Shown here: piece after piece, positions 1-30,095 of the stretch | Layout: each line of letters begins with the position of its first letter | How positions within the stretch are numbered: position 1 is the first letter of the stretch | Virus record (IMG/VR): IMGVR_UViG_3300009417_000016 | Coordinates: 1 to 30,095 of that record | Strand: one strand, 5' to 3' | Source of the DNA: a virus | DNA length: 30,095 bases | The notes under the pieces: generated by a model | Told to the model about the DNA's origin: nothing | Seen by the model: only the letters and a program-made list of their open reading frames with translations | The model's database searches: none | Made by a program: the position numbers and the translations under genes

Positions 1-117
1 AGTTGTTTCAAGTTCTAATTGCTCTGTGTTAAAACTTTTAAGTGTTTTTTTATCTATTTTTCCGTTTTTAGTTAGAGGTATTTCATTTAAAAATTTAAAA
101 TTAGATGGTATCATATA
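1..117 (-). CDS. Host non-ribosomal peptide synthetase, adenylation-domain C-terminus (interrupted, partial)
   Basis: Thirty-nine codons are open from 117 to 1 on the minus strand. They read YMIPSNF followed by IPLTKNGKIDKKTL, the usual end of an NRPS adenylation domain: the YMIPS stretch, then the A10 motif (PLTxNGKxD) with its catalytic lysine. A carrier domain would normally follow, beyond base 1. Upstream of the tyrosine codon the similarity stops abruptly and phage sequence begins, so the host gene is split by the prophage. The remainder of the gene should lie beyond the prophage right end. The product would be a multimodular peptide synthetase that activates an amino acid; the substrate cannot be told from this fragment. 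Confidence 0.8.
113..117. repeat. Predicted 5-bp target-site duplication (left copy)
   Basis: Mu-family transposition duplicates 5 bp of target. The five host bases directly before the phage 5'-TG are ATATA. The partner copy should follow the right end, which is outside the window, so this is a prediction. Confidence 0.4.
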
Positions 118-125
118 TGACCCGC

Positions 126-142
126 AATACAAATAATACAAA
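126..142 (+). repeat. Direct repeat AATACAAA x2 next to the left end
   Basis: AATACAAA occurs at 126-133 and again at 135-142, 8 bp inside the phage terminus. The position suits a terminal transposase site; the repeat is short and could be chance in AT-rich DNA. Confidence 0.4.
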
Positions 143-457
143 GAGAAAGTAATATATTTTAGCCGATTTTATCAACGTTTATAGGCTTTCAAAGCTATTT
201 AGCATAAATTTCACCGTAAATATAAAAAGTACTTTAACTACTTTTAAGTATCATTCAATTGCCCTCTATTGATTAGATAATTACCAATATACATACTTTA
301 TGTATAAAATCACATCCTAAAGTCTCTATAAATTACCGAATAGCCCATAATTAGGCTGTAATTCCGCTCATTAAAGATTATTTAAACAGGGTTTAATAGT
401 GCTTCAATTAATACAGAAATGCAACATTTTAAGTAAACCAATAATCTAATTAAAGTA

Positions 458-492
458 ATTAGGGATGCGATTAGGGATGCGGTTAGGGGTTC
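458..492 (+). repeat. Tandem repeat ATTAGGGATGCG (two exact copies plus a degenerate third)
   Basis: ATTAGGGATGCG is at 458-469 and 470-481, followed by GTTAGGGGTTC (482-492). It is more GC-rich than its surroundings and lies in non-coding DNA between the end and the repressor. It could be an internal transposase/enhancer-type site or a host-factor site. Confidence 0.6.
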
Positions 493-668
493 AAAAAAAC
501 TATATTTTTTTATTTATAATTATATCGTAATACAGGTTTATGGATAGAAAATTGAATAATATGCTATTATAATCATAGCGTAATGACATATAATTTAATC
601 TTAATATTTAATCAAATAGCTAAAAATCAATACTTTAATGTGATTTTTATTGTTTTCTGTTATCTTTT

Positions 669-1070
669 CTACTCAGAATCATCCCTTAATTGACTCTTTT
701 GTTTAACCAATCCTGAATTATCACTCTCCGCAACCCTTCCAAGTTTTGGAGAATCGAACGAATATTCTTTAGATGAGTTAATGGACTCAATTAATTTTTT
801 ATTTTCGATATATAGACGTCTATTCTCGTCGAACAGTTCAATATACCTCTCTTTGTAATCCAAATTTGTCTCAATTTTGCTTTCTGCACCAGATATTAAA
901 TCAGAAATATTCACCTCTAAAGCACTTGCAATCAACTGCAATTTCACTACTGTAATCTCTGATTTTTCGTTTTCATAATCGACATACGTCCTCTTTTTAA
1001 TACCTGTCAACGAGACAATATCATCCTGTGTTAAATTTTTACTTTCTCTTATCTCTTTTATTTTCAGCAT
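669..1070 (-). CDS. XRE-family HTH repressor (cI/Mu c-like role)
   Basis: A 133-residue protein. Residues 1-60 form a typical XRE/lambda-type helix-turn-helix (IKEIRESKNLTQDDIVSLTG, then a recognition segment with KKRTYVDYENEKSEI, and SALEVNISDLI). Residues about 67-100 are charged and heptad-like (ERYIELFDENRRLYIENKKLIE), probably a dimerising coiled coil. It lies at the left end, transcribed leftward and divergent from the transposition operon, as the immunity repressor does in Mu-like phages. It probably binds the intergenic region 1071-1194, which has a 10-bp inverted repeat. The last ~35 residues are polar and probably disordered; in Mu the repressor C-terminus controls stability, but nothing shows that here. 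Confidence 0.85.
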   Translation of the reverse strand: MLKIKEIRESKNLTQDDIVSLTGIKKRTYVDYENEKSEITVVKLQLIASALEVNISDLISGAESKIETNLDYKERYIELFDENRRLYIENKKLIESINSSKEYSFDSPKLGRVAESDNSGLVKQKSQLRDDSE

Positions 1071-1115
1071 TTTATACTATAAAATTGTACTAATTGTAAA
1101 AAATTGCAATTTATG

Positions 1116-1147
1116 TTGCAGAATTTTACATTTGTTGCGTATATTTG
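1116..1147 (+). promoter_or_regulatory. Predicted early promoter (Bacteroidota type)
   Basis: TTG at 1116-1118 is followed after 21 nt by TATATTTG at 1140-1147, matching the Bacteroidota consensus TTG / TAnnTTTG. Transcription would start near 1154 and read the transposition operon, first codon at 1195. Confidence 0.65.
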
Positions 1148-1183
1148 CATAAGCGGTTTTTATATGCGCTTAGCAAATGTAAA
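1125..1183. promoter_or_regulatory. Inverted repeat TTTACATTTG / CAAATGTAAA, candidate operator
   Basis: Perfect 10-bp arms at 1125-1134 and 1174-1183 flank the -7 element and predicted start of the early promoter. The placement would let a dimeric repressor or early regulator block initiation, possibly by looping or by two half-sites. A smaller AAGCG/CGCTT repeat lies between them. Confidence 0.5.
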
Positions 1184-1194
1184 CAAAATATAAT

Positions 1195-1386
1195 ATGACA
1201 CTACCCTCAATAAGCATTGGCCGAAAACTCAGAGAAATTATAAAAACTGAATTTTCTAACCTCTCCAGAACTACAATAGAGCAATCACTCAAATACCACA
1301 ATAACTCCGACACAGCAAAAAAAATACGTAAACGAGCCTTAGAACTTCTACAAAAGGAAATTGACGAAAACAAAGATTTAAACTAA
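1195..1386 (+). CDS. Small basic protein, first gene of the early operon
   Basis: A 63-residue, lysine/arginine-rich, helical protein. It is the first gene after the early promoter and precedes the transposase by 21 bases, the place where Mu-like phages often encode a small Ner/Cro-like regulator. I see no clear helix-turn-helix signature, so the role as an early repressor is inference from position only. The sequence contains RKLREIIKTEFSNLSRTTIEQ, which could form two helices, then a basic C-terminal helix (KKIRKRALELLQKEID). The start ATG at 1195 is about 41 nt after the predicted transcription start. Confidence 0.6.
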   Translation: MTLPSISIGRKLREIIKTEFSNLSRTTIEQSLKYHNNSDTAKKIRKRALELLQKEIDENKDLN

Positions 1387-1407
1387 GGCCTAAGTAAAAC
1401 CCTCACT

Positions 1408-3429
1408 ATGTATCAATATCAAAATAACATCCTTTCAGTACCCGCAAAACTTATATATGAGGACTTGGAGCTTATAGCTTACAACACTTACAAAAGTTGG
1501 TGCCAACGTGGCCATCTTGTCAGAACTAAAGAAGGCAAAGGATTAGACAACGAAGCCTGGATAAGTTATTACGATATTTCAAAAACGTGGGTGCAAAACG
1601 CAATCAAGGCCTATTTGGGTGATCCCAAAAAAGTAGTCGTACAAAATATATTAGAAGATTACATCAAACCAGATCCAGCAGCTGCAAAGTTCTTTTCAGC
1701 ACATCGTACACCAATCGGTAAACCGCTATCATTCGATAAGCAACGAAACCGAGCCACTAACTGCATGATATTAAACGCCATTTCAACAGTAATTAATGAG
1801 AAAGGCATTGCCAACAAAGTTTTTGGTAAAAAGAGAACCAAAATTTGGAAAAACATCAGTGATGCCGTAAACGCTCTAAATTCCGATAAATGGAATTACA
1901 CATTACCAGGAAACGAACGCTCCCTAAAACGAAAATACGATCGCTACATCAAAGAAAGCTACTGGGCATTCATCCATAAAAATGAAGGTACCAAAAACGC
2001 ACGCAAGGTTACAGCTGACATCGAAATGTTACTCATAAGTCTCTATTGCCTTCCAAATAAACCTTACATAGTATCAGTCTCAGACCTCTATTTAGACTTT
2101 TTAGCAGGCGAAATCGAAGTGATTGACATAAAAACAGGTGAAGTTTACGATCGTACGGACTTTTACGATAATGGCCAACCAATCACAGTTTCAGAAAAAA
2201 CAGTATGGAACTACATAAAAAAGCCTAAAAATCAACTAATAATCAAAAAATATCGTGATGGTGCATACGATTTCAGTCACAAAGAACGTCCACACGTTAA
2301 CAGAACCGCGCCAAACTTCTCAATGAGTAAGATCTCATTAGATGATAGAGATATAATGCACACCAAAATGCACGATGGCAACAAAGTAATGGCCTATTAC
2401 GCATTCGATGATATGAGTACAGCCATGATCGGTATTTCGCACTCAAAACAAAAGGATCATGTGCTCTTCCTAGACTGTATCAGAAACATGTTCCGATTTA
2501 CAACAAATAAAGGTCTCGGAGTGCCAATGCAGATGGAAGTTGAGCATCACCTGGTTAAAGATTTTAAAGACGGCCTAATGAAGGCAGGAAACATGTTCCC
2601 ATTCGTCCGCTGGTGTAACCCAACCAACTCACAAGAGAAATACGCAGAAAACCGCATCCGATCTAAAAAATACGGAGTCGAAAAAAACAACAATCAAAAC
2701 GTAGGTCGTCACTATTCGCGTATGGATAGCAACCGCATCACCAGACAAAAGATTTTCGATGAGCAAAACGATAATTACAAATTTGCCAAAGCAGATTATA
2801 AAGCAATTGTAGCACAAGAACTACAGGAGCAAATCGAATACAACAATCAACCGCATCCAGACCAAACCAAATTTAAAGGCATGTCACGCTTGCAAGTATT
2901 CCTGGATAACGTAAATCCAAACCTACCACAATTAGACCGCGCACAACTCGCTAAATATATAGGCATTCACGTGTCAACATCAGTAAGACGTAATCAATAC
3001 GTCACAGTGCAATATGGTAAATACCAATTAGAGAGTCCGCAAGTTATTGAGCAACTAGCACCAAACAATTATAAAGTAGATGCCTACTACCTACCGTCAG
3101 AACTCAACGAAGTAAACGAGGTTTTCATCTACCAAAACGATAGTTACATCTGCACATGTCAACCAGCACCAACATTTAACCGAGCCAATGCCGAATGGAC
3201 GGACGAAGATATGCTAGGCTACAAAAATGCAACAAAATACATCAGCAGATTCGATAAAATGGTAAAAGAAGATACAAATGCCATGCTAAACAAAGTCACC
3301 ATACTCAAAAACCCAAAAGAGGTGTTTTCTGAGGCCGAAATAATATCAGAGGCAGAAACTGAGGAGATATTTGAATACGAAGCTGTAGACACAGCAAAAA
3401 GACGAAATAGAGCTATTAACGATCTATAA
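1408..3429 (+). CDS. MuA-like DDE transposase
   Basis: A 673-residue protein, close to MuA in length (663). It would bind the phage ends and catalyse strand transfer. Residues 1-80 look like DNA binding. The RNase H-fold core spans about 305-420: an acidic strand around D312/D313/D315 (ISLDDRDI), a second strand with AYYAFDDMSTAMIG (330-342), then GVPMQMEVEHHL (371-382) and the helix NSQEKYAENRIRSKK (407-421), which carries the likely catalytic glutamate E410 or E414. The segment that normally holds the second aspartate (D-N-G) shows only glutamates E377 and E379. The C-terminal part (about 490-590) resembles the mu-type beta-barrel, with a basic tail. Its stop is 11 nt before the ATPase partner. 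Confidence 0.93.
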   Translation: MYQYQNNILSVPAKLIYEDLELIAYNTYKSWCQRGHLVRTKEGKGLDNEAWISYYDISKTWVQNAIKAYLGDPKKVVVQNILEDYIKPDPAAAKFFSAHRTPIGKPLSFDKQRNRATNCMILNAISTVINEKGIANKVFGKKRTKIWKNISDAVNALNSDKWNYTLPGNERSLKRKYDRYIKESYWAFIHKNEGTKNARKVTADIEMLLISLYCLPNKPYIVSVSDLYLDFLAGEIEVIDIKTGEVYDRTDFYDNGQPITVSEKTVWNYIKKPKNQLIIKKYRDGAYDFSHKERPHVNRTAPNFSMSKISLDDRDIMHTKMHDGNKVMAYYAFDDMSTAMIGISHSKQKDHVLFLDCIRNMFRFTTNKGLGVPMQMEVEHHLVKDFKDGLMKAGNMFPFVRWCNPTNSQEKYAENRIRSKKYGVEKNNNQNVGRHYSRMDSNRITRQKIFDEQNDNYKFAKADYKAIVAQELQEQIEYNNQPHPDQTKFKGMSRLQVFLDNVNPNLPQLDRAQLAKYIGIHVSTSVRRNQYVTVQYGKYQLESPQVIEQLAPNNYKVDAYYLPSELNEVNEVFIYQNDSYICTCQPAPTFNRANAEWTDEDMLGYKNATKYISRFDKMVKEDTNAMLNKVTILKNPKEVFSEAEIISEAETEEIFEYEAVDTAKRRNRAINDL

Positions 3430-3440
3430 ACCACAACAAA

Positions 3441-4313
3441 ATGCAAACAACTACAAGAACGCAAATCATCCAAGCCCTAAAGGCAAACCGAAACAACTAC
3501 ACCAGTGATGCTAAACATGCACGTGTACTCGGAATTAACACCGCGCAATATTCCAGGATAAAGTCTGGCGAATTAGAGCGCGTTATTTCAGATGCCAAAT
3601 GGATCACGCTGGCGCGTAAATTAGACGTGCAACTCAGAGACACCGTTAAATGGGTTACTGTAGAGACTGAAACCTTTGAGTATATCACCGCACAATTAGA
3701 AGCCTGCCAAAGCGATTCTATATCGCGCATATTTTGCGATCGCTCAGGTATCGGTAAAACACACACGGCAAAAAATTATGTCAGCAGAAATGCAAACGCT
3801 GTTTACATCGATTGCTCGCAAGTAAAATCCAAACAAAAGCTCATCCGCAAAATTGCACGCGAGTTTGGAGTGGAATATACAGGCCGTTACGCAGAAGTGT
3901 ACGAGGATCTCGTATTCTACTTAAACGGACTCGAAAATCCACTGATCATCTTAGACGAAGCTGGCGATGTAGATTATGCAGCATTCTTAGAACTCAAAGC
4001 CATCTGGAATGCTACCGAATACAAATGCGGTTGGTACATGATGGGAGCTGATGGTCTAAAGCAAAAATTAACCAGACAGCGCGATCTTAAAAAGGTAGGA
4101 TATACAGAGATACTAGACCGATACGGCAACGATTACAAAAAAGTATCACCAGAAGGCAAAGAAGCCGTTAAGGAATTCGATCTACAACAAGTCGCACAAA
4201 TATCTAAAGCCAATAACTCTAAGATATCAGCCCTTAAAATGTACGGTAAAACATTAGGATCACTCAGAAAAGTAAGAACCGAAATTCAAAAGCAGCAATT
4301 ACTAGCAAGCTAA
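3441..4313 (+). CDS. MuB-like AAA+ ATPase, transposition target protein
   Basis: A 290-residue protein directly after the transposase; in Mu the B ATPase selects target DNA and activates the transposase. Residues 20-65 form an XRE-like helix-turn-helix (ARVLGINTAQYSRIKSGE), as in MuB N-termini. The ATPase domain has a Walker A loop SGIGKT at 102-107, where the usual first glycine is replaced (CDRSGIGKT), and a Walker B segment PLIILDEAGD at 167-176. A basic C-terminal region (KQKLTRQRDLKK and later) suits DNA contact. The stop codon abuts the next start (4314), so the two ATPases are probably translated together. Confidence 0.9.
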   Translation: MQTTTRTQIIQALKANRNNYTSDAKHARVLGINTAQYSRIKSGELERVISDAKWITLARKLDVQLRDTVKWVTVETETFEYITAQLEACQSDSISRIFCDRSGIGKTHTAKNYVSRNANAVYIDCSQVKSKQKLIRKIAREFGVEYTGRYAEVYEDLVFYLNGLENPLIILDEAGDVDYAAFLELKAIWNATEYKCGWYMMGADGLKQKLTRQRDLKKVGYTEILDRYGNDYKKVSPEGKEAVKEFDLQQVAQISKANNSKISALKMYGKTLGSLRKVRTEIQKQQLLAS

Positions 4314-4955
4314 ATGACTAAAAAAGCATACAGTTACACAGACATCGAAAAACGCAAGTTTAAGATGTTGGAACTCTCAGGAGAATGGAAAACACACTTA
4401 GGCAATATGGAACGTAGCGGATCAGTACTCATACTTGGCGACTCAGGCGACGGTAAAACAACTTACGCGCTCCAAATGACCAAAGCCATCAGTCCTGTAG
4501 AAAAAGTACTCTACAATTCTGCTGAGGAAGGCATTAGAGCCAGCTTTAAACGTTCTCTACTGCTAAATAATATGAAAGTCGTAAAAAGCCGCTTCAAATA
4601 CGTAAAAGAGAGTTACGATGAGCTGTGGGAACGTCTCAGTATGAAACGCCAACCCAAAGTCGTCATCATAGATAGCGCACAATACTTCTTTAGAGGTAAA
4701 AGCATCAAAGATTATTTCAAACTCGTGGAAACCTACAGTACCACGCTATTCATTTTCATCAGTCACATTAACAAAGGCATGCCAAAAGGCTCAGTAGCAA
4801 ATGAAATCTATTGGGATTGCCAAAACCGCATCCTAGTCAGCGACTTTGCAGCACATATAACAAAAAGCCGTTGCGGTGCAGATGAAACTAAAGCCTATAT
4901 AATTAACCAACAAAAGCACGACGAACGTCAATTAAAACTACTTAAAAACGGATAA
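4314..4955 (+). CDS. RecA/RadA/DnaB-like ATPase
   Basis: A 213-residue P-loop ATPase. Walker A is GDSGDGKTT (42-50), followed by a conserved acidic pair (SAEEG, about 69-73) as in RadA/DnaB-type proteins, a Walker B strand VVIIDSAQ (116-123) and a sensor-like segment FISHINKGMPKGSVA (about 147-161), like the RadA motif before its GS loop. It is a RecA-fold core without extra domains. It begins immediately after the MuB-like gene, so a role in transposition, replication restart or target handling is likely but not established. Mu itself has no equivalent gene at this place. Alternative: a helicase-loader-like protein. Confidence 0.8.
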   Translation: MTKKAYSYTDIEKRKFKMLELSGEWKTHLGNMERSGSVLILGDSGDGKTTYALQMTKAISPVEKVLYNSAEEGIRASFKRSLLLNNMKVVKSRFKYVKESYDELWERLSMKRQPKVVIIDSAQYFFRGKSIKDYFKLVETYSTTLFIFISHINKGMPKGSVANEIYWDCQNRILVSDFAAHITKSRCGADETKAYIINQQKHDERQLKLLKNG

Positions 4956-4959
4956 CATT

Positions 4960-5292
4960 ATGAAAACAAAAACGCTCAATTTACTACAAATAAATCCAGA
5001 AGAATACGAGGAGTTAATCTTACAGCTTTGGCTCAATTGGTGCTCAACAAAAGTTAGAAATCCAAAGAATCTCCAGAAGCTTATAAAATGCCAGGCACTA
5101 TTTAATTGGTTTCAGGCTGAGCTCTACAAATTAGAGACAGAATTCGTTAACGACATGATCATCTTTAACAATCCATGTCCAGAAACTTGCATGAAGGCTT
5201 ACGGCTTCACAGTTAAGAAAATTTACAATAGGTTTTCAAAACCACTAATAAAACACGCACATGATAACCACAGCATTACAAATCAAAATTAA
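4960..5292 (+). CDS. Hypothetical early protein (110 aa)
   Basis: No recognised family. The start ATG at 4960 is 4 nt past the previous stop, in the compact early operon. The protein is mainly helical and has several cysteines (WCSTKVR, IKCQALF, CPETCMKAYG) that could be structural. The segment PCPETCMKAYGFTVKKIYNRFSK is the most distinctive; CxxxC spacing is not a standard zinc site. Its 3' end overlaps the next small gene by 32 nt in another frame. Function unknown. Confidence 0.7.
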   Translation: MKTKTLNLLQINPEEYEELILQLWLNWCSTKVRNPKNLQKLIKCQALFNWFQAELYKLETEFVNDMIIFNNPCPETCMKAYGFTVKKIYNRFSKPLIKHAHDNHSITNQN

Positions 5293-5425
5293 CGCACTCA
5301 GTCATTGGCTAAACACTAATGAACCTGAGCACAAAAGCTACCAGCACAAAAGCTACCAGCAGAAACAAAATCTGCTATTACATTTTAAAAATAAGTTAAA
5401 CCAGAGAAAACGATTATCAGTATGA
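5261..5425 (+). CDS. Small hypothetical protein with HKSYQ repeat (54 aa)
   Basis: ATG at 5261 opens a 54-codon frame that ends TGA at 5423-5425, overlapping the next start as ATGA. It begins inside the end of the preceding gene. The protein is basic and contains HKSYQHKSYQQKQ, produced by an exact 15-bp tandem duplication in the DNA. The stop/start overlaps at its 3' side support a real gene in a coupled operon, but the 5' overlap of 32 nt and lack of a known family leave doubt. Without this gene a coding gap would fall in an otherwise gapless operon. Confidence 0.5.
   Translation: MITTALQIKINALSHWLNTNEPEHKSYQHKSYQQKQNLLLHFKNKLNQRKRLSV
5330..5359 (+). repeat. 15-bp tandem duplication CACAAAAGCTACCAG
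   Basis: Two exact copies at 5330-5344 and 5345-5359; in the small gene they encode HKSYQ twice. The length is a multiple of three, so the frame is kept. Probably a recent slippage product. Confidence 0.9.
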
Positions 5426-5562
5426 GTAAAGATATCACAGTCATTTTAAAGGCTACAGGAAAAGAAATCAAAGTTTACCGTTCAAGTTTAAGAGACAAAT
5501 GGATAAACTCAAATGATCTAAAAACTGAATACAAACCACAAGAACTAAAATTCCAGAATTAA
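5422..5562 (+). CDS. Small hypothetical protein (46 aa)
   Basis: The frame starts at 5422 (ATG overlapping the previous stop as ATGA) and ends TAA at 5560-5562, sharing one base with the next ATG (TAATG). The protein begins MSKDITVILKATGKEIKVYR, which reads like two beta strands of a small barrel, followed by a polar C-terminus. The double overlap is strong evidence for translation in the early operon. No family recognised. Confidence 0.6.
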   Translation: MSKDITVILKATGKEIKVYRSSLRDKWINSNDLKTEYKPQELKFQN

Positions 5563-6215
5563 TGACCACAGAAACAAAAACACCAGACCTCTCAAATCTC
5601 TCAGCAGATCAACTAAGAGCACAACTCAAAAAAGTTGAAGCCGTAGAGCGCGAAAAAGAACTAAAGGAACGCAAGGCATACGATGCCGATAACGAAGCTT
5701 TTCTACAGCAATCCGTTAGTAAATTTCAACAGCTAAAGTCAGAGTTAAAAGAGCTGAAGGCATACACCATTAAAGAAGCCAATAAGCTCTACCATCGCAT
5801 GTACGATATTAACAATAAAGAAGCTCCAGAAGTCAATACCTTCTCGCGTGTCAATAAAGATCAAACGATTAAGATCACTGTAGATCGTCAAGATCGTATG
5901 AAATTCAATGACGAAGCCTCAGTACATATCAATGCCATTAAAAACATCTTTAAATCCAAATTCGAGGATCGCAACAAAGGCATGTACAAAATTATGGACG
6001 GTTTGCTTATTAAAGGCTCAAAAGGCGAATACGATCCTAAATTACTAGCTAAAGCACGTCGCCAAGTTAGAGAGCTCGGTTACGAAGATCTTATTGCTGA
6101 GTTCGATAAACTAGACGAATGCCAAATCGTAGAAGGTACCTCCCTCTATTGTCGTGCATACATCAAAGGCAAAAAAGGCTGGGAGGACGTATCACTTAAT
6201 TTCTCAAGCCTGTAG
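5562..6215 (+). CDS. DUF3164-family protein
   Basis: A 217-residue protein matching my knowledge of DUF3164, a family common in the early region of Mu-like phages, with no assigned activity. Residues 10-85 are a long charged helix/coiled coil (AQLKKVEAVEREKELKERKAY and onward). Residues about 105-190 carry the compact part with TIKITVDRQDRMKFND, the helix AIKNIFKSKFEDRNKGM and DPKLLAKARRQVRELGYE. The acidic coiled coil then DNA-contact-like region suggest DNA binding, which is inference. It sits between the ATPases and the GemA-like gene. ATG overlaps the previous stop by one base. Confidence 0.8.
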   Translation: MTTETKTPDLSNLSADQLRAQLKKVEAVEREKELKERKAYDADNEAFLQQSVSKFQQLKSELKELKAYTIKEANKLYHRMYDINNKEAPEVNTFSRVNKDQTIKITVDRQDRMKFNDEASVHINAIKNIFKSKFEDRNKGMYKIMDGLLIKGSKGEYDPKLLAKARRQVRELGYEDLIAEFDKLDECQIVEGTSLYCRAYIKGKKGWEDVSLNFSSL

Positions 6216-6217
6216 TT

Positions 6218-6370
6218 ATGGCAGTAGAAATAAACCAAATATCAGAAGAAAAAATACTAGTAAATAACAAACTAGTATATATAGATCCTAACGGTGTGGT
6301 AAATGCTAAAATAGAGCTCACCACAGCCGAAACCGAAGCATTAAACACTCATCTTTTTAACCCTAGTTAA
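6218..6370 (+). CDS. Small hypothetical protein (50 aa)
   Basis: ATG at 6218 follows the DUF3164 stop by 2 nt; the TAA at 6368-6370 shares its last base with the next ATG. The protein has a strand-rich middle (KILVNNKLVYIDPNGVVNAKIELT) and a helical end. The tight coupling on both sides supports a real gene. No family recognised. Confidence 0.6.
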   Translation: MAVEINQISEEKILVNNKLVYIDPNGVVNAKIELTTAETEALNTHLFNPS

Positions 6371-6798
6371 TGATAGCAGCAAGCCCAAAGCAAAAGCAAA
6401 TTATCGCCATCCTTACCAAAGGCGATAAGGAACTCAAAGCAGCATTTGTCGTACAGCAAACCAAGGACAATGCCAAAAGCTCTACTAATGATCTCACACA
6501 CGCGCAAGCCAATGACATCATTTACCAGCTTGGAGGCAAACCTCTGGTGTACGACAATTGGGCACTGTTCGATAAAAACAAAAAAAGCCACAGAGCCATA
6601 CACGTGCAATGCCATTTCCTAGACTGGACAATCGCATCAAAAAAATACGGTCGCATCATAGATCTATACAGACTCAGCGAATGGCTAAAAAACAAAGCAC
6701 CCGTAAAAAAGAGACTGCTAAGCATGTCTAAAACCGAAATCAGCAAAACCATCTCAGCATTAGAAAATATGGTGCTACAAAAAAACAAAAAAGGATGA
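6370..6798 (+). CDS. Possible GemA/Mu gp16-like early protein
   Basis: A 142-residue protein. The layout, KQKQIIAILTKG at the N-terminus, LTHAQANDIIYQLGGKP in the middle, then a WL segment (YRLSEWLKNKAP) and a C-terminal helix SKTEISKTISALENMVLQ, recalls GemA (DUF1018) and related Bacteroidota phage proteins that have an N-terminal helical unit and a C-terminal helix ending in a leucine-rich pair. GemA alters host gene expression/DNA topology in Mu. The resemblance is by pattern, not by a catalytic motif, so the name is tentative. ATG overlaps the preceding TAA; the end overlaps the next gene by 4 nt. Confidence 0.45.
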   Translation: MIAASPKQKQIIAILTKGDKELKAAFVVQQTKDNAKSSTNDLTHAQANDIIYQLGGKPLVYDNWALFDKNKKSHRAIHVQCHFLDWTIASKKYGRIIDLYRLSEWLKNKAPVKKRLLSMSKTEISKTISALENMVLQKNKKG

Positions 6799-7040
6799 GT
6801 GTAATTTACATCATAGCTACTGTAATTTCAGTATTGGTTATAGCATTCGCAACATTGGCTTTTTGTGTTTTTAATGATAAAGATCCAGATCAACAATTTT
6901 ACTATAATTATGCAATATTACAATGTCCGCATACAGGCGAAAAAACCGACGTTGTAGTAAACTCATGCGTTACCTGCGAAACCGTGCATACCGTATGCGA
7001 TGATTGTGGCCAAGTACTTAATGTAAGACACGACTGTTAA
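6795..7040 (+). CDS. Small membrane protein with zinc-ribbon-like cysteines
   Basis: An 81-residue protein. Residues 3-25 (VIYIIATVISVLVIAFATLA) are a clear membrane segment. The C-terminal half has CPHTGEK, then CVTC, then CDDC and a final HDC, a spacing that suits a zinc ribbon. Orientation is not clear; the ribbon could lie on either side of the inner membrane. ATG overlaps the previous stop (ATGA), so it belongs to the early operon. Possible roles include superinfection exclusion or host takeover, but nothing in the sequence decides this. Confidence 0.65.
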   Translation: MSVIYIIATVISVLVIAFATLAFCVFNDKDPDQQFYYNYAILQCPHTGEKTDVVVNSCVTCETVHTVCDDCGQVLNVRHDC

Positions 7041-7041
7041 T

Positions 7042-7377
7042 ATGAAAATAGAACTACAACTTACCAACGATCAGCTAATGGCCATAAATAATCAACTACA
7101 AAAAGTTTATGAAATGCCAGTATCTACAGATCAGCGCGAAAACGTCTATAAGTCCATAGCCTTTGATCTAGCCGATAAGTTCGATAAAAAATGCAAAAAC
7201 CTCATTAAAAAAGCATCATTATTCAGCCAAAAAAAGAAGATTAAAATCAGTTTAAAGTTTCACGAAGCTTGGGCACTACAAGCCGTTTTAATGGAACTTA
7301 TTATCTATATGGATAATGAGTACCAAAAAACACTCATCCAAAAAACTATAAACGCTTTAGACGAAAAACTATGCTAA
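7042..7377 (+). CDS. Hypothetical early protein (111 aa)
   Basis: A lysine-rich helical protein with no recognised family. It starts MKIELQLTNDQLMAINNQLQ, a strand followed by a long helix, and has a second repeat of that form at KIKISLKFHEAWALQAVLME. The two halves (strand then helix, LTNDQLMAINNQL and LKFHEAWALQAVL) look like an internal duplication. Start is 1 nt after the preceding stop; the end overlaps the next gene by 7 nt. Function unknown. Confidence 0.65.
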   Translation: MKIELQLTNDQLMAINNQLQKVYEMPVSTDQRENVYKSIAFDLADKFDKKCKNLIKKASLFSQKKKIKISLKFHEAWALQAVLMELIIYMDNEYQKTLIQKTINALDEKLC

Positions 7378-7823
7378 CCATCTACACCGTAAAATCTAAA
7401 AACAGCAATAACGTCTGGGAGTTTAAATACGATTTAAACGGCAATTTAATAACCTTTAATATCCTAGCTGGCATACTTACCACCAGACAGATGAATTGGT
7501 TCTTTAGAGAAGGCAATTTTCCTGTTTATGAGAGCATCATTAAAACCATCTGGATTCCCAAACTAAAACAAAATTTTGAAATCACCATCGGTGAGCCAGA
7601 TCTCAGCTTCGAGGCCTTCTGGGATTATTACGCAAATAAAGTAGGTAAACGTAAAGAAACACGCAACACCTGGAACCGACTCTCTAAAGCAGATAAAATC
7701 ACAGTACTCTCTAACATCAGTAAGTACCATAACTATTTAAAACACTATCCAAAACAGCAAAAAATGTACCCATCAACATATCTAAATCAAGAAGCCTATC
7801 TCAACGATTGGAAAATAAACTAA
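7371..7823 (+). CDS. Replication-protein-like C-terminal domain (phage replisome organiser type)
   Basis: A 150-residue protein. Residues 78-148 (SFEAFWDYYANKVGKRKETR, then WNRLSKADKITVLSNISKY and MYPSTYLNQEAYLNDW) match the conserved FW..Y..KVGKK..... W.KL......I......Y.......P.TYLN...W pattern at the C-terminus of many phage and plasmid replication/primosome proteins, where it mediates loading or protein contact. The N-terminal 75 residues are strand-rich and contain no helicase or primase motif. It probably recruits host replication factors after transposition, in keeping with its place in the early operon; this is inference. Confidence 0.6.
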   Translation: MLTIYTVKSKNSNNVWEFKYDLNGNLITFNILAGILTTRQMNWFFREGNFPVYESIIKTIWIPKLKQNFEITIGEPDLSFEAFWDYYANKVGKRKETRNTWNRLSKADKITVLSNISKYHNYLKHYPKQQKMYPSTYLNQEAYLNDWKIN

Positions 7824-7834
7824 ACCCAAAAATA

Positions 7835-8005
7835 ATGACAACAACGAAAAACCCAAAACTAAGAATAAGGCACATAGCCTGTCTATGGCTATTGCAAGAA
7901 CGCAAAACGTTTTTTTACATTCCGTATTACAAAACCATATTCAGCTCACCATTTCTATACGAGGTAGAAAGCGCAATAAACTTTATAGAAAACACCAACA
8001 AATAA
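7835..8005 (+). CDS. Small hypothetical basic protein (56 aa)
   Basis: I start it at the ATG at 7835 (MTTTKNPKLRIRHIACLW), 11 nt after the preceding stop; an upstream in-frame ATG at 7808 overlaps the previous gene and gives 9 more residues. The product is basic and aromatic (CLWLLQERKTFFYIPYYKTIF), with no recognised domain. The hydrophobic stretch is too interrupted by charge to be a clear membrane segment. Confidence 0.5.
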   Translation: MTTTKNPKLRIRHIACLWLLQERKTFFYIPYYKTIFSSPFLYEVESAINFIENTNK

Positions 8006-8012
8006 TTAACAG

Positions 8013-8150
8013 ATGAAATACAAAACAGAAAAGTACCAAAGAGTTATAAGCGATGCAACCAATGCTATAGATAAAGAGTTGGCCAAAGGCTGGGCAATAT
8101 TAAATAGATGGGTAATAGGCAACCATCTCTATGTAACCTATGTAAAGTAA
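8013..8150 (+). CDS. Small hypothetical protein (45 aa)
   Basis: ATG at 8013, 7 nt after the previous stop, to TAA at 8148-8150. The protein (MKYKTEKYQRVISDATNAID, then a WAILNRWVIGNHLYVTYVK end) has an amphipathic helix followed by a strand pair of the form seen in small DUF1737-like proteins (trailing WV..N......), but this is too short to assign. The frame fills the gap between genes, which supports it. Confidence 0.45.
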   Translation: MKYKTEKYQRVISDATNAIDKELAKGWAILNRWVIGNHLYVTYVK

Positions 8151-8158
8151 ATTTTATT

Positions 8159-8290
8159 ATGAAAAACCTATTTGAAGACATCCTAGAAGGCCTCACAAAA
8201 TCTACCTTAGAAGGTATCGGACAATCCGTTTGGATTTGGCTTATCATTATCGCAGTCCTGGCATTTGGCCTTGGTGCATTATTATTTTAA
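8159..8290 (+). CDS. Small single-span membrane protein (43 aa)
   Basis: Start chosen at ATG 8159 (MKNLFEDILEGLTKSTLEGI), 8 nt after the previous stop. An earlier in-frame ATG at 8108 lies inside the previous gene and would add 17 non-helical residues. Residues 22-43 (WIWLIIIAVLAFGLGALLF) are a membrane segment at the extreme C-terminus, with an amphipathic helix before it: a tail-anchored topology. It ends the early operon. Could act in exclusion or membrane association; not decidable. Confidence 0.55.
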   Translation: MKNLFEDILEGLTKSTLEGIGQSVWIWLIIIAVLAFGLGALLF

Positions 8291-8316
8291 AACACTAACA
8301 ATTAAAACTATATAAC

Positions 8317-9051
8317 ATGAATACACCAGAAATTAAATGTACTAATGATTATTCAAAATTTTCATTATTAGTTGGCAATAGAGTTGTCAATAAGTCTAAA
8401 ATTAATAAGTTGATGGAAGAGGTTACAAATGGCTTAAATCTATTTCCATACTGCCCAATTGTTACCTATAAGGATGGAGATTCGCTTAAAATTATCGATG
8501 GTCAACATCGATTTACAGCATCAAAAGACTTAGAAGAACCAATTTATTATGTAGTCTGTAAAAAACTATCATTACCACAAATAGCAAAGCTGAATAGTAA
8601 TAGTAGTAATTGGAAGTCTAAAGATTACTTAGAATGTTTTATTAAGGTCGGTATTACGGATTATGAAGATATTAAGTCTGTAATTAAAAAGTATAGAATC
8701 GCTTATGCCGTTGCATGTGACTTATTAATGTCTGGCAATGCAAAATCAAAAGGTAAAAATTTAGTGCAATTTAAGGAAGGTACATTTAAATCTAAGTATT
8801 ATCAGGAAAATTGCGATTTATTAGATGAAGTAGAATCTGTATTTGGTCGTTATGAATTTTGGAATCATGGCTATTTGGTTGAAGCCTATAGACAACTCTT
8901 AGAAGCTAACAAATTTGATAAGGATATTCTGGTCAAAAAAATTAAGTCTAATACAAATATTTTAGATCGTAGAACTTCAGTAAAGGAATATTTATTCAAT
9001 ATTGAACGTGTATATAATGATCGCAACCAAAACCGAGTATCAATATTTTAA
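8317..9051 (+). CDS. DGQHR/ParB-like domain protein (accessory)
   Basis: A 244-residue protein. Residues 45-66 hold PIVTYKDGD...IIDGQHRFTA, the ParB/Srx-fold hallmark (D61 G62 Q63 H64 R65), which in this fold binds nucleotide (CTP in ParB; others are nucleases or modification-linked). The rest is helical with DNA-binding character (KSVIKKYRIAYAVACDLL). In phages such genes accompany DNA modification, defence or host takeover. Its codons end in T/A far more than those of the neighbouring early genes, so it is probably a later arrival. Start ATG is 26 nt after the preceding stop; it is followed closely by the HD gene. Confidence 0.75.
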   Translation: MNTPEIKCTNDYSKFSLLVGNRVVNKSKINKLMEEVTNGLNLFPYCPIVTYKDGDSLKIIDGQHRFTASKDLEEPIYYVVCKKLSLPQIAKLNSNSSNWKSKDYLECFIKVGITDYEDIKSVIKKYRIAYAVACDLLMSGNAKSKGKNLVQFKEGTFKSKYYQENCDLLDEVESVFGRYEFWNHGYLVEAYRQLLEANKFDKDILVKKIKSNTNILDRRTSVKEYLFNIERVYNDRNQNRVSIF

Positions 9052-9054
9052 GCT

Positions 9055-9564
9055 ATGACAAAACTAACAGACAAAACGTACACGCCAAATTCCATAAGAA
9101 CCTTCACAGGCAAAACCTTTGATCTCAAAATTATGGATCCAGAAAGTATCTGCATTGAAGATATTGCACACGGTCTAGCGCAACGTCCACGCTTTGCAGG
9201 CCAATTAAAAGAGTTTTACAGTGTAGCTCAACACAGTATTTGGGTTGGTACAAAGCTACCACGAGAGCATAAACTCGCAGCATTATTGCACGATGCCTCA
9301 GAAGCCTATTTAGGCGATATGCCAAGCCCATTCAAAAAGCTGATGCCAGACTTTAAACATTACGAAGATCAACTAATGCAAGTCATCGCCAAAAAGTTTC
9401 ATTTTAAATACCCACTAGATCCAATCATTAAAAAAGCAGATGCCGAGCTATTACAAATGGAATGGGATTACTTCATTAACGACTCTGGAGCGTTAGTACC
9501 ATTTGATGAGTATGATGTTGAAAACATGTTCCTAGAAGCTTTTCACTTCGTTAAAAATGGATAA
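9055..9564 (+). CDS. HD-domain nucleotide phosphohydrolase (YfbR-like)
   Basis: A 169-residue HD-superfamily protein. The metal ligands are visible: H60 (SVAQHSIWVG), H79-D80 (ALLHDASEAYLGD) and D129 (IIKKADAELL). RPRFAGQ before the first histidine is typical of the phage/YfbR branch, which hydrolyses deoxynucleoside monophosphates. In phages these enzymes shape nucleotide pools or remove regulatory nucleotides. The gene starts 3 nt after the DGQHR gene and overlaps the next by 8 nt. Cytoplasmic. The exact substrate cannot be read from the sequence. Confidence 0.85.
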   Translation: MTKLTDKTYTPNSIRTFTGKTFDLKIMDPESICIEDIAHGLAQRPRFAGQLKEFYSVAQHSIWVGTKLPREHKLAALLHDASEAYLGDMPSPFKKLMPDFKHYEDQLMQVIAKKFHFKYPLDPIIKKADAELLQMEWDYFINDSGALVPFDEYDVENMFLEAFHFVKNG

Positions 9565-9799
9565 ACCAAGCCAAGTATGGAAATTCGATAAATACGGCAA
9601 AGAAAGACCATTACAAGAACAGCTAGACCGACTTAAAGAGAATCTTAGGATTATCAACGATCACATCAGTTGGTACAGCATAAATCCCATTAGAAGAAAT
9701 CCAGTAGAGCGTGCAGCTGCACATCAAAGCAGATTAAAACACCGCAAATCTATTGAGGATCAGATAAAACGATTAGAAAAAAAAATAGAATTATGCTAA
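9557..9799 (+). CDS. Hypothetical coiled-coil protein (80 aa)
   Basis: A highly charged helical protein: PLQEQLDRLKENLRIINDHI forms one amphipathic helix and HRKSIEDQIKRLEKKIELC another, probably a helical hairpin with NPIRRNPVERAA as the loop. It overlaps the HD gene by 8 nt and the next by 7 nt, so it is translationally coupled. No family recognised. Confidence 0.6.
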   Translation: MDKPSQVWKFDKYGKERPLQEQLDRLKENLRIINDHISWYSINPIRRNPVERAAAHQSRLKHRKSIEDQIKRLEKKIELC

Positions 9800-10029
9800 A
9801 TCCAGAAGAGTTAATAGACCTATGTTTCACAACAGATGGCATCATCGAAGATGAAGAGTTAAAATATAAATCCTACACCTACAGCTTCAATGATAGCTAT
9901 ATCGATATCACCTTTAATTTAGATGAAAACGATAATCCCAAATCGCAGATTTTCACTTTTAACGATCGTGAGCTAAATGGCGCACCACCAACCAAAGAAG
10001 ATTTAATAGTAATAATTAATTTAATGTAA
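9793..10029 (+). CDS. Hypothetical acidic protein (78 aa)
   Basis: An acidic protein (many D/E, few basic residues) with strand-like alternation YSFNDSYIDITFNLDENDNP. No recognised domain. Acidic small phage proteins are often DNA mimics, but the residues do not show a specific mimic family. It overlaps the preceding gene by 7 nt and ends the accessory operon before the cassette-like region. Confidence 0.6.
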   Translation: MLNPEELIDLCFTTDGIIEDEELKYKSYTYSFNDSYIDITFNLDENDNPKSQIFTFNDRELNGAPPTKEDLIVIINLM

Positions 10030-10071
10030 AAATGTCCAAAAAAAATAACAAACCTTTAAATTAAACACAAA

Positions 10072-10476
10072 ATGAAAACAAAAAACTTTAGAATCGGGAA
10101 CTTAATATTAGTAAATGAGGTAGTGCAAGAAATAGTTGAACTACCCTTACCCGAAAATTGCACAAATGATAATACGAAAGGAATATTATTAAATGAAGAA
10201 TGGTTGTTTAAATTAGGCTTTGGAAAGTTTGTTTTTCGGGTAAACGAGACATACCAAAAAACTTCGGATATACTATACCGTATTGAAATGGGTACTGATG
10301 CTTGGTTAACTATTTCTTGCAACGGTAAAATGCCTTTTTCTTTTCCAATGATTAAAGATGAAAACCAAAAAGGACATTATCTATTAAGAGGATTAAGTTA
10401 TGTACACCAATTACAGAACTTGTTTTTTGTGCTGACAGGTTATGAACTTACGGTTAAGCACGAAGTAAGTGTTTAA
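10072..10476 (+). CDS. Hypothetical protein of a type common on Bacteroidota mobile DNA
   Basis: A 134-residue protein. The N-terminus FRIGNLILVNEVVQEIVELP, the central ILLNEEWLFKLGF and the C-terminal LSYVHQLQNLFFVLTGYEL match my memory of a widespread Bacteroidota protein of unknown function that is often on mobile elements (RIGN....., then LTEEWL.KLGF, then YVHQLQNL.FALTG.EL). Function unknown. It is followed by a repeat unit that recurs after the next gene, so both may have come as cassettes. Start ATG at 10072 is 42 nt after the preceding stop. Confidence 0.65.
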   Translation: MKTKNFRIGNLILVNEVVQEIVELPLPENCTNDNTKGILLNEEWLFKLGFGKFVFRVNETYQKTSDILYRIEMGTDAWLTISCNGKMPFSFPMIKDENQKGHYLLRGLSYVHQLQNLFFVLTGYELTVKHEVSV

Positions 10477-10550
10477 TTATATGCGGTGTTGTACACAGTT
10501 GATTTTTTTAAAATAACGGCATAATCCAAAATATGCCACAAAAACAGAAT
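10477..10550 (+). repeat. Cassette-like repeat unit, copy A
   Basis: Directly after the stop codon. It contains TTATATGCGG (10477-10486), TGTTGTACACAGTTGA (10487-10502), ATAACGGCATAATC (10513-10526) and TATGCCACAAAAACAGAAT (10532-10550), and GGCATA/TATGCC (10518-10537) is an inverted repeat. The same blocks, in the same order, recur at 10953-11055 after the next gene. ATTAT...ATAAT inverted ends recall attC sites, but no integron integrase is visible. Confidence 0.75.
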
Positions 10551-10554
10551 AATT

Positions 10555-10914
10555 ATGAATACACTTTTAAAACTATTATTAGACGCTAAACCATTTTTAA
10601 CCAATGAAATTACCATTGCAAAGAGTGAGGGCAATTATAGCAATGCTAAAATATGGAAGGCAGATGAACCTTTGGAAAGCACCAAACCTGAAGCATTAAT
10701 TATACAACGTGTTAGCAATAACGAAGCGGTTTTACAGTACGAAACTTGCCAAAAAGGAAGAATAACAAAGTGTAAATGCGAAAGTGACCAAGATTGCAAG
10801 GAAAAAAGCGAAGTGGCGGTTTGCCAAAATTGCGGAAATGATAGTTATACTAAACGTATGGGTGGAAAACTAATTTGCCAAAGATGTAACGAAGATTGGC
10901 AAACTGATTGCTAA
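10555..10914 (+). CDS. Zinc-ribbon-like hypothetical protein (119 aa)
   Basis: The C-terminal part has CKCESDQDC, then CQNCGNDSY and ICQRCNEDWQTDC: CQNC and CQRC spaced about 18 residues apart would make a zinc ribbon. The N-terminal 70 residues are helical then strand-like with no family match. It stands between two copies of the same repeat unit and is the only gene in that interval, which makes it look like a cassette gene. Start ATG at 10555 is 4 nt past copy A. Function unknown; nucleic-acid binding is possible from the ribbon. Confidence 0.65.
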   Translation: MNTLLKLLLDAKPFLTNEITIAKSEGNYSNAKIWKADEPLESTKPEALIIQRVSNNEAVLQYETCQKGRITKCKCESDQDCKEKSEVAVCQNCGNDSYTKRMGGKLICQRCNEDWQTDC

Positions 10915-10952
10915 TACCAAGCTATGACTAGTTGTGAGGCACGAGCAATTAG

Positions 10953-11055
10953 TTATAGCGACTGTTGTAAATAGTTGAAAAATCACAAATTTAAGTGATA
11001 ATAAGCATTATCACGTTATAACGGCATAATCGCTATTATGCCACAAATACGGAAT
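10953..11055 (+). repeat. Cassette-like repeat unit, copy B
   Basis: Blocks TTATAGCG (10953-10960), TGTTGTAAATAGTTGA (10963-10978), ATAACGGCATAATC (11018-11031, identical to copy A) and TATGCCACAAATACGGAAT (11037-11055, two differences from A). Copy B is longer by a 20-nt hairpin inserted between the second and third blocks. Confidence 0.75.
10995..11042. repeat. Three abutting perfect palindromes
   Basis: GTGATAAT-AAGC-ATTATCAC (10995-11014), then GTTATAAC (11015-11022), then GGCATAAT-CGCT-ATTATGCC (11023-11042), with no base between them. The outer two have 8-bp stems with 4-nt loops. They form the core of copy B. No T-run follows, so they are not a simple terminator. Confidence 0.85.
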
Positions 11056-11104
11056 TAGTAATTTTATCATATTTTAGTATCATATTAACTTAAAACGCAA
11101 ACAA

Positions 11105-11704
11105 ATGAAAATTATTAAAGTTATTCTTTACTTCATCTTAGCTATTGTAATACTGTTTATAGCTATGACAATTATAGGTAGTGTATTCTATTCTAATGCT
11201 GATGAAGTATCAAAAGAAATCAAAACAGATAGTATTGTAGCAAAACCTATAGAAGATGCAATTACACCGCCAAAAAAAGAATATCTATGGCGATATGTAA
11301 CTCAAAAAGATGAAATGGACAATAGTACCGACTATTTCGCTACACTAAACTCAGATAACCAGCTCAACTTTAAATTTCCATATTCTGGAGGCTCTACAGG
11401 TGTGCTAACTTTGCGTAATATGAACAAACAAAACAGTGTGGCATTACGTATAGACAAAGGGCAGTTTATGCCAAGCTATTCTAATGATAGGGTTATACGT
11501 GTAAAGTTTGATGACGCGCAGCCAATTAACTTTACTTATAGTATGGCTGATGATGGTAGTTCAGATTATTTATTTCCAAATAAATCTAATCAACTTATTC
11601 GCAAAATTAAAAATGCTAAAACCATAAAGATTGAGGCACCTTTCTTTGGTGAAGGTCGCCAAATACTAATTTTTACAACAGAAGGTTTAAAATGGGATAA
11701 ATAA
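11105..11704 (+). CDS. Membrane-anchored hypothetical protein, probable moron
   Basis: A 199-residue protein. Residues 5-29 (KVILYFILAIVILFIAMTII and on) are one membrane segment or uncleaved signal, so the rest, from about 30, is probably periplasmic. The soluble part has a repeated strand pattern with FPYSGGSTGVLTLR, VALRIDKGQF and IKIEAPFFGEGRQILIF, ending GLKWD; this is a recognisable beta-sandwich-like arrangement but I do not know a named function. Its place between accessory genes and the late regulator suggests a lysogenic conversion or superinfection exclusion gene. Base use (T-ending codons) differs from the early operon. Confidence 0.65.
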   Translation: MKIIKVILYFILAIVILFIAMTIIGSVFYSNADEVSKEIKTDSIVAKPIEDAITPPKKEYLWRYVTQKDEMDNSTDYFATLNSDNQLNFKFPYSGGSTGVLTLRNMNKQNSVALRIDKGQFMPSYSNDRVIRVKFDDAQPINFTYSMADDGSSDYLFPNKSNQLIRKIKNAKTIKIEAPFFGEGRQILIFTTEGLKWDK

Positions 11705-11722
11705 TTTTTCATATATTTGCTA

Positions 11723-11860
11723 TTGCAAACACGAAACAAGAGCAATCTTGATTCATTTTATTAACGATAGCGAAAGCCACACTAAGGTTCACCCTAAGGA
11801 AACTCGGGTAATCCGATTCTTGTAATCGTGTTTGCAAATCTAAAGTGTGGCTTTATTTTT
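11723..11860 (+). ncRNA. Candidate structured RNA with H-type pseudoknot and terminator
   Basis: Two perfect long pairings cross one another: TTGCAAACACGA (11723-11734) with TCGTGTTTGCAA (11826-11837), and AAAGCCACACT (11773-11783) with AGTGTGGCTTT (11844-11854). The second is followed by ATTTTTGTT, so it can serve as an intrinsic terminator. Smaller hairpins fill the loops: CAAGA-GCAA-TCTTG (11737-11750) and CGATT-CTTGT-AATCG (11814-11828, overlapping the first pairing by 2 nt). A promoter -7 element TATATTTG lies at 11712-11719, placing the start near 11725, though I see no good TTG upstream. No protein frame fits. Function unknown; alternatives are a regulatory leader of the next gene or a DNA regulatory array. 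Confidence 0.5.
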
Positions 11861-11869
11861 GTTCTAAAC

Positions 11870-11900
11870 TTGCAAATATTTGCAATATCACTTAGTTTTG
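11870..11900 (+). promoter_or_regulatory. Promoter with perfect 16-bp dyad for the small HTH gene
   Basis: TTG at 11870-11872, 20-nt spacer and TAGTTTTG at 11893-11900 fit the Bacteroidota consensus. The TTG is the first three bases of the perfect palindrome TTGCAAATATTTGCAA (11870-11885). ATG begins 5 nt after the -7 element, so the transcript should start at or near the start codon (leaderless). Confidence 0.65.
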
Positions 11901-11905
11901 TTACC

Positions 11906-12130
11906 ATGGCACTCACACGCGATGAACGTTTAAAACTTCGTGACGAAAAGGTTAGAGAACTCTTCGATAAAATCTCAACCAAAAATCCCAAATGGCGATT
12001 CGATGCTATTATAGAAGATATAGAGCTCATCGTATATTTAGCTCCACGTACCATAGAAGGCATTTTAAGAGGCGAAGGTCGCTATGCTGTAGATCCTAAA
12101 CCAGAGGAATCACCTAACTTATTTTCTTAA
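11906..12130 (+). CDS. Small HTH-like protein, candidate middle/late activator
   Basis: A 74-residue protein starting at ATG 11906; an open stretch further upstream lies in the RNA/promoter region and is not coding-like. DERLKLRDEKVRELFDKIST is a basic amphipathic helix, and NPKWRFDAIIEDIELIVYLAPRTIEGILRGEG reads as helix-turn-helix with APRTIEGIL as recognition helix. The pattern is like Bacteroidota phage DNA-binding proteins. Its place, alone between early and late regions, is that of Mor/C in Mu, so a transcription activator is my inference; autoregulation through the dyad at 11870-11885 is possible. Its 3' end overlaps the convergent gpF-like gene by 12 nt. Confidence 0.6.
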   Translation: MALTRDERLKLRDEKVRELFDKISTKNPKWRFDAIIEDIELIVYLAPRTIEGILRGEGRYAVDPKPEESPNLFS

Positions 12131-12805
12131 GTCCTTTGCTGCCTTACGTGCTGCTTTAACTTCAGCTTTCGTTAAACGCTTCTGGTACACTATATCTTTG
12201 TAGATTTTTCCACTAATAGCGGCATTGTTTTTAAACTTAGTACTCAAATTACCAGCTGGTAAATTTTTACTCACCGCTTTATCCGTTTGTGTAACTCCAC
12301 AACGGCAACCATGATCGCTCGGAGGATAGATTTCTTTCCATATCGCATGATCTATCGGAGCGATTAATCCATCCCACGCTTTATGAGACTTGCGAGTTCT
12401 TGCATCATGTATTGCAGAATATTGCAAGTTAGGATAAAGATCTTTATTATTCTGAAAGTCTTGCCATTTACCAGCCATATTTGCCGTAGCAATGGTATGG
12501 TTATATTCTGTCTCTAACCAATTGACATTGTACAAACCAGACACACGTAAAGCCACTTTCTTAAAATCGTTCCACGGCACAATTTTGCCTCCAGAGACTA
12601 AAGCAGCTTCAAGTTCTTTTTTAAAAGCCGTTTCTTTAAATGCGCTAAATTCTGCAATGTTATTTTTTAGTGAGATCGCTAACGCTTCATCAAAGTAGTC
12701 TAATGTATCATTATAGCCAATATCCACGCCTTTTGCTAGTAAAGTGTTATAATACACCAGCAATTCCTTTTGTAAGGCCTTAGACACCTCACGCTTGGCA
12801 AACAT
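12119..12805 (-). CDS. gpF-like minor head / head morphogenesis protein
   Basis: A 228-residue protein from the only ATG (12805). The C-terminal Phage_Mu_F core is clear: R136/R138, H141 and WDG (144-146), then PPSDHGCRCG (161-170) with the two cysteines that bind metal in this family. It joins the portal region and directs head assembly, as Mu gpF/SPP1 gp7 do. The frame stays open for 41 codons upstream of this ATG with no ATG, GTG or TTG, straight into the portal stop region where a -1 frameshift signal lies; the fused product would be about 672 residues. Start is therefore uncertain: internal ATG, frameshift fusion, or both. Confidence 0.88.
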   Translation of the reverse strand: MFAKREVSKALQKELLVYYNTLLAKGVDIGYNDTLDYFDEALAISLKNNIAEFSAFKETAFKKELEAALVSGGKIVPWNDFKKVALRVSGLYNVNWLETEYNHTIATANMAGKWQDFQNNKDLYPNLQYSAIHDARTRKSHKAWDGLIAPIDHAIWKEIYPPSDHGCRCGVTQTDKAVSKNLPAGNLSTKFKNNAAISGKIYKDIVYQKRLTKAEVKAARKAAKDLRK

Positions 12806-12827
12806 CGCCTTTATATACCGTTCTATC

Positions 12828-12928
12828 AGCCTACTTAAACTTTTATCCTTATTAAGTTGAATTACTGAAGCTTCTGGTGTACAGCAATGCGACTTATAGT
12901 GCAGTTTAAGTAGGCTTAATCCTTTCCC
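12828..12928 (-). promoter_or_regulatory. Predicted -1 ribosomal frameshift signal, portal into gpF-like frame
   Basis: Reading the minus strand: heptamer G GGA AAG (12928-12922, in the portal frame), 5-nt spacer GATTA, then AGCCTACTTAAACT (12916-12903), a 61-nt loop and its exact complement AGTTTAAGTAGGCT (12841-12828). The portal stop TAA (12918-12916) overlaps the stem base. Slipping back one base continues as GGA TTA AGC and so on into the gpF-like frame with no stop. All three parts of a classical -1 signal are present. Confidence 0.65.
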
Positions 12929-14136
12929 TCAGTTGGTGCGTTTTCGGCTGGCATACGTTCTATCTCAGTACCATAGACTTCCTCAATATAAGACTGCTTT
13001 AAAACATAGCCATTACTCATAAACTCTTTGTCAATGACAATTTGTGCTGTAGGATCTTTGGTTTGCTCTACAGTAATAGTTGCAGTCTCTGGTATGCTAT
13101 AACCTAGCAATCGCATTGCAGGTACCAGGCGTACATTTAAAAATGATAGCATTCGTTTTTCATCGGCTGCAATGACTTCTTTTAGCGTATTCTCATGCAC
13201 ACCTCCTTGGGCTTTACTACTGCCATTCTCAGTAGTCATGGTTTGGTGCAAAATGAGTTTAGATAATTCTTTATCTAAAGCTTCAATCTTTTTGTAAAAC
13301 ACATTAAACGAATCGGTTTTACTGTTTTCTATAATATCAACCTCAGTACCTGTTGGAAATACTCCATAAGGTGCGGATCCCATTTCCTCAAGCCAATCTG
13401 CTACCTCATTTTTTACGGTCTCAGAACTGCTTGCAATTTTAGCAATTCTAATTGGTACTCCAAACAGTTCCTCAAACTCATCCCAACTTCCCCAACTGTG
13501 ACGTTTTAAAATGGTGTATGGTGCTGCTTTTTCTAAAAGACCTACATTACTATAAAATTGAGCGTACAGCAATACATCTTTAATATCTGTAAAATCAATG
13601 CCTGTTGTAGAAGATAGATCGTAAAGCAATACTTTGTGTTCTGGTACCACTAAACCACGTGGCAGCAATTCAATCTCTTTTATTTCGCCTTTAGCAAAGT
13701 CCTTAACCCAAAGCAGCGAATACCCAAAGTAAGCAGATTTATGGGCTTCATCTATCAGCAGATCAAACCATTCTTTACCCTTAATCAGTTCTGTTAGATT
13801 ATCATCTTTTTTACCATCAATGGCAAAAATGTAATCCTTGTTCGTCGTTCTTAGCGTTCGGTTTTCGGTGATACCTGTTAAGTGGCCATCTAGCATAATA
13901 TCCTCAAAAACTTCGTGCAAGTACCAGGTACGTGGAATGTCGGCATTATACCTAGCAAAACGTGCAGCTTGCCAATCGCTGATCTCTTTTCGCCATAGAC
14001 GACGTTGGCGACGGATCACATCTACCATTAAGTTAGTGATCTTCTTAATGTTTTTTTGATCTTTACTGCTAAGACTTACTTTTTTAATGGCATTGCCACT
14101 AATATTAGTTACGGTTTCAATATTTGCTTTACTCAT
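12916..14136 (-). CDS. Portal protein, DUF935 (Mu gp29-like)
   Basis: A 406-residue portal of the Mu gp29/DUF935 family, which forms the dodecameric ring at the unique capsid vertex through which DNA is packaged. Recognisable segments are YLHEVFEDIMLDGHLTG (about 72-88), the helix with ARFARYNADIPR, then SWDEFEELFGVPIRIAK and the late segment TMTTENGSSKAQGGVH. It is shorter than Mu gp29 (512), lacking a long C-terminal tail. That tail may be supplied by the downstream gpF-like frame if the predicted -1 frameshift near its stop operates. The gene is leftward in the packaging operon, 5 nt after the gpG-like gene's stop (reading order: gpG-like gene upstream). Confidence 0.9.
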   Translation of the reverse strand: MSKANIETVTNISGNAIKKVSLSSKDQKNIKKITNLMVDVIRRQRRLWRKEISDWQAARFARYNADIPRTWYLHEVFEDIMLDGHLTGITENRTLRTTNKDYIFAIDGKKDDNLTELIKGKEWFDLLIDEAHKSAYFGYSLLWVKDFAKGEIKEIELLPRGLVVPEHKVLLYDLSSTTGIDFTDIKDVLLYAQFYSNVGLLEKAAPYTILKRHSWGSWDEFEELFGVPIRIAKIASSSETVKNEVADWLEEMGSAPYGVFPTGTEVDIIENSKTDSFNVFYKKIEALDKELSKLILHQTMTTENGSSKAQGGVHENTLKEVIAADEKRMLSFLNVRLVPAMRLLGYSIPETATITVEQTKDPTAQIVIDKEFMSNGYVLKQSYIEEVYGTEIERMPAENAPTEGKD

Positions 14137-14141
14137 AATTC

Positions 14142-14636
14142 TTATTTAAAACGTCTATCTAAACGACGTGTCAATTTTTTACTAATCCTTTTGGTCAGAT
14201 AAGGCGACCGTCCCATATATTGTCGTTTTGGCATGTCTCCTAAACCTTCATTATGCGCTTGTGCATATGGTTTGTACGTTATAAAACTTACAAAGTTTCT
14301 ACCACGTCTAGCCCTAAATGAATTAATCAGTTTATTGCCTCCTGTTTTATGGCCAACGAGCAACGCTCTACCTTCTATCTTACGACCGTATTTATTTAAC
14401 GATCCTGCACGTCCACGTCTATTAGTTCTGTAGCGTGTAATGTCTCTACCTCGTTGATCAACTTTTTTACGATCTTTCCATTTCTTAAGTCCACCAGAAC
14501 CGTTAAAGCCTTCATCTTTAAAATTCTTATTTATAAATGCCAGGCCTTCAACTTCAATAATCTTTGGTACCTCCTTTGGTATCTTACGCGCTGCCTTTTC
14601 TAAAAGCCGTTGTAATGCTCTTAAATCTTGTGCCAT
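14142..14636 (-). CDS. Virion morphogenesis protein (Mu gpG-like)
   Basis: A 164-residue, very basic protein. The pattern YAQAHNEGLGDMPKRQYMGRSPYL near the C-terminus, after GHKTGGNKLINSFRARRG, is the hallmark of the phage virion morphogenesis/Mu gpG family (YA..HNEG.....P.R.F.G.S). These proteins act at the head-tail interface or in tail completion. Its ATG shares one base with the preceding stop (TAATG), so it is coupled to the gp36-like gene. Unlike Mu, it is transcribed leftward. Confidence 0.85.
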   Translation of the reverse strand: MAQDLRALQRLLEKAARKIPKEVPKIIEVEGLAFINKNFKDEGFNGSGGLKKWKDRKKVDQRGRDITRYRTNRRGRAGSLNKYGRKIEGRALLVGHKTGGNKLINSFRARRGRNFVSFITYKPYAQAHNEGLGDMPKRQYMGRSPYLTKRISKKLTRRLDRRFK

Positions 14637-15070
14637 TAAAAATGATTTGGATAGGTCTTACGACTGCCTAATTTCATATATGGCGTTTGGTCATCTACTT
14701 CGCCATCACCATCTAGATCAGCTAAACGTGGTGGTAAATCTGCTTTACGTTTGCCTTCAGATACTTTGTCTAGCCAATTCATGGCTTCGTCATAATTCAT
14801 CTGCATGGTTTCAGATATCGTTTGGGAGCGTATCGCATAGATTTCTTTTATTACAATAGCCTTGAGATACTTTAAAAGCAACTTTGATCGTGCAGCACCT
14901 TCAGCAGCAAAAATCACGTCAGTATCATAATATTGAAATAAGGCATTATGCATTACGTCAATGCTTTCTGCAATAATATCTTCAACCGTCAGCTCATCAT
15001 CACCAACAATTAAATCAATGATTTGTATGGTTGATTTGGTCTTTAATTCTTCTTTTGTTAAAAATGCCAT
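14636..15070 (-). CDS. Head-tail connector, DUF1320 (Mu gp36-like)
   Basis: A 144-residue protein fitting DUF1320: FLTKEELKTKSTIQII at the start, a run of helices with ESIDVMHNALFQYYDTDVIF (the connector's I..YL.....Y element), AARSKLLLKYLKAIVIKEIYA and YDEAMNWLDKVSEGKRKADL before a proline. Such proteins stack under the portal in the neck. The C-terminus contains LDGDGEVDDQT, an acidic loop that could bind calcium. It lies 1 nt from the preceding stop in the leftward packaging operon. Confidence 0.75.
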   Translation of the reverse strand: MAFLTKEELKTKSTIQIIDLIVGDDELTVEDIIAESIDVMHNALFQYYDTDVIFAAEGAARSKLLLKYLKAIVIKEIYAIRSQTISETMQMNYDEAMNWLDKVSEGKRKADLPPRLADLDGDGEVDDQTPYMKLGSRKTYPNHF

Positions 15071-15071
15071 A

Positions 15072-15551
15072 TTAGTCCTGGTTAATTGTGATTTTACGTT
15101 TTTGATATTTAGGCTGAATCGTTCTGTAAATACGCGTGGTAAACGTACTTCTATAACTCATTATACCGTTTTGTGTAGCTTCCTCAGTCTCATCTTCGGT
15201 TTGTTGTAAGGGTTTAAATTGCTCACCTTTTAGAAACTGTAGTTTATCTACGATAGCATCTTGCAGATCAATTTCTATTAATCCATGTTCTGGATCTGTG
15301 GTTCTATTATGCTGAGCCATCCAACCATCTATACAATACAGAATCACATCTACAGTTGCAATACTTTCTTGGTTATGCTCTGTCATGGTCTCATAGACAA
15401 TATTATTAATACGGATTAATGCAGCTGTCCATAAATTGGGTTTGGTGCTACCTTCAGAAAATTGCCCTCTAAAAAAGTCCACAAGCTCTAACTGAGGTAT
15501 TGTAACCAATGCTTCTTTTACTGCAATAAATAACTCTTTTCGTGGTGTCAT
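15072..15551 (-). CDS. Neck/tail-terminator-like hypothetical protein
   Basis: A 159-residue protein. It begins TPRKELFIAVKEALVTIPQLE and has strands with ALIRINNIVYETMTEHNQES and VDVILYCIDGWMAQ, plus a late STFTTRIYRTIQPKY; that alternation is what tail terminator and Mu gp37-like proteins show in the same gene position. The position between the gp36-like gene and the terminase supports a head-completion role. The family call is by pattern and context only. ATG overlaps the terminase stop as ATGA. Confidence 0.6.
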   Translation of the reverse strand: MTPRKELFIAVKEALVTIPQLELVDFFRGQFSEGSTKPNLWTAALIRINNIVYETMTEHNQESIATVDVILYCIDGWMAQHNRTTDPEHGLIEIDLQDAIVDKLQFLKGEQFKPLQQTEDETEEATQNGIMSYRSTFTTRIYRTIQPKYQKRKITINQD

Positions 15552-17101
15552 ACTCTACGTCGTTTTTTCCGTTTGCCAATAAATGGACTTGGTGCTGCAT
15601 CTACTTTAGAGTAGCCAAATAAGAGCCTACCTTTTCGCACACATTGCTCCAGCACATCTAGGATATCATCTGGTGTTTTACATTTCTTTTCAAAGGCTAG
15701 GATATGATCTAGCGAATCATCCATATCCTTAGTATCGCGCAAGCGATCATCAAAGGTGATCATGCCTCTAAAAAATGCTCCAGTCAACGTGGCATCAATA
15801 CGATCGTGCTTATCTCCAGAGGCATGATCTGGGAATGGAATATCAACCGCATTATTTTCTTCACAGGCAATTAACCAGTCTGGTTCATAAACTGCCTTTT
15901 GTGCTGCTGTAGCATCATAAAACGATATAATACTCATCCCTTTGGCATTGTATTTTTGTTGCCACTCGTAATGCTTGGCCATAGCTTCTGTACGTGTACA
16001 TTGTCTATTAAAAATCTCTAGCACGTGTGCATGGCCTTTCTCTATAGACAGAACCGCTCCTGCTTTAAAATCTCCATCGTCGGTATAAGATAAATCCCAA
16101 AACGAGATTAAACCGTCGTGGATCTTATTGCCATGCGTGGTTTTAAACTTTATCCATTCCTCCTTAATGCGTTTGCCTTCCTCTACAGGATTATTAAAGT
16201 CCTCGCGTTGGCTGGTGTGGTAGTCATCGTTGTTAACGATTTCTATACATTCATCTTTAGTATAGCGTTCGTGCCAGGACGGATTAAAATCATCATCACA
16301 CAAATTAATAGTTGAGATCTCGAAATTATCGGATTTCTTATGCTTATCGGCATAGCCTTCAATAATGCCTTTCTTTACAATAAAGTTATTTGGCATCACA
16401 CGTCTAAAACGGCCACGTTGCCCAGCTTTACCCAAATCGCCTGTAAGCTTTCTTACATTCTCTTTAGTGAGCTCTATATTTTTAGCAGCTTTACGATCTT
16501 CCAAATCATCCATCGATGCAAAGTCTGGTCTGCGTCCATTATGGTTAAGTCCTCTAATCGGTTGGTTTAATCCTATGCCTTTAAAGTAGGTACCATCAGC
16601 ACACTCAAAAATACCATCTGCCCAACCTCCATAACTCACTTGCTTACCAAAGTCTTTAATATACTTCTCATTGTTAGCCAACTGCACCTGTAAATTAGAC
16701 AGCAGCTTCTTTGCCATATCTTCAGTACGGCCTAACAATACACCAAAGTTTAATTCTTTATTTTGTTTGAGATGCGCTGTATTACCAACGTTGGTATGCA
16801 TGGACTTTGCAGCACCTCTAAACCAACGCCTTTGCTGAATAATCATAGGATTGGCAAAAACCGCTTCATAGCTCTCCTGGTGAAACCAAGAACTGGGAGC
16901 ATCTGCAAAATCCTGACCTGAGTTAATACCAAAATAGAAGTCAAAGAACTCTACATAGTTTTCAGGTTTTAAAAGCCGTTTAATTCGTGCTTCCTGTTCC
17001 TCAGTAGTTTCACTAATGAGATTGGCAGCCGTTAATTTTTGTATATGTTTAGAAAGCTCAAAATAACGTTCTTTTGCTTTCTTTAGATCCGTTTTAGTCA
17101 T
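15548..17101 (-). CDS. Terminase large subunit (Mu gp28-like)
   Basis: A 517-residue packaging ATPase-nuclease. The Walker A loop is a variant RRWFRGAAKS (91-100), with K99-S100 as in other terminases of this class; FASMDDLED (194-202) gives a Walker B-like D198/D199. The RNase H-like nuclease has SFWDLSYTD (D336), FYDATA (D396) and KHDRIDA (D433/D436), its metal-binding acidic residues. It cuts and pumps DNA into the prohead through the portal. The stop overlaps the next gene and its start overlaps the small subunit by 8 nt. C-terminus GKRKKRRRV is strongly basic. Confidence 0.93.
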   Translation of the reverse strand: MTKTDLKKAKERYFELSKHIQKLTAANLISETTEEQEARIKRLLKPENYVEFFDFYFGINSGQDFADAPSSWFHQESYEAVFANPMIIQQRRWFRGAAKSMHTNVGNTAHLKQNKELNFGVLLGRTEDMAKKLLSNLQVQLANNEKYIKDFGKQVSYGGWADGIFECADGTYFKGIGLNQPIRGLNHNGRRPDFASMDDLEDRKAAKNIELTKENVRKLTGDLGKAGQRGRFRRVMPNNFIVKKGIIEGYADKHKKSDNFEISTINLCDDDFNPSWHERYTKDECIEIVNNDDYHTSQREDFNNPVEEGKRIKEEWIKFKTTHGNKIHDGLISFWDLSYTDDGDFKAGAVLSIEKGHAHVLEIFNRQCTRTEAMAKHYEWQQKYNAKGMSIISFYDATAAQKAVYEPDWLIACEENNAVDIPFPDHASGDKHDRIDATLTGAFFRGMITFDDRLRDTKDMDDSLDHILAFEKKCKTPDDILDVLEQCVRKGRLLFGYSKVDAAPSPFIGKRKKRRRV

Positions 17102-17576
17102 CTTGTAGCAGTTCGGTTATATAGGCATCAAACTGCACACGCATTTCCTTTAAACTTTCTAAAATAGTCTCTCGTTTTTTACCTTTACTTTTAGCAGCTT
17201 TCTCAGTTTGAAACTCACAGAATCCATCAAAGCTCTCCATAGTATAAACAGCAACTTTTCTATTGTCATTAATACGATCAAAGGCAGCAACGATTTTAGA
17301 TATTGTGTCAGCCGTATAAGGTAGTTCCTCACCTTTTTGAATAGCCAAAGCACACTTCAACGTCATACGTCTAATGTTAGACGGTTTTAGTGTGGCCAAT
17401 TCTTTCTCCTCTTCCCAATTGTCTGTATCGCGCCAATCGCGTAAGGTTTTTTCACCAACTTCAATGATTGCAGAAATATTAGACAAGGCAAAACCTTTAA
17501 CAAACAATTGCCTGCCTTGGCTCATTTTATAATCGCGCTCAATTGAGGTCATTCTGCCTCTTCTCTTTTTAGCCAT
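17094..17576 (-). CDS. Terminase small subunit (DUF1804, Mu gp27-like)
   Basis: A 160-residue DNA-recognition subunit. Residues 24-58 form a helix-turn-helix with KGFALSNISAIIEVGEKTL and RDWRDTDNWEEEKELA, the DUF1804 signature also seen in other phage small terminases. The following helices (about 95-160) likely oligomerise. It recognises phage DNA and hands it to the large subunit, with which it overlaps by 8 nt. The N-terminal basic stretch MAKKRRGRMTS suits DNA contact. Transposing phages package from the left end; the site was not identified here. Confidence 0.9.
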   Translation of the reverse strand: MAKKRRGRMTSIERDYKMSQGRQLFVKGFALSNISAIIEVGEKTLRDWRDTDNWEEEKELATLKPSNIRRMTLKCALAIQKGEELPYTADTISKIVAAFDRINDNRKVAVYTMESFDGFCEFQTEKAAKSKGKKRETILESLKEMRVQFDAYITELLQDD

Positions 17577-17577
17577 C

Positions 17578-17865
17578 CTATTTATAGTTACCGTCTATAT
17601 TTAACTTACCATCACTGGTATAACTCACATTATTAATCTGCATACCATCGTACTGTAATTGCTTTTTAGTTTCAATTAGTAGCTCCGTATAAGCATCATC
17701 ATTTAGCATCTCTTCAATACCAACACCCACTTCAGGGTGTGCTTTCCACTCACCCTTATTGCTTATAAGAATAAGTTTTTGGTTTTGTTCGTCAGATCTG
17801 CCAATAGCAAAGTCGCCATCGCTAATGATAATATCATTATTGGCGTCTAAAAGTATTTCTGTCAT
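17578..17865 (-). CDS. Baseplate protein, Mu gp46/gp25-like
   Basis: A 95-residue protein with the pattern DANNDIIISDGDFAIGRSDEQ, LILISNKGEWKAHPEVGVGI, the D..GD....G.....Q.....KGEW...P..GVG form of small phage baseplate proteins (gp46/gpW-like). It would join the baseplate wedge. Oddly it heads the leftward head/packaging operon, 13 kb away from the other baseplate genes. Its ATG (17865) is only 5 nt after a TAGTTTTG element, so the message is probably leaderless. Stop is followed by the small terminase after 1 nt. Confidence 0.75.
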   Translation of the reverse strand: MTEILLDANNDIIISDGDFAIGRSDEQNQKLILISNKGEWKAHPEVGVGIEEMLNDDAYTELLIETKKQLQYDGMQINNVSYTSDGKLNIDGNYK

Positions 17866-17870
17866 ACAGA

Positions 17871-17939
17871 CAAAACTAAACCCTTATTAAATATCTTTTA
17901 AATATTTAATCGACACGTGTAGAGTGATTTACAAGGGTT
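17871..17939 (-). promoter_or_regulatory. Predicted late divergent promoter with dyads
   Basis: On the minus strand TAGTTTTG (17878-17871) stands 5 nt before the ATG of the leftward head operon. No TTG lies at the -33 place; instead an inverted repeat ATTAAATAT (17886-17894) with ATATTTAAT (17902-17910) begins exactly 7 nt upstream of TAGTTTTG. Around it are AACCCTT/AAGGGTT arms (17879-17885, 17933-17939) and ACACGTGT (17913-17920). An activator-dependent late promoter would look like this. The rest of the 188-nt gap holds no gene. Confidence 0.6.
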
Positions 17940-18053
17940 GATTAAAGTAATGCAACAATCGATAATGCATTTTTTTTAGCAAGGTTTTTATCTCAAATTT
18001 GTCACCTATTCAGAAATGAATCAATAACTATTATCGCTATGCTTAGATATTAA

Positions 18054-19037
18054 ATGACACACACATTCGTCGTAAATACAGAAAATGTAAATGAATACGG
18101 TTACCGTATTTTAACTGATGGTATAGATACCGATCAGTTTATGCGTAACCCTGTGGTGTTGTATTACCATGAGCGTGCGAGGCATCCAAAACAAGTTGTA
18201 GGTCGTGTTTTAAAGCTTTACAAAAAAGACAATGATCTGCTTGCAGATGTTGAATTTGATGTTGAAGATGAATATGCTGCGGAATTAGCAGGAAAAGTAG
18301 AGCGTGGCTATATAAGAATGTGCTCTTTACAGGCTGACGTTATTGAGTCTTCAACTGATGCCAAATTACTATTACCAGGACAAACATTAGAAACGGTTAC
18401 TAAGTGTAAACTCGTTGAAATATCAATAGTAGATATAGGTGGTAATGGAGATGCTTTAAAATTATCACGCGATGGCCAACCAATTCAACTAAAGAAAATC
18501 GAATTAAATAAAAAAGAAGATATGAGTTTTAAAACTATTGCACTGGCTCTAGCAATGACAGAGAGTGCTACAGAAGCTGAAGTATTAGCAAAAGTAAATA
18601 CGTTGACATTAGCAAAAGAAGCTGCTGATGCAAAAGTGATTGCACTTACTCAAGAGATTAAAGACATCCAGGTGCAAGATGCTGAGATCTTGATTGATAA
18701 AGCCGTTGCACTTGGTTTGTTTCCAGAAGCTTTAAAAGCATCTCAATTAGCTGCTTTTGATAAAGACTATAATGGCCAAAAAGCCATGTTGTCTAAAATG
18801 GTTACAGACAAAGAAGCTGAGGCAGGTGTAGATGGTAAGCAAGAAACGCTTAAGGAAATCGCTTTAGCTGGTAAAGGTCAAAAACCAAATACAACATCTG
18901 CAACTGGTGAGAACTCTTTTGATTACTTACAGAAGCATAACGTTGTTGAGTTAAGACGTTTGCAAAAAGACGAACCAACAAAGTACGCTGAGTTAGCTAA
19001 AGGCTATGCTGAAGGCGTGCGTTACGTTAAGGCATAA
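18054..19037 (+). CDS. Prohead protease/scaffold (Mu gpI-like, S78-type fold)
   Basis: A 327-residue protein. The N-terminal 140 residues fit the S78 prohead protease: H39 (VLYYHERARHP), S91 in YIRMCSLQAD and E122 in LVEISIVDIG, the order H-S-E, with a preceding IDTDQFMRNP. The C-terminal half (about 157-300) is helical, charged and alanine-rich, a scaffold-like region that is probably cleaved after assembly. In Mu gene I has the same arrangement, with the scaffold Z also made from an internal start. The gene opens the rightward structural operon. The S91-containing motif has C rather than the usual V before S, which does not alter the triad. Confidence 0.85.
   Translation: MTHTFVVNTENVNEYGYRILTDGIDTDQFMRNPVVLYYHERARHPKQVVGRVLKLYKKDNDLLADVEFDVEDEYAAELAGKVERGYIRMCSLQADVIESSTDAKLLLPGQTLETVTKCKLVEISIVDIGGNGDALKLSRDGQPIQLKKIELNKKEDMSFKTIALALAMTESATEAEVLAKVNTLTLAKEAADAKVIALTQEIKDIQVQDAEILIDKAVALGLFPEALKASQLAAFDKDYNGQKAMLSKMVTDKEAEAGVDGKQETLKEIALAGKGQKPNTTSATGENSFDYLQKHNVVELRRLQKDEPTKYAELAKGYAEGVRYVKA
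18522..19037 (+). CDS. Candidate nested scaffold protein, in-frame internal start (Mu Z-like)
   Basis: An in-frame ATG at 18522 (residue 157) opens MSFKTIALALAMTESATEA, the start of the helical region. It is preceded by AAAAAAGAAGAT, a purine-rich stretch that could act as a ribosome site. Mu makes scaffold Z from an internal start in gene I, so a 171-residue scaffold is plausible; the sequence does not prove that the start is used. Confidence 0.4.
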   Translation: MSFKTIALALAMTESATEAEVLAKVNTLTLAKEAADAKVIALTQEIKDIQVQDAEILIDKAVALGLFPEALKASQLAAFDKDYNGQKAMLSKMVTDKEAEAGVDGKQETLKEIALAGKGQKPNTTSATGENSFDYLQKHNVVELRRLQKDEPTKYAELAKGYAEGVRYVKA

Positions 19038-19069
19038 TTAATAAGTATATAATTTAAACCAAGTATAAA

Positions 19070-19918
19070 ATGGCAGGATTGCAAAAGGAAGTATGGGTTG
19101 CTGGTATTAAGGAGAACCCTATCCCAGATCATTCATTCGTTATGGCATCTACCGACATGTCGGAGTATGTTGAGAATAACAAATTACATTTAGCTGAAGC
19201 TGGTATTGAGCCAGACGTGCATGAGGATTATTTTAGTGGGAATGAAGATCCTTTGCCTGTAGCAGCTATTACAGACATTCCTAATGAAGTGGTTTTAAAA
19301 ACCTACTCTACAGACCAGACGCGTCATAGAGATCTTCAGGAAGTAGAGTTGCAGTATAACAAGCGTATGTCTGTTATTGGACGTCACAGAACGTCTTTAG
19401 CTAAAAACATTGGTCAACGTGCGTCTTATGCATGGACTCCAAGTGCAACTGATGCATTTAATAAGTTAACCATTTTAGGTGCTAACGATAGTTTTATCGA
19501 TGCAGTTATCGATTTAGAAGCCTTCTTTGGTGAGTTAGATATCGATGGCCAAATAAACATTTGTTTAGATCCTAAGCACATGGCGATGATCCGTAAAGAG
19601 GATTACAAGCTGTACAAAATGATTAAGAGCGAAAAAGGTACAGATCTTTACAGCTTTAAAATCTTTGGCTACAGCAAAAACCCATTGTTTACAGATGCTG
19701 GTGTTAAAAAACCATTCGGTTCTGTAGTAGAAGCTGGTGACAAACGTTGCTCATTTGTTTGGGTTACTGAAGAGGTATTTAGATGCTTTGGTGAGGTAAA
19801 GATGTATGAGACTTTAAACGACTCAGGCTTACAAGCAGACGTCTTATCTTTTGCACAACGTGCATTAGTAGGTAAAATTAGAGCTAACAATCCTAAGTAT
19901 TTAGGAGCAATCGTATAG
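19070..19918 (+). CDS. Major capsid protein (Mu gpT-like role)
   Basis: A 282-residue protein directly after the protease/scaffold gene, the usual place and about the size of HK97-fold capsid proteins. Identified by position and general composition: an N-terminal region LQKEVWVAGIKENPIPDHS, middle segment TRHRDLQEVELQYNKRMSVI, a spine-like stretch with DAVIDLEAFFGELDIDGQI and a hydrophobic C-terminal segment ADVLSFAQRALVGKIRANN. I do not see a motif that would name the exact family. It forms the icosahedral shell after prohead maturation. Well-spaced from the preceding stop (32 nt), which allows strong expression with its own ribosome site. Confidence 0.75.
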   Translation: MAGLQKEVWVAGIKENPIPDHSFVMASTDMSEYVENNKLHLAEAGIEPDVHEDYFSGNEDPLPVAAITDIPNEVVLKTYSTDQTRHRDLQEVELQYNKRMSVIGRHRTSLAKNIGQRASYAWTPSATDAFNKLTILGANDSFIDAVIDLEAFFGELDIDGQINICLDPKHMAMIRKEDYKLYKMIKSEKGTDLYSFKIFGYSKNPLFTDAGVKKPFGSVVEAGDKRCSFVWVTEEVFRCFGEVKMYETLNDSGLQADVLSFAQRALVGKIRANNPKYLGAIV

Positions 19919-19923
19919 AAATT

Positions 19924-20304
19924 ATGGCAAAGAAAACACAAGCTGAGAAGGCTCAGGCCTATCTCGCAAAACACCCAAAATTAGCTGAAGTATTTGGCAC
20001 ATCTGATGGGTTCAACTTTGAGAAAGTGCAAGATGCTTTAGGGCATAGTACCACTTTAGAGAAAAAAGGAATTGAAGTCTTTAAAAGAGATGGAAAAACG
20101 GAAACTTTAGATACCTCTAAAGATGAAACTCCACAGTCTAAGTTCTTAAAGCAGAATGTAAAGCAGATCAATGAAGCTTTACCATCTATTACAGATGTAA
20201 AAGCTTTAGAAGGGTATTTAGCTGCTGAGAAAACCGTAACAGTTCCTAGAGCTACAGCAATTACAGCTATAGAAGCACGTATTGCTGAGTTAGCAAATAA
20301 ATAG
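19924..20304 (+). CDS. Lysine-rich head-associated hypothetical protein
   Basis: A 126-residue basic protein directly after the capsid gene. It has an N-terminal helical unit AEKAQAYLAKHPKLAEVFGT, a middle region and a C-terminal helical element VKALEGYLAAEKTVTVPRAT followed by AITAIEARIAEL, similar to small LEM/HeH-type or head-completion helices. Head decoration or a C-terminal capsid companion are possible roles. No catalytic motif. Position is the main evidence. Confidence 0.6.
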   Translation: MAKKTQAEKAQAYLAKHPKLAEVFGTSDGFNFEKVQDALGHSTTLEKKGIEVFKRDGKTETLDTSKDETPQSKFLKQNVKQINEALPSITDVKALEGYLAAEKTVTVPRATAITAIEARIAELANK

Positions 20305-20313
20305 TATAACTAG

Positions 20314-20341
20314 GCTGGCTAACGTATTGCACGTAGCCAGC
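20314..20341. other. Hairpin between capsid and lysis genes
   Basis: GCTGGCT (20314-20320) pairs with AGCCAGC (20335-20341); ACGT/ACGT inside extends the stem across a one-base bulge. It is not followed by a T-run, so it is more likely a processing or protecting hairpin, or a protein site, than an intrinsic terminator. Confidence 0.6.
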
Positions 20342-20355
20342 TCCTTTAAGGACTA

Positions 20356-20799
20356 ATGAGTAGAACTAAAATATTAGATGTTGCCCTTTCTGAATTTGGT
20401 ATCGCTGAGATAGCAGGTGCAAAAGACAATCCTAGAGTTTTACAATATTTTGATGATACTGGTTTTAATGGCAAAGCTCTAAAGGATGAGACGTCCTGGT
20501 GTAGTGCCTTTATAAATTGGGTAGCCTTAGAAGCTGATGCACTTACAAGTGGTAAACTCACTGCTAGAAGCTGGCTAAATGTAGGTGAAGCTGTTGAGAC
20601 ACCAACTAAAGGAGATGTTGTTATTTTTTGGCGCGAAAGTCGTAAAAGCTGGAAAGGCCATGTTGGTATTTTCATTAGAGAAACACCAAGTTGGGTTTAT
20701 GTTTTAGGAGGCAACCAAAATAACCGTGTTTGCATTCAGGCTTATAGAAAAAAAAGGGTTTTAGGTTATAGAGATATTACCAAAAACCAAAGGGATTAA
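20356..20799 (+). CDS. CHAP/NlpC-like peptidoglycan hydrolase, endolysin (TIGR02594 type)
   Basis: A 147-residue cysteine hydrolase. SWCSAFINWVALEA contains C49, and KGHVGIFIRE contains H102; VLGGNQNNRV and the closing YRKKRVLGYRDI complete the TIGR02594 pattern. Such proteins cleave peptidoglycan peptide crosslinks. No signal peptide is visible, so export would need a holin or another route. Start ATG lies 15 nt after a strong hairpin. It is followed by a short hydrophobic frame and a membrane-anchored coiled-coil protein, together a possible lysis cassette. Confidence 0.85.
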   Translation: MSRTKILDVALSEFGIAEIAGAKDNPRVLQYFDDTGFNGKALKDETSWCSAFINWVALEADALTSGKLTARSWLNVGEAVETPTKGDVVIFWRESRKSWKGHVGIFIRETPSWVYVLGGNQNNRVCIQAYRKKRVLGYRDITKNQRD

Positions 20800-20810
20800 T
20801 AACATTTACA

Positions 20811-20885
20811 ATGCGTTTTTTCTTGTTAGTTTTTTTCGACTTCCTGCTGTGTAAACGGCAGGTTGTTGAAAAAATTAAAGAGTAG
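20811..20885 (+). CDS. Doubtful 24-residue hydrophobic frame (lysis region)
   Basis: ATG at 20811 to TAG at 20883. It reads MRFFLLVFFDFLLCKRQVVEKIKE: a hydrophobic stretch with a C after LL, which recalls a tiny lipoprotein/spanin. But it lies across a long hairpin (20831-20874), and such a hairpin can force a hydrophobic reading. I list it because it fills the gap between the endolysin and the next gene, with low confidence. Confidence 0.3.
   Translation: MRFFLLVFFDFLLCKRQVVEKIKE
20831..20874. terminator. Long hairpin, possible bidirectional terminator
   Basis: TTTTTTCGAC (20831-20840) pairs with GTTGAAAAAA (20865-20874, one G-U); CCTGC (20843-20847) pairs with GCAGG (20858-20862); TT faces TT between them. 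A- and T-runs at the stem base are what a bidirectional terminator shows. It lies between the endolysin and the next gene of the same strand. Confidence 0.5.
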
Positions 20886-20890
20886 ATAGT

Positions 20891-21265
20891 ATGACAGTTA
20901 ATTATAAGAATCTTGCAGAAAATCTAATCATTGTGATTGTAAGTGCCTTATTAGGAGCTGGCATAGCCTACTACGCTAGTACTAGAGCAAACGAGGAAAC
21001 CATTGCCTTATTAACACCAACCATACGAGAGGCCATCGCTAGAGAAACGACCTCTATTAAAAATGAGATTACGCACGATATTAAGGTGGAGATAGATAAG
21101 ATTAAGAAATCAGATTCTATTAACATCATTATAGATCAGAAACCAAAAACAACGCAGAAACCAAAAAACAAAATCACCATTAAAAAGGATAGTGCAGCAC
21201 CACCACCAGAAGAGAAAAAACGCAGTTGGTTAGGTCGCCTTTTTAAAGGTAAAAAAGATAACTAA
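20891..21265 (+). CDS. Membrane-anchored coiled-coil protein (spanin-like or holin-like)
   Basis: A 124-residue protein. Residues 10-30 (NLIIVIVSALLGAGIAYYA) are a membrane segment; about 35-75 are helical and charged (EETIALLTPTIREAIARETT, then KVEIDKIKKSD), then a proline/lysine-rich tail with PPPEEKKRSWLGRLFKGKK. Single-span proteins with a long charged helix next to an endolysin often serve as inner-membrane spanins. A holin would usually have no long soluble part. The tail's basic C-terminus is also compatible with a baseplate or membrane-docking role. Function not established. Confidence 0.5.
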   Translation: MTVNYKNLAENLIIVIVSALLGAGIAYYASTRANEETIALLTPTIREAIARETTSIKNEITHDIKVEIDKIKKSDSINIIIDQKPKTTQKPKNKITIKKDSAAPPPEEKKRSWLGRLFKGKKDN

Positions 21266-21271
21266 AAAATT

Positions 21272-22444
21272 ATGGGTTTACCTAAAATTACATTTAACAT
21301 CTCAGCAAACGGTTTAGACCGTTTAGGAGATGACGTACAAAAAACACCAGGACTCGTTATTACAGGTGCAACTGTAGCTGCTGGTGTAACGCTTGGCGAA
21401 TCTAATCAGATATTTAGCCTTGCAGATGCTGAAGATTTAGGTATTGAAGCTGTTGGAGTCAATGCATTTGCTCACAAACATATATCCGATTTTTACACGT
21501 CGGCCGAGATAGGTACTCCATTGTGGATAATGTTAGTATCTGATGCCACAACTATGGAGGACATGGCAGATCTAAATGAAGCCTATGCCAATAAGCTCAT
21601 TGGAGATGCTAAAGGTGTTATACGTGTTTTAGGCCTGGTAAGAAAATCTAATGCAGCTGAAACCATTGTAGAGGCTCTAGATGAAGATGCAAAACTAGCA
21701 GCAATAAAATTACAAGCACTTGCCACGTATTACGAAGGTAAGTATATGCCATTTAGAGCTGTGATCTCTGGTAACGTTTTTAGTGGTGTTACAGCAGATC
21801 TGTTTGACTACCAAACAGCAAACTATCCTAATGTAAACATGGTCATTGTCAACAATGATGGTGCACCAGAAGCATTTATAGGACGTGTACTTGGTAGAAT
21901 TGCAAGCATACCATCGCAACGCAGCATGGCACGTGTTAAAGATGGTGCAATAGAACCATTAGCAGCGTTCTTTACAGATGGCTCTACAGTAGAGTCTAAA
22001 ATTAACGAATGGGATGCTATCCACGATAAAGGCTACACCTTTATGAGAACTTTTGCAGGTCGTTCTGGGTATTACATGAGTGACGACAGAACGCTTTGTC
22101 CTGTAGAAAATGATTTTAGCGCATTAGGCCGTGGTTTTGTTATGGACGAAGCTGTACTCATTGCTTACGATGTTTTAGTAGAGGAACTCTCTGAGGAAGT
22201 GCCATTAACTGAAGCTGGTCTTATACATCCTGCAATCATTAAAGGATGGCAAAGTAATATTGAAACACAGATAGAAGGGTTGATGGTTGCTGAAGGCAAA
22301 CTCTCTGGTGTAGAGGCACTAATTGCTGAAGATCAAAACATTTTACAAGATGATACCTTAACCGTAACTGTGAGATTACAGCCTGTAGGTTATGCAAAAT
22401 ATATCGAAGTCAACATTGGCTTTACAACTCAAATTAATAACTAG
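21272..22444 (+). CDS. Contractile tail sheath protein (DUF2586)
   Basis: A 390-residue protein of the DUF2586 sheath family. Characteristic segments are PKITFNISANGLDRLGDDVQ at the start, TLGESNQIFSLADAEDLGI, then KGYTFMRTFAGRSGYYMSDD and the ending ILQDDTLTVTVRLQPVGYAK, where sheath subunits interlock. It forms the contractile outer tube, so the phage is a myovirus. It is followed after 3 nt by the tube gene, the standard pair. Conserved aspartate- and glycine-rich loops suit strand exchange between subunits. Confidence 0.88.
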   Translation: MGLPKITFNISANGLDRLGDDVQKTPGLVITGATVAAGVTLGESNQIFSLADAEDLGIEAVGVNAFAHKHISDFYTSAEIGTPLWIMLVSDATTMEDMADLNEAYANKLIGDAKGVIRVLGLVRKSNAAETIVEALDEDAKLAAIKLQALATYYEGKYMPFRAVISGNVFSGVTADLFDYQTANYPNVNMVIVNNDGAPEAFIGRVLGRIASIPSQRSMARVKDGAIEPLAAFFTDGSTVESKINEWDAIHDKGYTFMRTFAGRSGYYMSDDRTLCPVENDFSALGRGFVMDEAVLIAYDVLVEELSEEVPLTEAGLIHPAIIKGWQSNIETQIEGLMVAEGKLSGVEALIAEDQNILQDDTLTVTVRLQPVGYAKYIEVNIGFTTQINN

Positions 22445-22447
22445 AAT

Positions 22448-22858
22448 ATGTTTAATAGTTCAGAATATTCGTGGTCAGATTTATCGATTGCTTTTTGTGG
22501 TAGAATCATCGAAGGTGTAACGGAATTAGAGTACACCGAAAAGCAGGAGAAAGATAAGCTATACGGACGTGGTAATAAACCGCATAAGATTTTACGAGGC
22601 AATAAGGATTACGAAGGTAAGATCACCTTGTGGCAAAGTGAAGTTGAAGCGATGATAGCAGCTGCTCCAGATAAAGACATTTTAAAACTCAATTTTGAGA
22701 TTGTCTCAACTTACATTCCGCATGATGGTGGGCAAACTGTCACAGACATTTGCACATCTGTAGAAGTCACTGAGCTTAAAAAGGGATTTAAGCAAGGTGA
22801 TAAAAACATGCTCATAGAGCTGCCAATTGTCTTTTTAGACATTAAGAAGCAGCAATAA
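22448..22858 (+). CDS. Tail tube protein
   Basis: A 136-residue protein following the sheath gene by 3 nt. It has YSWSDLSIAFCGRIIEGVTELEYTEKQ at the start, then GRGNKPHKILRGNKDYEGK and ITLWQSEVEAMIAAA, ending VTELKKGFKQGDKNMLIELP IVFLDI: the usual arrangement of inner-tube proteins, with two beta-sheets and one helix. It polymerises around the tape measure protein. Family named by position and pattern. Confidence 0.8.
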   Translation: MFNSSEYSWSDLSIAFCGRIIEGVTELEYTEKQEKDKLYGRGNKPHKILRGNKDYEGKITLWQSEVEAMIAAAPDKDILKLNFEIVSTYIPHDGGQTVTDICTSVEVTELKKGFKQGDKNMLIELPIVFLDIKKQQ

Positions 22859-22885
22859 CACGTAACCCAGTAATACAATTACATA

Positions 22886-23521
22886 ATGAAAACTAAATTT
22901 TTAATCATGGCACTGATGCTGTTTACAGCCTTTGCCTTTTCTAACACAAACGACGACATGGCAAAACCAACAAACAAAGAACTGATTGAATTGCAAGACA
23001 AACATGGTGATCTGTACGATCTGCCAGTAGGAGACAAATTAGCCATATTACGCGCTCCAAAAATGGCAGATTATAAGCGTGCTTTTACAGCCATGCAAAA
23101 AGGTGGAGACATCGCATTTGGTGAAGCCATGCTAGAAGCTTTAATGGTAGCAGGTGATAAAGAGATTAAAACTATTGATGATTACTTCTTACCAGCGCGT
23201 AAAGAGCTGATGGACTTCTTTAATTATCCAGATGCTACTGTAGAAACCAAAGGTGCTAAAACAGAAATTACCATTGGCGATTATAGTTGTAAGGTTAGAA
23301 AAATAACCAGGGAAGATCTAAAGCTGGCCGAAAAACAGAATCCGAGTAATAAGCCTTTTGTAACTCAAGAGAAACTCTTTGACATTATATGTATTGAAAA
23401 GGACGACGCCTTTAACAATAGATCTAATGCGGAGATACGATTTCCTTTATTTCAGGCTATAGAGCAATTACAGGTCGTTAAAGTGGCAACGCTAAAAAAG
23501 CGCTCACCGATGCCATCATAG
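22886..23521 (+). CDS. Tail assembly chaperone, zero-frame product, with signal-like N-terminus
   Basis: A 211-residue chaperone between tube and tape measure, as in most long-tailed phages. The part from M25 is the chaperone proper, with the ELIELQDKHGDLYDLPVGDK start and helices to the frameshift. The first 24 residues, MKTKFLIMALMLFTAFAF and SNTNDD, look like a Sec signal peptide, odd for a cytoplasmic chaperone. An in-frame ATG at 22958 (M25) is the alternative start, without a clear ribosome site. The heptamer A AAA AAG at 23494-23500 allows a -1 shift to a 270-residue form. The zero-frame ends at TAG 23519. Confidence 0.8.
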   Translation: MKTKFLIMALMLFTAFAFSNTNDDMAKPTNKELIELQDKHGDLYDLPVGDKLAILRAPKMADYKRAFTAMQKGGDIAFGEAMLEALMVAGDKEIKTIDDYFLPARKELMDFFNYPDATVETKGAKTEITIGDYSCKVRKITREDLKLAEKQNPSNKPFVTQEKLFDIICIEKDDAFNNRSNAEIRFPLFQAIEQLQVVKVATLKKRSPMPS

Positions 23522-23539
23522 ATCCAGACGATGCATCGG
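23494..23539 (+). promoter_or_regulatory. -1 frameshift signal in the tail chaperone
   Basis: Heptamer A AAA AAG (23494-23500) in the zero frame, then a 6-nt spacer and the stem CCGATGC (23507-23513) / GCATCGG (23533-23539) with a 19-nt loop containing the zero-frame stop. This is the classic G/GT-type tail chaperone signal. Confidence 0.85.
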
Positions 23540-23697
23540 CACACAATTTAGTAAAGGAATACAATATTAGGCTGTTTGATGCCTATCTCAAATATTACAT
23601 GCACATACGGCATCCGCAGAAACTTACGGATGCCGAATGGGCTGAGGAAATTCAAAATTTACATTACATAAGAGTTAAAGAAAAAAACGCGTCATAA
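23500..23697 (+). CDS. Tail chaperone, -1 frame extension (GT-like)
   Basis: After slippage, translation continues from 23500 as ALTDAIIDPDDASAH and onward to TAA at 23695-23697, adding 65 residues, including KLTDAEWAEEIQNLHYIR. The frame has no suitable start of its own at the right place and directly precedes the tape measure gene. Such T-domains bind the tape measure protein, tube protein and help load it. Confidence 0.85.
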   Translation, partial: ALTDAIIDPDDASAHNLVKEYNIRLFDAYLKYYMHIRHPQKLTDAEWAEEIQNLHYIRVKEKNAS

Positions 23698-23706
23698 TCC
23701 TTATAA

Positions 23707-25425
23707 ATGAATGCCTATAGTTTCATCATAAAAATGAAAGATTATGCATCTTCTGGTTTAAAGAAGATCGCGCAATCTGTTGGTGGAGTTACAAGACAAG
23801 TTAATACAGGGAATTCTGCAAACTCACGCTACTCTAGCGGATTGAGATCTATAATAGGCCTTGCTGGAGGCTTAGCTTTAGTATATGGCACATTAAACGT
23901 GGCATCAGCCTTATTCTTTAAAGGCGTAGAGTTAGAACAAACCAAAGTAAAATTTGAGGTACTACTGGGAAGTGTAGAAAAAGGGATTGGTCTCTTTAAT
24001 GAGCTCAACGCCTTTGCCAATTTTACACCGTTTAGCAACGCAAGTGTTGTTAAAGCTTCAGAAACTATGTTAGGTTTTGGGATTACTCAAGATAAGATCA
24101 TAGGCAATATGAAAATGTTAGGAGATGTCTCTATGGGTAACGAGCAAAAACTCGGCAGCTTATCCTTAGTCTATTCTCAAATTATGGCAACTGGCCGTTT
24201 AATGGGTCAGGATCTACTTCAATTAATTAACCAGGGTTTTAATCCGCTTCAGGTCATTTCAGAAAATACAGGCTTATCAATGTCAGTGCTTAAAAAGCAG
24301 ATGGAGAAAGGTGCTATTAGTGCTGGTATGGTAGAGGAAGCTTTTAGATTAGCAACCTCTGAAGGTGGTCGTTATTACGGTATGACCGAAAAGATGTCAG
24401 AATCTGCTGGAGGAAAGTGGAGCACATTAATGGGCAAATTTCAATATGCAGTTTCGGTAATCGGTGAAAAGTTTTCTAATTGGATTAGTCCAATGATAGA
24501 TATTGGTATTGCTGTAGTAGATAACATCATTCCGTTTTTAAAGACACTAAGATCTATTTACACAGCGGTTTCACAAAACACACCTTTATTAGTTGCTATG
24601 ACAGCAATAGTGACCTCTTTAGGTTTAGCCTATTTAGTGTCTAATGCCAGCCTTATTGCTTCTACAATTTCTTTAGGTGCATACAATGTAGTCGCTTGGT
24701 TAGCAGTTACTGCCACAAGTGCATGGACAGCTGCACAAACTATATTAAATGTTGTAATGTCAATGAATCCTATTGGATTAGTGATTTTAGCCATTGGTGC
24801 CTTAGTGGCCATTGTTGCATTATTATGGAATAAGTTCGATTGGTTACGAGGTGGTGTAATGGGTATTTGGGAAGTGATGAAAAACTTTGGTGATATCATT
24901 AAAAATTATGTAACCAACAGAATACAAGAATTAATGACAGGTCTCTCTGGTATGGGCAAAGCTTTAATGCAGTTTTTTAATGGTGACTTTAAAGATGCCT
25001 GGGAAACTGGTAAGAAAGCAGCTGGTGATCTTATGGGTAAAAACTCAGGTTTAGAAGCTGGTAAGGAAATAGCCAAGCAATTCAATAAAGGATACAATGA
25101 TGAGTTGGCTTTAAAAACCGCAAAGTCTGAAGCTGAAAACGTTGGAGCCACAAAATCACAAAATTTTAAAAAGCAAGCTCCATCCTCAGTATTTGACAGT
25201 TTGCTTACAAACGATGCTGCTGACAAAAAGAAAAAGAAAAAACGAGATAGCATTGTTTCTGGAGGTTCTAAAATGACCAACATTACAGTGACTATTGGTA
25301 AGCTACAGGACAAAACAGAAATACACGTCTCTCAAGTAGAAAAAGGCTTAGATAAATTAGGAGAAAAAGTACAGGAGATGATTTTACGTAGTGTTAATAG
25401 TGTTAACCAAATGCAAACAGGTTAA
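23707..25425 (+). CDS. Tail tape measure protein
   Basis: A 572-residue protein after the chaperone pair. It starts with a helical N-terminus, has long hydrophobic segments (about 45-70, IIGLAGGLALVYGTLNVASA; and several from 290 to 370), and a central chaperone-like region with NAFANFTPFSNASVVKASET and GRLMGQDLLQLINQGFNP. The Gly-rich hydrophobic stretches are typical of tape measures, which set tail length and may enter the host membrane. Tail length scales with residue count; at 572 residues a fairly short tail is expected. C-terminal part is lysine-rich (KKKKKRDS). Confidence 0.88.
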   Translation: MNAYSFIIKMKDYASSGLKKIAQSVGGVTRQVNTGNSANSRYSSGLRSIIGLAGGLALVYGTLNVASALFFKGVELEQTKVKFEVLLGSVEKGIGLFNELNAFANFTPFSNASVVKASETMLGFGITQDKIIGNMKMLGDVSMGNEQKLGSLSLVYSQIMATGRLMGQDLLQLINQGFNPLQVISENTGLSMSVLKKQMEKGAISAGMVEEAFRLATSEGGRYYGMTEKMSESAGGKWSTLMGKFQYAVSVIGEKFSNWISPMIDIGIAVVDNIIPFLKTLRSIYTAVSQNTPLLVAMTAIVTSLGLAYLVSNASLIASTISLGAYNVVAWLAVTATSAWTAAQTILNVVMSMNPIGLVILAIGALVAIVALLWNKFDWLRGGVMGIWEVMKNFGDIIKNYVTNRIQELMTGLSGMGKALMQFFNGDFKDAWETGKKAAGDLMGKNSGLEAGKEIAKQFNKGYNDELALKTAKSEAENVGATKSQNFKKQAPSSVFDSLLTNDAADKKKKKKRDSIVSGGSKMTNITVTIGKLQDKTEIHVSQVEKGLDKLGEKVQEMILRSVNSVNQMQTG

Positions 25426-25426
25426 T

Positions 25427-25444
25427 CCCCTAACCCCAAAGGGG
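25427..25444. repeat. Short G/C-run hairpin after the tape measure gene
   Basis: CCCC (25427-25430), CCCC (25434-25437) and GGGG (25441-25444) with AAA loop between the last pair. It resembles short C/G-run intergenic repeats seen in flavobacterial genomes; also seen as an RNA stem. It is followed by AATAAAAAAT, not a T-run. Confidence 0.5.
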
Positions 25445-25454
25445 AATAAAAAAT

Positions 25455-26051
25455 ATGAGTAGTACTGAGTTTGACATAAAACAGTTAACGGCAAAGGCAC
25501 ATTTTGGGCACGTTGGTTTACCGTTTCCTGAGTGGTTTGGTGAAAATAAGAAATTGTTTGTTTTACCAAATCTTAAAAATATAGGTGCTGCACTTCGTAA
25601 TGGTAATACACCTTATTTCATGCAAGTGAAATTAAGTTACCAGGGCGAAACTTTTACTTTACCAAATGAGCCTCTCGTTGGTATAGCATTAGCAAAGGTT
25701 ATTGTAGAAACGGCAACGGTAGGTACCAACCGAAAAGGTACAGTTAAAGAATACATTACTACTGAAGATTATCAAGTCAGTTTTAGAGGTGTATGCTTTA
25801 GCGAGGATATGGAAAGCTATCCAGCAGATCAGGTAGATCTGTTAAATAGATTATTTGAAGTTGATGATGCTGTAGAGATTGAGAGCAATGCGTTCTTTGA
25901 ATTATTTGGAATACGTAAACTGGTACTAAAGGATATTCAGTTTGATGAAATGGCAGGTGAACAAGGTTTACAGCGTTACATTATTACTGCGATTAGTGAT
26001 CAAGATTTTTATGCAGATCTGAGTGATCGCGATTTAAACAGTTTGCTCTAA
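25455..26051 (+). CDS. Baseplate/tail protein, DUF6046-like
   Basis: A 198-residue protein. ITTEDYQVSFRGVCFSEDMESYPADQVDLLNRLF and the ending AGEQGLQRYIITAISDQDF are what I recall for a Bacteroidota phage family annotated DUF6046, placed between tape measure and hub. In other myophages this place is held by a LysM/tail completion protein that joins the hub to the tube, so a baseplate role is likely. No enzyme motif. Start ATG is 11 nt after the G/C hairpin; its stop overlaps the next gene by 1 nt. Confidence 0.65.
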   Translation: MSSTEFDIKQLTAKAHFGHVGLPFPEWFGENKKLFVLPNLKNIGAALRNGNTPYFMQVKLSYQGETFTLPNEPLVGIALAKVIVETATVGTNRKGTVKEYITTEDYQVSFRGVCFSEDMESYPADQVDLLNRLFEVDDAVEIESNAFFELFGIRKLVLKDIQFDEMAGEQGLQRYIITAISDQDFYADLSDRDLNSLL

Positions 26052-27019
26052 TGTTTGTACTAGAAGCAAACATAAAGATTGGCAGTTATGAATTTAACCA
26101 GGTTAATGATGTAGAGATCATAAAGTCGGTTGACGAACTTGGTGACACGTGCACCATTAAACTACCAACGCGGTTTAAAGTGCGACAAAATAACATAGAG
26201 CTCTTTACTGAAGAAGCGATTAAAGTTGGTGATGAAGTTATAGTAACATTAGGTTATAGAGGTCAATATAAAGGTGTTGAGTTTGTTGGTTATGTAAAAA
26301 AGGTTAAGCCTATGTTTCCTCTAGAGATTGAGTGTGAGGATAAGATCTGGTTACTGAGACGTAAGCGGATCACCAAGGCCTGGAACGCTGGCACAACGTT
26401 AATTGAAATTTTAGAGGAAGTTGTAAAAGATACAGCTGTGCGCTTAGCTGATAACATACCAGACATTAAGCTCGATAAGTATATCATTAAAAATGCCAAT
26501 GGAGCGCAAGTGTTACAGGCGATTAAAAAGAACATGTCGCTAAGTGTCTTTATTACGGATGATGATAAACTCTATGTTGGCCTACAGCAATTAACCAATA
26601 TTGGTGAGACTGTGATTTACGATCTTAATTACAATTTGGTTGAAAATAACTTGGAGTATAAAAGTAGCGATGAACGACGTATAAAAGTCCGATACACCTA
26701 CGTAGGTAAGGATAATAAGAAAAAGCAAATTGAGGTCGGAGATGCTGATGGTGAGTTACGGACGTTTCATACCTCAGTCATTTCAGATGAAGCTCAGCTG
26801 AAGGCATTGGCAACTTCTGAAATAGAGCGTTTAAAGTATGATGGTTTTGATGGAGATGTGGTGAGTTTTTTAATTCCGTTTGCTACCAGAGGTATGCAAG
26901 CCCAGTTAATAGATGATCTGCATACGAGTAGAGAAGGCAACTATTTTATAAAAAAAGTCATCACCACGTTTGGCACTGATGGAGCACGACGAAAAGTAAG
27001 CTTAGGGAATAAGTTATGA
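26051..27019 (+). CDS. Baseplate hub protein (gpD/gp27-like)
   Basis: A 322-residue hub. IKIGSYEFNQVNDVEIIKSVD at the start, GDEVIVTLGYRGQYKGVEFVGYVKKVKP and the later KALATSEIERLKYDGFDGDV fit the gpD/gp44 hub fold: two beta-barrels around a central helical region (KAWNAGTTLIEILEEVVKDT). It carries the spike and joins it to the tube. It shares a 1-nt overlap with the upstream gene and 4 nt with the downstream. Function from family and position. Confidence 0.8.
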   Translation: MFVLEANIKIGSYEFNQVNDVEIIKSVDELGDTCTIKLPTRFKVRQNNIELFTEEAIKVGDEVIVTLGYRGQYKGVEFVGYVKKVKPMFPLEIECEDKIWLLRRKRITKAWNAGTTLIEILEEVVKDTAVRLADNIPDIKLDKYIIKNANGAQVLQAIKKNMSLSVFITDDDKLYVGLQQLTNIGETVIYDLNYNLVENNLEYKSSDERRIKVRYTYVGKDNKKKQIEVGDADGELRTFHTSVISDEAQLKALATSEIERLKYDGFDGDVVSFLIPFATRGMQAQLIDDLHTSREGNYFIKKVITTFGTDGARRKVSLGNKL

Positions 27020-27546
27020 ATTTTGATTTAGAAATACAGAAGGCTTTTGAAGCTCTTAAAAAAAGAGATGTGTATTGCTTTGTGGCCACTGTTTTAGAAG
27101 TTGATAAAAACACCGGTGTTTGCAAAATTACCGATGGTGATCTAGAATACACTGACGTAAGGCTATCAGCGGTTATTGACGGTAAACAGGAAAAGGTTTT
27201 TGTATTCCCAAAAGTGAAAAGTACGGTTTTAGTAGAGCCGATTAATGAAGATTTAAAGCAATTGTATGTTGCCAAATATAGTGAAGTAGAAAGTATCTAT
27301 GGATTAATAGATAATACGGAGTTTGAAATTGATAAGGATGGATTTTTACTGAAGCGCAACAATGAGGATCTAAAAACGGTGCTGAATGATTTTATAGAAG
27401 AGTTTGGAAAGCTCTGTGATCAGTTAAATGCGGTTGTGGTTTTACCAGGTAATGGCACTACACCAAATGTAGCTGCTATAACAGCAATAAAAACAAATGC
27501 TACAACAGCGATTAATCAACGTTTAAATAGCATTTTAAAAGCATAA
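27016..27546 (+). CDS. Baseplate spike/OB-fold protein (gpV-like)
   Basis: A 176-residue protein. Residues 18-80 hold CFVATVLEVDKNTGVCKITD, VRLSAVIDGKQEKVFVFPKV and STVLVEPI, the OB-fold of central spike proteins (gpV, Mu gp45). The C-terminal part (GLIDNTEFEIDKDGFLLKRN, then helices) is not the usual triple-beta-helix tip with histidine metal site, so the tip may be on another protein. It overlaps the hub by 4 nt. Confidence 0.7.
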   Translation: MNFDLEIQKAFEALKKRDVYCFVATVLEVDKNTGVCKITDGDLEYTDVRLSAVIDGKQEKVFVFPKVKSTVLVEPINEDLKQLYVAKYSEVESIYGLIDNTEFEIDKDGFLLKRNNEDLKTVLNDFIEEFGKLCDQLNAVVVLPGNGTTPNVAAITAIKTNATTAINQRLNSILKA

Positions 27547-27554
27547 TTATAATA

Positions 27555-27845
27555 ATGGCCAATACCGTTACAGTTTTACATAATCAGTCACTTATGGATA
27601 TCGCTATTCAGCAATTTGGCAATGTAGAAGCTGTAGTTGCTTTAGCGGTTTTAAATGATATAAGCATTACAGCAGATCTGGTAGCAGGACAAATTTTGTC
27701 CTTAGAAGGCATTGCAGTATTAGATGCTGATATAGTGAACTATTATGAAATTAAGGCTATAAAACCAGCCACAGCGATTGTAGATCCATTTATGTATAAC
27801 ACACTATTTGCTGAAGGTTTATTTGCAAATGGATTATTTAAATAG
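27555..27845 (+). CDS. LysM-like tail/baseplate protein
   Basis: A 96-residue protein. VTVLHNQSLMDIAIQQFGNV and AVVALAVLNDISITADLVAG, then QILSLEGI, form a LysM-like fold that in phages (gpX-type) joins tail proteins and may bind peptidoglycan. The C-terminal part ends with two near repeats FAEGLFANGLFK. Located 8 nt after the spike gene; probably a baseplate component. Confidence 0.7.
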   Translation: MANTVTVLHNQSLMDIAIQQFGNVEAVVALAVLNDISITADLVAGQILSLEGIAVLDADIVNYYEIKAIKPATAIVDPFMYNTLFAEGLFANGLFK

Positions 27846-27847
27846 AT

Positions 27848-28219
27848 ATGAACCAAGATAATATTAGAGATTTTAACAATGTAACGTACACTGTACCAGA
27901 AGGCAGTGCAATTGTAAAAGAACTGGATGATAGAACTAAGCACAATGTAGATGGTTATAATTCTATTGCTGAGCTCGGTGCTAAGTTAAAGGCTCTAATA
28001 GATGGAGCAAAGCCTACTACGCTTTACAATGGTCAGATATTACATTATATAAAGCATCCAGATAACAATCCTAACAATGACTTTGAACAAAATGACTTTG
28101 TTGAAAATTTAGTGGTAGATAATACTTTGATTGTTAATCTCGGTCAGTATTTAGGTGGTGATAAAAGTGACATTAACAATATAGATCAGTTGAGCTATAC
28201 CAGAATACAACCAATATAA
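27848..28219 (+). CDS. Hypothetical baseplate/tail protein (123 aa)
   Basis: No family recognised. It starts NQDNIRDFNNVTYTVPEGSA and ends TRIQPI, with many Asn/Asp and a strand-rich middle (VVDNTLIVNLGQYLGGD). Its position between LysM and fibre genes suggests a baseplate-to-fibre connector. Start is 2 nt after the preceding stop. Confidence 0.65.
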   Translation: MNQDNIRDFNNVTYTVPEGSAIVKELDDRTKHNVDGYNSIAELGAKLKALIDGAKPTTLYNGQILHYIKHPDNNPNNDFEQNDFVENLVVDNTLIVNLGQYLGGDKSDINNIDQLSYTRIQPI

Positions 28220-28224
28220 TAGAT

Positions 28225-28494
28225 ATGGAACTATTACAGAAAAAACAAAAACCGCTTTTGACTCTCATCTTAGAATGGTTTAGAGGCAAAGCCCATTTAG
28301 TAAAAAATGATGAGTTTACGCATTACAAAGGTTTAGGTAATGTGCTCGATAGCTATGAGACAGGTGACTACTTAATAGGTGTTGCCAAAGATGGTTTTAA
28401 AACTAAAGGAAATATTTTGGCCACTTATCTCATAAAAGAAGCTTCAACAGACCAAGTAAAATTAGAATTAATAGGATATCATAAAGCAATATGA
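28225..28494 (+). CDS. Hypothetical tail protein (89 aa)
   Basis: No family recognised. Basic N-terminus (MELLQKKQKPLLTLILEWFR) then GDYLIGVAKDGFKTKGNILATYLI, a strand-pair pattern. Lies between a connector-like gene and the tail fibre; its TGA overlaps the fibre ATG (ATGA). Function unknown. Confidence 0.6.
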   Translation: MELLQKKQKPLLTLILEWFRGKAHLVKNDEFTHYKGLGNVLDSYETGDYLIGVAKDGFKTKGNILATYLIKEASTDQVKLELIGYHKAI

Positions 28495-30095
28495 AACATT
28501 TAAAATTAGTAGTAGTAGCGTTGTTATTTTCAATTATAGCAAGCGCACAAAGTGGCTTAAAATCTCTAGAGATTAAAGAAGTAAGCGAAATTACACCTGT
28601 AGGTTTAGATCTTAGAATGATGGTTTGGGATAGCTTAAACTTTGGTAAAGTAAAATATGCAAAGCTGAGTGAAATTGCAGCAGCATTAGGGATTACAAAC
28701 ACAGCAGAATTAAATGATCTTAGTGCAGCTGTGGTTTGGGATTCTGTGCCAAATCCGTTTATAACTAGAGCTTCAGTATTACAACACCAGGCTTATTTTA
28801 ATATTACCAAATCTCAAATTACAGATTTTGTAGAGGCTAATCCTGGCTTAGATGATGTTACAAGTGTAGATGATACATCTACCAGACCATTTATTGCAAG
28901 TGGCACTAATGGAACTACAGAAGTTGGCGGAGGCTATTTGAGTGTGTTTGGATTAAATAATCGTTTTTTTCAGATTAATCAAGCGGATGATCGCATGTAC
29001 TTTAGAGGTAGTAACAATACATTAAATTGGTTAAACCTGCCAAACTTTACGAGCTCATCGCTGAGCTGGAGTTTCCCTGAAGCTTCTGGTACTTTTGTTG
29101 TAGAAGTTGATCCTTCTGGTTTTAGTGGTAATTTATCATCTACGGATGACACCTACCAAAAAGTGGCACAGAAATTTGATGCGTTTAATTCTGGTGCTGG
29201 CTCAGGACTGCAAAACATTGTAGAGGATTTGTCACCACAATTAGGCGAGGACTTAGACCTAAATGGTAACAATATTGTAAGCGGTGCATCCGATTTCATA
29301 TATTTTAAATTAGGTTCAGAAGAATTATTAACAATAGCACCTTTTAACGTAGCGATAGGAAAAAACGATACTTATCAGGCTAATTTAAGGTTGTTTGGTG
29401 GCCCTGGAACAGGAGGTAATATGTTTTTTTATAATGGAAATTTTGATGATACTAATACGGACTTTTGGCAACTTATAGCTGATGAAGATTTTAAAATTTT
29501 TAATAGTGGTAATTCTAGTACAACTCCCGCTTTAGCGATAGATGATTTAACTAATGTGGTAAGTGCGCCTTTAATGAGTGATGCAGACATCAATAGTTTT
29601 GGTGATAATGCTCTTATAACAAAACGCTATTTTGATAATAATTCAGGTGGTAGTTCATCCTCTGACTATATAGGTAACATATCTTTAACTTCCAATATAT
29701 TAAGTTTTTCAGCAATAGGTACTGCATTTGATGGTAGTGTTGATTTATCTGCTTACGACCAAGAAGCAGATGAAGTAACATTCACACCCTATTTAGAAAA
29801 TACAGCTACAGATGTACAAGGTGCAATACAAAGTAATAAGGATGAAATAAATGCTTTAGAAGCCTCTATACCAAGTAACATAATAGACGTTATAGAAATT
29901 ACAGCAGATACGACTTTAGTAGAAGCAGACATTAAAGCAGGAAAAGTATTTGTAATTGTTGGTGATATAGACACAACAATAACATTACCAGAAATTACAA
30001 CTACTGAATTTACACCTATAACTATACATCAAGAAGGTACAGGTACAGCTACAGTTATTCCAAGTGAAAACGTTAATCAAAAACAATACGAACAA
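28491..30095 (+). CDS. Tail fibre protein, N-terminal part, signal-peptide-like start (runs off the window)
   Basis: Open for 535 codons to the last base. The first 19 residues, MKHLKLVVVALLFSIIASA, followed by Q, form a standard Sec signal peptide (cleavage after ASA), unusual for a virion protein made in the cytoplasm. The rest is rich in Gly, Ser, Asn and Thr with strand repeats, e.g. SGASDFIYFKLGSEELLT, and YLENTATDVQGAIQSNKDEI near 29800, the (A)TDVQ.AI helical motif common in phage tail fibres. It would carry receptor recognition at its missing C-terminus. Translationally coupled to the previous gene. Confidence 0.75.
   Translation, partial: MKHLKLVVVALLFSIIASAQSGLKSLEIKEVSEITPVGLDLRMMVWDSLNFGKVKYAKLSEIAAALGITNTAELNDLSAAVVWDSVPNPFITRASVLQHQAYFNITKSQITDFVEANPGLDDVTSVDDTSTRPFIASGTNGTTEVGGGYLSVFGLNNRFFQINQADDRMYFRGSNNTLNWLNLPNFTSSSLSWSFPEASGTFVVEVDPSGFSGNLSSTDDTYQKVAQKFDAFNSGAGSGLQNIVEDLSPQLGEDLDLNGNNIVSGASDFIYFKLGSEELLTIAPFNVAIGKNDTYQANLRLFGGPGTGGNMFFYNGNFDDTNTDFWQLIADEDFKIFNSGNSSTTPALAIDDLTNVVSAPLMSDADINSFGDNALITKRYFDNNSGGSSSSDYIGNISLTSNILSFSAIGTAFDGSVDLSAYDQEADEVTFTPYLENTATDVQGAIQSNKDEINALEASIPSNIIDVIEITADTTLVEADIKAGKVFVIVGDIDTTITLPEITTTEFTPITIHQEGTGTATVIPSENVNQKQYEQ

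Follow-up and report, generated by a model that had tools for sequence, protein, structure and literature searches.

Two elements in the repeated unit of a Mu-like phage

A viral DNA fragment carries two copies of a repeat, each closely behind a gene, and this layout raises the question of whether the phage took part in integron-type capture of gene cassettes. The fragment (a virus record of 30,095 bases, hereafter called the window, which designates the whole stretch analysed) contains MuA- and MuB-like genes and is thus a Mu-like phage (Table 1). Relatives of its MuA were found in contigs of Tenacibaculum, Mesonia, Algibacter, Flavobacterium and others, so the host is likely a member of the Flavobacteriaceae. 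No relatives of the head gene (12119-12805) were found in viral contigs. An earlier note on this DNA had proposed that the two copies, A and B, resemble attC sites of integron cassettes, with a zinc-ribbon-like gene between them and no integrase in the window. The last point was borne out, as no relative of the chromosomal recombinase described below was found there (best E 1.9).

Comparison of the two copies confirmed the repeat as a 43-nt block with 81% identity (10513-10555 and 11018-11060), and searching copy A against the whole window gave 84% identity over 38 nt (E 2.8e-7). A shorter block lying upstream in the same register (10487-10502 and 10963-10978; 16 nt, 87.5%, E 0.91) is not significant alone. 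The exact core ATAACGGCATAATC occurs at only these two places in the record, even when two mismatches are allowed. Copy A directly follows the stop codon at 10476, copy B lies 38 nt past the stop at 10914, and there is indeed a single gene between them, whose likeness to a zinc ribbon is weak (PF11781, 23.5 bits for a cut-off of 27.1). A search of 397 Flavobacteriaceae genomes, run without a positive control, returned no relatives of this gene. Its start and end lack the complementarity of cassettes, and the matched-end pairs detected in the window do not include it.

Each unit is in fact composed of two adjacent elements, a recombination-site part on the 5' side and a leader hairpin on the 3' side. 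The boundaries first given to the units were misplaced: the recombination-site sequence of B starts at about 10909, to the left of 10953, and what the copies share on the 3' side is an element of another kind. The inverted unit ends (ATTAT...ATAAT) are present in copy A and absent from copy B. Likewise, the ATAACGGCATAATC block, taken at first for the attC core, belongs to a separate phage leader hairpin; what resembles attC is found left of this block, on the minus strand.

The leader hairpin has the form GGCATAAT-loop-ATTATGCC. In another phage contig (L004) it stands ahead of a gene with no attC-like sequence (no arm-profile match of at least 15 bits; the profile is described below), and in Winogradskyella phage Peternella_1 it is placed after a site. 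The block is most likely a putative operator or mRNA leader structure. Its left half, AACGGCATAAT, is invariant in both copies of the window, in L004 (5249-5290) and in a Peternella_1 locus (L122, 6084-6105), and its near-perfect dyad resembles an operator or an mRNA structure. A longer leader pattern matched eight stretches, among which only L004 and Peternella_1 (L125) fit by context. We also considered the 14-bp block as an attC or mobile core; it matched at least 119 viral stretches and, among the matches listed, only L004 was window-like downstream, and this candidate was dropped.

Table 1. Position of the features described in the window
Feature	Position	Strand	Basis or remark
MuA-like transposase	1408..3429	+	phrog_310, E 7.7e-41; marks a Mu-like phage
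MuB-like ATPase	3441..4313	+	phrog_296, E 2e-43
Gene upstream of A, function unassigned	10072..10476	+	phrog_10066, E 1.1e-12
Site A, single attC arm (GTGTACAACACCGCATATAATTAA...), partner arm lost	10466..10496	-	Second-best arm-profile place, 14.2 bits
Leader block A with hairpin 10518-10537	10513..10555	+	Just ahead of gene 10555-10914
Zinc-ribbon-like gene flanked by A and B, candidate for a cassette gene	10555..10914	+	PF11781, below cut-off
Site B, short attC-type site, whole, inverted relative to flanking genes	10909..10973	-	Covariance model; 91% with Peternella_1
R'-like box of B, GGTATTA, mutated core	10912..10918	-	Sequence; overlaps stop codon of upstream gene
Opposite inner arm of B (L' side), CAACTAGTCATAGC	10921..10934	-	13/14 identical to chromosomal right arm
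Inner arm of B (L'' side), GCTATAACTAATTG	10946..10959	-	Sequence, arm profile
R''-like box of B, TTTACAAC on minus strand	10964..10971	-	Start of best arm-profile match in the window
Further hairpin with a perfect stem, GTGATAAT-AAGC-ATTATCAC, present in copy B alone	10995..11014	+	Fold of 10975-11065, z -3.3
Leader block B; its hairpin at 11023-11042 is perfect	11018..11060	+	Similar block in L004 and Peternella_1
Gene downstream of B, function unassigned	11105..11704	+	phrog_1848, E 1.6e-9

Cassette arrays in Flavobacteriaceae chromosomes

Positions 10912-10980 were used as a DNA query on the 397 Flavobacteriaceae genomes. Matches covering 31-40 of the 69 bases were found in seven genomes, within long chromosomal palindromes, and two of the seven regions (L176 and L178) turned out to be arrays of genes on one strand. 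A unit of these arrays begins with GTTNNNNNNN and ends with its exact inverse complement just past the stop codon. Self-complementary unit ends are a mark of integron cassettes. More generally, the Flavobacteriaceae cassettes start with GTTN(6-7), end with the exact inverse complement of that start and have attC-like sites with covarying stems. In the seven regions, 11 units had ends complementary at 10/10 positions, against 0, 0 and 0 in three control pairings; one region with matched ends, L179, is AT-rich and chance-like. Over loci L168-L216 the count was 44 against 0, 2 and 0 in the controls, some of these loci overlapping so that cassettes were counted repeatedly. The gene preceded the attC in 59 of 68 matched chromosomal cassettes, and the order was inverted in a single one. 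The 12-kb stretch 7251-19312 of L176 is such an array; its first genes look TIR-type- and HNH-like by eye, which would fit a store of defence genes.

A covariance model was built from ten aligned chromosomal sites only. The ten named pairs of these sites were formed in 99% of 100 cells, and three of them showed changes on both sides. None of 500 shuffles reached the covariation score of the stems, a comparison favoured by the fact that the structure was derived from the same sequences. When one chromosomal site was used in a DNA search at E 1e-6, matches were obtained in 285 of the 397 genomes, in an array or otherwise.

Site B belongs to the chromosomal family and A probably retains one arm

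The model of chromosomal sites recognized B with 20.8 bits (E 0.0093 over 348 kb; 21.0 bits and E 7.3e-5 over 3 kb). A profile of 25 bases drawn from 23 chromosomal arms, trained on array loci, also had its best match in the window at B (20.7 bits, 10942-10966), a score reached at 1 in 9.0 million positions under a simulated null. The likeness of the opposite arm to the chromosomal right arm was equalled in one of 300 shuffles. B thus has complementary inner arms and a loop with the sequence and structure of the chromosomal family, as seen with the covariance model and in the predicted inner stem. Its fold energy is no better than that of shuffles (z -0.15), though the inner attC stem forms in the prediction. 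Of the two cores expected of an attC, AAC and GTT, the first is present (10964-10966, minus strand), and the other reads GTA instead of GTT. Judged by its sequence, B is an attC-type site of the family that separates Flavobacteriaceae chromosomal cassettes, and it may be a dead site because its R' core is mutated. The stretch 10912-10977 recurs at 91% in Peternella_1, next to a different gene and with the identical change in the core.

Evidence at A is of another kind. The covariance model gave 11 bits (E 3.1 over 348 kb, not significant), and no partner arm was found, the best candidate being equalled in 126 of 300 shuffles; A therefore has one arm instead of the two complementary arms of an attC. 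Its arm-profile score has a simulated probability of 2.5e-6 per position. Over the 30-kb window, B and A were followed by a third place at 11.5 bits. In 100 simulated windows the top score was 11.4 bits on average and 18.0 bits at the highest, so a scan made without prior knowledge would not single out A. We count it nonetheless, since it falls on a copy already singled out by the earlier reader. Rfam gave no match at the sites, and plasmid BLAST with the region returned chance-level matches only. With one site and one arm, the window would be a borderline candidate for a CALIN (at least two attC sites and no integrase). The lack of an attC-like fold, which the earlier note had named as an argument against its own proposal, was found at A and not at B. 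As for the proposal itself, an attC-type site is present, but the anatomy differs from the one proposed: the attC-like part is inverted relative to the genes, and A is a single arm.

A tyrosine recombinase and an attI-like motif precede the arrays

Two arrays (L197 and L201) start beside a tyrosine recombinase. Its relative in Tenacibaculum haliotis (395 aa) matched in 225 of the 397 genomes at E 1e-50, the matches perhaps covering more than one clade. The 30 best recombinase loci were used for the counts that follow. In 22 of the 30 loci the matched region is followed, at a distance of 27-265 bases, by an attI-like motif, ATATAACNAGTT, which precedes it in none; outside these loci it occurred three times in 1.60 Mb, array loci L168-L216 having been left out beforehand. 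Among the 24 loci that have some 1.5 kb of downstream sequence, 19 carry an attC arm of at least 17 bits in it; upstream, such an arm was found in 0/30. Matches to the covariance model were obtained at 17 of the 30 loci, at none of four other tyrosine-recombinase loci and at one of the three first loci (L158-L160). The first cassette after ATATAACNAGTT had ends matched at 9/9 positions in 12 of 22 cases, four of which offered less than 250 bases of room. These sets are partly dependent, the arm profile having been trained on array loci and L245 being the same place as L197; the profile was not used for the motif count or for the matched-end counts. Integrase, attI and cassette array, which together make an integron platform, are thus found together in Flavobacteriaceae chromosomes. 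Recombinases of three genomes (G001-G003) had at first been doubted as array integrases, with no strict cassettes beside them; this doubt was reversed because L197 and L201, and then the 30 loci, show arrays.

Aligned with VchIntIA (2a3v), the recombinase lacks an insert of about 55 residues (query 288-298 against chain 188-243), and this insert is the defining mark of IntI. The protein therefore falls outside the IntI family proper, which has the IntI-specific insert (patch III region). From its sequence, it is an IntI/XerA-like tyrosine recombinase without the IntI insert. That this insert defines IntI is in part taken from PMC9668308. In four genomes, TIGR02249 matched the recombinase only below the family cut-off; the IntI model found nothing in 299 genomes at E 1e-40, but control genomes likewise gave none, so this negative carries little weight. 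The Flavobacteriaceae platform shares with classical IntI integrons a tyrosine recombinase ending in SPLD, an attI-like point, one-gene cassettes and folded attC sites with covarying stems. It differs from them in the missing insert, the SPL tail being common to both, and in that recombinase and array have the same direction.

A review lists Bacteroidota among the phyla with integrons. In the integron and attC literature on Flavobacteriaceae and Bacteroidetes, with most subscription papers and all preprints outside the scope of the search, we did not find these arrays described. In that literature we likewise met no description of this gene-capture system, an integron with an unusual integrase that is common in flavobacterial chromosomes.

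Related sites in other phages

Peternella_1 (MT732475, Winoviridae) is, like the window, a Mu-like flavophage with site B and the leader hairpin. Its MuA is distant (22% identical over 54% of the query) and, unlike the window, it has three further sites and two cassettes with exactly matched ends. The covariance model detected its four sites with 93.8 (site 1, E 1e-21), 28.1, 24.0 and 18.5 bits. With these four sites it has the composition of a CALIN, that is, at least two attC within a few kb and no integrase, and it gave no match to TIGR02249. The cassette ends of genes 21 and 22 are GTTACCAAC and GTTACCCTT, each matched at 9/9 positions. Across 31 phage and prophage sources there was no overall excess of matched ends (137 against 109, 96 and 162 in control pairings), and we therefore claim them only for these adjacent genes. 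In the paper on this phage (PMC8776804), the words "cassette" and "integron" do not occur. An arm-profile match of 18.0 bits among its structural genes (L122, 9141-9215) was not found by the covariance model at E 5.

A contig with a Mu-like prophage of Algibacter (L149) has one site (45.4 bits, E 4.2e-9). We assign this candidate site to the prophage itself, since the start of MuA is only 8.6 kb upstream of it and relatives of early phage genes come before it. MuA and the early genes occupy one strand in Peternella_1 and Algibacter, and all the sites occupy the other. Weaker model matches were obtained in L148 (E 0.006), L136 (E 0.07) and L147 (E 0.9). In Tenacibaculum haliotis (L143), two matches (6682-6819 and 8082-8203; E 8e-6 and 0.003) lie just to the left of a Mu-like prophage. 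They may be host DNA, and the prophage may be located beside or in a cassette array. A viral contig (IMGVR_UViG_3300030060_007798; L247, 533-670) carries a near-perfect site of chromosomal type (124.8 bits) in gene-then-site order and may be a misfiled host array.

attC sites in phages have been reported by Qi et al. (2023; PMC9892861), including the virulent Polaribacter phage P12002L, and recombination by IntI1 was shown for five of the six phage sites tried. Like the window, those phages have attC-type sites and cassette-like genes with no integrase gene. The window differs from the phages described there in being of Mu-like, temperate type and in that its sites, a complete one and a half one, belong to a Flavobacteriaceae family and run against the genes. 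The same text contains no mention of Bacteroid-, Flavobacter-, Winogradskyella or Peternella.

Origin of the sites and alternative explanations

We propose that gene cassettes were once recombined in this Mu-like flavophage in the manner of an integron, and that B and the half-site A are probably what is left of it. This proposal is based on the fit of B to a model built only from chromosomal sites, on the clearer sites present in the same genome part of related phages, and on the location of the chromosomal sites in arrays that follow an attI-like motif and the gene of a tyrosine recombinase. A recombinase of the host cell would act in trans on the sites, folded as single strands, and small genes would be inserted or exchanged between the early and late genes of the phage. 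The gene between A and B may have been captured in this way. The sites would then decay, the R' box of B by mutation and A by loss of one half. In the phages, sites and genes point in opposite directions, an order found in one of the 68 chromosomal cassettes, so a phage cassette is more than a usual cassette of the host. At a guess, capture was first inverted, and genes in line with the phage operon were then kept.

Other origins have to be weighed against this proposal. The attC-like stretches could be passive linkers that entered flavophages once, neighbouring genes having been swapped by homologous recombination across about 67 conserved bases with no integrase. At least site B was inherited or exchanged between phages, as the window and Peternella_1 share it, mutated core included, and the lack of a recombinase relative in the former and of a TIGR02249 match in the latter agrees with this reading. 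We nevertheless find this origin unlikely, as linker exchange does not make the matched ends of two adjacent Peternella_1 genes, and this phage has four different sites. It is still less probable, in our opinion, that the sites, whatever their origin, persist because they serve in regulation, as DNA or as RNA (as terminators between small genes, or as leader hairpins there), with recombination irrelevant now. The good conservation of the leader hairpins and the inverted position of the sites would fit a regulatory role, but B itself folds weakly and the conserved hairpin is present without attC in L004.

The earlier note had itself raised an old tandem duplication of the locus, which would involve no recombination site. 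There are only two copies in the window, alike over the 43-nt block, as a duplication would leave them; however, the arm profile, trained on chromosomes, scores highest in the window at B and A, and B is common to a distant phage. The arm profile, the arm comparisons and the covariance model largely disfavour such a duplication, which we regard as very improbable, while duplication of the leader block alone is possible.

Beyond this locus, we see an even chance for a broader joint reading, in which Flavobacteriaceae commonly hold a distinct class of integron whose recombinase has no IntI insert and which standard integron tools were not built to see, and in which Mu-like flavophages acquire and exchange its cassettes, the attC sites facing against the genes of the phage. 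If this is true, gene capture in a bacterial family of large size and ecological importance has a platform of its own, missed by standard integron searches, and phages can move the cassettes of this platform between hosts. One could then also test if integron recombination really requires the IntI insert, as has been said.

The accessory region of the window contains a ParB-like gene (phrog_12305, 8317-9051) and a nucleoside monophosphate phosphatase-like gene (phrog_318, 9055-9564), neither of which had a match in the 13 loci compared. Farther downstream, at 11775-11854 (plus strand), the Rfam c4-2 RNA model matched over its full length with 36.3 bits (gathering threshold 41; E 2.2e-5). A folded stretch of Peternella_1 located ahead of a KilA-N gene (L122, about 6190-6290) resembles it, by eye only.

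Follow-up and report, generated by a model that had tools for sequence, protein, structure and literature searches.

What is the structured element that lies between the early and the late genes of a Mu-like phage, and on which messages might it act? The stretch analysed here (the window), an IMG/VR virus record, is 30,095 bases long, and its genes include a transposase, a MuB-like AAA protein, a Mu F-like protein and a Mu-type portal; the MuB name we infer from the AAA domain and the place of the gene after the transposase. The element follows the last of the rightward early genes, and its c4 domain is followed after 51 nt by a small gene that converges with the leftward late genes. Of 45 related loci recovered by a portal search, most have the small gene in the same position; in most of these, judged by eye, a plain terminator-like hairpin alone precedes it.

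Parts, fold and family of the element

A sequence-only reading had described two long perfect pairings that cross, and both are present: helix 1 joins 11723–11734 (TTGCAAACACGA) to 11826–11837 (TCGTGTTTGCAA), and helix 2 joins 11773–11783 (AAAGCCACACT) to 11844–11854 (AGTGTGGCTTT). The two small hairpins that it had placed in the loops (11737–11750 and 11814–11828), the TATATTTG motif and the T-run were recovered as well, and its proposal of a distinct structured RNA, with a promoter-like element of its own and ending in a T-run, is supported (Table 1). On folding, the RNA strand of this region gives −40.1 kcal/mol (z = −4.27), a value equalled by none of 200 shuffles. Perfect inverted repeats of at least 12 within 130 nt number five in the window against 0.57 expected under an order-1 Markov null, so the record has other long repeats of this kind, but a crossing pair is notable. 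We regard the comparative evidence as decisive, namely that the predicted helices recur with changed letters in relatives.

Table 1. Features of the candidate c4 unit, the neighbouring small gene and a candidate target within the window
Feature	Position	Strand	Detail
Candidate target, start of the MuB-like AAA gene, ATGCAAACAACTACAAGAA	3441–3459	+	TGCAAACA at 3442–3449 and TACAAGAA at 3452–3459
Promoter −7-like element, TATATTTG	11712–11719	+	Bacteroidota-type TAnnTTTG
a1/b1, putative built-in copy of the antisense target	11723–11741	+	b1, 11723–11734, TTGCAAACACGA; a1, 11736–11741, ACAAGA
Linker, GAGCAATC...ATTTTATTAACGATA	11740–11769	+	Alike in close relatives (alignment A3, 6 sequences)
c4 domain	11773–11854	+	Match to Rfam c4-2 (RF02944); folds
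c4 closing stem P1 (helix 2 of the sequence-only reading)	11773–11783/11844–11854	+	
Antisense element	11814–11837	+	a′ hairpin CGATT-CTTGT-AATCG, then b′ strand TCGTGTTTGCAA
T-run after P1, possible intrinsic terminator, TTTATTTTTGTT	11852–11863	+	
Putative small-gene promoter, TTG and TAGTTTTG	11870 (TTG); 11893–11900	+	5 nt before the ATG; spacing 23 nt
Small gene	11906–12130	+	HTH according to the sequence-only reading, no Pfam match; place conserved in relatives

The consensus TAnnTTTG, which we take to be the −7 type of Bacteroidota, is the basis for reading TATATTTG as a promoter element from which 11712–11863 may be transcribed. TATnTTTG or a near form precedes the other nine units of the comparison set out below, and also the G029 unit; no clear TTG −33 element was found ahead of the window RNA, where the −33 is weak. 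The predicted transcript would carry in its upstream half the segment a1/b1; c4-a1b1 is the name of the target copy in c4 RNAs. Its downstream half would fold into a closed multi-stem domain in which P1 encloses an inner hairpin with GGAAAC and then the antisense hairpin, displaying an antisense loop and strand (a′ and b′). At the 3′ end, the T-run was not called by a terminator scan, owing to the loop limit of 8 in that scan, and the stem ahead of it has a 60-nt loop, which is unusual for an intrinsic terminator.

At gathering thresholds, Rfam returned zero matches in the window. In E-value mode, c4-2 (RF02944, clan CL00128) matched 11775–11854 at E = 2.9e-6, its 36.3 bits falling short of the gathering score (41). 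The alignment is full-length (model positions 1–79) with a few non-standard pairs marked, and the closing stem, inner GGAAAC hairpin, antisense hairpin and CUAAA of the consensus are present. As in c4 RNAs of the P1/P7 kind, the window has an antisense loop and strand complementary to an upstream target copy in the same predicted transcript. RNAs of that kind are further marked by RNase P trimming at the 5′ end to about 77 nt, by repression of target translation and by superinfection immunity. We assign the element with high confidence, from its sequence, as a c4-type antisense RNA of the P1/P7 kind related to c4-2. Other searches gave little: no known riboswitch, tRNA or tmRNA in the window was convincing, and DNA similarity to phage and plasmid records was limited to a weak Ruminococcus phage match (E 0.7), with none to plasmids. 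A DNA search of 395 Flavobacteriales genomes with the window RNA gave 54 nominal matches at E ≤ 0.05, and the ten located matches that were inspected were all chance-like, mostly coding sequence. TTTGCAA as a genome-wide operator was also set aside (13 sites against 14.6 expected).

Antisense and target copy in related units

A c4-2 search of 46 related records found two, G022 (L024; 45.1 bits, above the gathering score) and G010 (L050; 26.5 bits), and both c4 units directly precede a KilA-N gene. KilA-N occurs in 5 of 47 records, the window not among them, and inspection by eye placed a c4-like unit upstream of it in all five KilA-N records of the portal-related set; the sole weak Bro-N record of that set (G029) likewise has a c4-like unit before the gene, as does L087, a KilA-N relative of L024. 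A pattern drawn from the window a1/b1 found 30 stretches, of which only L162 and L170 were c4 units: both are close homologues that share the specificity, and in each the next gene is a Bro-N gene starting ATGCAAACAG. In L181, too, a c4-like unit lies before a Bro-N gene. Several c4-like units beside antirepressors fall under Rfam's threshold, with L162 at 34.3, L170 at 36.3 and L085 at 35.1 bits in addition to L050; L083, L082, L087 and L181, all before antirepressor genes, have no c4-2 match up to E 0.5 in E-value mode, and G029, the record that holds the c4-like unit L231, has none at E 0.1. A model built from six units (R1) recovers its own members and beyond them only L181 (0.022), L082/L019 (0.12), L031 (0.16) and L183 (0.35), L031 overlapping the G029 c4 unit on the opposite strand. 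Given so few matches beyond its members, R1 is too narrow for counting orphans.

From each of ten units we cut two segments mechanically, a1/b1 (the 34 nt that follow the −7 element) and the c4 part, and computed all pairwise duplexes; most comparison units had been recognised visually ahead of antirepressor genes, in part through their complementarity, and the tests are therefore not blind. Cognate a1/b1:c4 duplexes had a mean energy of −28.7 (n = 16, range −36.1 to −25.0) and non-cognate duplexes one of −13.9 (n = 84, range −20.8 to −6.1). In all ten rows a1/b1 paired best with the cognate c4, and of the 40,320 permutations possible for the eight specificity classes only the identity reached the observed sum. 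For each unit, between 0 and 2 of 1000 shuffled a1/b1 segments did as well as the real one; in the window itself, where a1/b1 pairs with 11826–11837 and 11818–11823, the duplex has −26.2 kcal/mol and 1 of 1000 shuffles was equally good. The G029 unit, added later, gives a self duplex of −28.0, but its c4 also pairs at up to −24.8 with the window group, with which it has the b element in common.

The check that homologues might fail to keep the base pairing thus came out in favour of the structure: pairing is kept across the ten related units, and the letters change almost wholly between the eight specificity classes. What the crossing helices represent is another matter. Helix 1 is the a1/b1 antisense pairing, its 12 bp extended by six more (11736–11741 with 11818–11823), and a target copy upstream in the transcript would account for the crossing. 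The helices described in the sequence-only reading stand and could pair in cis, but the folded pseudoknot as their main reading gives way to the covariation; complementarity between antisense and target copy better explains the crossing helix.

Turning to the genes that follow these units, we compared each antirepressor start (−18 to +15) with the antisense of its own unit and scored the longest uninterrupted match. All nine starts have 6–10 contiguous bases complementary to their own c4, and non-cognate combinations have a mean of 5.2 bases and at most 7; only the identity among 40,320 permutations does equally well. The contiguous-match measure alone separates cognate from non-cognate pairs; duplex energies do not consistently rank the own c4 first for an antirepressor start. 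In relatives, then, the predicted RNA adjoins a KilA-N or Bro-N antirepressor and its antisense matches bases of the translation start. In P1, b′ partly covers the ribosome-binding site, a′ gives specificity and RNase P processes C4 (PMC5320573), and full repression of ant needs C4 (PMC8198154). By analogy with the P1/P7 model, antirepressor translation would be blocked in these relatives and lysogeny favoured.

Candidate targets and competing explanations

A downstream antirepressor of the same operon whose start is the target is present in nine relatives and in G029 and is absent from the window. Searches with the KilA-N and Bro-N profiles, the only ones used for antirepressors, found neither in the window record; the Pfam scan took in part of the window proteins, and since the record may be a fragment this absence holds for its 30,095 bases. 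Antirepressor-linked units, which must be read through, mostly have no T-run after c4 (L087 has TTTTT), unlike the window. Given that no antirepressor gene is present and that a T-run comes directly after the c4 stem, the best reading of the window unit is an orphan, a predicted trans-acting c4 RNA that, if functional, would act on messages with the same site.

Genes with such a site occur in other phages. The window antisense is complementary to the antirepressor starts of L162 and L170 as well as to a1/b1, and the window c4 pairs with these starts at −20.2 and −21.0, respectively. L162 has the identical antisense segment, which in that phage overlies the Bro-N antirepressor's start codon, and the portal proteins of the two phages are only 24% identical; identical antisenses in phages so distant suggest that the module has moved or is strongly conserved. 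The likely targets are the antirepressor messages of L162-like phages, and the best-supported among them, those of phages of the same specificity (L162 and L170), would make the element an immunity RNA. Taken whole, an orphan c4-type antisense RNA acting in trans on messages with the same site is probably the best explanation of the locus; its role in immunity is more tentative, and we place slightly less than even confidence in it.

A more speculative target lies in the window itself, at the start of the MuB-like gene, and raises the prospect of a retargeted c4 that controls translation of this transposition gene. ATGCAAACAACTACAAGAA matches both antisense halves (8 + 8 bases) and is the sole bipartite match of at least 14 in the window outside the c4 unit. 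Among 2655 other ORF starts, two reach the bipartite score of 16, one of which the pattern had fetched, and TGCAAAC over the ATG with a perfect ACAAGA within 16 nt occurs at 0 of 2723; the true L162 and L170 targets carry five of the six bases of the ACAAGA template, and the match is absent from the 26 other B-like starts compared. However, the criterion and template were framed after the match was seen. The duplex energy is not significant (best-of-60 null 0.52 for the whole c4 and 0.39 for the antisense only), 69 of 300 shuffled antisenses do equally well, a match of at least 8 bases over the ATG is found at 16 of 2110 AT-rich starts, and the antirepressor-linked phages with an inspected B start have no match of this type. 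With energy tests negative and seed tests positive, we consider control of the MuB-like gene doubtful. Immunity in trans and control of MuB are not mutually exclusive, and a re-aimed c4 with an added terminator could both control its own MuB-like start and silence the antirepressors of rival phages; this combination seems improbable, and if true, one RNA would link transposition control with immunity.

Equally improbable in our estimation is a decaying relic, kept after loss of the antirepressor only as a terminator of the early operon. The plain terminator-like hairpin at the same place in most relatives and the loss of the antirepressor from the window record would fit such decay, but promoter, a1/b1 and antisense are all intact, and the antisense equals that of L162 while stem positions have changed with pairing partly kept. 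The L162 identity could also be due to recent acquisition.

The sequence-only reading had also offered the RNA as a regulator of late switching, and a cis-acting attenuator or leader of the HTH gene directly downstream would be of this kind. The region before the HTH ATG pairs with c4 at −22.6, and TTGCAAATATTTGCAA (11870–11885) holds 7–8 bases of the antisense complement. The start of the gene, however, has only 5 contiguous antisense bases, and the match at 11870 coincides with the −33 element of a promoter that belongs to the gene itself and recurs in relatives; the antisense match of TTGCAAA there is more simply promoter, because the −33/−7 layout is conserved. In 29 of the 38 distinct relatives, mostly phages without c4, TAnnTTTG lies 2–10 nt ahead of the HTH start codon, and in 21 of those 29 a TTG stands 21–27 nt further upstream, most often 23. 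With a conserved promoter of its own and a 5-base start match, the HTH gene was set aside as a cis target, regulation of late switching is unsupported, and we consider a cis role very unlikely, although readthrough could still place the RNA in the leader of the HTH message. The small-gene message is probably leaderless, and the small gene before the late genes looks so in many Bacteroidota Mu-like phages (29 of 38). TTGCAAATATTTGCAA is also a perfect 16-nt palindrome over the −33 region of the small gene and could be an operator.

Weakest, and to our minds hardly credible, is a self-contained pseudoknotted regulatory RNA of a new family: its two helices cross and both could form in cis, but the c4-2 match is significant and the crossing pairing covaries exactly like a target copy.

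Chromosomal c4-2 units and known systems

Chromosomal c4-2 RNAs were found at 47 places in 15 of the 395 Flavobacteriales genomes, up to six per genome; in the stretches of loci L051–L080 they lie at positions 1501 to about 1580. Most of the 30 inspected loci consist of a promoter, a TCCTAAA... repeat, c4-2, a second repeat and an ORF of about 77 aa with no Pfam match. The antisense tracks the repeats (cognate means −13.4 for a1 and −15.2 for a2 versus −10.1 and −11.0), the cognate being the best partner in 14 of 30 units for a1 and 11 of 30 for a2, with many specificities common to several units. A 72-aa ORF in a phage antirepressor operon (L162:3667–3885) is homologous to the chromosomal 77-aa ORF (34%, E 3e-14). 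This homology suggests that the chromosomal c4-2 units may be of phage origin, or the reverse.

In the literature searched, mostly outside subscription journals, we found no description of RNAs of the c4 type from Mu-like phages of Bacteroidota, and the c4-2 family was named only in a list of Rfam structure updates (Rfam 15 paper). For this family, the present units provide a role hypothesis, namely many-specificity, target-copy antisense control of KilA-N and Bro-N antirepressors in Bacteroidota phages, to which the window adds an orphan with an antisense identical to that of a distant phage. They also raise a question: do temperate phages keep antisense immunity RNAs after the guarded gene is lost, silencing competitors?

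The closest family, c4-2 (RF02944), shares with the window the domain with GGAAAC and CUAAA in a full-length match, and its chromosomal units share the order promoter, target copy and c4. They differ in that the target follows c4 in those units, whereas the window scores 36.3 bits against 41 and has no target gene after c4. The C4 RNA of P1/P7 (RF01695) is alike in its a′/b′ antisense, the upstream target copy in the transcript and, in relatives of the window, an antirepressor target; what is said of P1 follows two papers (PMC8198154, PMC5320573), and c4-a1b1 appears as a table entry in a third (PMC2864571). The window differs from P1/P7 in its Bacteroidota-type promoter, its Mu-like phage setting, the lack of a downstream antirepressor and a T-run in place of readthrough. 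STnc6030 of prophage BTP1 is a likeness by function, a prophage antisense RNA that mediates superinfection exclusion, and it is not described there as related to c4 (PMC7067206). For the Group 1 C4-like sRNAs of Acinetobacter baumannii, the authors suggest possible action on incoming phages or host messages (PMC5320573). As described there, Group 1 occupies multi-copy host loci with RNA-seq support, whereas the window holds a single phage copy, whose probable original target, unlike in Group 1, is identified in relatives.

What the first reader, a model, noticed from the sequence alone, without database searches (positions are those of the whole stretch)
12828..12928. Predicted -1 frameshift fusing portal to gpF-like head protein
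In the portal reading frame the last codons are GAG GGA AAG GAT TAA (minus strand), which makes the slippery heptamer G GGA AAG just before the stop. After a 5-nt spacer comes a perfect 14-bp stem: AGCCTACTTAAACT with AGTTTAAGTAGGCT, 61-nt loop. Slipping back by one base enters exactly the frame of the gpF-like protein. That frame is open for 41 codons upstream of its first ATG and has no ATG, GTG or TTG in that stretch, so the upstream residues (including SHCC) could only be made by frameshift. The product would be about 672 residues, portal plus gpF. Frameshifting is established for tail chaperones, and this same phage has one; a frameshift-made portal/minor-head fusion is not something I know to be described.
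Basis: partly seen in the sequence, partly recalled or inferred. Interest (0 to 1): 0.92.

Follow-up and report, generated by a model that had tools for sequence, protein, structure and literature searches.

The report
Conserved frameshift fuses phage portal to MuF
In a large group of Mu-like viruses of Bacteroidota bacteria, the ribosome appears programmed to slip back one base at the end of the portal gene, so that a fraction of portal subunits carry the minor head protein MuF as a tail; the signal is conserved and co-evolving, and we found no description of it.

Summary
In the window's clade (41 sequences, 39 distinct contexts) the site is kept as XXXYYYZ in two interchangeable forms, G GGA AAG and A AAA AAG. 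The wobble base that must match does so in 39 of 39 (10.8 expected). The stem covaries, and the frameshift-only stretch is under purifying selection in the -1 frame only (pN/pS 0.23). No start codon is conserved there. A wider sweep of Bacteroidota-type Mu-like phages found MuF in the -1 frame in 217 of 225 loci, nearly all with a slippery heptamer, mostly T TTT TTC plus a GCCCC hairpin. A few relatives encode portal and MuF as one ORF. Mu, a Vibrio and an Ochrobactrum phage, and two Flavobacterium phages have separate genes with their own starts. Best reading: -1 programmed frameshifting makes a minority of portal-MuF subunits. The mechanism is known; this gene pair is, as far as could be searched, new. 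No protein data were available.

The parts
12916..14136 (-). portal gene (0 frame, 406 codons), Portal_Mu family
   Evidence: Pfam PF06074 E=1.9e-64; ORF list
12922..12928 (-). slippery heptamer G GGA AAG (same heptamer as reported for the TP901-1 tail-chaperone frameshift)
   Evidence: conserved as GGGAAAG/AAAAAAG/AAAAAAA in 38 of 39 distinct contexts; TP901-1 use in PMC4493119
12916..12918 (-). portal stop codon TAA, one codon after the heptamer
12917..12921 (-). 5-nt spacer between heptamer and stem
12903..12916 (-). 5' arm of stimulatory stem AGCCTACTTAAACT
12828..12841 (-). 3' arm of stimulatory stem AGTTTAAGTAGGCT
   Evidence: covariation 41 compensatory cells against 13.3 shuffled
12119..12928 (-). 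-1 frame: MuF/gpF-like coding region reached by frameshift, 269 codons plus stop
   Evidence: Pfam PF04233 E=8.6e-15; open frame
12806..12928 (-). frameshift-only extension: 41 codons of the -1 frame upstream of the first ATG, no canonical start codon
   Evidence: pN/pS 0.23 in this frame only; start-codon audit

Best explanation
This is a -1 programmed ribosomal frameshift signal. Most ribosomes end at the TAA and make portal protein of 406 residues. A minority, held up by the stem-loop while the tRNAs sit on GGA AAG, re-pair one base back on GGG AAA and continue in the MuF frame, giving a 672-residue portal-MuF fusion. The fusion assembles into the portal ring with ordinary subunits, so the slip efficiency sets how many MuF copies each head receives and fixes them at the portal. 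Shown here: the signal, its conservation and covariation, coding constraint on the frameshift-only stretch, and natural one-ORF fusions in relatives. Inferred: that slipping happens, its rate, and incorporation into the ring.
For: (1) 39 distinct junctions of the window's clade: 19 GGGAAAG, 17 AAAAAAG, 2 AAAAAAA, 1 CCCCCAG, all one codon before the stop; the wobble base of the preceding, variable codon equals X in 39/39 against 10.8 expected from codon usage; at least 5 switches between GGA and AAA on the portal tree, the wobble base switching with them. (2) Stem with constant 5-nt spacer: 95.1% of cells paired, 6 pairs with changes on both sides, 41 compensatory cells against 13.3, 0/500 shuffles; RNAalifold finds it unaided. 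(3) Extension pN/pS 0.23 in the -1 frame against 1.5 and 1.1 in the others; no conserved start; first ATG at a median of 311 nt after the stop. (4) 225 loci with portal and MuF: 217 MuF in -1 frame, 212 of those with a heptamer, 3 fused in one ORF; T TTT TTC branch: wobble T 111/111 against 23 expected, hairpin of median -14.1 kcal/mol starting 5-6 nt downstream in 99 of 111. (5) One-ORF portal+MuF in L041, L048, L130 and a Porphyromonas phage. (6) At other ORF ends a heptamer sits at the exact place in 18/833, against 142/217 portals.
Against: No protein, ribosome-profiling or reporter data. Slip efficiency in Flavobacteriia is unknown. Loci are related, so counts are not independent; the tree supports only about 5 switches of heptamer type, too few for a significant sign test. 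Two Capnocytophaga loci (L026, L225) have C CCC CAG, a poor heptamer. In one T TTT TTC branch an ATG or GTG lies 4 nt before the portal stop in many loci, so separate MuF may also be made there. The 111 T-type contexts were picked by their T6 heptamer, so the 111/111 wobble figure is partly circular; the unbiased figure is that 138 of 141 loci from the T-branch scans hold that heptamer.
Confidence: 0.92

Rival explanations
1. MuF is an ordinary separate gene that starts at an internal or non-AUG codon (ATG at 12805, or CTG/TTG in the extension), perhaps coupled to portal termination.
For: An in-frame ATG exists at 12805. CTG is present in 28 of 39 at one column and TTG in 8 of 39 at another. 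Outgroup Mu, Vibrio and Ochrobactrum phages have separate MuF genes with own starts, as do Flavobacterium FPSV and lotta8.
Against: No column has a canonical start in more than 10 of 39 sequences. The window has CTA at the CTG column. First ATG lies at 14 to 566 nt or is absent within 600 nt. The stretch before it is conserved as protein. The ATG at 12805 would cut into a confidently predicted helix (residues 33-45). Does not explain the heptamer.
Confidence: 0.05
2. The -1 product arises by RNA polymerase slippage on A or T runs (transcriptional slippage), not ribosomal slippage.
For: A7-A11 and T6 runs occur in several relatives; L041 has A11 and reads through as one ORF while its sister L235 does not.
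Against: The window and about half of its clade use GGGAAAG, which has no run longer than 3, with the same stem. Conserved downstream stems with a fixed spacer are typical of ribosomal frameshifting.
Confidence: 0.03
3. Frameshifting occurs but its use is regulatory or incidental (e.g. translational coupling), and the fusion itself is not a structural part of the virion.
For: No virion proteomics. Some T-type phages also have a start near the portal stop.
Against: In the window's clade frameshifting appears to be the only way to full-length MuF. Relatives with a single portal-MuF ORF show that the fusion is tolerated or used. The predicted model shows a low-confidence linker between folded portal and MuF, as expected for a tether.
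Confidence: 0.12
4. Assembly errors or decayed prophages create an apparent frame break.
For: L043 and L041 differ from kin by run length; L229 has a truncated portal.
Against: The same break recurs at the same place in over 200 loci, including isolate genomes of Flavobacterium, Capnocytophaga and Chryseobacterium and cultured phages.
Confidence: 0.005

Closest known systems
Tail assembly chaperone G/GT frameshift (lambda type; Xu, Hendrix and Duda 2004, cited in PMC4493119)
   Same: -1 shift at XXXYYYZ near the end of the upstream gene; GGGAAAG is the reported TP901-1 gpG slippery site; makes a minority C-terminally extended protein. This phage also has such a site upstream of the tape measure gene (A AAA AAG at 23494).
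   Different: Different genes: portal and MuF of the head, not tail chaperones.
Head-protein frameshifts (Lactobacillus phage A2, -1; cited in PMC5009743 and PMC10885494)
   Same: Frameshift yields an extended head component.
   Different: A2 extends the major head protein; no portal or MuF involved.
In-frame portal-MuF fusions (Microbacterium phage subclusters EA3, EA5, EA8 and cluster EB, PMC7302621; here L041, L048, L130, Porphyromonas phage L237)
   Same: Same two domains on one polypeptide.
   Different: There every portal subunit would carry MuF; frameshifting would give a mixed ring.
SPP1 gp6 portal and gp7 (MuF), PMC5576092
   Different: Separate genes; copy number not set by frameshifting.
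dnaX-type A AAA AAG frameshifting
   Same: Same heptamer as the A-type relatives, downstream stem (general knowledge); PMC5009743 lists A_AAA_AAG and G_GGA_AAG as shift-prone in E. coli.
   Different: Cellular gene; the dnaX shift shortens its product.

Membership tests
-1 programmed ribosomal frameshift signal | in-frame X XXY YYZ heptamer | tested here: met
   G GGA AAG in 0 frame; conserved
-1 programmed ribosomal frameshift signal | downstream RNA structure at about 5-9 nt spacer | tested here: met
   14-bp stem at 5 nt; z -4.8; covariation
-1 programmed ribosomal frameshift signal | -1 frame open and under protein-level selection beyond the 0-frame stop | tested here: met
   pN/pS 0.23 in -1 frame only
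-1 programmed ribosomal frameshift signal | trans-frame protein demonstrated | not testable with these tools
   needs proteomics or reporter assay
Portal_Mu (PF06074) | match above curated cut-off | tested here: met
   218.5 bits against 23.9
Phage_Mu_F (PF04233) | match above curated cut-off | tested here: met
   55.9 bits against 29.6
lambda-type tail chaperone G/GT frameshift | lies just upstream of the tape measure gene and encodes tail chaperones | tested here: not met
   encodes portal and MuF; the chaperone-like pair is separate at 22886-23697
Ordinary separate MuF gene (as in phage Mu) | own start codon at or near the portal stop | tested here: not met
   no ATG/GTG/TTG for 41 codons; none conserved in clade; Mu has ATG

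The most novel reading that the evidence does not exclude
Across Bacteroidota Mu-like phages, frameshift efficiency sets the number of MuF-bearing subunits in a mixed portal ring, so translation, rather than binding, sets the low copy number of a unique-vertex protein; where MuF carries a C-terminal enzyme domain (ADP-ribosyltransferase in L035 and L045), the same event would tether that effector to the portal for packaging and delivery.
Probability: 0.55. Interest if true: 0.88.

Novelty: new variant of a known kind. Interest (0 to 1): 0.8.

Why it matters
Frameshifting in tailed phages is textbook for tail chaperones; a second, similarly conserved site in the head module would mean a whole group of phages builds mixed portal rings. 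It would explain how a protein needed in one or two copies per particle is dosed and placed. It also bears on annotation: MuF start sites in such genomes (for example Peternella_1 and TCUEAP3) appear to be called too far downstream. The prediction is directly testable by mass spectrometry of cultured Bacteroides, Elizabethkingia or Winogradskyella phages.

Tried and rejected
Foldseek of the MuF model against PDB gave nothing significant, so MuF identity rests on Pfam. Transcriptional slippage, separate initiation and sequence error were considered and set aside (see rivals). A phylogenetically independent pair test had only 3 supported pairs, all concordant, and cannot reach significance. Ten literature searches found no portal-MuF frameshift; the closest leads (A2, TP901-1, Microbacterium fusions, GeneTack and PRFect surveys) were read by term search and concern other genes or in-frame fusions. 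Supplementary tables of those surveys and subscription papers could not be read, so novelty is provisional.

Full report
What is there. On the minus strand the portal gene (Portal_Mu, PF06074) ends GAG GGA AAG GAT TAA. The last codons form the heptamer G GGA AAG (12928-12922). Five bases later starts a perfect 14-bp stem (12916-12903 with 12841-12828, 61-nt loop). The -1 frame opens exactly at the heptamer, because a TGA lies directly upstream, and encodes a Phage_Mu_F protein (PF04233) down to 12119. Its first ATG is 41 codons in, with no ATG, GTG or TTG before it. A -1 slip gives 405 + 267 = 672 residues. GGGAAAG occurs once in the window, the stem is the only perfect inverted repeat of its size at short range, and the region folds far better than shuffles (z = -4.8).

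Relatives of the same clade. A portal search of IMG/VR gave 45 loci at 40-80% identity, and one of 84,980 bacterial and archaeal genomes gave 17, nearly all Flavobacterium, Capnocytophaga, Chryseobacterium and Epilithonimonas, so the host is probably a member of the Flavobacteriia (inference). In 41 sequences of the clade including the window (39 distinct contexts), the site lies one codon before the portal stop: 19 GGGAAAG, 17 AAAAAAG, 2 AAAAAAA, 1 CCCCCAG. The first base of the heptamer is the wobble base of a codon whose amino acid varies (E, Q, P, T, K, A, V, G, S, L, N), yet it matches in 39 of 39; synonymous codon usage predicts 10.8. Relatedness inflates such counts: on the portal tree the GGA/AAA state changed at least five times, and in all three well-supported independent pairs the wobble base changed with it.

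The stem. The AGCCTGCTTAAA...TTTAAGCAGGCT stem recurs with the same 5-nt spacer in nearly all members, 9-19 bp long. On the 39-sequence alignment 95.1% of cells pair; 6 of 14 pairs show changes on both sides, with 41 compensatory cells against 13.3 in shuffles (0 of 500 as high), and slid controls collapse to 24-57% paired. RNAalifold predicts 12 of these pairs unaided. Both arms also encode conserved protein (SLLKL and LSRL), which may hold part of the complementarity, but many of the compensating changes are at synonymous sites.

The frameshift-only stretch is coding. In the region between the portal stop and the first ATG, pN/pS is 0.23 in the -1 frame against 1.5 and 1.1 in the other frames (loop only), with no stops. 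Residues S5, L6, L7, L9, Y11 and C15 are at least 90% conserved. No column offers a canonical start in more than 10 of 39 sequences; the first ATG lies at a median of 311 nt after the stop and in 7 loci is absent within 600 nt. The AlphaFold2 model of the -1 product (pLDDT 88) has a low-confidence first 28 residues and then a confident helix (33-45) that the ATG at 12805 would interrupt.

Wider distribution. Further scans and phage records gave 225 loci with both portal and MuF: MuF is in the -1 frame in 217, in the +1 frame in 5, and in the same ORF in 3. Of the 217, 212 hold a slippery heptamer in the overlap. Most belong to a Bacteroides-phage-like branch (including Bacteroides phage p00) with T TTT TTC; 138 of 141 loci of those scans hold it. 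In 111 distinct contexts the base before is T in 111 against 23 expected, though these contexts were picked by that heptamer. A hairpin, typically GCCCC...GGGGC, follows 5-6 nt later in 99 of 111 (median -14.1 kcal/mol against -4.6 at control positions), with stem variants such as GCCCCG/CGGGGC, GCCCCAC/GTGGGGC and GCCCTTC/GAAGGGC. Phe-Phe pairs elsewhere in these proteins are written T TTT TTY in 2 of 94 cases, and at other ORF ends a heptamer sits at the exact place in 18 of 833. In one T branch an ATG or GTG overlaps the portal stop in many loci, so MuF may also be made alone there. On a tree of 104 portals the slip types (G, A, T) and exceptions need 15 changes.

One-ORF relatives and outgroups. 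L041, L048, L130 and a Porphyromonas phage (L237) encode Portal_Mu and Phage_Mu_F in one ORF. L041 carries an A11 run where its sister L235 has an A-type slip site and stop, so it may be a fixed shift or a run-length artefact. Phage Mu, Vibrio phage martha 12B12 and Ochrobactrum phage POA1180 have separate MuF genes with their own starts and no heptamer at the portal end, as do Flavobacterium phages FPSV-S1 and lotta8-1. The model of the L041 fusion shows a low-confidence linker between portal and MuF (residues 417-442), as a tether would; its pTM is only 0.48.

Mechanism. The evidence fits -1 programmed frameshifting that yields a minority portal-MuF product. [quoted passage not shown] In L035 and L045 MuF continues into an ADP-ribosyltransferase domain, and the Porphyromonas fusion into a PBECR2 nuclease-like domain, so the fusion may also place effectors. 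MuF-linked effectors in Bacteroides are known (PMC11699363). None of this was tested experimentally here.

Known or new. The type of signal is well known: GGGAAAG is the TP901-1 gpG slip site (PMC4493119), and G_GGA_AAG and A_AAA_AAG are shift-prone in E. coli (PMC5009743). Head-protein frameshifts exist (phage A2) and in-frame portal-MuF fusions exist (PMC7302621). No paper found in the searchable library describes frameshifting between portal and MuF. I therefore file it as a new variant of a known kind, with the caveat that supplementary tables and subscription journals were not searched.

Noticed in passing
window 22886-23697 (+), heptamer at 23494: The tail chaperone-like pair upstream of the tape measure gene has A AAA AAG with a -1 frame open to 23697, a canonical G/GT-type site; it suggests this phage uses -1 frameshifting elsewhere too.
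   Followed up: partly
L035 and L045, MuF C-terminus: MuF carries a C-terminal ADP-ribosyltransferase domain (PF03496/PF01129), so the predicted frameshift product would be portal-MuF-ADP-ribosyltransferase.
   Followed up: no
L128 and L129, portal end: MuF is in the +1 (or -2) frame near a T-rich CTTTTTTCG stretch; could be a -2 or +1 variant of the same scheme, or decay.
   Followed up: no
L026:5222-5236 and L225: Capnocytophaga loci have C CCC CAG in place of the usual heptamer, with the stem kept; possibly a weak or single-tRNA slip site.
   Followed up: no
L041:5203-5222 and L235: L041 has an A11 run and reads portal into MuF in one ORF; sister L235 keeps a slip site and stop. May be a fixed fusion, transcriptional slippage or a run-length error.
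   Followed up: partly
L047 (Peternella_1) 2606 and L053 (TCUEAP3) 2663: Public annotation starts MuF about 100 and 275 nt downstream of the portal stop, probably too far downstream because a frameshift was not considered.
   Followed up: partly
L237:2090-4651: Porphyromonas gingivalis phage gene annotated only as portal is a portal-MuF-PBECR2 fusion in one ORF.
   Followed up: partly
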